Shown: piece after piece, positions 1-40,640 of the stretch
Layout of the letters: each line of letters begins with the position of its first letter
Numbering within the stretch: position 1 is the first letter of the stretch
Assembly (NCBI GenBank): GCA_022360775.1
Contig: JAKSCD010000129.1
Coordinates: 1 to 40,640, forward strand
Direction of reading: 5' to 3'
DNA from: Sneathiellales bacterium
Lineage (GTDB): Bacteria; Pseudomonadota; Alphaproteobacteria; Sneathiellales; Sneathiellaceae
DNA: 40,640 bases
Made by a program: the position numbers and the translations under genes
The notes under the pieces: model-generated
Database searches by the model: none
Seen by the model: only the letters and a program-made list of their open reading frames with translations
Told to the model about the DNA's origin: nothing

Positions 1-612
1 ACTGTCGGCTCATCCAACAATATTGAAGTGGGCTTGCGCGCAAAGCAGCGGTTTCCGGCTGCCAATATCTTCAATTATGACGGCAACCAGACTTATAACT
101 TTACCGTAGGCGAATCTTCTCCAGGCTCCGGACGTCCGCTCTGGAATTTTGAATGGTCCGTCAATGTGGATCTTTCCGGTACTTCCGGAAACAACCTGAA
201 TGATTTCGCCTATAATCTGAAACTGGATGGTGATCCGTCTGTCGGTACCTCTTTCACCAGTTTTGATCCGATCAATGTTTTTGTTGCCGATCATGCGCTT
301 GGCGATAACAACACCGGTAATGGTGAAGGGGCAACCTATAAAAATGATCCTCTTGGCTATCACTTTGCGCTCGGAACCGAGAATGTCGCGCAGAATTCCT
401 GGGCAATGCACTGGTTTGTTGCCGGCTTTGATCCCAATGTACCTGGCACGTATCGTCTCGAGTTCGAGGTTCTGTCGCTCAATCAGGAATTGCTGGCGTC
501 AACCGGCATTGATGTCGTTGTCAGTGCCATTCCGTTGCCTGCAGCCCTTCCGCTTTATGGTGCGGGTATTGCCATTCTCGGCTTCCTCGGCTGGCGCCGG
601 AAACGGGCGTAA
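1..612 (+). CDS. VPLPA/PEP-CTERM-type sorted exported protein (C-terminal part)
   Basis: The reading frame is open to the left edge, so the N-terminus and any signal peptide lie outside the window; the track's start at 28 is an internal GTG. The last ~25 residues form a sorting tail: a VPLPA-like motif (IPLPAALPL), a short hydrophobic helix (YGAGIAILGFLGW) and a basic end (RRKRA). In established families such tails direct exported proteins to an exosortase/archaeosortase-like system, followed by cleavage and surface attachment or release. The body is rich in Asn, Gly, Asp, Ser and aromatic residues and looks like an extracellular beta protein. I do not recognise its function. A strong terminator follows directly. 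No exosortase gene is in the window. Confidence 0.8.
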   Translation, partial: TVGSSNNIEVGLRAKQRFPAANIFNYDGNQTYNFTVGESSPGSGRPLWNFEWSVNVDLSGTSGNNLNDFAYNLKLDGDPSVGTSFTSFDPINVFVADHALGDNNTGNGEGATYKNDPLGYHFALGTENVAQNSWAMHWFVAGFDPNVPGTYRLEFEVLSLNQELLASTGIDVVVSAIPLPAALPLYGAGIAILGFLGWRRKRA

Positions 613-630
613 AAATAACTCTTTTGGATT

Positions 631-656
631 AAGCGGCCTTCGGGCCGCTTTTTCTT
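631..656 (+). terminator. Rho-independent terminator of the VPLPA-CTERM gene
   Basis: Perfect stem AAGCGGCC-TTCG-GGCCGCTT with a UUCG tetraloop, followed by TTTCTTT, 18 bases after the stop codon. Confidence 0.9.
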
Positions 657-722
657 TGAATTGCGCTTATTTCTTTCGTCCAGTAGACTGGCTTTTGGAC
701 ATATTCTTGCAGGATCTCCCTG

Positions 723-1271
723 ATGACACGGAAAATTCTCCTCCTCTCTCTGACCGCCCTGGCCGCCCTTTCCAGCCCCTCGCTTTTTGCGGAGGAGGCA
801 ACTTTTGAGACGGCGTTTACAAGTAAAGGTGCTATTCCTGTCCCCTCTTCAGGAAAGGAATATCCATCCTATTTTCTGACACCTGCTCAACTGGAAAAAT
901 GCCTGGGCGATGAAGAGCAAATGGCCTCCATCCAGTCCTATTTAAAAAAACGCGATGCTCTTTTCGTCCAGCTACGGAAAAAAATAGACAATCTGAATTC
1001 AGACATTGCGGCTGTTGAAACCTATTTTAAGGAAAACCCCAACACCAAAATTGACGACAAGGAAAATTTTGAAAAACGCAACAGGATGGTTCGCAAAAAT
1101 AACGCCCTTGTCGAGGATTATAACAAAACACTGGAAGAGTATGACAAGGTACAGGCTGCCTATAACAGCGATGTTGAGGAATTCAATTCTCTCTCCCGGT
1201 CCTTCGAACAGAACTGCCGCGGCAAGCGCTATTATAGTGACGATCTGAAAGCTCTGCGTGCCGATCAATAA
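723..1271 (+). CDS. Secreted coiled-coil protein of unknown function
   Basis: 182 residues. The N-terminus MTRKILLLSLTALAALSSPSLFA-EE is a clear Sec signal peptide, probably cleaved after SLFA, so the mature protein should be periplasmic or exported. The rest is almost entirely charged and helical, with a long coiled-coil stretch from about residue 70 to 160 (repeated Asn/Asp/Glu/Lys with spaced Leu/Ile/Tyr). The mature part has two cysteines, one before the coil (EKCLGD) and one near the end (QNCRGK), which could form a disulfide closing a helical hairpin. An AGGA lies upstream of the ATG. It is monocistronic between a terminator and a long AT-rich gap. I do not recognise a family. Confidence 0.75.
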   Translation: MTRKILLLSLTALAALSSPSLFAEEATFETAFTSKGAIPVPSSGKEYPSYFLTPAQLEKCLGDEEQMASIQSYLKKRDALFVQLRKKIDNLNSDIAAVETYFKENPNTKIDDKENFEKRNRMVRKNNALVEDYNKTLEEYDKVQAAYNSDVEEFNSLSRSFEQNCRGKRYYSDDLKALRADQ

Positions 1272-1435
1272 CTTGTTTCGGATCAGGAACAAGATTACAT
1301 CTGCATTTTAATCCGTCGGTTTTCTCTTCTGATCCTCCTATGCGTCTTGAACTTTTCGGCCAGCGTTTTCGTTTAGTTGATACATCTCGAATTCACCATC
1401 AGTCAATTCATGTAATTTGACTTAAATTCACAGGA

Positions 1436-1498
1436 ATTTCGGCTAAAATTTTAGTTATTACTTTTGTTATTACATATAGTTAATTTATTGATTTTTAT
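1436..1498 (+). repeat. 63-bp direct repeat, copy A
   Basis: Ungapped match to 4453-4515 with 5 differences in 63 positions by eye (about 92%). It begins ATTTCGGCTAAA and ends TTGATTTTTAT, and contains GTTATTAC twice. It lies 162 bases before the Zur palindrome of the metallochaperone gene. Confidence 0.85.
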
Positions 1499-1660
1499 CG
1501 TTAATTTATAATTCTATAAATTATGCCCAGATCACAATCCGGCTTTCAAATCAACATCTGTCATAGTCTCTCAAAAGAGAGATATCCAGGCGAATTTCGG
1601 TATGCATCCGCACAGCCTTTTCTTCACCGCCCCCTTGCCTTGACGAATAAGGTTATTGAT

Positions 1661-1680
1661 TGTTATGTTATAACATAACA
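1661..1680. promoter_or_regulatory. Zur-type operator upstream of the COG0523 gene
   Basis: Perfect 20-bp palindrome TGTTATGTTATAACATAACA, 50 bases before the start codon. Its core GTTATGTTATAACATAAC recurs exactly at 4176-4193 before folE. The sequence matches the known Zur box type (ATGTTATAACAT core). COG0523 genes are classic Zur targets, which supports the assignment. The zur gene itself is not in the window. Confidence 0.85.
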
Positions 1681-1730
1681 TTTAATTCTACTCGTCTTGC
1701 CGATACAAGGCCGCAATCAAGGTGAACGCT

Positions 1731-2948
1731 ATGCAACAGCAAAAACTGCCCGTCACCGTTTTGTCCGGGTTTCTCGGTGCCGGAAAAACCACACTCCTCA
1801 ATCATGTCCTCAATAACAGGGAAGATCTCCGTGTCGCCGTGATTGTCAATGATATGAGTGAAGTGAATATCGATGCGGATCTGGTGAAAGACGGCGGTGC
1901 CGATCTCTCCAGAACCGATGAAAAGCTCGTTGAAATGACCAACGGATGTATCTGCTGCACATTGCGCGATGATCTGCTGCAGGAAGTACGCCGTCTGTCA
2001 GAGGAAGGCCGGTTCGATTATCTGGTTATTGAATCCACCGGCATCTCCGAACCTCTCCCCGTTGCGGCGACTTTTGACTTTCGTGATGAAGACGGGATGA
2101 GCCTCAATGACGTAGCCCGGCTTGATACCATGGTCACAGTTGTGGATAGCGTTAATCTTCTCCAGGACTATAGCTCTACCGATCTTTTGAAAGACCGGGG
2201 GGAATCTCTTGGTGAAGAAGATGACAGGACCCTTGTTGACCTGCTCGTCGATCAGATTGAATTTGCAGATGTAGTGCTGCTGAATAAGACCGATCTGGCC
2301 TCGCCTGAAAATCTGGATACCGCCCGCAAGGTTATCCGCTCCCTTAACCCGGATGCCAAACTTATCGAAACCCGGATGGCCAAAGTGGATTTGCGCGAAA
2401 TCCTTGATACAGGATTGTTTGATTTTGAAACGGCGCAGGATCATCCTCTCTGGGCGAAAGAGCTTTACGGTTTCGCTGACCATGTTCCTGAAACCGAGGA
2501 ATATGGCATATCAAGCTTCGTCTACCGGGCCCGTCGCCCTTTTGACCCGGCTGCCCTGCATGCTTTCATAGGCTCCACCTGGCCAGGCGTCATTCGCGCC
2601 AAAGGGCATTTCTGGCTGGCCACCCGGCCAGACTGGGTTGGCGAACTGAGCCAGGCAGGAAGTCTCGTTCGGACAACAGCAATGGGCTTCTGGTGGTCAG
2701 CAATTCCAAAACAGCACTGGCCTGACCATCCCGAATGGCGACAGACAATCGATGCGAACTGGAGTGATATTTACGGGGACCGGCGTCAGGAAATTGTGTT
2801 TATCGGCTCCAACATGGATGAGCCGGCCCTTCGCGCGAAACTGGATGCCTGTCTGGTTGCTGAAACGGGCACGGACGAGATGACGCCGGATCTCTGGAAA
2901 ACACTTCCTGATCCCTTTCCGGTATGGAAACGCGCAAACGAGCATTAG
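1731..2948 (+). CDS. COG0523 family zinc metallochaperone GTPase (ZagA/ZigA/YeiR-like)
   Basis: 405 residues from ATG 1731, chosen over the track's GTG at 1722 because AAGG sits 9 bases before the ATG. N-terminal G3E GTPase domain: Walker [10 protein letters not shown] (about residues 13-21), the metal-binding CxCC motif in [12 protein letters not shown] (about 70), ESTGISEP, and NKTDL for guanine recognition. The C-terminal half is the CobW_C-type domain. The family uses GTP hydrolysis to hand metal, usually zinc, to client enzymes under limitation. The Zur palindrome upstream and the convergent folE operon with the same operator make FolE a plausible client, as shown for ZagA in Bacillus. 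The client assignment is inference. Confidence 0.9.
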
Positions 2949-2964
2949 GTTGCCCGAGGTCTGA

Positions 2965-2990
2965 GGGGGGAGGGACTTCCCTCCCCTTTT
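2965..2990. terminator. Terminator between convergent COG0523 and NTF2-like genes
   Basis: Stem GGGGAGGGA / TCCCTCCCC with a very short loop, followed by TTTT. It begins 16 bases after the stop of the rightward gene and lies between two convergent stops, so it may serve both. Confidence 0.8.
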
Positions 2991-3004
2991 GGATCAACTC
3001 CGCA

Positions 3005-3481
3005 TCAGTCTGCCTGATAAGGCAGGGATGAATGATGAAGGACAATGCGCAAATTGCCTTCTTCGTCCTTTTTATAGCCCCAGCTTTTATCAACCTTTGT
3101 CGCTTCGCCGTCCTTGTTGATGAAAGTCACATGACCCATCCAGAGGGCAACATCTCCTTCAATAAAGGACGCAGATGGCTCTGCGACAACCTTGCGCCAG
3201 CCTTTGATTCCGAAGCCTGTATCATCAGGGTAATCAGGATTATGACCCACAAAATAGGAAAGCGCGCCTTCTCGTGTCGGTCGGAAGGTTTTCTCGCCCC
3301 CCGAAAGGGTCGGCTTGAACAGCACAGGCCCAAGAGAATAGCCATAGGCTGTATCCAGCGCACCATTGGCAACCCGGGTTGCGCCTTCAATTCCCTCGCT
3401 TTCATAGGCCTTAGAGATTGCGATCAATGCTTCAGACCAGATATCCCGGGCTTCGGCAAGTTCCTGTTCCGTGATTGAAAT
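3005..3481 (-). CDS. NTF2/SnoaL-like protein of the Zur operon, probable ATT start
   Basis: The track starts this ORF at an internal TTG (3427) with no ribosome site. Further upstream in frame the coding sense continues (ISITEQELAEARDIWSEAL) to ATT at 3481-3479. This is preceded by AAAGGAG with a 7-base spacer, and an in-frame TAA overlaps the start of that site, so no ATG, GTG or TTG start is possible farther up. From ATT the protein has 158 residues, no signal peptide, and an NTF2-like fold signature with the end GNLRIVLHHSSLPY. From memory, relatives are often labelled phosphoribosyl-AMP cyclohydrolase, probably because of Zur-regulon context; I see no HisI cysteine/histidine motif. It lies 59 bases after folE and shares its promoter. 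Biochemical role unknown. Confidence 0.8.
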   Translation of the reverse strand: MSITEQELAEARDIWSEALIAISKAYESEGIEGATRVANGALDTAYGYSLGPVLFKPTLSGGEKTFRPTREGALSYFVGHNPDYPDDTGFGIKGWRKVVAEPSASFIEGDVALWMGHVTFINKDGEATKVDKSWGYKKDEEGNLRIVLHHSSLPYQAD

Positions 3482-3540
3482 GGGACTTCTCCTTTAGCAA
3501 AATGAACTGGCCTTCAGATAAGACATCTATACCGGCATGT

Positions 3541-4161
3541 CTAGGCTATTAGGCTCATTAATTCTGCACGTGTCTGTGGATTTTCCCGGAACTGGCCGAG
3601 CAGCCGGCTTGTGACAGTGCTGCTCTCCTGTTTACGAACGCCTCTTGTTGTCATGCATTGATGAGCGGCATCGACAATCACGGCAACCCCTTTTGGCTTG
3701 AGAACCCTCTGGATCGTATCGGCGATTTGCGCGGTCATGGTTTCCTGTGTCTGGAGCCGTTTTCCGTAAACATCCACAAGACGGGCAAGCTTGCTGATCC
3801 CGACGACACGCTTGTCAGGCAGATAGGCCACGTGGGCCTTGCCCAGAATGGGCACAATATGATGCTCGCAATGGGATTCCAGGCGGATATTCTTCACCAG
3901 GACAATCTCGTCATATCCTTCAACCTCTTCAAAGGTGCGGCTGAGGACATCATCCGGATTTATTGTATAGCCCTCAAAAAATTCCTTATATGCCTCGATG
4001 ACCCGTTTTGGGGTATCCACAAGCCCTTCGCGATTTGGATTATCCCCTGCCCAGGCGATCAGCGTTTGCACTGCTTTAAGCGCCTCTTCCCGGCTCGGAA
4101 CAGGATAGGCTTGCTGGTCATCATTTTGTCTTTCTTGCATCGACATAATTTCATACTTCAT
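3541..4161 (-). CDS. folE: GTP cyclohydrolase I, zinc-dependent type (FolE-IA)
   Basis: Converts GTP to 7,8-dihydroneopterin triphosphate, the first step of tetrahydrofolate synthesis. 206 residues, normal length. Canonical motifs: ESHCEHHIVPI with the Cys and His zinc ligands, GKAHVAYLP, GISKLARLVD, QETMTAQIA, and the second zinc Cys in AAHQCMTTRGV. It is therefore the zinc-requiring IA type, not the zinc-independent FolE2 usually found in Zur regulons. The Zur palindrome ends only 14 bases before the first ATG. The leader must be very short, and starts at 4146 or 4140 are also possible; none has a good ribosome site. It is first gene of a two-gene operon with the NTF2-like gene. Confidence 0.93.
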   Translation of the reverse strand: MKYEIMSMQERQNDDQQAYPVPSREEALKAVQTLIAWAGDNPNREGLVDTPKRVIEAYKEFFEGYTINPDDVLSRTFEEVEGYDEIVLVKNIRLESHCEHHIVPILGKAHVAYLPDKRVVGISKLARLVDVYGKRLQTQETMTAQIADTIQRVLKPKGVAVIVDAAHQCMTTRGVRKQESSTVTSRLLGQFRENPQTRAELMSLIA

Positions 4162-4175
4162 TCTGGTTATATATT

Positions 4176-4193
4176 GTTATGTTATAACATAAC
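4176..4193. promoter_or_regulatory. Zur-type operator upstream of folE
   Basis: Perfect 18-bp palindrome GTTATGTTATAACATAAC, identical to the core of the site at 1661-1680. It lies 14 bases before the first possible folE ATG, close enough to overlap the core promoter, so Zur binding should block transcription. Confidence 0.85.
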
Positions 4194-4452
4194 TATTCAA
4201 ATGAAGCGCTTCAAGTCAACGGACAAAATACCTTTTGAGCTGATGAGAGACTTGGGAAAAACGAGACAAAATGCGGGTTTGAATTTAAAATGTTTCTTAC
4301 CCGTAACGAAATTTAGTCAGGCCTGTTTCCGGGCCTCACTTGAGGCATCAAGCCTGCGCGCGGTGCTCTTCTTTTTCTTTTAAAAATCTTCCCTTTCTTT
4401 CACTTTTCGCCGGCGCCTCCGCACCCTTTGTATTTTGCTCAAATTAACGCTG

Positions 4453-4515
4453 ATTTCGGCTAAATTTTTAGTTATTACTTTCGTTATTACTTATAGTTAA
4501 TATTTTGATTTTTAT
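4453..4515 (+). repeat. 63-bp direct repeat, copy B
   Basis: Same orientation as copy A at 1436-1498, 58 of 63 positions identical by eye, no gaps. Copies A and B bracket the complete Zur-controlled module. Confidence 0.85.
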
Positions 4516-4556
4516 GATAAATCTATATAATTTTCTTTTCTCCAAAGGCTATCAAA

Positions 4557-4590
4557 GAAAGCCGCTGGAAACAGGCTTTCCGCGGCTTTC
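4557..4590 (-). terminator. Terminator of the leftward cupin gene
   Basis: Stem GAAAGCCGC-t-GGAAA, loop CAGGC, TTTCC-GCGGCTTTC: 14 pairs with a single bulged base, followed on the minus strand by TTTG. It lies 30 bases after the cupin stop codon. Confidence 0.65.
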
Positions 4591-4620
4591 AAAAACGTTT
4601 TCCAAAGATTGAAAAGTTCT

Positions 4621-4986
4621 CTAGATCCGTTCCATTTCGTCGATACTGATTGTAATATCACTTTCAACAGATCCTGTATGGGTGGTTTCTGCGTTGGTGA
4701 TATTAATCAGATAAACATCCTCTTCTGCAACCGGGCAATGTTCAACGCCGCGCGGAACAACAAAAAGCTCTCCTTCCCTGACCGTCACCTCCTGATCGCG
4801 GAATTTGACTTTCAGTTTGCCTTTTACAACGATAAAAAGCTCATCCTCGTCATCATGTTTGTGCCAGACAAATTCGCCGTTCAGCTTCGCCAGGCGAATA
4901 TGCTGTCCGTTGGATTCTGCAACAATATAGGGGTGCCAATAATCGGAAAATTTTCCGAACTTCTCTAACAGATTAACTGCTTCCAT
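4621..4986 (-). CDS. Small single-domain cupin protein
   Basis: 121 residues. One cupin_2 barrel with the usual metal-binding set: motif 1 WHKHDDEDELFIVVKG (His, His, Glu) and motif 2 PRGVEHCP (His). Such proteins bind Fe, Mn, Ni or Zn and act as small dioxygenases, isomerases or binding proteins; the substrate cannot be read from the sequence. Start: ATG with AAGGAG 8 bases upstream. It diverges from the LysR gene at 5097 across a short AT-rich region, so it is probably that regulator's target. Confidence 0.85.
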   Translation of the reverse strand: MEAVNLLEKFGKFSDYWHPYIVAESNGQHIRLAKLNGEFVWHKHDDEDELFIVVKGKLKVKFRDQEVTVREGELFVVPRGVEHCPVAEEDVYLINITNAETTHTGSVESDITISIDEMERI

Positions 4987-5096
4987 ATTTCCAGCTCCTT
5001 GACCTTGAAATTCGTGGGTCTTGCTGAACTCTAGGAAATATCATAATATTAATAAAACTAAATATTTTAATGCCAGTCATTATTTTTTCTAATAAT

Positions 5097-5960
5097 ATGA
5101 AAACCATCAATACCCAGCTTTTAAAAACCTTCCGCGCGGTGGCTACTACCGGCAGCATGACCCAGGCTGCTGCATTGCTTAATCTGTCACAAGGGGCGAT
5201 CAGCCAGCAGATCCGGAAGCTGGAGGATCTATTCGGCTGCAGGCTTCTGATCCGTCAGAAGGCGGGTCTCGCCCTGACCATCGAAGGTGAAAAGCTCCTG
5301 GGAAAGGCACAGAAATTCCTGAACCTCAATGAAGAGATCTGGCGGGATATGACGGATCAGAATTTCAAGGGACGGATCAATCTGGGGGTGCCGCTGGATC
5401 TTGTGGCGACCGCCCTGCCCAATGCCTTGCGCCTGTTTGCGGATCATCATCCGGATGTGGATGTCAATCTGGTCTGCGCCCCGACACTGGAGCTGAAACA
5501 GTTACTACAGGGCGGAGATATAGATTTATCCCTGCTCGAGGAGCATGAAAATTCCCTGACCGGTGAGGCCCTTTTCCGGGATCAGCTGGTCTGGATGGGT
5601 GCAAAAGGCGGACTTGCCAAAAGGAAAACCCCGCTCCCTCTTTCCATTGCCAGCAATGAATGTGTTTTCAGATTACCGACCACTACCGCTCTTGATCAGG
5701 CGGGCAAACGCTGGAAAAGGCTCTATGAAAGCAACAATATCGATGCAGTGCAGGCCATAATCCGCATGGATCTTGCGGTCGGGGTCTTCCTCAAATCCCT
5801 GGTGCCCTCAACCCTGGAGATTATTCCCTTTGGCGAGGATTTCCCGCGCCTTCCCGAATTTCACATCACCCTCGCCATAGGCCAGACGGAAAGCCGGGAT
5901 CTTGCACAAATCCTTGCGGGCTTTATTTCCCGGCATTTTCACTATAAAGCAGCGGCATAG
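5097..5960 (+). CDS. LysR-family transcriptional regulator
   Basis: 287 residues from ATG 5097. The track's start at 5070 would add nine residues (MPVIIFSNN) before the typical LysR beginning MKTINTQLLKTFRAVATTGSMTQAA; neither start has a clear ribosome site. An N-terminal winged helix-turn-helix (TQAAALLNLSQGAISQQIRKLEDLFG, about residues 20-45) is followed by a substrate-binding LysR_substrate domain. Divergent from the cupin gene and likely to control it and itself from the shared 110-base AT-rich intergenic region. Effector unknown. Confidence 0.9.
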   Translation: MKTINTQLLKTFRAVATTGSMTQAAALLNLSQGAISQQIRKLEDLFGCRLLIRQKAGLALTIEGEKLLGKAQKFLNLNEEIWRDMTDQNFKGRINLGVPLDLVATALPNALRLFADHHPDVDVNLVCAPTLELKQLLQGGDIDLSLLEEHENSLTGEALFRDQLVWMGAKGGLAKRKTPLPLSIASNECVFRLPTTTALDQAGKRWKRLYESNNIDAVQAIIRMDLAVGVFLKSLVPSTLEIIPFGEDFPRLPEFHITLAIGQTESRDLAQILAGFISRHFHYKAAA

Positions 5961-5975
5961 ATCAAAAGGCGCATT

Positions 5976-6608
5976 TTACATAAAAAACTGGCGGATTTTT
6001 TCTGTAAGTTCAGCGCCGGCACCTTCCGGCGTTCCTGCATTAAAAGGCGGGTGGGGATCATATTCAACAGCAAGCTGGATCCCCTTGGCAGTTTCTTCAT
6101 CCGCAAGCTCTGCCGCCAGAAGAAGCCCAAAATCGATGCCTGCTGTTACCCCGCCCCCGGTGATACGGTTTCGGTCAATCACCACCCGCTCCTTCACTGG
6201 CTCTGCCCCGAACTTTTCAAGCAGGTCCCGGCAAACCCAGTGTGCACCTGCCCTGTATCCTTTCAGCAGGCCCGCCGCGCCCAGCAGAAGCGAGCCACTA
6301 CAGACAGAAGTGACATATCTGGCCTGCTCTCCCTGCTTTTTCACAAAGTCCAGAACTTCCGGGTCCTTCATCACCGCCCGCTGGCCGAGGCCACCTGGAA
6401 TACAAATCACATCAAGCGGCGGACAACTGGCAAAGGTATCTGTTGGCGCAATGGAAAAGCCCGCATCCGTCGGGACAAGATCGAGGTTTTTCCAGACCAT
6501 ATGAATATGGGCACCGGGAAGCATGGCGAGTATTTGCACAGGTCCCGTTGCATCCAGTTGGGTGACATCCGGGAAAATCAGAAATCCGATATGAAGAGAA
6601 TGTGTCAT
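5976..6608 (-). CDS. DJ-1/PfpI superfamily protein, isonitrile hydratase-like
   Basis: 210 residues from ATG 6608, preceded by AAAGGAGG with a 6-base spacer; the track's start at 6632 is upstream of this site. The class I glutamine amidotransferase-like fold has the nucleophile elbow SVCSGSLLLGAAGLLKG (Cys about residue 100) and the conserved acidic motif LDATGP near the N-terminus, the pattern of isonitrile hydratase (InhA). InhA has Thr directly after the Cys; here it is Ser. It may hydrate an isonitrile or act as a related deglycase or chaperone-like enzyme. Divergent from the AraC-type gene at 6688, whose N-terminal domain is the same fold. Confidence 0.85.
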   Translation of the reverse strand: MTHSLHIGFLIFPDVTQLDATGPVQILAMLPGAHIHMVWKNLDLVPTDAGFSIAPTDTFASCPPLDVICIPGGLGQRAVMKDPEVLDFVKKQGEQARYVTSVCSGSLLLGAAGLLKGYRAGAHWVCRDLLEKFGAEPVKERVVIDRNRITGGGVTAGIDFGLLLAAELADEETAKGIQLAVEYDPHPPFNAGTPEGAGAELTEKIRQFFM

Positions 6609-6687
6609 GTAAGCCTCCTTTAATGTCTGCAAGCATGCGCTTCTTTTTATTTGGCGAAAATGACAATAATCGCCTATTTTAGGCCAT

Positions 6688-7653
6688 ATGAAGTCACGCA
6701 GAATAATCTTTGCCGTTTATGAAGGGGCCGAATTGCTGGATTTCTCCGGCCCGGCCAGTGTTTTCACGGCAGCAAACCGGCTGACGAATCAACCGCTTTA
6801 CAAGATCCTTTATGCCTCCCCCTCCGGTGAAAGGATCCGCACTTCATGCGGCGTTACCCTCGAAACCACGGATTTGACGGCCTTGGAATTCGGACGTCGG
6901 GATACGGTGCTGGTTGTCGGGGCATATGGTTCTGAAATTGTCCCGGCCATGTCCGATACCGGCCTTATCAGGGCGATGCAAAAAGCGGCTATTCACGCGG
7001 AAAGATATGGCTCCATTTGCTCCGGAACCTTTGTGCTGGCGGAGGCGGGCCTTCTTAAGGATAAGGAGGTTACAACCCACTGGGCCGGTGTAAAATCCCT
7101 TAAGCGCCGCGCCAGGGATGCACGGATCGATGAAAATGCCCTTTATGTCAGAGCGGGACGCCTCTGGACCTCCGCAGGCGTTACAACAGGGATCGATATG
7201 GCGCTTTGCATGCTGGCAGCGGATCAGGGTGAAAGCCTTATGTCCTCTGTCGCAAAACAGCTTGTCATCTATGCCCACCGTCCGGGCTGGCAATCCCAGT
7301 TCAGCGATCTGCTGACCCAGCAAAGCAAGGCCGGCACTCTCTTTAAGGACCTGATTGAGTTTTTGGGAGCAACCACCAACCGGCGGGTTCCGGTAGAGGA
7401 AATGGCGGATCGGACCGGCATGTCGGAACGGTCTTTTCAGCGAAAATTCACGAAAATCTTCGATCTCTCACCCGGACGTTTTCACGAGCAACTCAGGCTC
7501 TTTGCCGCCAAAGATCTGCTTGAAGCAAATTCTTCTGTCGAAAATGCGGCATGTCAGGCCGGCTTCCAGTCCCTTTCCGCCTTTCGAAAAGCCTTCCAGA
7601 TGAAATTCGGTGTCACCCCCAGCGCCCATCGCCTGCACCACCGCCGCCGCTGA
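6688..7653 (+). CDS. GlxA-family AraC transcriptional regulator with DJ-1-like sensor domain
   Basis: 321 residues. The N-terminal DJ-1/PfpI-like domain (about 1-190) keeps LLDFSGPASVF and a Cys in the elbow, GSICSGTFVLAEAGLL. The C-terminal AraC domain has two helix-turn-helix units (EEMADRTGMSERSFQRKFTKIFDLSP and ENAACQAGFQSLSAFRKAFQMKFGVTPS). This architecture senses small molecules and activates neighbouring catabolic genes. It diverges from the DJ-1-like enzyme gene across 79 bases, so that enzyme is the obvious candidate target. Confidence 0.92.
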   Translation: MKSRRIIFAVYEGAELLDFSGPASVFTAANRLTNQPLYKILYASPSGERIRTSCGVTLETTDLTALEFGRRDTVLVVGAYGSEIVPAMSDTGLIRAMQKAAIHAERYGSICSGTFVLAEAGLLKDKEVTTHWAGVKSLKRRARDARIDENALYVRAGRLWTSAGVTTGIDMALCMLAADQGESLMSSVAKQLVIYAHRPGWQSQFSDLLTQQSKAGTLFKDLIEFLGATTNRRVPVEEMADRTGMSERSFQRKFTKIFDLSPGRFHEQLRLFAAKDLLEANSSVENAACQAGFQSLSAFRKAFQMKFGVTPSAHRLHHRRR

Positions 7654-7689
7654 AGAAAACATCCCCCCCTTTCAGGCGAGTGCGAGATT

Positions 7690-8322
7690 CTAGTCCGGCA
7701 ATTTGCGAACCTGGCGCTTTACGTCAGAAAAAGCAGGTTGCGAAGCGAGATCTTTTGCCCGTGCCACACTGGTTTTGAGAAGCTCCTCCGCTGGCAGGAT
7801 TTCGTCAATAACCTCGGCAGCCTGCAAATCCGCGCTTCCTACCACTTCACTTGTCAATGTCCAGCGGCGTAAAAGAGGGCCCGGCAGTTCCTTGGAAATG
7901 ACTGCCAGGGCCCCTTCCGGGAAGGGAACACCAGCGCGCGCCTCGGTAAGACCGAATTTATGCGGCCCCTCGGCGCAAAGACGATAATCAGCACAAAGCG
8001 CGAGGACCAGCCCACCCCCCAGCGCATGACCATTTACAGCAGCAACAACAGGCTGCGGATATTGAACAATCGCCCGGGTCATGGCACTGATGGTGTCAAA
8101 CAGCTCTATTCGCTTTGAGTCTGAATAGCGCTCAAAGGCCTTGGTATCGACCCCTGCCGAAAAAGCACTCCCCCCTCCCGTGAAGACAAGGGGAAGATCG
8201 TTATCAGGTCGTTCGAAAAAGTCGCGCAGCGCGGAAACATCCTCAAGTGTGAGCGTGTTAAGCGCCGAAGTCTTCAAGGTCAGAAGAAGTACGCCATCCA
8301 GATACTGTGTTTCATATGTCAT
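7690..8322 (-). CDS. Enoyl-CoA hydratase/isomerase (crotonase) family protein
   Basis: 210 residues, short for the family (usually about 260), because the C-terminal helical region is reduced. Crotonase signatures: oxyanion-hole segments FSAGVDTKAF and NGHALGGGLVLALCADYRL, then LTEARAGVPFPEGA with one conserved acidic position. The second catalytic Glu of true hydratases is not obvious, so isomerase or another crotonase activity is as likely as hydration. Last gene of a leftward operon, starting 5 bases after the SDR stop. Confidence 0.85.
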   Translation of the reverse strand: MTYETQYLDGVLLLTLKTSALNTLTLEDVSALRDFFERPDNDLPLVFTGGGSAFSAGVDTKAFERYSDSKRIELFDTISAMTRAIVQYPQPVVAAVNGHALGGGLVLALCADYRLCAEGPHKFGLTEARAGVPFPEGALAVISKELPGPLLRRWTLTSEVVGSADLQAAEVIDEILPAEELLKTSVARAKDLASQPAFSDVKRQVRKLPD

Positions 8323-8327
8323 GTCAT

Positions 8328-9092
8328 TTACCAGTTTTCTGCAAAGGGTCGCACAATTACATCAAAAGTCCAGGTGGATTTATGCTGATGCGCAAGATGA
8401 AAGACCTCACTGGCGATGGCATCGGGGTTTGAGAAAAACTCGGAACGGTCTTTTGTCCAGCCTTTCGGGGGCTCCAGCCAGTCAGGACGGCTTCCTTTCT
8501 CTCCAAGCCAGCTCACATCAATGGCCGCATCCACGGAAAGATAGCCTACATGAATGCCTTGCGGGCCCAAATCCCGCGCCATCGCTTCTGCAAGAACACG
8601 CTGGGCTGCTTTTGTCGGGGCAAATAAAGCATAGTTCGGCACCCCGCGGTAAGAGGCTGTGTTGCCGGTCGCTATGATCGCACCACTGCCCGCCTCGATC
8701 ATGTCAGGGGCAACAAGTTGGGAAAGACGCAATAATGCCGTCGTGTTCACCCGAAAATTGTCCTCTAATGCTTTTGTGTCACCCTTTTGAAAACGATCAA
8801 AACTATGGGAAACCGCATTATGGATCAGTATAGAGGGGGACCCGAGCCGGGACCCGATTTCCTCCATAAGCCGCTCAAGTCCCGAAAGATCGGCCACATC
8901 CCCGACAAAGGCATGTGCCGTCTCGATTTCCGCTTCCAAGGCCGACAGCCGATCCCTGGACCGGGCGATCATTGCAACATCATAACCACTTTCGGTGAAC
9001 CGCCGCACCAGGGCTGATCCGGTCGCATCGCCAACCCCGGTAACGACACAGACCGGACGGTCCGCTTTATTTCGAAGAAGAGAGGGGGTCAT
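8328..9092 (-). CDS. Short-chain dehydrogenase/reductase of a subgroup with Phe at the catalytic Tyr position
   Basis: 254 residues. Rossmann fold with nucleotide motif VTGVGDATGSALVRRF, DV at GDVADL, and HNAV in place of NNAG. Where classical SDRs have YxxxK, this has FAPTK inside NYALFAPTKAAQRVLAEAMARDLG. This resembles an SDR subgroup that naturally carries FAxxK, so it may bind NAD(P) but have altered or no classical redox chemistry. Its ATG overlaps the stop of the upstream gene (TAATG), indicating translational coupling in the carbonic anhydrase operon. Confidence 0.85.
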   Translation of the reverse strand: MTPSLLRNKADRPVCVVTGVGDATGSALVRRFTESGYDVAMIARSRDRLSALEAEIETAHAFVGDVADLSGLERLMEEIGSRLGSPSILIHNAVSHSFDRFQKGDTKALEDNFRVNTTALLRLSQLVAPDMIEAGSGAIIATGNTASYRGVPNYALFAPTKAAQRVLAEAMARDLGPQGIHVGYLSVDAAIDVSWLGEKGSRPDWLEPPKGWTKDRSEFFSNPDAIASEVFHLAHQHKSTWTFDVIVRPFAENW

Positions 9093-9502
9093 TAGGCCGC
9101 TCTCTGATCTTCAAAAGGTTTGCCATATTTCTCATCGGTTTTTCCGGTCTTCAGAACCTGATGAATTTCCGAATTAAACTCATAAGTCCGTACCCATTCC
9201 ACATCGCCCGGCTGCATGGCCCGTCTTGAATGAGGGGAACGAGACGGCCTGATATAGGAAACCTGAACCATCCGGCAGGCCTGACCCCCGAAATCATACA
9301 TATATTCCCCATCCGTTCGGGCCATCCGTGCCCGGTACAGTTTCCAGAACTGTCCGTCATGGGCAAAAATATCGAAAGTGAGCTCATGGGTATCATATTG
9401 CCAATGCCAGACCGTTCCCTTCTCGATGAGGGTCCAGTCCTCAAGACGGCTGCCGTCCTGAAAAACCTCGCCGACACTTTTCCAACCGAGTGTATCGCTC
9501 AT
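9092..9502 (-). CDS. Conserved-looking hypothetical protein, operon with SDR and crotonase
   Basis: 136 residues, soluble, no signal peptide, rich in Trp and Tyr (VWHWQYDTHELTFDIFAHDGQFWKLYRARM). This reads as an antiparallel beta barrel, possibly a ligand-binding fold. I do not recognise a family. Second gene of the leftward operon: 105 bases after carbonic anhydrase, with a large hairpin in between, and overlapping the SDR start by one base. Its position suggests a role in the same pathway. Confidence 0.75.
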   Translation of the reverse strand: MSDTLGWKSVGEVFQDGSRLEDWTLIEKGTVWHWQYDTHELTFDIFAHDGQFWKLYRARMARTDGEYMYDFGGQACRMVQVSYIRPSRSPHSRRAMQPGDVEWVRTYEFNSEIHQVLKTGKTDEKYGKPFEDQRAA

Positions 9503-9542
9503 TTCTCTATCCTTTCTTCACTTCTGTTCAATGAAAGGCATC

Positions 9543-9585
9543 CTTCAGGACGGTATTGAGGAGGGGGGACCTCACCGTCCTGAAG
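9543..9585. other. Strong intergenic hairpin within the carbonic anhydrase operon
   Basis: Perfect 12-bp inverted repeat CTTCAGGACGGT / ACCGTCCTGAAG. The interior pairs further (GAGG/CCTC with a three-base bulge). No T-run follows on either strand, so it is not a typical intrinsic terminator. It could be a processing or attenuation structure that sets different expression of carbonic anhydrase and downstream genes. Confidence 0.6.
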
Positions 9586-9607
9586 CACACCCGAGGGGTC
9601 TCTTCCG

Positions 9608-10207
9608 TTAAATATCTGCTGGGATATCTTCAGCCACACGGATAAGCTCATGGGTGTCGATATCGTAAAGAAACCCAAAAACGCTGACATGCGGCGGGGT
9701 TCCCGGTGCCTCCCTGATCAGTTGTACGTCATGGGGGAGGGAGGAATTGAAGTCGGAAATGCACACACTTTCATCGGGATAAACACCTGCAATACTGTGC
9801 CCGTGTTCTGATTCAAAAGCGGCTTCAATTCCGGCTTTTGTGTAAGAGGTTGCCCCGCAATGAGTGTGGTGAACCACAACGATATTTTCGACGCCCATAA
9901 GATGCTGACCAACGGTTATGGACCTTAGCGCATCAACGGCGCGCCCGCCGGCAACAACCACATCAAGCATGGTGGTAGTGACGCCTATGGTGTCGCCGGC
10001 ATCATCTGTCACCGGCTCCCCGGGATAGGTTTCACCCAGGGCTTTTGCAACCGCGTTCGGGATCCCTCTTGCGCGCGGGTCATAACAATAGATCACGATC
10101 GTCTTCAACGGCATCAACGCCGCGAAGGCTTCCCGGGTTGCGCTTTCCTTATAGTCCGGGGCTTTTGAAAAGGCGTATTGATCAAAGTCCTGAGGCCAGG
10201 TTTTCAT
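9608..10207 (-). CDS. Beta-class carbonic anhydrase
   Basis: 199 residues. Interconverts CO2 and bicarbonate. Zinc ligands: Cys in YCYDPRARG (with the Asp-Arg pair that gates the site) and His/Cys in VVHHTHCGATS. Start ATG with GAGGAG 5 bases upstream. First gene of the leftward operon with the unknown protein, SDR and crotonase. It diverges from a GcvA-like LysR gene across 174 bases. A CO2-producing or -consuming step in the same pathway would explain the link, but the pathway is unknown. Confidence 0.9.
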   Translation of the reverse strand: MKTWPQDFDQYAFSKAPDYKESATREAFAALMPLKTIVIYCYDPRARGIPNAVAKALGETYPGEPVTDDAGDTIGVTTTMLDVVVAGGRAVDALRSITVGQHLMGVENIVVVHHTHCGATSYTKAGIEAAFESEHGHSIAGVYPDESVCISDFNSSLPHDVQLIREAPGTPPHVSVFGFLYDIDTHELIRVAEDIPADI

Positions 10208-10381
10208 GACATCTCCTCGGGTGATAAAAGGGGCGGCCGCTTGGCATCGCCGCGGAAAAACCCTTAATTAAATTGATCCAGAATAATTTTTCTCGGATCT
10301 CGATAGTCAATAATTGTGGATTATATTAGAAAGGACAAACGAGAGTTTATAACCCTAGGCTTAGAAAAATTAGGTCAAATT

Positions 10382-11284
10382 ATGAGACGTGTTCATCCCC
10401 TGAATGCCTTGCGCGCTTTTGAAGCCTCTGCGCGGCACCTGAATTTCGTCCGTGCAGCGGAGGAGCTGAACGTGACGCCGGCAGCGATCAGCCACCAGGT
10501 CAAGAAGCTGGAAGCTTATCTCGGAGTGCAACTGTTCAACCGCCAATCCCGGGGGATCACCCTCACCATTGCCGGTGACAAGCTGCTGTTTCGGGTCTCC
10601 GACGCCTTCGATCGCCTTGATGCTGCTGTTGAAAGCCTTCTCCTGGATGAAGGCGCCGGGGCGCTGACACTCAGTGTCGCCCCTGCCTTTGCCATAAAAT
10701 GGCTGATCCCGCGGCTTTCCTGCTTCAAGGCGCACTATCCGGACATTGATGTGAGGATTTCCTCCTCCACCCATCTTGCCGATTTCAACGGAGACGGATT
10801 TGATGCTGCTATCCGTCTTGGCAGTGGTGACTATCCCGGGCTGCATGCGGAATTTCTGTTCAATGAAACCGTTACCCCCATGTGCAGCCCGAGACTGATC
10901 GAAGGCGCCCGCCCGATCAGCCACCCGAAAGATTTGACGGAACATACGCTTCTTCATGACGATTCAATAGTATTTGGTGCCGAGCAAACGGATTGGGCCA
11001 CCTGGTTTGAAAAGGCAGGTATTCAGTATCAGGGTACAGTCAGCGGTCCGAGATTTGATCAACCCAACCACGCGATACAGGCGGCGATCGATGGCACCGG
11101 CGTCGCGCTCGGCTGGCGCCGCCTTGCAGGAGACGATATTGCCGCCAGGCGGCTCATCGAACCGTTCTCGCTTGAGCTGCCGATGCAATCTTCATTTTAT
11201 TTTGTGTATCCCAGGGCTTTTAAAAACCGGAAAAAAATCAGGTTTTTTCAAAACTGGATCCTGAAAGAGCTTTCCCCTGTTTAG
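10382..11284 (+). CDS. GcvA-like LysR-family transcriptional regulator
   Basis: 300 residues from ATG 10382. The track's ATG at 10316 adds 22 untypical residues before MRRVHPLNALRAFEASARHLNFVRAAEELNVTPAAISHQVKKLEAYLG, which is the classic GcvA-type beginning; AGG is the only, weak, ribosome site. Winged HTH about residues 20-45, then the effector-binding domain. Divergent from the carbonic anhydrase operon, which it probably controls. The stop overlaps the convergent gene at 11281 by 4 bases. Confidence 0.9.
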   Translation: MRRVHPLNALRAFEASARHLNFVRAAEELNVTPAAISHQVKKLEAYLGVQLFNRQSRGITLTIAGDKLLFRVSDAFDRLDAAVESLLLDEGAGALTLSVAPAFAIKWLIPRLSCFKAHYPDIDVRISSSTHLADFNGDGFDAAIRLGSGDYPGLHAEFLFNETVTPMCSPRLIEGARPISHPKDLTEHTLLHDDSIVFGAEQTDWATWFEKAGIQYQGTVSGPRFDQPNHAIQAAIDGTGVALGWRRLAGDDIAARRLIEPFSLELPMQSSFYFVYPRAFKNRKKIRFFQNWILKELSPV

Positions 11285-11715
11285 GCGGCTACCAGTTTTT
11301 CCAGCCCCTTGAGCCAGCCTTTCTTCAAGGTAATCCTGGCATTCTCATCCATCTCGAAATGATCGATCCCGTCAAGGCGGGTGACCTGACCATCTGCGGC
11401 AGTCATGATCAAAACCCAGCTCGCAAAGGCTGTTTTTCCTTCTGCAACCACCGAAAGAGGTTCATAGGTGTGTTTACCGAGAATTTGAAAGCCCGCTTCA
11501 AAAGCGGCCCGAATATCGGTTTTGCCCGTATATTCATTTCCCCGCTGCCCGTCGCCAAGCACATCGCAATAGACTGATTTTTCAGAAAAATGCTCCATGA
11601 TCCGGTCAATGTCCTGAACAGCAAAAGCCGAAACCATGTCCGCAGCAGTTCGCCTGCAACGCTCTGTCAGTGATAATTCAAGCTCTTGTTTTTGGGATTT
11701 TAGTATCTTTGTCAT
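11281..11715 (-). CDS. SnoaL/NTF2-like fold protein
   Basis: 144 residues. Cone-shaped alpha+beta fold: helical start (AADMVSAFAVQDIDRIMEHFSEKSVYCDV), then GKTDIRAAFEAGFQ and strands ending DGIDHFEMDENARITLKKGW. The family includes small isomerases and hydratases and many uncharacterised members. AAGGGAG precedes the ATG. The two TetR-type operators listed below lie in its promoter region, so the divergent TetR protein likely represses it. Confidence 0.8.
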   Translation of the reverse strand: MTKILKSQKQELELSLTERCRRTAADMVSAFAVQDIDRIMEHFSEKSVYCDVLGDGQRGNEYTGKTDIRAAFEAGFQILGKHTYEPLSVVAEGKTAFASWVLIMTAADGQVTRLDGIDHFEMDENARITLKKGWLKGLEKLVAA

Positions 11716-11740
11716 GTTGAAACTCCCTTTTCAGTCTATA

Positions 11741-11759
11741 TACTGACTACGGGTCAATA
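11741..11759. promoter_or_regulatory. TetR-type operator, site 1
   Basis: TACTGACTACGGGTCAATA, with TGAC/GTCA half-sites. It matches site 2 in a TACTGAC-N5-GTC-NN-TA pattern, offset by exactly 21 bp (two helical turns), in the divergent SnoaL-like/TetR promoter. Confidence 0.75.
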
Positions 11760-11761
11760 AA

Positions 11762-11780
11762 TACTGACCGAGAGTCGGTA
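11762..11780. promoter_or_regulatory. TetR-type operator, site 2
   Basis: TACTGACCGAGAGTCGGTA, containing the perfect inverted repeat ACCGA-GAG-TCGGT. It ends 4 bases before the AAGGAG ribosome site of the TetR gene, consistent with autoregulation. Confidence 0.8.
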
Positions 11781-11797
11781 AGTCAAGGAGAAACAAG

Positions 11798-12379
11798 TTG
11801 CCTACCCAGGAGGAAAGGAAAGCTGCTACTCGGGCAGCCATTATCGAGGCGGCCAGATCCTCCTTTGGATCGCGGGGATTTCACGGCACAAAAATAGAAG
11901 ATGTTGCCGTGGCCGCCGGGGTTGCGAAAGGGGCGGTCTATCATCACTTTAAAAACAAGGAGGAGCTGTTCGAAGCGGTCCTTGAAATAGTGACGGTCGA
12001 TTTACGCAAGGCAATCGAGAAAAAACTGCAGACAAGCGAGATCAGCGTCACTGCGCTTGTCATGGCCGTGGAACTTTTCTTCCGCGCATGCTCCGATCCG
12101 GAAACACGGCAGATATTCCTGATCGATGCCCCTGTCGTGCTCGGATACGGGACGTGGCAACGACTGGATACAGAAGCCTTCGGGCAGATGGTTTTTTCCT
12201 CACTTGAGGCGGCCATGGATCAGGGTGTCATTCGCCGACAACCCCTGGAAGCACTGACCCATATCATTCTTGGAGGCCTGCAGGCGGCAGCGGTCAATTG
12301 CGCCGGTCAGGATGATTTTGAAAGCGCAACCAGGGACTATCTGAAGGTCTTTGAAAAACTGCTTCAGGGGCTTTCATAA
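11798..12379 (+). CDS. TetR-family transcriptional regulator (TTG start)
   Basis: 193 residues. The TTG start is fixed by AAGGAG with a 7-base spacer. N-terminal TetR_N HTH: RAAIIEAARSSFGSRGFHGTKIEDVAVAAGVAKGAVYHHFKNKEELF. The C-terminal helical domain is a ligand-binding/dimerisation domain with no obvious subgroup. Divergent from the SnoaL-like gene, with two tandem operators between them; probably represses both genes. Ligand unknown. Confidence 0.92.
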   Translation: MPTQEERKAATRAAIIEAARSSFGSRGFHGTKIEDVAVAAGVAKGAVYHHFKNKEELFEAVLEIVTVDLRKAIEKKLQTSEISVTALVMAVELFFRACSDPETRQIFLIDAPVVLGYGTWQRLDTEAFGQMVFSSLEAAMDQGVIRRQPLEALTHIILGGLQAAAVNCAGQDDFESATRDYLKVFEKLLQGLS

Positions 12380-12394
12380 CAGCAGATTTCGGCG

Positions 12395-12427
12395 CCGGGA
12401 GAAGGCCACGCTGATCCCTCCCGGTTT
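12395..12427 (+). terminator. Possible terminator after the TetR gene
   Basis: CCGGGAG / CTCCCGG arms with a 16-base loop, followed by TTTCT. A weak candidate. Confidence 0.4.
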
Positions 12428-12522
12428 CTACGCTTAGCCTATGCCAACGGGCACGGATCCCGGGAAGCCGCAAAAGGCCGGAGACAAAAAAGATCTTTGA
12501 TATCGGTTTAATGAAGAAAATT

Positions 12523-12597
12523 TGGAGCGGGCGATGAGATTCGAACTCACGACCCTAACCTTGGCAAGGTTATGCTCTACCCCTGAGCTACGCCCGC
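12523..12597 (-). tRNA. tRNA-Gly, anticodon GCC
   Basis: On the minus strand: acceptor stem GCGGGCG / CGCCCGC, D-arm GCTCAGGGGTAGAGC, anticodon loop TTGCCAA flanked by AACC/GGTT, T-arm GTGAG-TTCGAAT-CTCAT, discriminator T, and CCA encoded. All four arms pair. Reads GGC and GGT glycine codons. Confidence 0.97.
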
Positions 12598-12753
12598 TCG
12601 GCGACAGTTGTTACTGCGAGGCGGGATAATAGTTATCTTCAAACCGAATGCAAGCCTGTTTTTCAAAAAAACGCAAAATATTTTTCCCCATAGGCATTTC
12701 AAGGCTTTAGGCCTATTCTGGCGCCCAAATCCACCAAAAAAGGATCATTTGAT

Positions 12754-13263
12754 ATGGCCGCCACGCCGGAAGACTTATTTGCCCGTCTGGACAAATTGGG
12801 AATCACCCATAAAACCCATCATCACGCGCCGGTCTTCACTGTAGAGGAAGCGCAAGCCGTTTCTCGCGAACTGGAGGGCGGACATAGCAAGAACTTGTTT
12901 TTAAAAGACAAAACAGGTGATCTTTATCTTCTTGTCTGCCTGGAAGAAACAAAAGTGGATTTGAAAAGCCTCAGAAAAAAAATCGGTGCGAAGAGTCTCA
13001 GCTTCGGAAAAGCAGAGCTTTTGATCGAGACTTTGGGGATCGAACCGGGCTCTGTCACTCCTTTTTCCCTGATCAATGATCCCTCTCACAAAGTGCGGGT
13101 TTTGCTCGATGAGGCCATGATGAAAGAGACCTATCTCAACTTTCATCCCTTGATTAATGACAAAACAACGCAAATTTCATCTGTGGGCTTGAAAAAATTC
13201 ATCGAGGATTGCGGACATGAGGTTAAAATCATTGATCCGTCACCCTCCGAGGGGGCCGCTTAA
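12754..13263 (+). CDS. YbaK/ProX-family aminoacyl-tRNA deacylase (ProXp-ala/PrdX-like)
   Basis: 169 residues. Free-standing editing domain that hydrolyses misacylated tRNA, most likely Ala-tRNA(Pro). Characteristic features: KTHHHAPVFTVEEA near the N-terminus, GGHSKNLFLKDKTGDLYLLV with the conserved active-site Lys, EPGSVTPFSLIND, and FHPLINDKTTQISS. AAGGA lies 9 bases upstream of the ATG. It sits next to tRNA-Gly on the other strand. The CnoX gene follows in the same direction after 77 bases. Confidence 0.87.
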   Translation: MAATPEDLFARLDKLGITHKTHHHAPVFTVEEAQAVSRELEGGHSKNLFLKDKTGDLYLLVCLEETKVDLKSLRKKIGAKSLSFGKAELLIETLGIEPGSVTPFSLINDPSHKVRVLLDEAMMKETYLNFHPLINDKTTQISSVGLKKFIEDCGHEVKIIDPSPSEGAA

Positions 13264-13340
13264 AAGCTGGACGCGCCTTGATAGCTGGATATACTCAGCC
13301 CTTCGTTGGATTGACTTAATAAAATTGGTATACTCACCCT

Positions 13341-14249
13341 ATGGAAACGCTCGTGGATAGTAATGCCGGATCGCCTGGCAACTGGATCATCGATGGAACA
13401 GCCGAGAGCTTTAACGCTGACGTTGTTACCGCCAGCCAGGAACGCCTTGTTCTTGTGGATCTCTGGGCGCCCTGGTGCGGGCCCTGCAAACAACTTGGAC
13501 CGGTTCTTGAAAAAATCGTCGGGAATGCTGGCGGCGCCGTCTCGCTAGTGAAAATCGACATTGACCAGAACCCGCAAATTGCTCAGGCCCTGCGTGTTCA
13601 ATCCATTCCCGCTGTCTTTGCCTTCAAGAACGGGCAGCCGGTTGACGCCTTTATGGGGGCGCTGCCGGAAAGCGAGATCAAGAAATTCATCGAGAAAAAT
13701 GCCGGCGCTGCCATTGGTCCCTCCCCGGTTGAGGCCGCCATGGAAGCAGGCCTTGCTGCTCTGGAAGAAGAGAATATCGAGGTCGCCCTTGCCGCTTTTG
13801 CGCAAATTCTGGATGTTGAGCCGGAAAATGCGGAAGCCAAGGCTCATCTCGCCCGCGTCTATCTGATGATGAGCGAGACGGAAGCCGCCCAAAATCTTCT
13901 GGACACCATCGACGATAAGGAAAAGGACAATCCTGCGGTTTCAGCAGCTTTTGCAGCCTTGTCGCTCGCCGAAAACGCGGCCAATGCCGGTGATCTTGCC
14001 CCGCTGCTGGCAAAAGTTGACAGCGATCCTGAAGACCTGGACGCCCGGCTGGATCTGGCCCGCGCCCAGATCGGGGCGGGACAGCATAAGGAAGGCGGCG
14101 ACAATCTTCTCGAAATCATCCGCCGGGACAGGGAATGGAAGGATGCCATTGCCCGTCAGGAACTATTGAAACTGTTCGAGGTTCTGGGTCCCATGCATGA
14201 CATCACCAAAGACCTTCGGCGCGGTCTTTCGTCCCTGTTATTTTCATGA
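13341..14249 (+). CDS. cnoX: CnoX/YbbN-type thioredoxin with C-terminal TPR-like domain
   Basis: 302 residues. Thioredoxin domain (about 20-125) with an intact WCGPC active site and cis-Pro in VQSIPAVFAFKNG. It is followed by a helical TPR-like domain (about 130-302) with repeats such as AAMEAGLAALEEENIEVALAAFAQILDVEPENAEAKAHLARVYL. This is the chaperedoxin architecture: a holdase that also protects cysteines and delivers clients to GroEL/DnaK. E. coli CnoX lacks the first active Cys, so this one should be redox active, as in Caulobacter. First gene of a four-gene operon; its stop overlaps the next start (ATGA). Confidence 0.9.
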   Translation: METLVDSNAGSPGNWIIDGTAESFNADVVTASQERLVLVDLWAPWCGPCKQLGPVLEKIVGNAGGAVSLVKIDIDQNPQIAQALRVQSIPAVFAFKNGQPVDAFMGALPESEIKKFIEKNAGAAIGPSPVEAAMEAGLAALEEENIEVALAAFAQILDVEPENAEAKAHLARVYLMMSETEAAQNLLDTIDDKEKDNPAVSAAFAALSLAENAANAGDLAPLLAKVDSDPEDLDARLDLARAQIGAGQHKEGGDNLLEIIRRDREWKDAIARQELLKLFEVLGPMHDITKDLRRGLSSLLFS

Positions 14250-14905
14250 GTGATCAGGGCACCACATCAGGACTGGAAGAACTCCCGGCGATCCTGCCGG
14301 TCTTCCCGCTGACCGGTGCCCTTCTGCTCACCACCGGACAGCTTCCGCTCAATGTGTTTGAGCCGCGCTATGTGGACATGGTGCGCGATGCCATGGAAAG
14401 CCATCGGGTCATCGGTATCATCCAGCCAAGAGATCCTGAAAATATGGTGCATGAGCCCCCGCTCTATTCAGTGGGGTGTGCCGGAAAAATCTGTGAATTT
14501 GCTGAAACCGAAACCGATATTTTCCGTATCACCCTGGAAGGCATGTGCCGTTTTCAGGTGACCGAGGAAATCGAGCGGGTGACCAAATACCGCCAGGTCA
14601 AAGCGGATTACACACCGTTCGAGCAGGATCGGGTTCCACCAAAGGAACGCCTGGTGGATCGCAATGCGTTACAAGGCGTGCTCAAGCATTTCCTCGAATT
14701 TGAAAATGAGGAAGAAGACTGGGAAGCGCTGAACTCCCTTGCGGATGACAATCTCGTCAATTCCCTTTCCATGATCTGTCCCTTTTCTCCCGCAGAAAAA
14801 CAGGCGCTTCTGGAAGCAAAGAATGTCCTGGCGCGAGCGGAACTTCTCATCAGTCTGCTGACCATGATGATGCAGCAGACGAGCCCCAACAGAACCCTGC
14901 AATAG
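14246..14905 (+). CDS. LON N-terminal (substrate-binding) domain protein
   Basis: 219 residues. A stand-alone LON_substr_bdg domain (COG2802): [38 protein letters not shown], then [11 protein letters not shown]-like strands and a helical C-terminal part. There is no AAA+ or protease domain, so it is not a truncated Lon but the usual small alphaproteobacterial form. Translationally coupled to cnoX by a 4-base ATGA overlap. Function of stand-alone members is unsettled; a role in substrate recognition or protein quality control with CnoX is inference. Confidence 0.88.
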
Positions 14906-14922
14906 GGTCGGAGTCAAAGATT

Positions 14923-15129
14923 TTGAGCGACACATCTTCCCCTTCATCCGGTGCCTCTACCGTCGATCCCAAATTGCTGGAAATCCTGGTTTGCCCGGTT
15001 ACCAAAACCTCCCTGGAATTTGACCGCGACAAGGCGGAGCTGATCAGCAAAAAAGCCGGTCTCGCCTTTCCTATTCGCAATGGCATTCCCATCATGCTGG
15101 TGGATGAAGCACGGGTCCTGGAAGATTAA
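14923..15129 (+). CDS. Trm112/YcaR family small protein (TTG start)
   Basis: 68 residues. Trm112p-like domain: [50 protein letters not shown]. Only one cysteine remains (CPVTK), as in many bacterial members, so the zinc site of eukaryotic Trm112 is absent. TTG start with GGAG 10 bases upstream, 17 bases after the LON-like stop. Bacterial members are proposed small partners of methyltransferases; the client here is unknown. Confidence 0.88.
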
Positions 15130-15156
15130 TCTGTCAGGAAGTAAAAGGGTTGGGCC

Positions 15157-15540
15157 ATGGATACACAGCTATATGATCAGGCCGGGCGGCCAAAGCCGAC
15201 AGAAATTCGACTGAGGAAAGAGGAAAAGCAACTGCTTGTTTCCTTTGCTGATGGTCACAGCTTCACCTTCCCGGCTGAGCTCTTGCGTGTGGAAAGCCCT
15301 TCTGCCGAGGTCCAGGGCCATAATCCTTCTCAAAAGCAGATTATCTCGGGCCGCCGTCATGTGGGGATCATGGGCATTGAGCCGGTGGGCCATTATGCGG
15401 TCCGGCTGCAGTTTGATGACCTGCATGATACCGGCCTTTTTTCCTGGAGTTATCTTTACAGCCTCGGCCTTTCCCAGGAAGAAGTCTGGGAAGCCTATCT
15501 TGCCAATCTGGAAAAAGAGGGCCTGAGCCGCGATCCCTGA
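15157..15540 (+). CDS. DUF971 domain protein
   Basis: 127 residues. A DUF971 fold, the same as the N-terminal domain of gamma-butyrobetaine hydroxylase: PTEIRLRKEEKQLLVSFADGHSFTFPAELLRVESPSAEVQGH, then VGIMGIEPVGHYAVRLQFDDLHDTGLFSWSYLYSLG. Stand-alone members are common and are often near Mrp or iron-sulfur assembly genes. Last gene of the cnoX operon, 27 bases after the Trm112 gene. The MarR gene converges 11 bases downstream. Confidence 0.88.
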   Translation: MDTQLYDQAGRPKPTEIRLRKEEKQLLVSFADGHSFTFPAELLRVESPSAEVQGHNPSQKQIISGRRHVGIMGIEPVGHYAVRLQFDDLHDTGLFSWSYLYSLGLSQEEVWEAYLANLEKEGLSRDP

Positions 15541-15551
15541 AATACACTTAC

Positions 15552-16052
15552 TCAGTCTGCCAAACATGTATCCTGCAAGCGGGAAAGATAGATTTTGGCG
15601 GCTTTGGTCAGTGAGTCTCTTTCCGTATCTGATAGCACTGATGTCAGTCTGGCCTGATTTTCCGCATGAACAGTCACTACCCTGTTGATAAGGTCGTATC
15701 CTTCGGGTGTTAAGGAAACCAGAAAGCTCCTTTTGTCTGCCGCCTGCTGCCTCCGCGAAACAAGTCCCTTCTTGATCAGCTGATCAACCCGATTGGTCAT
15801 TGAACCTGAGGTTACCATCATGGTTTCCAGAAGCTGATTTGGTGAAAGGGCATGCGGCGGCCCGGAACGCAACAATGTTGCCAGGACATCAAACCCTGCT
15901 GCCGTCAGACCGTATTGCCTATGCAGTTTTTCCATTTCCTGGCTAAGAAGAGCTGATAGACGCAGCAACCGGCCAATCAATGCCATAGGATCCGTATCCA
16001 GGTCCGGGCGCTGCACCTTCCACTGATCTTTTATTCTATCGATTTCATCCAT
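15552..16052 (-). CDS. MarR-family transcriptional regulator
   Basis: 166 residues. Winged HTH: LTAAGFDVLATLLRSGPPHALSPNQLLETMMVTSGSMTNRVDQLIKKGLVSRRQQAADKRSFLVSLTPEG, with the DKR wing motif. Divergent from an EamA exporter gene across 76 bases that hold two perfect palindromes. Likely represses both genes and is relieved by the exporter's substrate or a related compound. Confidence 0.93.
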   Translation of the reverse strand: MDEIDRIKDQWKVQRPDLDTDPMALIGRLLRLSALLSQEMEKLHRQYGLTAAGFDVLATLLRSGPPHALSPNQLLETMMVTSGSMTNRVDQLIKKGLVSRRQQAADKRSFLVSLTPEGYDLINRVVTVHAENQARLTSVLSDTERDSLTKAAKIYLSRLQDTCLAD

Positions 16053-16072
16053 CTGACAGTTATGCCACTTAT

Positions 16073-16090
16073 TATCTTGACGTCAAGATA
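16073..16090. promoter_or_regulatory. MarR operator, site 1
   Basis: Perfect 18-bp palindrome TATCTTGACGTCAAGATA. It lies 20 bases upstream of the marR start codon. Confidence 0.88.
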
Positions 16091-16095
16091 TTTAC

Positions 16096-16119
16096 ATTTA
16101 TCTTGATATCAAGATAAAT
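16096..16119. promoter_or_regulatory. MarR operator, site 2
   Basis: Perfect 24-bp palindrome with core TATCTTGATATCAAGATA, identical to site 1 except for the two central bases. Centres are 26 bp apart. It ends 9 bases before the EamA gene start. Confidence 0.88.
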
Positions 16120-16128
16120 ACAATCTCA

Positions 16129-17004
16129 ATGAACATGACCCGATTTAGCCATCTGCTCCTTACCTCCCTTGCGCCAGTAATCTGGGGAAGCAGCTATATA
16201 GTAACGACCGAGCTTCTAGCCAATCTGGATCCTCTGACGATTTCGCTCCTGAGGGCTTTGCCCGCAGGTCTTGTTTTGCTGCTTGTCACACGCAAGCTTC
16301 CCCGGGGAATCTGGATCCCGAAAATGCTTGTGCTGGGAGCGTTGAATTTTTCTATATTCTGGTCTCTTCTCTTTCTTGCAGCATATCGCCTGCCAGGAGG
16401 CATCGCAGCAATCATGGGGGCTCTTCAGCCATTGATCGTCATATTCGCGGCTCGGATATTGCTGCATGACACTATTCGCCCGCTTGCCATTTTAGCAGTA
16501 TTCATCGGGATCTGCGGCGTTAGTCTCATTGTCCTGATGCCAACCTACAGACTGGATACGATCGGTATATGCGCCGGGATACTGGGGTCAGCTTCAATGG
16601 CAACTGGAACCGTACTCAGTCGCAAATGGCACCCTCCGGTTTCAGCACTGACCTTCACATCCTGGCAGTTGGTTGCAGGGGGTGTACTTCTTCTCCCCTT
16701 TTTTTCTTTTACAGAAACCAGCCTGTCAGCATTGACGACACTTAATCTTCTTGGACTTGGATATCTTGGATTTATTGGAGCGGGATTAACCTATATTCTC
16801 TGGCTCAGAGGTCTTCAAAAACTGGATCCGACCGCCATCTCCCTGCTCGGTTTTCTAAGCCCGCTTAGCGCCATTTTGCTGGGTTGGGCAATTCTCGGAG
16901 AAACTCTCAATCTGACACAACTTTCCGGTTGCGGCCTCACTTTAGCCGGGCTTGCTATCGGGCAGTATGCCCAAAGACCGGGACAGAAAAGACACCTTTC
17001 CTGA
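16129..17004 (+). CDS. EamA/RhaT-family drug/metabolite transporter
   Basis: 291 residues with about ten hydrophobic helices in two EamA repeats. The first begins LLLTSLAPVIWGSSYIVTTELL and the second lies around ICAGILGSASMATGTVLSRKWHPP. An inner-membrane exporter of unknown small molecule. No ribosome site is evident, and the second operator is so close that the transcript leader must be short. Under control of the divergent MarR gene. The marR/eamA pair sits between the cnoX operon and the ubiH-family gene; the stop is 2 bases from the convergent ubiH-like stop. Confidence 0.9.
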   Translation: MNMTRFSHLLLTSLAPVIWGSSYIVTTELLANLDPLTISLLRALPAGLVLLLVTRKLPRGIWIPKMLVLGALNFSIFWSLLFLAAYRLPGGIAAIMGALQPLIVIFAARILLHDTIRPLAILAVFIGICGVSLIVLMPTYRLDTIGICAGILGSASMATGTVLSRKWHPPVSALTFTSWQLVAGGVLLLPFFSFTETSLSALTTLNLLGLGYLGFIGAGLTYILWLRGLQKLDPTAISLLGFLSPLSAILLGWAILGETLNLTQLSGCGLTLAGLAIGQYAQRPGQKRHLS

Positions 17005-17006
17005 TG

Positions 17007-18227
17007 CTAAAGCGGCTTTCCGTCAAGCAGACGGGGCAGAACACCCACTGTGCCCCGGGCATGCTCCATAAAGAAGCCTTTCAGGCGCGGCATCTTGTCC
17101 ACTGCAGCTAGCCCGAGATCACGGGCAAGGCGCACTGGCGCTACATCGGTGACAAAGAGCTTGTTGAGGCCATCTGTAATCGCCAGTAGCACCAGACTGT
17201 CAAACCGCCGCCAGCGCTGATAGTGATCCAGCATAGACTGCGTTCCGATATCCTGACCAAGCCTTGCAGTATCGATAATCACTTCGGCAAGGGCCGCCAC
17301 ATCCCGAAGTCCGAGATTAAGTCCCTGCCCGGCGATCGGATGCATGCCATGGGCCGCATCCCCCACCAGCGCCAGTCTTTCATCAATATAGCTGTCCGCC
17401 TGATGCAGGGCCAGCGGATAGCTCCAGCGCGGGCCCACAACCTCCAGCTTGCCAAGATAATCGCCAAAGCGGCGGGCCATCTGGGCTGTGAAATCCCCCT
17501 CATCCAGTGTCATGATTTTTGCCGCCATCTCTGTGCTTTCTGTCCAGACGAGCGATGAGCGATTGTTGCTCATGGGCAGGATGGCGAAGGGACCGGGATT
17601 TAAAAACCTCTCCTGGGCAACCCCTCTATGGGGTTTTTCGTGGGCAACGGTGCAGACAATCCCGCTTTGATGGTAGGACCAGCCCACTTTTCCAATTCCG
17701 GCCGCCTCACGCAGCGGGGAGGTCCGGCCATCCGCGGCAACCACCAGCCGCGCCTCGATCTTGCGGTCGTCTTTCAAACTGGCAACGACCCCGTCAGCAG
17801 ACCGGTCGATCCTTTCATACTGAACCGGCGCCAGAATATGCAGGCTGTCAATTTCCTCAGCCCGTTTTTGCAGCGCCACACGCATATGCCGGTTTTCCAC
17901 CAGATGGCCAAAAGGTTCATCACCCAGCTGACGGTGGTCATAATGCAGGAAAAATCTGGACGGCCCGTCTGTGATACGAATATCGAGCATGGGTTCCGCA
18001 TCATCGATATGCTCCCAAACCCCTATGGATTTGAGCATATTGCGCGACGCATGGGCAATGGCGGAAACCCGGCCGTCAAAGGTTGTTTCTATGACCGCAG
18101 TGGGCGCTTGTCGTTCCAGCACAGTGACATCCAGACCCGCTGAGGAAAGAGCGATGGCAAGCGGCATGCCGTTCAGCCCGCCCCCGACAATCAACACATC
18201 AGTCTTTATTGCATTCTGTTTTTTCAT
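17007..18227 (-). CDS. UbiH/UbiF/VisC/COQ6-family FAD-dependent ubiquinone hydroxylase
   Basis: 406 residues. Class A flavoprotein monooxygenase: FAD motif DVLIVGGGLNGMPLAIALSSAGLDVTVLE, the second motif VVAADGRTSPLREAAGI, and the FAD-ribityl motif LALVGDAAHGMHPIAGQGLNLGLRDV. Hydroxylates the ring of the ubiquinone precursor. Alphaproteobacteria use UbiL, UbiM or UbiH at different positions, and which position this enzyme acts on cannot be fixed here. GAGG lies 6 bases before the ATG. Divergent from the amidase gene. Confidence 0.9.
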   Translation of the reverse strand: MKKQNAIKTDVLIVGGGLNGMPLAIALSSAGLDVTVLERQAPTAVIETTFDGRVSAIAHASRNMLKSIGVWEHIDDAEPMLDIRITDGPSRFFLHYDHRQLGDEPFGHLVENRHMRVALQKRAEEIDSLHILAPVQYERIDRSADGVVASLKDDRKIEARLVVAADGRTSPLREAAGIGKVGWSYHQSGIVCTVAHEKPHRGVAQERFLNPGPFAILPMSNNRSSLVWTESTEMAAKIMTLDEGDFTAQMARRFGDYLGKLEVVGPRWSYPLALHQADSYIDERLALVGDAAHGMHPIAGQGLNLGLRDVAALAEVIIDTARLGQDIGTQSMLDHYQRWRRFDSLVLLAITDGLNKLFVTDVAPVRLARDLGLAAVDKMPRLKGFFMEHARGTVGVLPRLLDGKPL

Positions 18228-18292
18228 CTCTCGCCTCTTTCACGGATCGGCCAGCTCTTGCTCCCTTTTAAGATTATCGCTAACCTCCTGCA

Positions 18293-19660
18293 ATGACAAA
18301 TAACTGGCACACATTTTCAGCGCTTACGCTGGGGGAAAAGATAGAACAGGGTGAAATTGATCCTGTTGATCTTACGCAATATTTTCTGGATCGGATCAGA
18401 CAAAAAGACCCGGAAAATGTGATCTATGTCCGGCTGACCGAAGAAAGGGCCATGGGTGAAGCGAAAGCGGCCTCGAAACGGGCAAAGCTGAAACAACGGC
18501 GCAGCCCGCTGGATGGAGTGCCGATTTCATGGAAAGATCTCTTCGATACAGCGGGCGTTGCAACGGAAGCCGGTGCCAAACTGCTCGAAGGACGCGTGCC
18601 GACAAAAGATGCGGAATGCCTGGAACGGGCAACGCGCGCCGGTCTGATCTGTCTTGGTAAAACCAATATGCCCGATGTGGCTTTTTCCGGGCTTGGCAAT
18701 AATGCCTGGACCGGCACAGGCGCCAACCCGTTTGATACGGATAATGTCCGGGTGCCCGGCGGCTCTTCCTCAGGCGCAGCCCTTTCCGTCTATCATGGGC
18801 TTGCCGCAGCCGGGATCGGATCGGATACGGCGGGATCTGTCCGCATTCCGTCAGCCTGGTGCGGGATAACAGGTCTTAAAACCACCCATGGGCTTATCTC
18901 CCTGGAAGGCTCGGTCCCCTTGTCCCCGAGCCAGGATACCGTCGGGCCGCTCACCCGGGATATTGCCGATGCCAATGCGCTTTGCGCCATTTTATCCGGC
19001 AAACCTGCCGCGGATCTGACCGGCGCCTCCCTGAAAGGCGCACGAATCCTGAAAGCGCGGACCGTTTTTAGAGATCTTGTTGATCCGGCCTATCAGGCGA
19101 AAATTGACGACGGGCTTGCCCTTTTGGAAAAAGCCGGTGCGGAAATCATCGAAAAGGATGTTCCTGTCTTTCAGGATATTCTCGAAGCCACTGCCGAGAA
19201 AGGCTCACCCGCCAATATTGAAGGCAATATCCTCTGGGCGGACGGGATCCGGAAAAATCCGGACGGCATGTTCGCTCCCATCGCCCGACGCTTCCTGTCA
19301 GCAGACGATTTCAGGGCCACCGGTATCGTCAGCCTTTATATGACACTTGAACAGTTTCAAAAGCGCTATTTGAAGGAAACAGCCGGTTTTGACCTGGTCG
19401 TTGGCGCCACGGTGCCGGAAAAACCACCACTTCTGCAGCCCCTTTATGAAGATGAGGCGCTTTATTTAAAGGCCGCCATGATGTCCATCAGCCTGACCCG
19501 GCTTGGAAATCTGCTGGGCTTATGTGCAACTTCACTCCCTTGCGGTCTTGCGGAAGGCTTTCCCGTCGGCATGATGCTGATGGCTCCTCCATTTCAGGAA
19601 AACAGGCTTCTCCGGCTCAGTGTTGCCACGGAAAATGCCCTCAGGCCATTAAATGCCTAA
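18293..19660 (+). CDS. Amidase signature family hydrolase
   Basis: 455 residues. The Ser-cisSer-Lys triad can be read: Lys in GVPISWKDLFD, cis-Ser in VPGGSSSGAALSV, and nucleophile Ser in GSDTAGSVRIPSAWCGITGLK. Hydrolyses a carboxamide; the substrate is not predictable. It lacks the C-terminal features expected of GatA, and no gatB/gatC is nearby, so it is probably a catabolic amidase. An ammonia-releasing role would fit its position just before the ammonium-uptake genes, but this is inference. Confidence 0.88.
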   Translation: MTNNWHTFSALTLGEKIEQGEIDPVDLTQYFLDRIRQKDPENVIYVRLTEERAMGEAKAASKRAKLKQRRSPLDGVPISWKDLFDTAGVATEAGAKLLEGRVPTKDAECLERATRAGLICLGKTNMPDVAFSGLGNNAWTGTGANPFDTDNVRVPGGSSSGAALSVYHGLAAAGIGSDTAGSVRIPSAWCGITGLKTTHGLISLEGSVPLSPSQDTVGPLTRDIADANALCAILSGKPAADLTGASLKGARILKARTVFRDLVDPAYQAKIDDGLALLEKAGAEIIEKDVPVFQDILEATAEKGSPANIEGNILWADGIRKNPDGMFAPIARRFLSADDFRATGIVSLYMTLEQFQKRYLKETAGFDLVVGATVPEKPPLLQPLYEDEALYLKAAMMSISLTRLGNLLGLCATSLPCGLAEGFPVGMMLMAPPFQENRLLRLSVATENALRPLNA

Positions 19661-19689
19661 ATTTTAATCGCTGATTATTTTTTAGGCAT
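19653..19689. promoter_or_regulatory. Inverted-repeat element upstream of glnK promoter
   Basis: Arms ATGCCTAAA / TTTAGGCAT, 9 bp perfect, 19-base spacer containing ATCG and TGATTA. The left arm overlaps the amidase stop codon. A similar element with the same ordered blocks precedes the second amt promoter (21578-21622). It ends 95 bases before the -24 element and could be an activator site for NtrC or a relative; the sequence is not the classic NtrC consensus. Confidence 0.5.
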
Positions 19690-19714
19690 ATACAGCCTCC
19701 AAATCCTGCACTCT

Positions 19715-19740
19715 AAACGCCTATTTTTTAGGCGTTTTTT
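19715..19740 (+). terminator. Terminator between amidase and glnK
   Basis: AAACGCCTA-TTTTT-TAGGCGTTT followed by further T residues: an intrinsic terminator isolating the amidase from the nitrogen operon. Confidence 0.9.
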
Positions 19741-19784
19741 TCTATCTATTTGATTTAATTCAATAAATTATCCGAATAAAAAAC

Positions 19785-19800
19785 TGGCACGGGTTTTGAA
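19785..19800 (+). promoter_or_regulatory. Sigma-54 promoter of glnK-amtB
   Basis: TGGCAC-GGGTT-TTGAA. It fits the -24/-12 pattern TGGCAC-N5-TTGCW except that C of TTGC is A. 57 bases before glnK. The second amt promoter has the same spacing and the same TTGA variant, which strengthens both. Confidence 0.85.
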
Positions 19801-19853
19801 ATCTCAAGGTGGAGCACAGGGTCTTCCCTGCACCCACAACAGACTTGAGGTGA

Positions 19854-20195
<342 letters not shown>

Positions 20196-20204
20196 GAGGC
20201 AAAA

Positions 20205-21521
20205 ATGCGCAACATACTTACCCGTTTAAAACCTGCCCTCGCAGGTCTGTTTCTCGCAAGCACTCTTCCTGCGGCGGCCCAGGCGGCTGTCGATCCGGAA
20301 ACCGCTTATGTCCTGAACTCTTTTTCCTTTCTGGTGAACGGCGCGCTTGTCATGTGGATGGCCGCTGGATTTGCCATGCTGGAAGCGGGCCTTGTCCGCA
20401 AGAAAAATACAGCAACCATCTGCCTGAAAAATATCGCTCTTTATTCCCTTTCCGGCCTTACCTTCTACCTGGTCGGCTATAACCTGATGTATATGGATGT
20501 GACCGGGCTGATTGGCTCTTTCAGTCCTTTCTGGTGCCCAGATGATGCCGCCGCTCTTGGTGGTACCTTTGACGAGGGCGGATATTCCGCGTCTTCCGAC
20601 TGGTTCTTCCAGATGGTCTTTGTCGCAACAGCGGCCTCCATCGTCTCCGGCGCCCTTGCCGAGCGGATCAAGCTCTGGTCTTTCCTGGCTTTTGTTCTTC
20701 TCCTGACCGCGATTATCTATCCGATCCAGGGCTCCTGGGTATGGGGTGGCGGCTGGCTCGATGCCATGGGCTTCTCCGATTATGCCGGCTCTACCCTTGT
20801 TCACTCAGTTGGTGGCTGGGCAGCCCTAACAGGCGCAATTGTCCTGGGTCCGCGCAAAGGCAAATATGCAAAAGACGGTCGGGTTCAGCCTATTCCTGGC
20901 GCCAATCTGCCGCTGGCCACACTGGGTACCTTCATTCTGTGGCTCGGCTGGTTCGGCTTTAACGGCGGTTCAGTTCTGGCGCTTGGCTCTGCAGCCAGCG
21001 TGATCGAAATGGCCAATGTCTTCGCCAATACCAATATGGCAGCTGTCGGCGGTGTCCTTGCAGCCATGGTCGCAACACAGCTCATTTATAAAAAGGTCGA
21101 TCTGACCATGGCGCTTAACGGTGCGATTGCCGGTCTGGTTTCCATCACTGCAGAACCGGCTGATCCGACCCTCGGTATGGCAGCCCTTATCGGTGCTGTT
21201 GGCGGCATCATTGTCGTGATTGCAGTGCCGCTTCTTGACAAGTTTAAAATCGATGATGTGGTCGGTGCGATTTCAGCCCACCTGTTCGCCGGTATCTGGG
21301 GCACGCTTGCGGTCGCCATTTCCGATGCGGAAGCCAGCGTTCTTGTCCAGGCCACTGGTGTTATCGCGATTGGTGCCTTTGCCCTGGTGCTCAGCGGTAT
21401 CTTCTGGATGATCCTGAAATACACCATTGGTATCCGGGTCAGTGAAGAGGAAGAGGCCGGTGGTCTCGATAAAGCGGAACTAGGACTGGAAGCCTATCCG
21501 GAATTCGGTCCGTCCACCTGA
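20205..21521 (+). CDS. amtB: Ammonium transporter AmtB
   Basis: 438 residues. An N-terminal signal peptide (cleavage near AAQAA) and eleven predicted membrane helices, trimeric in the family. Twin pore histidines: first in STLVHSVGGWAALTG, second in AISAHLFAGIWGTLA. The C-terminal tail GGLDKAELGLEAYPEFG has the conserved regulatory end that GlnK contacts. An AGGAGG-like site (TAGGAGGCAAAA) precedes the ATG. Co-transcribed with glnK. Confidence 0.95.
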   Translation: MRNILTRLKPALAGLFLASTLPAAAQAAVDPETAYVLNSFSFLVNGALVMWMAAGFAMLEAGLVRKKNTATICLKNIALYSLSGLTFYLVGYNLMYMDVTGLIGSFSPFWCPDDAAALGGTFDEGGYSASSDWFFQMVFVATAASIVSGALAERIKLWSFLAFVLLLTAIIYPIQGSWVWGGGWLDAMGFSDYAGSTLVHSVGGWAALTGAIVLGPRKGKYAKDGRVQPIPGANLPLATLGTFILWLGWFGFNGGSVLALGSAASVIEMANVFANTNMAAVGGVLAAMVATQLIYKKVDLTMALNGAIAGLVSITAEPADPTLGMAALIGAVGGIIVVIAVPLLDKFKIDDVVGAISAHLFAGIWGTLAVAISDAEASVLVQATGVIAIGAFALVLSGIFWMILKYTIGIRVSEEEEAGGLDKAELGLEAYPEFGPST

Positions 21522-21531
21522 TGATCAGGGG

Positions 21532-21567
21532 AAGGCAGGTCTTTGGGAGACAGGGGGGACCTGCCTT
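21532..21567. terminator. Hairpin after amtB
   Basis: Perfect 10-bp arms AAGGCAGGTC / GACCTGCCTT, 11 bases after the amtB stop. It is not followed by a T-run, so it may be a transcript-stabilising or factor-assisted terminator structure. Confidence 0.55.
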
Positions 21568-21571
21568 AATA

Positions 21572-21628
21572 GGGGACAAATGCCTGAAAAATGATCGGCA
21601 ATTGATTAATTATTAGGCATTTGCCCCC
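21572..21628. promoter_or_regulatory. Inverted-repeat element upstream of second amt promoter
   Basis: GGGGACAAATGCCT / AGGCATTTGCCCCC, 13 of 14 pairs. The inner part (21578-21622) repeats the layout of the element at 19653-19689: AAATGCCT, eight bases, ATCG, then TGATTA and TTAGGCAT. It ends about 55 bases before the -24 box. Confidence 0.5.
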
Positions 21629-21682
21629 CATCTCATCGCTTATTTTCAAGGCTTTTGCTTTGAAAATAAGCATTTTTGTATT

Positions 21683-21698
21683 TGGCACAGTCCTTGAT
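21683..21698 (+). promoter_or_regulatory. Sigma-54 promoter of the second amt gene
   Basis: TGGCAC-AGTCC-TTGAT, same spacing and same TTGA variant as the glnK promoter. It lies inside the track's extended ORF start (21676), which excludes that start. Confidence 0.85.
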
Positions 21699-21741
21699 AG
21701 AGAACCTCGCAAAAAACAATTTTGCAAAAGAGGTTTCAGTG

Positions 21742-22974
21742 ATGGATGCGTCGATTACCGGGACGGACGTCCTGTTTATTCTGCTCGGTGCGATTATGGT
21801 TTTTGCCATGCATGCGGGTTTTGCTTTCCTTGAGGTGGGAACAGTCCGGCGAAAGAACCAGGTCAATGCCCTGGTCAAGATTTTGGTGGATTTCGCGGTT
21901 TCCACGATTTGTTATTTCTTCATCGGATATGCAGTTGCCTATGGGGTGGATTTTCTCGTCTCCGCCCGGGTGCTGACCGGCGAGGTCAGCGCCGAAGGAT
22001 ATTCCTTTGCCAGTAACGGCTATGATCTGGTCAAGTTCTTCTTCCTGCTTACCTTTGCCGCCGCCATTCCCGCCATCATCTCCGGCGGCATTGCCGAGCG
22101 CGCCAAATTCTGGCCGCAACTGGCGGCCACCGCCATCCTGACGGCACTTGCCTATCCGTTTTTCGAAGGCATTATCTGGGGCGGTGCCTTCGGTCTGCAG
22201 GATCAGATCGAAGCGTCCTTCGGGGTTCCCTTCCATGATTTTGCCGGTTCCATCGTCGTCCATGGCGTGGGAGGCTGGATTGCCCTCGGGGCGGTTTTAA
22301 TGCTGGGGGCTCGCATGGGCCGCTATCGCAAGGACGGACGTGTTGTCGGTATTCCGCCGTCCAATATTCCGTTTCTCGCCCTTGGCTCCTGGATCCTCTG
22401 TATCGGCTGGTTCGGCTTTAATGTCATGAGCGCGCAGACCATAGGCAGCGTATCGGGACTTGTCGCCATGAATTCCCTGATGGCCATGATCGGTGGAATT
22501 CTTACCTCCCTTCTGATGGGGCGCAATGATCCCGGCTTTGTTCATAACGGGGCCCTGGCCGGACTGGTGGCGGTCTGCGCAGGATCAGATGTCATGCATC
22601 CCGTTGGCTCGCTCCTTACCGGCGGTGTTGCCGGAGCACTGTTCGTCTACAGCTTTACCCTCTGCCAGAACAAACTGAAAATCGATGATGTGCTGGGGGT
22701 CTGGCCCCTTCATGGGCTTTGTGGTCTCTGGGGCGGAATTGCAGCGGGCATTTTTGGCCTCGAAGCCCTTGGCGGGCTTGGCGGCGTCAGCCTCACCGTC
22801 CAGATCCTCGTCTCCCTTCTCGGCTGTGCCTACGCCCTCGGGATCGGGCTCGTGGTCTACGGCCTTCTCAGGAAAACGGTGGGCATTCGTCTGGATGAAC
22901 AAGCTGAATTTGACGGGGCTGATCTCAGCATTCACAAGATCGGTGCCTATCCTGAAGAGGATGTCCGCTACTAA
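21742..22974 (+). CDS. Second ammonium transporter (Amt family)
   Basis: 410 residues from ATG 21742, with AAGAGG 8 bases upstream; the track start at 21676 is rejected because the promoter lies inside it. No cleavable signal peptide; the first helix is DVLFILLGAIMVFAMHAGFAFLEVG. Both pore histidines are present (GSIVVHGVGGW and WPLHGLCGLWGG), as is the C-terminal regulatory end IHKIGAYPEEDV. It is clearly divergent from the adjacent AmtB, so it is an old paralog rather than a recent duplicate. It has no PII gene of its own. Confidence 0.93.
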   Translation: MDASITGTDVLFILLGAIMVFAMHAGFAFLEVGTVRRKNQVNALVKILVDFAVSTICYFFIGYAVAYGVDFLVSARVLTGEVSAEGYSFASNGYDLVKFFFLLTFAAAIPAIISGGIAERAKFWPQLAATAILTALAYPFFEGIIWGGAFGLQDQIEASFGVPFHDFAGSIVVHGVGGWIALGAVLMLGARMGRYRKDGRVVGIPPSNIPFLALGSWILCIGWFGFNVMSAQTIGSVSGLVAMNSLMAMIGGILTSLLMGRNDPGFVHNGALAGLVAVCAGSDVMHPVGSLLTGGVAGALFVYSFTLCQNKLKIDDVLGVWPLHGLCGLWGGIAAGIFGLEALGGLGGVSLTVQILVSLLGCAYALGIGLVVYGLLRKTVGIRLDEQAEFDGADLSIHKIGAYPEEDVRY

Positions 22975-23293
22975 CCTATAAGTTGAAAGCGGCATTTCCG
23001 GCGTCAGAAGGACTTCCTTCCCCTCCTTCTGGCGCTCTTTTTATGAAGATTAGGTTAAGAAATATCACTTTTGTGTTACTTTGAACTAAAACAATTTCAC
23101 CATATACATCAATAGTAGTATAAACTAATACTGAACAAAAGAAGAACATTGTATAAAAACTAGGCAAAACCGAGAAAAAAAACACTCGTTTTTAGATATA
23201 GGGAGAAAGCCCCTTGTGTCTTTTCGCGCATTTCACTAGTTTTGTTTTTGTTTTGTACTCACTCCTCTCCTGTTCTTTTTAGACGGCACGGCC
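22975..23293. other. Intergenic region after second amt
   Basis: About 320 bases. It contains the terminator below and then AT-rich sequence with no credible ORF or recognised site up to the aminotransferase start. Confidence 0.6.
23001..23043 (+). terminator. Terminator of second amt gene
   Basis: GCGTCAGAAGGA / TCCTTCTGGCGC, 12 pairs including one G-T, followed by a TCTTTTT tract. Confidence 0.85.
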
Positions 23294-24484
23294 ATGAATT
23301 CAGACCTCGATTTGCTTCGTCCCTCTCCTTTTGTCGCCTTGAGAACCCTGTTGGAGCCGCTGACCCCGAACCCGGCGTTCAAACCACTGACACTGACCAT
23401 TGGCGAGCCACAAAATCAACCACCGCAATTCATGAAAAACGTCCTGAAGGAACAGGATAATCTTTATGAAAAATACCCGCCAAACACCGGAACGGAGGAA
23501 TTGAGAGAAGCCATCACCAGCTGGCTCGCTCGCCGCTATTCCCTTCCCGAAGGCATGGTGGATGCCGATCGTCATATCACACCGGTCAACGGCACCAAGG
23601 AAGCCCTGTATATGCTGGCCCAGCTGCTCACGGACCGGCAGCATACGGATAAGGAAAAACCGGCGATCCTGCTCCCCAATCCCTATTATCATGTCTATTA
23701 TGCCGCGGCCGTCATGGCAGGGGCTGAACCCGTCCTTCTTCACGCTACCAAAGAAACGAATTTCATGCCGGACCTTGAGACGCTGGATGAGGCGCTTCTT
23801 GAGCGAACCACGGCCTTTTATCTTTGCAATCCTTCCAATCCTCAAGGGACCGCCGCCGACGAGGCCTATCTTGAAAAGGCTCTTTTCCTTTCAAGGGCCC
23901 ATAACTTCACCCTTGTGGTCGATGAATGCTATACGGAGATTTATGATCAGGAACCGCCTGTCGGCATTCTCGAAATCCTGAAAGCGCGCGGAGAAGGCCT
24001 TGACGGTGTCATGAGCTTTCACTCCCTGTCAAAGAGATCAAGCGCGGCGGGCCTGCGATCTGGCTTTATTGTCGGCGATCCGGCACTCACCAAAGCCTTT
24101 CTCAATCTTCGCAATTTTGCCGGCGCCGCTTCTCCCCTGCCTGTATGCGCCGCTGCGGCTGCCCTTTGGCAGGAGGATGAACATGTTGCCGCAAATCGGT
24201 CACGCTATCGGCGCAATATTGACATCGCCGAAAAATACCTTGGAGGACGGTTTGATTTTTACAGACCGCCGGGGGGCTTTTTTCTCTGGCTCAATGTCGA
24301 GGATGGTGTGACGGCCGCAAAAAAACTCTGGTCTGAGGCGGCAGTACGGGTCATTCCGGGTGAATATTTGAGCGTGACCGATGAAAAGGGATTTAATCCG
24401 GGCAAGCCCTATATCCGCGTTGCACTGGTGCATGATCCAGAAATCATGGAAGAGGCTTTATCCCGGCTGGCCAATGTTCTATAG
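23294..24484 (+). CDS. Class I/II PLP aminotransferase, probably succinyldiaminopimelate aminotransferase (DapC-like)
   Basis: 396 residues. Fold type I aminotransferase: LTIGEPQ, YPPNTGTEELREAI, NPSNPQG, VVDECYTEIYD, and the PLP-binding Lys in SFHSLSKRSSAAGLRSGF. The C-terminal Arg of the PYIRVALV segment binds the substrate carboxylate. Length and motifs fit the DapC group that makes diaminopimelate and lysine, but substrate specificity is not certain. ftsK starts 8 bases downstream, so the two are co-transcribed. Confidence 0.85.
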   Translation: MNSDLDLLRPSPFVALRTLLEPLTPNPAFKPLTLTIGEPQNQPPQFMKNVLKEQDNLYEKYPPNTGTEELREAITSWLARRYSLPEGMVDADRHITPVNGTKEALYMLAQLLTDRQHTDKEKPAILLPNPYYHVYYAAAVMAGAEPVLLHATKETNFMPDLETLDEALLERTTAFYLCNPSNPQGTAADEAYLEKALFLSRAHNFTLVVDECYTEIYDQEPPVGILEILKARGEGLDGVMSFHSLSKRSSAAGLRSGFIVGDPALTKAFLNLRNFAGAASPLPVCAAAAALWQEDEHVAANRSRYRRNIDIAEKYLGGRFDFYRPPGGFFLWLNVEDGVTAAKKLWSEAAVRVIPGEYLSVTDEKGFNPGKPYIRVALVHDPEIMEEALSRLANVL

Positions 24485-24492
24485 AAGTACTT

Positions 24493-26895
24493 ATGAATTT
24501 TAAAGGTTCCGGATCCAAATCAATTTCCCTTCTGCCAAGCGGGAGTACAGATTTTCTGTATCGCCGGGCGGTCGAGCTGTTAGGTGTTTCACTTCTTGTC
24601 CTTGCGGTCCTCGGGGCGGTGATGCTGCTCACCTATTCACCGCTTGATCCCAATTTCAATCACGCCACCAGTGCAGAGCCGGAAAACCTTCTGGGCACCG
24701 TCGGGGCCTATGGCGCGGATCTGTTGCTTCAAACCATCGGGCTTGGCAGCGTTCTGCTTCTTCTGGGGCTTGTCGCCTGGGCCTGGCGGGTCACCTCACA
24801 CAAGGGATTAAAATGGGGTTGGGTCCATGTTGCCCTGTTACCCTTCGGTATTTCTGTAACCGCTGGCGCATTATCCAGCCTTCCGCTCGCTGAAAGCTGG
24901 GCCCTCAATGCCGGCTTTGGCGGGATTGTCGGCGATGTAATCTTTAACGGCCTGGTTCTTCTGGGGACTAAAACCGGCCTTCAGATACCCGATTTCCTGA
25001 TCGCCCTTCTGCTGCTGATCCTTGGCGGCACCCTTCTTGTTCTTGCCTATGCCCTGCCCCTCGCTGAATGGCTTGGAATGGGACGCTCTGTTGTTGCAGG
25101 CGGGAAGAAACTGGCCAGCCTCTCCGGCTATTTGAAAGGTCTGAAGTTTAAAGCTGTTTCTGCTGATGACGAGGAAGAAGAGGCCATGCTGCTCGGCAGC
25201 GCGCCGCAAGCCGAGGAAAAACCAAAAGCCAGAGTCAGGAAGAAAAAGGCAGTCCTGAAAGCGGAGAAAGAAGACCGGGTCAACGAGCCTAAAATCGAAA
25301 CGCAGCGAAAAGAGGTCAAGGCCAGCAAGCGGGTTGCAGCCGAAAAACAGACGGCGCTTGATCTGGGACCTTCCGATATTTACCAGCTTCCGCCGCTTAG
25401 CCTCCTGGCCCTGCCCGATGGCAAACTGGTGAATAAGCCGTTAAGCGAGGAATCCCTGCAAAATAACGCCCGCCTTCTGGAAGGTGTTCTGGATGATTAT
25501 GGTATCAAGGGGGAAATCAGCCGGGTAAGGCCAGGACCCGTGGTCACCCTTTATGAGCTGGAACCTGCGCCGGGCCTCAAAAGCTCCCGCGTAATCGGCC
25601 TTGCGGATGATATTGCCCGTTCAATGAGTGCCATTTCTACCCGTATCGCTGTCATCCCGGGCCGAAATGCTATCGGCATCGAACTGCCCAACCAGCGCCG
25701 GGAAACGGTCCTCCTGAGGGAACTTCTTTCGACCGCGACTTATGAAAGCACCAATTCCAAACTCACCCTTGCATTGGGTAAGGATATTGGCGGTGATCCG
25801 GTGGTTGCGGATCTCGCACGCATGCCGCATCTTCTGATTGCCGGTACAACAGGCTCCGGTAAATCGGTTGCTGTCAACACCATGATCCTCAGCCTTCTTT
25901 ACCGCCTGCCACCGGAAGAATGCCGCTTTATCATGATCGACCCGAAAATGCTGGAACTTTCGGTCTATGACGGTATTCCGCATCTTCTCGCCCCTGTGGT
26001 AACCGAGCCGGGCAAGGCTGTGGTTGCCCTTAAATGGGCTGTGAAAGAGATGGAGAACCGCTATCGCAAGATGGCCGAGCTCGGGGTTAGGAATGTTGAC
26101 GGGTATAACCAGCGCATCCGTGAAGCCAAGAAACGCGGTGAGGAACTGAAACGCACCGTACAGACCGGATTTGATGCCACAACCGGGGAACCGGTTTTTG
26201 AAGAACGGGTTCTGGATACGGATCCGCTTCCTATGATCGTGATCATCGTTGACGAAATGGCAGATCTGATGATGGTTGCCGGCAAGGATATCGAAGCCGC
26301 TGTCCAGCGTCTGGCCCAGATGGCTCGTGCAGCGGGACTTCATGTGATCATGGCAACCCAGCGTCCGTCTGTCGACGTGATCACCGGTACCATCAAGGCC
26401 AATTTCCCGACACGGATCAGCTTCCAGGTCACCTCGAAAATTGACAGCCGCACCGTTCTTGGCGAGCAGGGCGCCGAACAGCTTCTGGGTCAGGGTGATA
26501 TGCTCTACATGCCAGGGGCCGGCCGGGTCCAGCGTGTTCATGGTCCGTTTGTCTCGGACGAGGAAGTGGAAGAGGTCGTCAAATTCCTCAAGTCCCAGGG
26601 TCAGCCAAACTATATGGATGAGGTCACCGAGGAGCAGGAGCCGGAATTTGATGGCATGTCCGGAAATGGCTCAAGCAGCGGAGCTGAATCTGATGCCCTT
26701 TATGACCGGGCCGTTGAACTGGTCTGCCGCGAAAGAAAGGCATCGACAAGTTTTGTACAGCGTCATTTGCAAATCGGCTATAACCGGGCAGCGCGGATCA
26801 TTGACCAGATGGAAAAGGAAGGGGTCATCAGCTCTGCCAATCATGTAGGAAAGCGTGAAGTCCTCGCCAGGGATATTGAAGATCGCTTCACCTGA
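24493..26895 (+). CDS. ftsK: DNA translocase FtsK
   Basis: 800 residues. The N-terminal membrane domain has four helices within about residues 28-195. A charged Lys/Glu linker (about 225-290) follows, then the RecA-like motor with Walker A GTTGSGKSVAVN (about 450) and Walker B MIVIIVDEMADLMM (about 582). The C-terminal gamma winged-helix domain (about 735-800, YDRAVELVCRERKASTSFVQRHLQIGYNRAARIIDQME) reads KOPS sites. Moves chromosome ends through the closing septum and activates XerCD at dif. The start follows the aminotransferase stop by 8 bases. Confidence 0.97.
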   Translation: MNFKGSGSKSISLLPSGSTDFLYRRAVELLGVSLLVLAVLGAVMLLTYSPLDPNFNHATSAEPENLLGTVGAYGADLLLQTIGLGSVLLLLGLVAWAWRVTSHKGLKWGWVHVALLPFGISVTAGALSSLPLAESWALNAGFGGIVGDVIFNGLVLLGTKTGLQIPDFLIALLLLILGGTLLVLAYALPLAEWLGMGRSVVAGGKKLASLSGYLKGLKFKAVSADDEEEEAMLLGSAPQAEEKPKARVRKKKAVLKAEKEDRVNEPKIETQRKEVKASKRVAAEKQTALDLGPSDIYQLPPLSLLALPDGKLVNKPLSEESLQNNARLLEGVLDDYGIKGEISRVRPGPVVTLYELEPAPGLKSSRVIGLADDIARSMSAISTRIAVIPGRNAIGIELPNQRRETVLLRELLSTATYESTNSKLTLALGKDIGGDPVVADLARMPHLLIAGTTGSGKSVAVNTMILSLLYRLPPEECRFIMIDPKMLELSVYDGIPHLLAPVVTEPGKAVVALKWAVKEMENRYRKMAELGVRNVDGYNQRIREAKKRGEELKRTVQTGFDATTGEPVFEERVLDTDPLPMIVIIVDEMADLMMVAGKDIEAAVQRLAQMARAAGLHVIMATQRPSVDVITGTIKANFPTRISFQVTSKIDSRTVLGEQGAEQLLGQGDMLYMPGAGRVQRVHGPFVSDEEVEEVVKFLKSQGQPNYMDEVTEEQEPEFDGMSGNGSSSGAESDALYDRAVELVCRERKASTSFVQRHLQIGYNRAARIIDQMEKEGVISSANHVGKREVLARDIEDRFT

Positions 26896-27001
26896 TCGTG
26901 TTTTGGCTAGGCTCCTTTCTTCCTTTTGCCCTTTTCGGCTGGTAAGGAGTGCATAAATATCTAAATGTGCTTTTGAACAATCGTTTTTGACAGGAACCTG
27001 G

Positions 27002-27619
27002 ATGGCGTTTCGATTTTCTTATACAGCAGTCCTTTTCATGCTGCTTCTGACCACTGCCCTTTCCGAGGCGACAGCCAGGCAGCTCACCACAAGCGAAAAG
27101 CTCGAGGTGGCACGGGCGGAAACCTACCTTAATCAGATCAAGTCCATGAAAGCCCGCTTCCTGCAGGTCAATGCTGAAGGACAAATCGCCGAGGGTGAAG
27201 TTTCCATGCGCCGCCCCGGCCGGATGCGCTTTGAATATGAACCTCCGGCCCAGATCCTTGTCATTGCGGACGGAACCTGGCTCATTTTACATGACAAGGA
27301 ACTGGAAGAAACCAACCGGCTTCCGCTTTATTCCACTCCGATCAGTGTTCTTTTAAAAGAAAAAGTGGCACTTTCCGGTGATGTTACGGTTATTTCAGTC
27401 GAACAGGACCCCGGGGTGACCCGGCTGAACATCATTGATACGGACGAGCCCGAAGAAGGGGGCATTACCCTCGTCTTTGAAACAAAACCCTATCAGCTCC
27501 GCAAATGGCTGGTCACCGATCCACAAGGAAATGTCACAAGTGTCTCCTTAAGTAATGTTGAACGCGGCGTTAAGTTCAACCCGGAGATTTTCACATTTTC
27601 AGACTATGATTACGATTAA
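27002..27619 (+). CDS. lolA: Outer-membrane lipoprotein carrier protein LolA
   Basis: 205 residues from ATG 27002, with AGGA 6 bases upstream; the track's TTG at 26987 is rejected. Signal peptide MAFRFSYTAVLFMLLLTTALSEATA. LolA fold signatures: YLNQIKSMKARFLQVNAEGQIAEGEVSMRRPGRMRFEYEPP, then IADGTWLILHDKELEETNRLPL and WLVTDPQGNVTSVSLSNVERG. Shuttles lipoproteins from LolCDE across the periplasm. Downstream of ftsK by 106 bases, the common alphaproteobacterial order. Confidence 0.93.
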   Translation: MAFRFSYTAVLFMLLLTTALSEATARQLTTSEKLEVARAETYLNQIKSMKARFLQVNAEGQIAEGEVSMRRPGRMRFEYEPPAQILVIADGTWLILHDKELEETNRLPLYSTPISVLLKEKVALSGDVTVISVEQDPGVTRLNIIDTDEPEEGGITLVFETKPYQLRKWLVTDPQGNVTSVSLSNVERGVKFNPEIFTFSDYDYD

Positions 27620-27681
27620 CAGAGGCGTCGGGGCCGGGAATTTATCCTTAAAAACCCCCGATTTTCCAGACAGGTAAAGGT

Positions 27682-28278
27682 ATGAGTTACGAAGAAGACG
27701 AATTTGACGAGGAAGAGCTGGATATTGAGGAATATCCGACCCTTCGCTCTGTTGTTCGTTTCAATAAATTGCTGAGCTCTGTACACTGGTTTCAGGATCT
27801 TGGAGAACCTCTTGATAAGGAAAGCCAGGAAACTGCCCGCTATTTCGCGGACGCTCTCGGATTTCCGGATGCCTATGTCGCACTCATCGGGGATTGGGAG
27901 GAAGCGGCTTATGCCGCTGCCAATCCTGACTGGAACACAGAGGGCTGGGAAGCAGAAGAACAGCTTATGGCAACCCTGACCAACCAGGCCCTGGACCTGA
28001 TGAGTGAAGAGGATCTGGGTCTCGCCCTTACCCATGTGGCCGCAACAGCGTCCCCGCTTATTGACGAGGTTGTAGAAGCTCTCGCCGATGAATATGGCCT
28101 TGCGGATCAGGCCTTTCTTAACGCAGCCAAAGGTGCTGCCCTTCAGGCCTGCCACCAGTCTGCCCTGGTCCTTGCGGCAGGTGAAGAAGATACTCACCCC
28201 TTTGCCCTGAAATACCGTTTATTTGAGCTGGGTCGCTGGCCCATTGGTATTACAGGAAACAGTTTCAATATATTTTAA
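27682..28278 (+). CDS. Acidic helical protein of unknown function
   Basis: 198 residues with a very acidic N-terminus (SYEEDEFDEEELDIEEYP) followed by an all-helical body rich in Ala and Leu (EEDLGLALTHVAATASPLIDEVVEALADEYGLADQAFLNAAKGAALQACHQSALVL). No signal peptide, no membrane segment, one Cys. AAAGG is close to the ATG. It lies between lolA (62 bases) and exonuclease III (25 bases), so it is probably in that operon. I do not recognise a family. Confidence 0.8.
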   Translation: MSYEEDEFDEEELDIEEYPTLRSVVRFNKLLSSVHWFQDLGEPLDKESQETARYFADALGFPDAYVALIGDWEEAAYAAANPDWNTEGWEAEEQLMATLTNQALDLMSEEDLGLALTHVAATASPLIDEVVEALADEYGLADQAFLNAAKGAALQACHQSALVLAAGEEDTHPFALKYRLFELGRWPIGITGNSFNIF

Positions 28279-28303
28279 CCCATAACGGAACCGGAATAAA
28301 AAT

Positions 28304-29101
28304 ATGCGCCTTGTGACCTGGAATATAAACTCGGTTCGTGCTCGCCTTGCCCATGCCGACCACCTGATCGAAAAACACAATCCTGATGTAATCTGTCTGC
28401 AGGAAACAAAGGTTACGGATAACGAATTTCCTCTAAAATCCTTTATAAAACAAGGATTTGAGCATTTTGAAATTTCAGGACAGAAAAGCTATAACGGTGT
28501 TGCCATCTTCTCCCGTACACCGATTGAGAAGATCGAGGCACCGCTATGGTGCAAAAAAGACGATAAACGGCATCTTGCTGTCAAGCTGGCGGACGGAACA
28601 ATTGTTCATAACTTTTATGTCCCGGCAGGCGGTGATGTTCCGGATCCGGAACAGAATGATAAATTTGCTCATAAACTGACGTTCATGAAAGAGATGAAAG
28701 ACTGGTTTGCCGCCCAGAAATCTGAAAACAAAGGTATGATCCTGGTTGGTGATCTGAATGTCGCCCCTCTTGAAAATGATGTCTGGAGCCACAAACAACT
28801 GCTGAAAATCGTGTCTCACACGCCCATTGAGGTCGATCACCTGAATGATGTCATGGCGTCTCATGACTGGATTGACATGATGCGCCACATTATTCCGGAA
28901 CCGGAACGTCTATACAGCTGGTGGAGCTATAGGGCGCGTGACTGGAAAAAATCCAATAAGGGCCGCCGGCTCGATCATGTCTGGGTGACACCGGCTCTCA
29001 AGGACAGCATGAAGGACATGTTTGTGGATCTCGATATTCGGGATCTTGAAAAACCCTCTGATCACGCGCCGGTCATTGCTGATTTTAACCTCGCCCTCTG
29101 A
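28304..29101 (+). CDS. xth: Exodeoxyribonuclease III
   Basis: 265 residues. EEP-family nuclease: MRLVTWNINSVRARL, the metal-binding Glu in CLQETKV, NGVAIFSR, YVPAGGDVPD, GDLNVAPLENDVW, RLDHVWVTP, and the catalytic end PSDHAPVIADF. All active-site residues of the AP endonuclease/3'-5' exonuclease group are present. Repairs abasic sites and blocked 3' ends. The TetR gene converges 6 bases downstream. Confidence 0.95.
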   Translation: MRLVTWNINSVRARLAHADHLIEKHNPDVICLQETKVTDNEFPLKSFIKQGFEHFEISGQKSYNGVAIFSRTPIEKIEAPLWCKKDDKRHLAVKLADGTIVHNFYVPAGGDVPDPEQNDKFAHKLTFMKEMKDWFAAQKSENKGMILVGDLNVAPLENDVWSHKQLLKIVSHTPIEVDHLNDVMASHDWIDMMRHIIPEPERLYSWWSYRARDWKKSNKGRRLDHVWVTPALKDSMKDMFVDLDIRDLEKPSDHAPVIADFNLAL

Positions 29102-29107
29102 TCCCTT

Positions 29108-29704
29108 TTAAAGGATGGCCCTCGCAGCATTAAGCAGGGCTTCCTTCTCGCCGGATGACGGTTCATCTCCGTTTAAGGCATATCGAAGGGCCGCTCCTTC
29201 CACCAGATCGAGGATAAAATCCGCTTTCAGGGCAAGGACCTCTTCCTCTTCACTCTTTTTCCAGGCTTTCAGAAATGCTGCAAATCCCCGGGAGACCTTC
29301 TGGCGATTTTCCTCGAAAATCTCATGGATCTCTTTATTGCGCATGGCTTCAGAAAAAATCTCGACCGCCAGGACAGCGTTATCTGACTGGAAAGTCTGAT
29401 CAAAATACTGGGCTAGAAAAGCCTCAAAACAGGTATCTTTATCATCCTTCTTTTCCAGAAGCTTTAAAAGATCTGCATTTTCCTCCTCTTCGAAAGAGGC
29501 AAAAGCCATAATCAGATCCTGCTTGTTTTCAAAGTGATTATAGAGATTGCCAAGACTGACACCGGCTGTGTTGGCGATATCGCGCATACTGCTCTGGTGG
29601 AACCCCTTGGCAATAAAACAGGCGGCGGCGGCCTCGACAATCTTCAGTTTTGTTTGCTCTGCCTTGGCGGCACGGGTAAGCGGAAACAGTTTTTTTTCTG
29701 GCAT
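29108..29704 (-). CDS. TetR-family transcriptional regulator
   Basis: 198 residues. HTH: TKLKIVEAAAACFIAKGFHQSSMRDIANTAGVSLGNLYNHFENKQDLI, followed by a helical ligand domain. AAGGA precedes the ATG. It diverges from a small membrane protein plus fatty-acid-hydroxylase-family gene, with a perfect palindrome between them (29738-29751). Likely controls that membrane-lipid or hydrophobic-substrate unit and itself. Confidence 0.92.
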   Translation of the reverse strand: MPEKKLFPLTRAAKAEQTKLKIVEAAAACFIAKGFHQSSMRDIANTAGVSLGNLYNHFENKQDLIMAFASFEEEENADLLKLLEKKDDKDTCFEAFLAQYFDQTFQSDNAVLAVEIFSEAMRNKEIHEIFEENRQKVSRGFAAFLKAWKKSEEEEVLALKADFILDLVEGAALRYALNGDEPSSGEKEALLNAARAIL

Positions 29705-29737
29705 GGTCTTGTTCCTTTCCTTTATCTATATATATAC

Positions 29738-29751
29738 TGAACGTACGTTCA
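29738..29751. promoter_or_regulatory. TetR operator
   Basis: Perfect 14-bp palindrome TGAACGTACGTTCA, centred between the divergent TetR start (29704) and the 57-aa gene start (29778). Typical size and position for a TetR operator. Confidence 0.82.
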
Positions 29752-29777
29752 TTCAATATTTATTTTGAGGTAGCAGC

Positions 29778-29951
29778 ATGCGAACGCAAAAAGGCTGGAT
29801 TCTGGGCTTTCTGGGATTGATCGGTGTGGTGAAATTACCGGATATCATGTATGCGGTGACCGGTTTTGGCCCCTGGACAGACCTGGTGCATCTTTTGTGG
29901 TTTCTCTGGTTTCTTAATTTCATTCCCGATTTTGACCAGGGAGAAGCCTGA
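29778..29951 (+). CDS. 57-aa membrane protein coupled to the hydroxylase gene
   Basis: Too short for the ORF track. Reads MRTQKGWILGFLGLIGVVKLPDIMYAVTGFGPWTDLVHLLWFLWFLNFIPDFDQGEA: two hydrophobic helices (about 7-17 and 34-48) separated by a short polar turn, acidic end. GAGG lies 7 bases before the ATG. The stop overlaps the next start as TGATG, so translation is coupled to the hydroxylase-family gene. It is likely a small partner or stabilising subunit of that enzyme; this is inference from coupling and topology. I know no named family. Confidence 0.82.
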   Translation: MRTQKGWILGFLGLIGVVKLPDIMYAVTGFGPWTDLVHLLWFLWFLNFIPDFDQGEA

Positions 29952-30817
29952 TGGAAACACTGGAAGAGCAGTTTCTAGCCTATCAGGCGGTCCTGGACTG
30001 GATGGATATTTTTGCCATCGCTTTCGCCATATTCTTTATTGGCGACTGTCTTTTTGATTTCTGTTTCAAACGCCGCCCCGGCTGGAAAGAGACATTTGCC
30101 AACGGCTTTATCTTTCTGGTAAATGCCGGGCTTGATGTTCTGGGTTTCGGCCTTCTCTTCATTCTCGGTCTGGTGATTTTTGAACCGCTGGCCGTCTTTG
30201 ACATTCCCAAAAGCTGGTGGTACTGGCCGCTCACCCTGCTGGCGGCGGATCTTTCCTATTACTGGATGCATCGGCTGGAACATGAAATCCGCCTGTTCTG
30301 GGCGGTTCATGTGGTGCATCATTCCTCCCCGGAATTTAACACCTCAACAGCCTTTCGCCTTTCCTGGGTGGAAAGCCTGTATGAGTGGATCTTCCTTGTT
30401 CCCATGATCCTGCTGGGATTTGGCGTTGTGGAAACCCTGATCGCGATCCTGATTGTTATCCAGTATCAAAGCTGGATCCATACGGAAAAGATTGGCCGGC
30501 TCGGCTTTCTTGACAAGATCTTCAATACCCCCTCCGCTCATCGGGTTCATCACGGCTCGACGCCGGATTGTATCGATAAAAATTATGGCGGGATCCTCAT
30601 GCTCTGGGATCATCTGTTTGGCACTTACCAGTCTGAGCCTGAAAAAAATATCTATGGCATCACGACACCGCTGGGAACGTCCAATCCCTTTACCATCAAC
30701 TTTGCTGAATTCGGGGCAATCGGGCGTGATGTTATTCGTCTTAAAGGCATGAAAAACAAGCTTCTTGCGCTCTTTGGAAGGCCTGGCGCCACCGAGCAGA
30801 AGGAAAACAGTCAGTGA
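29951..30817 (+). CDS. Fatty acid hydroxylase/sterol desaturase superfamily membrane enzyme
   Basis: 288 residues. A di-iron membrane oxygenase with the histidine clusters HRLEH, HVVHHSS and HRVHHG, set between hydrophobic helices, plus WIHTEK upstream of the last cluster. Hydroxylates or desaturates a lipid, sterol-like or carotenoid-like substrate in the inner membrane; the substrate is unknown. Coupled to the preceding 57-aa gene through TGATG and under the divergent TetR operator. The tail overlaps the convergent diguanylate cyclase gene by 7 bases. Confidence 0.92.
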   Translation: METLEEQFLAYQAVLDWMDIFAIAFAIFFIGDCLFDFCFKRRPGWKETFANGFIFLVNAGLDVLGFGLLFILGLVIFEPLAVFDIPKSWWYWPLTLLAADLSYYWMHRLEHEIRLFWAVHVVHHSSPEFNTSTAFRLSWVESLYEWIFLVPMILLGFGVVETLIAILIVIQYQSWIHTEKIGRLGFLDKIFNTPSAHRVHHGSTPDCIDKNYGGILMLWDHLFGTYQSEPEKNIYGITTPLGTSNPFTINFAEFGAIGRDVIRLKGMKNKLLALFGRPGATEQKENSQ

Positions 30818-31923
30818 TTTTTCGGGCTGTTTTCCTTGCCTTCAAAATGCCAGTGATGCTTGCCATCACGGCGGGCCTTTTTCTTGGCTTCATACATCAG
30901 CCTGTCGGCCAGCTGGACAAGTTCTTCCGGCTCTTCAAAATGGGTCGGACCCACCTGGACGACGCCAATTGAAAAGGTCACAGGATGGGTGCATTTCCCG
31001 TCAAAATCCTCAACCATCCGGCTGAGAACCGCCTCGACTTCTTCAAGGGTGGTTCTCGGCATAACGAGGCAAAATTCGTCTCCGCCATAGCGGACTGAAA
31101 TATCGACGGACCGGGTAACCGACATCATCGTTTCAGCAACCTGCATCAGGACTTCGTCCCCTATATGATGTCCGTAAGTATCATTGACCTCCTTGAAACC
31201 GTTCAGATCCAGATAGGCCAGAATAAAGGAAAGCCGGTGTCGCTCTGCAACCCGGCATTCATGCTTTAGAAACTCGTAAAGGGCCCGGCGATTGTAAAGC
31301 CCTGTCAATCCGTCCTTTTGCGATCGTTCATGCAGGCGGTTAAACATGGAATCCACTTTTATCCCGACCTGCGAGGCATATTGCTCCACCTCAACCGTCG
31401 CTGTTTGCATTTCCGTCAGGTAGGCTTCCACATAGGCGTCAAAAACCAGTTCCGCGTCAAAGAGAAGAATTTTATGAAGCGCCTTCTTGACCAGAACAGC
31501 ATCTTCAACAAAACAGGCCGCTTCAATTTCCCGATCCAGCAGGCTCTGTAATTTGGCATGGGCTTTCATATAAAGCTTTGGCCGCACATCCAGGCGTTTA
31601 TGCACCTTGCCAACCCTGAGCCGGGAATTGACATATTGATCGTCATATGTGCCTTCAAAGATCTGCCGGATATAGACTTTCATATAGCCTTCCAGCCGGC
31701 GCAGGGTATCCACATCCCCGATGATCTGGGCGATTTCGGCATCGGCAAGCTGATACTCGTAATATTCGTCGACCAGATCCTTGGCAACACGGTTCATATG
31801 ATCTGAAACCGTTTTCAGTCTTTCCGTATCATCATCGGTAAAATTGAGGAGATGCAAACGGCGGGCAATTTCCCGCTCGGAATATCCCATTTGGTCGATA
31901 AGGGTCTTTTCCGTTACCTTCAT
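30811..31923 (-). CDS. Globin-coupled diguanylate cyclase
   Basis: 370 residues. The N-terminal globin-sensor domain (about 1-165) has the expected proximal heme His108 in RLRVGKVHKRLDVRPKLYMKAH. A short helical linker (about 170-200) is followed by a GGDEF domain (about 203-360) with intact active site RYGGDEF (280-284) and the product-inhibition I-site RSVD (271-274), five residues upstream. It should make c-di-GMP in response to O2 or another heme ligand, like DosC and related sensors. AGGA lies upstream of the ATG. It has no partner gene of the same operon. Confidence 0.92.
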   Translation of the reverse strand: MKVTEKTLIDQMGYSEREIARRLHLLNFTDDDTERLKTVSDHMNRVAKDLVDEYYEYQLADAEIAQIIGDVDTLRRLEGYMKVYIRQIFEGTYDDQYVNSRLRVGKVHKRLDVRPKLYMKAHAKLQSLLDREIEAACFVEDAVLVKKALHKILLFDAELVFDAYVEAYLTEMQTATVEVEQYASQVGIKVDSMFNRLHERSQKDGLTGLYNRRALYEFLKHECRVAERHRLSFILAYLDLNGFKEVNDTYGHHIGDEVLMQVAETMMSVTRSVDISVRYGGDEFCLVMPRTTLEEVEAVLSRMVEDFDGKCTHPVTFSIGVVQVGPTHFEEPEELVQLADRLMYEAKKKARRDGKHHWHFEGKENSPKNH

Positions 31924-32114
31924 CTAATTTCCTAAATTACCCACCAGCTCAAGACGTTAATTTATGGATCTTCCTAAAACTTAAGATATAATTTATTATA
32001 TTAAGAATATTTGAATATTTAATTAACCCCTATTCCTTACCCTTAATCCGGTTAATTTTGCCTTTATTTCTGATGCAGAACAATTCGCTTTTCGACTTAT
32101 GCCCTTGGGCATAA

Positions 32115-32606
32115 TCAGATCCTTTTCCGGTAGAGATAATATCTGTTCGCGGGAACTCCAGCGGGTACCGGCAGTTCTTCAAAGGCCTCGCCGTCAAAAG
32201 GCTGGTCACTGATAATCAGAGCACCCGGCTGCAGCAGGGGCTCAAGATGGGGGTAAATCCGATCGGAAAGGGAAAGGCTTGCTGACTTGTCACCGCTCCC
32301 GATATCACAATGGGCCAGTTTCGCCTTGCCTGTCATTTTTTCAGCGGTTTTTGGAAGAGTGGACAAAAAATCCCCGATAATCATATGGGCATGATCAGGA
32401 ACGCAATCGGGATGCGCCTTGACATGACGGTCAAAGACATAAATATCCTCTGCATCGAATAGAGAGCGAAGATGGTCATAGGTCCGTCCATTACCAAGTC
32501 CCAGCTCCAGAATTGCACCGGGCGCCCCCTTCAGCTCTTCTGCAGCCCAATTCAGGCAATCGCGCTGCGCGGACATCCGGCGAATAAAACTGTCTAGTCG
32601 GCTCAC
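32115..32606 (-). CDS. Small class I SAM-dependent methyltransferase-like protein (GTG start)
   Basis: 163 residues from GTG 32606, with GAGG 9 bases upstream, preferred over the track's GTG at 32648 that lacks a ribosome site. SAM-binding motif I is AILELGLGNGRTYDHL and motif II is IYVFDRHVKAHP; ALIISDQPF may end the fold. The protein lacks a large substrate domain. Begins SRLDSFIRRMSAQRDCLNWAAEEL. Substrate unknown. Stands alone between AT-rich flanks. Confidence 0.8.
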   Translation of the reverse strand: MSRLDSFIRRMSAQRDCLNWAAEELKGAPGAILELGLGNGRTYDHLRSLFDAEDIYVFDRHVKAHPDCVPDHAHMIIGDFLSTLPKTAEKMTGKAKLAHCDIGSGDKSASLSLSDRIYPHLEPLLQPGALIISDQPFDGEAFEELPVPAGVPANRYYLYRKRI

Positions 32607-32744
32607 AAGTAAATCCTCAAAAAAACACCATTTTTCAGCCCCGGCCACGGGGCGGGAGATGCGCTTACCATAAGGTGCTTTTTGGGCAGCTGAACAGCCC
32701 TGTTTTTTTAATGACGGTATTTTATCCAGTTCGTGAGAAATTCA

Positions 32745-33377
32745 TCACGCAACCGGTAACTCCAGCCCTTCATTATGGGCAATTGCGGTCCCCTGCTTCG
32801 TGACCAGAGATCCACTCAGCTCTCCATTTTGAAGGGAATAGGAAAAACTCATGCCTTTGGCCTCATTGGCGACTGACAGGACCCAGTCATAATAGGTCTC
32901 CATCATGGAGGGGTTTGCATCCGCCCCCTTCATGGCCATTTCCGTCGCCGCCCCAATTCGGCTGATAACACTTCCCGTATGGGCGCCGATCAGTGAATTT
33001 CGAAGTTCCCTCGCGGTGCCTTCGTTAATTTCCCGCTCCACCTCGGAAAGAAGAGGGTGATCCCCTTCCACGACGAACGTTCCATCACCTGAAGAAGTAA
33101 TATTCACCGTCTCCCCTTCTGGGATCCCGTATTTCTGCATCAGGGCTTTCAGCTCGGTTTCAGCATTGGCCATATGCACAGCAGGATCGAGAGTAATATT
33201 GGGCAATTGACTCAAAAGCCCGACCCCTTTTTGCGCCGCTTCAGAAAGCTCGACAATAACGGCGGCGTCTTCTTTCTTTTCTGTAGCCCCGCCTCCCTGC
33301 GGAGGAGGGGAGTTATAGGCATATGCTGCTTTCTGGACAATATTGGGGGCGTAGGGGGCATAGGTTTCACCAATCAT
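32745..33377 (-). CDS. Unknown protein, paralog B of a tandem pair
   Basis: 210 residues, no signal peptide or membrane helix. AGGAG lies 6 bases before the ATG. A low-complexity N-terminus (PPPQGGG) leads to a VELSEAAQ segment, then TELKALMQKYGIPEGETVNITSSGDGTFVVEGDHP, LRNSLIGAHTGSVI and a C-terminal FSYSLQNGELSGSLVTKQG. The same blocks occur in the same order in the upstream neighbour. Function unknown. The xVxLSxAAQ block recalls short motifs in flagellar and secreted proteins, but I would not assign on that. Confidence 0.8.
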   Translation of the reverse strand: MIGETYAPYAPNIVQKAAYAYNSPPPQGGGATEKKEDAAVIVELSEAAQKGVGLLSQLPNITLDPAVHMANAETELKALMQKYGIPEGETVNITSSGDGTFVVEGDHPLLSEVEREINEGTARELRNSLIGAHTGSVISRIGAATEMAMKGADANPSMMETYYDWVLSVANEAKGMSFSYSLQNGELSGSLVTKQGTAIAHNEGLELPVA

Positions 33378-33419
33378 AACGATCTCCTATCGGCATTATC
33401 TGGTTTTCGGGCGGGATAT

Positions 33420-34082
33420 TCAGGGTCGGTTCAGAACCGGGGTTTTCAGGAAGGGTACCCATTGACTGAGCTCTTCGGCGGTGCCTTCAGGACTGGCCGG
33501 ATTTCCCTGCTTGTCAAAAAAGGAGCCGGAAATCTCTTCGTTTTTCCAGGAAATCGAATAGTCAATTGATCGTGTCAGGACGGTCATCCCGCCATTCTCG
33601 GAAATACCGGGTCCTGTACCGTTCGGATCCCTGGCGACAGCGGCCCATTGGGCTGCATCAAATTCCAAACGCGCGGAAGAATGAGCCCTGATCAATGCTG
33701 CCCCTAAAGCCGAAGGTTTATCCTTGTCATTCAGAATTTCTTCTATTCTACTGGCCGCATCAGCGTTACCGGTAACCGAAAAGGTTTCATTCTCATTCTG
33801 GATAATAGTGACCTCGCTATCAGCGGGAATGTTCAATTCATTCATGAGGGCCTTGAGTTCTCTTTCAACAGGCCCAAGAGCTTGCGCGCCGGTCAATGGC
33901 ACCAGGGGCAACCGACCCGCCAATTTCAATATCTGTTGCGCGGCAGGCGAGATGTCGACGGTATCCGTGGGAGCTTCGCGCTTATTCTGATCCGTCTTGT
34001 TCGTAACTTGCTGCGAATCATCGCGCGCGGCCACACGCTGCGTCTGGTAAAGTGCGTCATTTCTTCCAATAGCATCAACCAT
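33420..34082 (-). CDS. Unknown protein, paralog A of a tandem pair
   Basis: 220 residues. Aligned blocks with paralog B: TVDISPAAQQILKLAGRLP, ERELKALMNELNIPADSEVTIIQNENETFSVTGNAD, LGAALIRAHSSARLEFDAAQW, YSISWKNEEISGSFFDKQGNP. Identity is modest, so the duplication is old. The N-terminal 40 residues are polar and unstructured (QQVTNKTDQNKREAPTDT). AAGGA lies upstream of the ATG. 42 bases separate the two genes, so they form an operon. Function unknown. Confidence 0.8.
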   Translation of the reverse strand: MVDAIGRNDALYQTQRVAARDDSQQVTNKTDQNKREAPTDTVDISPAAQQILKLAGRLPLVPLTGAQALGPVERELKALMNELNIPADSEVTIIQNENETFSVTGNADAASRIEEILNDKDKPSALGAALIRAHSSARLEFDAAQWAAVARDPNGTGPGISENGGMTVLTRSIDYSISWKNEEISGSFFDKQGNPASPEGTAEELSQWVPFLKTPVLNRP

Positions 34083-34328
34083 TGCATTTCCTTTCCACGT
34101 TACTGTCGTTAAGGATTTAGCAATAATCGTGCCAGTTTATAGTCCGCAGATATTCTACTGTGGAGAGCTTGTTATATCCTGTGCTTCGGCAAATTTTTCC
34201 GGGCAGAAGTCAGATTTGCCGATACAAATGATCCTCATCAGCAACTCCGTCAGGGCGGTTTTTGAGAGGATGATCAGCAGCCTCGAACTGGGATCTCAAT
34301 GAATACAAGCCCGCCATCAGGCCTGCAC

Positions 34329-35468
34329 CTACTGTTTTTCCTGGCGGGAGATTTTCCATTCAGCGCGGACATCCGGATCCGTTTCAGTTTCATACCGGCT
34401 TTCATACAGGGCGATAAAACCAGCAGGGTCTGCAAGACGCGACAGGGCCCACACCGCCGCCAGACGAACAATCGGCGATTCATCCTCCAAAAGACGCTCA
34501 GCCACGCGTTTATGCCGCTTGTCGCCTGCATTTCCGAGGGCGATCAGGACATTGCGAACAAATCTGTTTCGGCCCAGACGTTTGATGGGAGAGCCGGAGA
34601 AAACCTCTCGAAAAGCGGTATCATCCAGAGCCGCGAGATCTGCAAGACGGGGCGCGGTCAGCTCTGAACGCGGCAAAAATGCCATTTCCCGGGATGCTTT
34701 TGCAAATTTGTTCCACGGGCAGGCCGCCAGACAATCATCACAGCCATAAATCCGGTTTTCCATTGGCGCACGAAATTCCCGCGGGATATGAGCACGGGTT
34801 TCAATGGTCAGATAGGAAATACAGCGCCGGGCATCCAGTTGATAGGGTGCGGGAAAGGCATTCGTCGGGCACGCATCGAGACAGGCGGTGCAGCGCCCGC
34901 AATCCCCTGTTTCCGGTGCATCAGGTGTAATGTCCGCCGTTGTGAGGATGGCCCCCAAAAAAAGCCAGGAGCCAAAGCGCCGACTTAAGAGATTGGTATG
35001 TTTTCCCTGCCAGCCGAGGCCCGCTGCCGCAGCAAGCGGCTTTTCCATAACAGGGGCTGTATCCACAAAAACTTTTACATCCGCGCCAAATTCCTGAACC
35101 ATCCAGCGGGCGATGCGCTTGAGCCGTTTCTTGACCACATCATGGTAATCTTTGCCTTGAGCATAAACCGAGATAATGCCTCTCTCAGGATGATCGGCAA
35201 GCGCTCTTGGGTCTCGGGACGGGCCATAATTAAGCCCGACCATAATTGCCGAGCGGGCTTCTCCCCAAAGGGACTGGGGATGCTGCCGCCAGTCTTTTTT
35301 GGCAAGGAGCCAGTCCATATCCCCATGACGATTTTCCTTGAGGAAGTTTTCGAGATTTTCACCGGGTGCTGAGCCGAAATCTGCCGAACTGATGCGCACA
35401 TCATCAAAGCCCTGATCGAGGGCAAAACGGATCAGCTTTTCCTTGGCTTCATGATCCAGCGAGACCAT
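34329..35468 (-). CDS. queG: Epoxyqueuosine reductase QueG
   Basis: 379 residues. Final step of queuosine synthesis in tRNA, reducing epoxyqueuosine with a cobalamin/iron-sulfur enzyme. Catalytic segment [27 protein letters not shown] with the conserved Asp; two [4Fe-4S] motifs [16 protein letters not shown] and [14 protein letters not shown] (about 195-260); C-terminal HEAT-like repeats ([37 protein letters not shown]). Starts 11 bases after the GST-like gene stop, so the two are co-transcribed. Confidence 0.95.
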
Positions 35469-35479
35469 GGGACCATTCT

Positions 35480-36148
35480 TTAAAAATCAAGATCGGCATA
35501 ATGTTTAGGGGCCGGCATTCCCGGCAGGTTATCGGCAAGCAGGGATCTGAAAGTCGGGCGGGACTTGATCCGCGAATACCAGATTTTGGCTGACGGATGC
35601 TGCTCCCAGGGGACATCCCCGAGATAATCAACTGCCGAAAGCTGGGCGGCGGCGGCAATATCGGCAAGCGTAAACTCTTCTCCGGCAAGCCAGCTCCGCC
35701 GCTCGATTAAATAGGAAATATATTCAAGATGATAATGGATATTATGATGGCCGGCCCGAATGGCTGCTGTGTTGGGTGTTCCGGTACGGGTCAGCCTTTT
35801 GAGGATCTTTTCCTCTATCAGGTTATCGGTCACTTCCCGGCGAAATTTGCCGTCGAACCAGCCGACAAGGCGGCGCACTTCTGCCCGCTCCTGTTTATCC
35901 TCCGGCATCAGAGGCTTGTCCTGATAGGTCTCTTCCAGATATTCCACGATCGCTTGACTATCCGCGATGACAGCCCCGTTTTCATCTTCCAGAACAGGGA
36001 CTTCGCAGGCCGGATTGAGAACGAGAAACTCATCCCGCCTTTCCCATTCCTTTTCAACAACAAGATCATAATACAAGCCCTTTTCATTAAGGGCGAGGCG
36101 GATTTTCCGGCATGCCGGGGAAATCCAGAAATGATAGAGAGTACGCAT
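35480..36148 (-). CDS. fzlA: GST-like protein, probable FzlA (FtsZ-binding division factor)
   Basis: 222 residues. Thioredoxin-like N-terminal domain ([37 protein letters not shown], with [29 protein letters not shown]) and a helical GST C-terminal domain. The extreme end [14 protein letters not shown] resembles, from memory, the conserved tail of FzlA, the alphaproteobacterial GST-like protein that binds FtsZ and is needed for constriction. Co-transcription with queG fits what I recall of that locus. It could also be an ordinary GST; no catalytic Cys or Ser is obvious. Confidence 0.68.
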
Positions 36149-36213
36149 TCAGGCACAATACCGCTATGCCCATCCGATCTCCATCCTTTTTAGGCCTCGG
36201 GATCAGAATTCTT

Positions 36214-36492
36214 TCAATGCAGCTTGCGAGACCTCAGCTTAGCGCTTTTCCTGAGAAGAAGGCGGCATTCTGCGCCCACCCGCGTAAACATTTCCGAGAC
36301 ATGGAATTTGCCGGCAGAATCAAATTTACGAACCTCTTTATCGGCAATTTCAGGCGCTTCATCCCCGTAAACCAGGATCAATTTGCGCGCGGCCCACATC
36401 ACATCTTCCCGTTCGATAATCGGATCCAGGGCTGCGGCGGGGGAGGTGGACGGGGTACCTTTATTCACGGTAACGGAAGAAGGAACGGACAT
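36214..36492 (-). CDS. Small conserved-looking hypothetical protein
   Basis: 92 residues from ATG 36492; AAAGGAG is 10 bases upstream. A TTG at 36498 is also possible but would be only 4 bases from that site. The first ~25 residues are Ser/Thr/Pro rich. The rest (EREDVMWAARKLILVYGDEAPEIADKEVRKFDSAGKFHVSEMFTRVGAECRLLL) is helical and charged and looks like a short folded domain. Function unknown. 65 bases upstream of the FzlA-like gene. Confidence 0.7.
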   Translation of the reverse strand: MSVPSSVTVNKGTPSTSPAAALDPIIEREDVMWAARKLILVYGDEAPEIADKEVRKFDSAGKFHVSEMFTRVGAECRLLLRKSAKLRSRKLH

Positions 36493-36642
36493 GATCAATA
36501 AACTCCTTTGCTAGGTTCCTCATAGCAAAGCAAGGAACGGGCCAGTTTTAACGTCCCGGTTTTCAAGCCTCCTGAGTGATCAAGCGATCGCCTTGCAGGA
36601 TTAATCTTCCCGCCCCGGAAAATATTTCCGGCAAAATCGTCT

Positions 36643-37041
36643 CTAGATTTTCAGGAAAAGAAGAAGAATAGCAATCCCGGCGGGGATTGCCTGCACATAC
36701 AATATCTTTCGCGAGGCCGTCAGGGCACCAAACACCCCGGCAGCAACAACAAAGGCCAGGAACATTAGCGCTATATTCTGCTGCCAAATCGGATCCTCGA
36801 TCATGAAAGGCCAAATCAGACCGACAGCGAGAAAGGCATTATAGAGCCCCTGATTGGCGGCAAGTGCCTTCGTCGGCTCAAACAGATCTTTGGGAAACTG
36901 CCGGAAAACCTTCGGCCCCCGGCTGGTCCATGCGAACATTTCAAACCAGGCGATATAAAGGTGAAGAGCCGCAATCAGCGCAATGATAATCGATGCAAAT
37001 AAGGACAAGAGAACCCCCGCTTTCAATCCTTTGATGGGCAT
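36643..37041 (-). CDS. DUF1304 family membrane protein
   Basis: 132 residues with four hydrophobic helices (about 8-32, 66-82, 88-105, 112-131). Typical DUF1304 features: IAALHLYIAWFEMFAWTSRGPKVFRQF and ALAANQGLYNAFLAVGLIWPF. A small inner-membrane protein of unknown role. No clear ribosome site was found. 150 bases upstream of the small hypothetical. Confidence 0.87.
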   Translation of the reverse strand: MPIKGLKAGVLLSLFASIIIALIAALHLYIAWFEMFAWTSRGPKVFRQFPKDLFEPTKALAANQGLYNAFLAVGLIWPFMIEDPIWQQNIALMFLAFVVAAGVFGALTASRKILYVQAIPAGIAILLLFLKI

Positions 37042-37556
37042 CAGTATAACCTCACAGCGTCATCTTGTGCAAAAGATGCCCACGTCGTTTCGCCCCCGTA
37101 ATGTTTACGAGGGAAATTTAAGCCAGGAAGAGAGATCCTCAAAAAAATCCGGGATGCGAGGCATCAGGAACAAAATACGGGCTAGAATGGAATAAAATCG
37201 ATGTCTCACATCACCGGATATGAGGATCAGTTTATCGTTATGGTTCAAGGACGCATCTGCAGAATTGCGATTTATTTTTCAGCCTTGATCCTGTAACCCA
37301 TTGAAAATACGCCATTTAGAAGATCGTTAGATCACGAATGCGCATTTTTTATCCTGTGCAAAATGCAATAGAAAAACAGATTTATAATCGCTTTCGACCA
37401 GGAATATATATGAGAAAGAGACAAGAGCTGATCGATGTCTATAGAACACCGAACCTGTGTGCACGTGAAAGAGTATAGCAAAACAAATCTCCAAAAGCAA
37501 GATTTGAATTTTTTATATTCTTGTTTCTGGTTTAAATTCAGGGATCAGGAAGCTTT
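37042..37556. other. 515-base region without a convincing gene
   Basis: AT-rich. The track ORF at 37435 (62 aa) has no ribosome site and unnatural composition. A 22-codon ORF at 37410-37478 (MRKRQELIDVYRTPNLCARERV) has AGGA about 7 bases upstream and might be a short peptide, but nothing else supports it. Promoters for DUF1304 must lie at the left end. Confidence 0.5.
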
Positions 37557-37889
37557 CTACAAGGTGGTTTTCCCTGAAAAATTCTCAAATCCGGCTGTCG
37601 TTTCCCCAAGCTCGGCTTCATAGTGATCAATCAAGGGCATGGCAACCGGCTCAATCTCCTCCGCCCATACGGAACCGTTATAAAAGCTGTCTTTCAGCTT
37701 CTCCCTTTCCTCCATGGAGGAAAAAGCCCGCATCCAGTGGACTTTGTCCGGATTTTCCAGATCCCGAAGAGGCCCGAAGACAAGCATGCCAGCCTTTCGA
37801 AGAGCCTCGCGGTTCCGCCGCTCAAAGAAATCGATGAATTTTTCGCGGCAGCCGGGTTTAAGGGTGTAATGCCGGATCTCGAGGATCAT
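37557..37889 (-). CDS. NIPSNAP family protein
   Basis: 110 residues. Ferredoxin-like dimeric alpha+beta barrel: MILEIRHYTLKPGCREKFIDFFERRNREALRKAGMLVFGPLRDLENPDKVHWMRAFSSMEEREKLKDSFYNGSVW. Bacterial NIPSNAP proteins are small and mostly uncharacterised, sometimes binding small molecules. It starts 3 bases after the VOC gene stop, so both are one operon opposite the TetR gene. Confidence 0.88.
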   Translation of the reverse strand: MILEIRHYTLKPGCREKFIDFFERRNREALRKAGMLVFGPLRDLENPDKVHWMRAFSSMEEREKLKDSFYNGSVWAEEIEPVAMPLIDHYEAELGETTAGFENFSGKTTL

Positions 37890-37892
37890 TCC

Positions 37893-38342
37893 CTATCCTT
37901 CCATCGCTTCGGTCCATCTTCTTTGCATTTCCTGAGGGGAAACATCCTCGATTTTCATGGAAAGAAACCAGGTATGACCGAAGGGATCCATAAGGGCGCC
38001 GCTTCGTTCGCCAAAAAACTGGTCTTTAACCGGCCGGGTTTCAATCCCCCCAAGATCAAGCGCCCGGGCAAAGATCTCATCCACATTATCGACCCGGATA
38101 TAGAGTTTTACAGGCGATCCGCCGATTGTATCCGGACTTAAGGCGCCAAAATCCGGAAACTCATCGGAGATCATAAGGGTGACATCCCCGAATTTAAGCT
38201 CGGCATGGCCAATACGACCATCGGACGGATTTGTCAGGGCAAAAATCTCCTCTGCGCCGAAGGCTTTGCAATAAAAGTCAATTGCAGCCCGCGCATCTTT
38301 AACGGCAATATAGGGAGCAAGTGAACTGGATTTCGATTGCAT
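37893..38342 (-). CDS. VOC (glyoxalase/bleomycin resistance) superfamily protein, PhnB-like
   Basis: 149 residues from ATG 38342, with AGGAG 10 bases upstream. The track's start at 38723 runs through the divergent TetR gene and is rejected. Two beta-alpha-beta-beta-beta units: APYIAVKDARAAIDFYCKAFGAEEIFAL and KLYIRVDNVDEIFARALDLGGIETRPVKDQFFGERSGALMDPFGHTWFLS. Metal-dependent dioxygenase, glyoxalase or binding role; substrate unknown. First gene of a two-gene operon with NIPSNAP; divergent from TetR. Confidence 0.88.
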   Translation of the reverse strand: MQSKSSSLAPYIAVKDARAAIDFYCKAFGAEEIFALTNPSDGRIGHAELKFGDVTLMISDEFPDFGALSPDTIGGSPVKLYIRVDNVDEIFARALDLGGIETRPVKDQFFGERSGALMDPFGHTWFLSMKIEDVSPQEMQRRWTEAMEG

Positions 38343-38393
38343 GGGAACAGATCTCCTGTTGCTATTTTTAATTACTTTACGTATCGTTTTATA

Positions 38394-38984
38394 ATGAGTA
38401 AAGAGAAAACTGAGAAACAGAAGAAAAAGGCTGGGCGCCCAAGAAGCGAAAAAGCGCGCAAAGCCATTCTGGAGGCGGCAAGAAACCTGCTGAATGACCT
38501 TGGGCCGGGCCGCCTGACGGTGGAGGCGGTTGCCCAGAAGGCAAGGGTTGGAAAACCGACAATCTATCGTTATTGGGCCAATGCGCAGGAACTGGCCATG
38601 TCCGCCCTGATGGAAGGGGCCGATCAGCTTTCCGATGAAGATGCCGAAAAGTCCAACCGGCAGAAGCTGGAAGATCTGGTGTCGGAAATCCTGGAGCGCC
38701 TGAACAGCAAGCGGGGCCGTCAAATGGCCCTGATCCTCGCAGGCGCGGAGGCCGATAGCGAGATTTTCAAGGCGTTCAGCAACAAGGTCATCCTTGAAGG
38801 CCGCGCCCGCGGGCTGGATATTCTTAAGCAGGCAAAGTCTTCAGGGGAAATAGAGGACACTGCCGATCCCGGAATTTTAATCGATATGGTGCTCGGCGTT
38901 ATTTTCCTGAGACTTTTACTGGGCCATGACGAACTGAAAACCGATCTGGCAATGGAAGCCGTCAAAAAAATCTGGGGTACATAG
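38394..38984 (+). CDS. TetR-family transcriptional regulator
   Basis: 196 residues from ATG 38394; the track start at 38337 overlaps the VOC gene and adds an untypical N-terminus. Lys-rich start, then HTH GRPRSEKARKAILEAARNLLNDLGPGRLTVEAVAQKARVGKPTIYRYWANAQEL. Only 51 bases separate it from the VOC start. That gap holds ACG-TAT-CGT, a possible short operator. Likely controls VOC/NIPSNAP. Confidence 0.9.
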   Translation: MSKEKTEKQKKKAGRPRSEKARKAILEAARNLLNDLGPGRLTVEAVAQKARVGKPTIYRYWANAQELAMSALMEGADQLSDEDAEKSNRQKLEDLVSEILERLNSKRGRQMALILAGAEADSEIFKAFSNKVILEGRARGLDILKQAKSSGEIEDTADPGILIDMVLGVIFLRLLLGHDELKTDLAMEAVKKIWGT

Positions 38985-39008
38985 CGAGGATAAAGCTATT
39001 TCAGTTAT

Positions 39009-39039
39009 AAAAAAGGCCAGCCTTTCGGCTGGCCTTTTT
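39009..39039. terminator. Bidirectional terminator between TetR and gltB
   Basis: AAAAGGCCAGCC-TTTC-GGCTGGCCTTTT: 12-bp perfect stem with A and T tracts on both sides, between convergent stops. Confidence 0.93.
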
Positions 39040-39044
39040 ACTTT

Positions 39045-40640
39045 TTATGCCGTTTCCTGTTCCGCTTCATCACTCAGCGGATGCGGGATTTTATTCACCA
39101 TTTCTTTTGGACAGACCTGCCAGAATTGGCCCAGTTCCATCTCCCAGTGGGCGAGCAGCATTTCTGCAAGCGGGGAGTTGGTTTTGGCGTGGTGTTCCTC
39201 GATCAGGGATTTAAGTTCCGCTTCCCAGTACGAAGAAGCGATGCGCTGATAGACGACAGATTCATCATTGATATCCCGGGGCAGCGTGTTTTCCGGATCA
39301 TAGATATAGGCCATGCCACCGGTCATTCCGGCGCCAAAGTTACCGCCAACCGGACCCAGGATCGCTACCTTGCCGCCGGTCATATATTCACAGCCATTGG
39401 TGCCGCAGCCTTCCACCACAGCGGTCGCGCCGGAGTTCCGGACCGCAAAGCGTTCACCGGCCTGGCCCGCAGCAAACAGATAACCGCTGGTCGCCCCATA
39501 AAGAACCGTATTCCCTACAATGGTATTTTCATTCCAGGTAATGGGGCTTGATGTCATGGGACGGACAACAATCGTGCCGCCGGAGAGACCCTTGCCGCAA
39601 TAGTCATTGGCATCCCCCAGAACTTCTAGCTTCAGACCCTGAACCGAGAAAGCCCCCAGGGACTGACCGGCAGAGCCGCGCAGGCGAACTGTGATATGGC
39701 CCGGCTCCAGCCCGGTCATGCCAAAGGTGCGCACGATCTGTGAGGAAAGTTTGGTCCCGATCGCCCGGTGGGTATTGCGGATGCTGTAGGCCAGCTGCCG
39801 CTTTTCACCGCCCCGGTTGAAGACACTGGCCGCATCCATAATCATGCGTGCGTCCAGTGTCTCCGGCACAGGGACAGGACCTGTGTTGGTACATGTTCTT
39901 GGGTTGTCGCCTGCATCGGCCTCGGCAAGCAACGGGTTCAGATCCAGATCATCCAGATGGGCAGAGCCCCGGCTGACCTGGGTGAGCAAATTGCTGCGAC
40001 CGACGATTTCTTCAAGCGAGCGATAACCGAGGGAGGCGAGAATTTCACGCACCTCTTCGGCAAGGAAGCTGAACAGGTTCACAACCTTGTCCGCGGTTCC
40101 TTCATATTTCTTGATCAGTTCCTCATCCTGGGTACAGATACCCACCGGACAGGTATTGGAGTGGCATTGACGCACCAGAATACAGCCAAGAGCGACCAGC
40201 GCCCCGGTGCCAAGACCATATTCCTCCCCGCCCATCAGCGCGCTGATGACGATATCCCGGCCCGTCTTCATGCCGCCATCAACCCGAAGAAGGACAGAAT
40301 GGCGAAGCTTGTTGAGTGTCAGGACCTGGTTCACTTCCGGCAGACCCATTTCCCACGGCACACCGGCATATTTCACAGATGTCTGCGGGCTGGCGCCCGT
40401 TCCGCCGGAATTGCCGGAGATCATGATCACATCGGCTTTCGCTTTTGCAACACCGGCAGCAACAGTCCCGATACCGGCCTCCGCCACCAGTTTCACGCAA
40501 ACACGGGCGTCCGGATTGATCTGTTTCAGGTCATAAATCAGCTGCGCCAGATCCTCGATAGAATAGATATCGTGATGCGGCGGCGGTGAAATCAGGGTCA
40601 CGCCGGGTGTAGAATTCCTGAGTTTCGCGATCATCTCGGA
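39045..40640 (-). CDS. gltB: Glutamate synthase large subunit (C-terminal part, cut by window edge)
   Basis: The frame is open at the right edge, so only about the last 530 of roughly 1,500 residues are here. Visible parts: the end of the FMN-binding synthase barrel (SEMIAKLRNSTPGVTLISPPPHHDIYSIEDLAQLIYDL, GNSGGTGASPQTSVKYAG), the [3Fe-4S] cysteine motif CHSNTCPVGICTQ, and the C-terminal GXGXG beta-helix domain (GLSGGTIVVRP, GATSGYLFAAGQAGERFAVRNSGATAVVEGCGTNGCEYMTGG). It makes glutamate from 2-oxoglutarate and ammonia released from glutamine. Its role links to the glnK-amt genes in the same window. Confidence 0.96.
   Translation of the reverse strand, partial: SEMIAKLRNSTPGVTLISPPPHHDIYSIEDLAQLIYDLKQINPDARVCVKLVAEAGIGTVAAGVAKAKADVIMISGNSGGTGASPQTSVKYAGVPWEMGLPEVNQVLTLNKLRHSVLLRVDGGMKTGRDIVISALMGGEEYGLGTGALVALGCILVRQCHSNTCPVGICTQDEELIKKYEGTADKVVNLFSFLAEEVREILASLGYRSLEEIVGRSNLLTQVSRGSAHLDDLDLNPLLAEADAGDNPRTCTNTGPVPVPETLDARMIMDAASVFNRGGEKRQLAYSIRNTHRAIGTKLSSQIVRTFGMTGLEPGHITVRLRGSAGQSLGAFSVQGLKLEVLGDANDYCGKGLSGGTIVVRPMTSSPITWNENTIVGNTVLYGATSGYLFAAGQAGERFAVRNSGATAVVEGCGTNGCEYMTGGKVAILGPVGGNFGAGMTGGMAYIYDPENTLPRDINDESVVYQRIASSYWEAELKSLIEEHHAKTNSPLAEMLLAHWEMELGQFWQVCPKEMVNKIPHPLSDEAEQETA

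Follow-up and report, generated by a model that had tools for sequence, protein, structure and literature searches.

The question raised by this locus is where translation of a short minus-strand gene begins. In the stretch of DNA analysed here (40,640 nucleotides, referred to as the window), the frame of the 140-aa ORF at 3427-3005 remains open for 22 codons further upstream, as far as the TAA at 3496-3494, and none of these codons is ATG, GTG, TTG or CTG. A preliminary description had placed the start of the gene at an ATT lying behind AAAGGAG at good spacing, had pointed out that an in-frame TAA overlaps the beginning of this ribosome-binding site and leaves the frame of the full domain without an ATG, GTG, TTG or CTG start, and had predicted that gene callers would shorten the protein by 18 residues. 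Direct reading of the sequence confirmed this description in every coordinate checked (Table 1).

Table 1. Features of the locus, with positions in the window
Feature	Position	Strand	Basis or remark
Predicted iota-carbonic anhydrase gene (COG4337 type, metal-independent class)	3005..3481	-	158 codons, ATT to TGA
ATT, proposed start codon	3479..3481	-	gap-free alignment to the ATG/GTG/TTG starts of homologs
AAAGGAG ribosome-binding site	3489..3495	-	sequence; purine-rich site at the equivalent place in homologs
In-frame TAA closing the frame upstream	3494..3496	-	also the stop of a 10-codon ORF
TTG, first canonical in-frame codon, expected gene-caller start	3425..3427	-	18 codons after ATT
folE, GTP cyclohydrolase I	3541..4161	-	PF01227, E 7.6e-74; NF006825
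Predicted Zur box GTTATGTTATAACATAAC upstream of folE	4176..4193	.	perfect palindrome, 0 mismatches
Second identical predicted Zur box, upstream of zigA	1662..1679	.	plus-strand promoter-like -10 overlaps it
zigA, COG0523 zinc metallochaperone GTPase	1731..2948	+	NF038288, 637.5 bits (cut-off 600)
96-bp direct repeat around the zinc island, left copy	1415..1510	+	82% identical to 4432-4527
96-bp direct repeat, right copy	4432..4527	+	82% identical to 1415-1510

Start region

Read on the minus strand, the start region runs TGC TAA AGG AGA AGT CCC ATT TCA ATC ACG GAA CAG GAA CTT GCC GAA GCC CGG GAT ATC TGG TCT GAA GCA TTG. The spacer between AAAGGAG and ATT is 7 nt long (3488-3482), and the stop codon TGA lies at 3007-3005, which gives a product of 158 aa from ATT and of 140 aa from TTG 3427. 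The sequence preceding TTG 3427 (GATATCTGGTCTGAAGCA) contains no ribosome-binding site. RNA folding of the start region was no better than that of shuffled sequences (z 0.90).

A 10-codon ORF (3526-3494, minus strand, MSYLKASSFC) is located in the same frame, and its stop codon is the TAA overlapping the ribosome-binding site. Its position could reflect translational coupling to the ATT-start gene, or chance.

Identity of the encoded protein

The protein had been labelled NTF2-like. This holds for the fold class, but the protein belongs to a specific branch of it, the iota-carbonic anhydrases (NF047901, 7c5v). Pfam returned no match for it. The NCBIfam model NF047901 ("metal-independent carbonic anhydrase") matched residues 2-156 with E 7e-58 and 195 bits, a score below the curated 350-bit cut-off, which belongs to a longer model of 205 positions. 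The PDB matches were the iota-carbonic anhydrases 7c5x and 7c5v (for the latter, E 4e-49 and 51% identity), and an AF2 model built from 14 homologs (pLDDT 92.6) superimposed on 7c5v with a TM-score of 0.95 and an rmsd of 0.9 (Foldseek). Residues T58, Y76, H149 and S151, the last two within an HHSS motif at 149-152, are invariant in the alignment and correspond to T106, Y124, H197 and S199 of all2909, which were shown to be important by mutation (PMC8132391). By its sequence, modelled fold and catalytic residues, the product of the window gene is a predicted COG4337 iota-carbonic anhydrase, and metal-free hydration of CO2 is the activity to be expected from its class membership.

Homologs of the protein are named "phosphoribosyl-AMP cyclohydrolase" (L037, L038, L042 and other plasmid records) or "hypothetical protein" in RefSeq, which is probably a naming error. 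True hisI genes do occur close by in Thioclava and Phaeobacter, within the cluster that contains the carbonic anhydrase homolog so named. A second subfamily of 154-aa proteins (clade B) gained few members when further families were searched; distant homologs were all that the clade B protein detected among plasmids, and viral contigs scanned with both subfamilies contained no relative.

Start position in homologs

Comparison with homologs of 56–80% identity from many groups revealed that they start at the codon equivalent to ATT or a few codons earlier; for the cytoplasmic-type homologs of the window gene's own subfamily, the start lies at this codon or within about 4 codons of it. At least 10 homologs have a canonical start exactly on the ATT codon: (i) GTG in L002, (ii) ATG in L003, L015, L016, L017, L018, L019, L020 and L057, and (iii) TTG in L037 (Paracoccus) and L042 (Phaeobacter). 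In such homologs a purine-rich ribosome-binding site is present at a matching distance. The starts annotated in RefSeq for Paracoccus (TTG), Phaeobacter (TTG) and Thioclava (ATG) are also at this codon.

Homologs beginning at TTG 3427, named beforehand as the observation that would speak against the ATT start, were looked for, and no clear homolog was found to start there. Homologs carry CTG, CTC, CTT, GTG, ATG or other codons at this place, which is a Leu-type position. The 18 N-terminal residues are conserved in the alignment, as the preliminary description had suggested might be checked, with 41–71% identity for residues 2-18 across clade A. In the AF2 model these residues form the beginning of a helix (residues 5-45, high confidence), within which TTG 3427 falls.

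As judged from the alignment, the coding sense upstream of TTG 3427 goes beyond a frame left open by chance, because the N-terminal residues match those of homologs (ITExEL..AR..W) and the ATT column is the start codon of the homologs. Taken together, the homolog starts, the conservation of residues 2-18 and the lack of a clear homolog starting at TTG 3427 argue that ATT, one base away from ATG, occupies the ancestral start position.

In one homolog, from a Hyphomicrobiales MAG (L006, 2462-2971), the expected ATG is missing (ATA ATA AGT, compared with ATA ATG AGT in L007). It was left out of the ATT cases because an upstream in-frame ATG is present.

Non-canonical start codons in the lineage and in the gene family

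The gene infC, the textbook case of a non-canonical start, with autoregulation by IF3, served as positive control. In the genome of the window (L036, G000:C531) infC starts with ATA behind AAGGAGAAAGTAA, and its frame opens directly after a TAA stop. The ATA start was clear in 13 of 15 genus relatives; of the other two, one gave a frame-shifted match containing GTACATAGCTCGC, and the motif search missed the second. In the genus (loci L197-L206 and L208-L211) the ATA again comes directly behind an in-frame stop and AAGGAG. The occurrence of the infC ATA across the genus indicates that this lineage uses non-canonical start codons. As a negative control, ndk genes from the same class were examined, and all of them (88/88) have ATG, GTG or TTG close to where the start is expected.

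Three of the 53 distinct iota-carbonic anhydrase genes compared lack a canonical start near the aligned start; L035 (genome G115), L028 (G241) and the window gene make up this group, and all have ATT there. A possible fourth case is L030 (G363), whose aligned start is ATT and which has a GTG solely inside the ribosome-binding site. Both L035 and L028 contain an in-frame ATG or GTG eight codons downstream of ATT; conserved coding before the downstream codon and the position of the ribosome-binding site favour an ATT start in these genes too, with weaker evidence than for the window gene. The same holds for the clade B cases (L035, L028, L030) as a whole. Compared with 0/88 for ndk, the frequency of ATT gave p = 0.05 (3/53) or, with a rough count of cytoplasmic-type genes, p = 0.03 (3/41; Fisher's exact test in both cases), so the excess of ATT in iota-carbonic anhydrase genes is suggestive only. 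A switch from AUG to AUU has been found once among 61,358 reconstructed AUG starts (PMC5622118), a rate that depends on annotated starts, in which AUU is rarely allowed.

Zur boxes and gene neighbourhoods

The carbonic anhydrase gene is preceded in the same unit, on the same strand, by folE (the gap is 59 nt), and this unit is convergent with zigA. The label of Zur operon given in the preliminary description finds support in two perfect 18-bp palindromes, one before folE and one before zigA. The former is located approximately 15 nt before folE and is adjoined by promoter-like hexamers (4219-4192). No match to the Zur box with up to 3 mismatches was found in 20 shuffles of the window. Expression of the folE-carbonic anhydrase unit is predicted to depend on Zur and zinc.

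Related genes were found in Zur-type clusters of Rhodobacterales and of one other genome (G115). The homolog is accompanied by (i) COG0523, thrS and DUF1826 genes in Paracoccus seriniphilus, (ii) COG0523, thrS, hisI and DUF1826 genes in Phaeobacter, (iii) two COG0523 genes, DUF1826, zur and znuABC in Sagittula, and (iv) hisI and the C-terminal part of a thrS-like gene in Thioclava, where the Zur-type context is partial. Phaeobacter and Sagittula have Zur-like boxes with 2–3 mismatches; the one in Thioclava is weaker. In G115 (C24, L212 1641-5060), zur, the divergent zigA (which has a 4-mismatch Zur-like box) and DUF1826 are followed by the ATT-start carbonic anhydrase gene of the other subfamily, which has ATT alone at the aligned start position. 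In several other clusters the iota-carbonic anhydrase gene is followed by DUF1826. In most clade A loci no zinc genes were seen near the homolog within flanks of 1.5–5 kb; the Zur link is therefore common in some groups, not universal.

Proposed explanation and its alternatives

We consider it likely that the locus is a Zur-controlled folE-carbonic anhydrase operon encoding a zinc-sparing, metal-free enzyme translated from ATT 3481. We infer that at low zinc Zur would be released and folE, zigA and the carbonic anhydrase would be made, the last of these covering CO2/bicarbonate exchange without metal and so saving zinc, which is the likely role of the enzyme. In the cell, translation would begin at ATT 3481, 7 nt past the strong Shine-Dalgarno site; this codon would have arisen by substitution from an ancestral ATG, GTG or TTG, and initiator tRNA would still insert fMet there, with lower efficiency. 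IF3 may discriminate against ATT, as it does for infC and sigR, and by this analogy control by initiation factors is plausible. It is a rather doubtful proposition that AUU starts arose several times (in the window genome, G115, G241 and G363) because they place a stress enzyme under initiation-factor control, as a translational layer on top of Zur.

The genome of the window is a single MAG-like assembly (579 contigs, 90.7% completeness, 4.6% contamination), and the carbonic anhydrase gene is absent from the 24 genus members examined, so the ATT base is read from this one assembly. Were the true base G, ATT having arisen as an error in the consensus or from mixed strains in the metagenome assembly, this one substitution would account for everything, since homologs carry ATG at the site. 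Such an error is unlikely, as the ORF, the catalytic residues and the ribosome-binding site are otherwise intact, ATT occurs at the homologous position also in G115, G241 and G363 (assemblies of 20–80 contigs), and the ATA of infC, consistent across isolate-quality relatives, shows that such codons are tolerated. A true ATT is probably the correct reading, and a better bet than a one-base assembly error, because ATT recurs in other genomes and infC starts with ATA. The absence of the gene from the genus members might also mean that it is dispensable, and non-canonical starts usually lower the yield; it is nonetheless quite improbable that ATT is a real but damaging mutation in a gene that is little translated or decaying, given that there is no frameshift or internal stop, the catalytic residues are invariant and the Shine-Dalgarno site is intact.

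Initiation at TTG 3427, which a gene caller would predict from the first canonical codon in frame, can be given very little credence in view of the missing ribosome-binding site, the Leu-type position inside helix 5-45 and the lack of a clear homolog start there. We judge it just as improbable that the gene is expressed by ribosomes arriving from the mini-ORF at 3526, which either read through TAA 3496 or terminate and reinitiate: the mini-ORF shares the frame and ends at the TAA overlapping the ribosome-binding site, but it lacks a good ribosome-binding site of its own and no counterpart was found in homologs. A readthrough product would exceed the length of any close homolog, whereas reinitiation could still use ATT and would then be an addition to the ATT start, not an alternative to it.

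Relation to known systems

Carbonic anhydrases are classic zinc enzymes. The window protein resembles all2909 of Anabaena PCC 7120 (7c5v) and Bn86287 of Bigelowiella natans (7c5x) in its full-length sequence, predicted fold and the four mutation-tested residues (PMC8132391, in which Zur is not mentioned); it differs from them in having no presequence (cytoplasmic type), an ATT start and a Zur-type operon. Gamma-class Cam, YtiB and other replacement enzymes are known from Zur regulons (PMC2770081, PMC6103462). The window locus is similar to those of such zinc-independent or alternative enzymes in that an additional or substitute carbonic anhydrase is placed behind Zur, beside COG0523 and folE genes, although, unlike Cam and YtiB, the enzyme belongs to the metal-free iota class. 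By analogy, the operon would extend the known logic of Zur replacement to this class. A link between Zur and COG4337 or the iota-carbonic anhydrases was made in no paper found in the literature library searched. Zinc depletion of Paracoccus denitrificans raised the expression of two "hypothetical" genes, located behind a COG0523 gene, about tenfold (PMC5387054). The presence of a metal-free class behind a Zur box suggests a testable physiological role for bacterial iota-carbonic anhydrases, namely zinc sparing.

With regard to its start, the gene resembles infC (AUU, AUA or AUC) and Streptomyces sigR (GTC, repressed by IF3; PMC5472188), in both of which a non-canonical codon lies behind a strong Shine-Dalgarno site and gene callers misplace the start. 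Unlike these, it is a gene of a metabolic zinc-stress enzyme, for which any IF3 control is postulated by analogy. It may be regarded as a candidate, beyond infC and sigR, for translational control via the start codon. The recurrence of the ATT start illustrates how the N-terminus of a family can be lost in gene calling.

Other features of the window and its genome

The zigA/carbonic anhydrase/folE island is bracketed by the two copies of an AT-rich 96-bp direct repeat (Table 1), of which no third copy was detected in the window or in approximately 145 kb of other contigs of the same genome. Together with the absence of the gene from genus relatives, these repeats may indicate an inserted or recombined cassette.

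On another contig of this genome (C2; L231 1397-2123), a Zur-like box (3 mismatches) lies 46 bp before a DUF1826 gene. At 28-612 of the window, the tail of an encoded protein (VPLPAALPLYGAGIAILGFLGWRRKRA) resembles a sorting signal of the PEP-CTERM/exosortase type.
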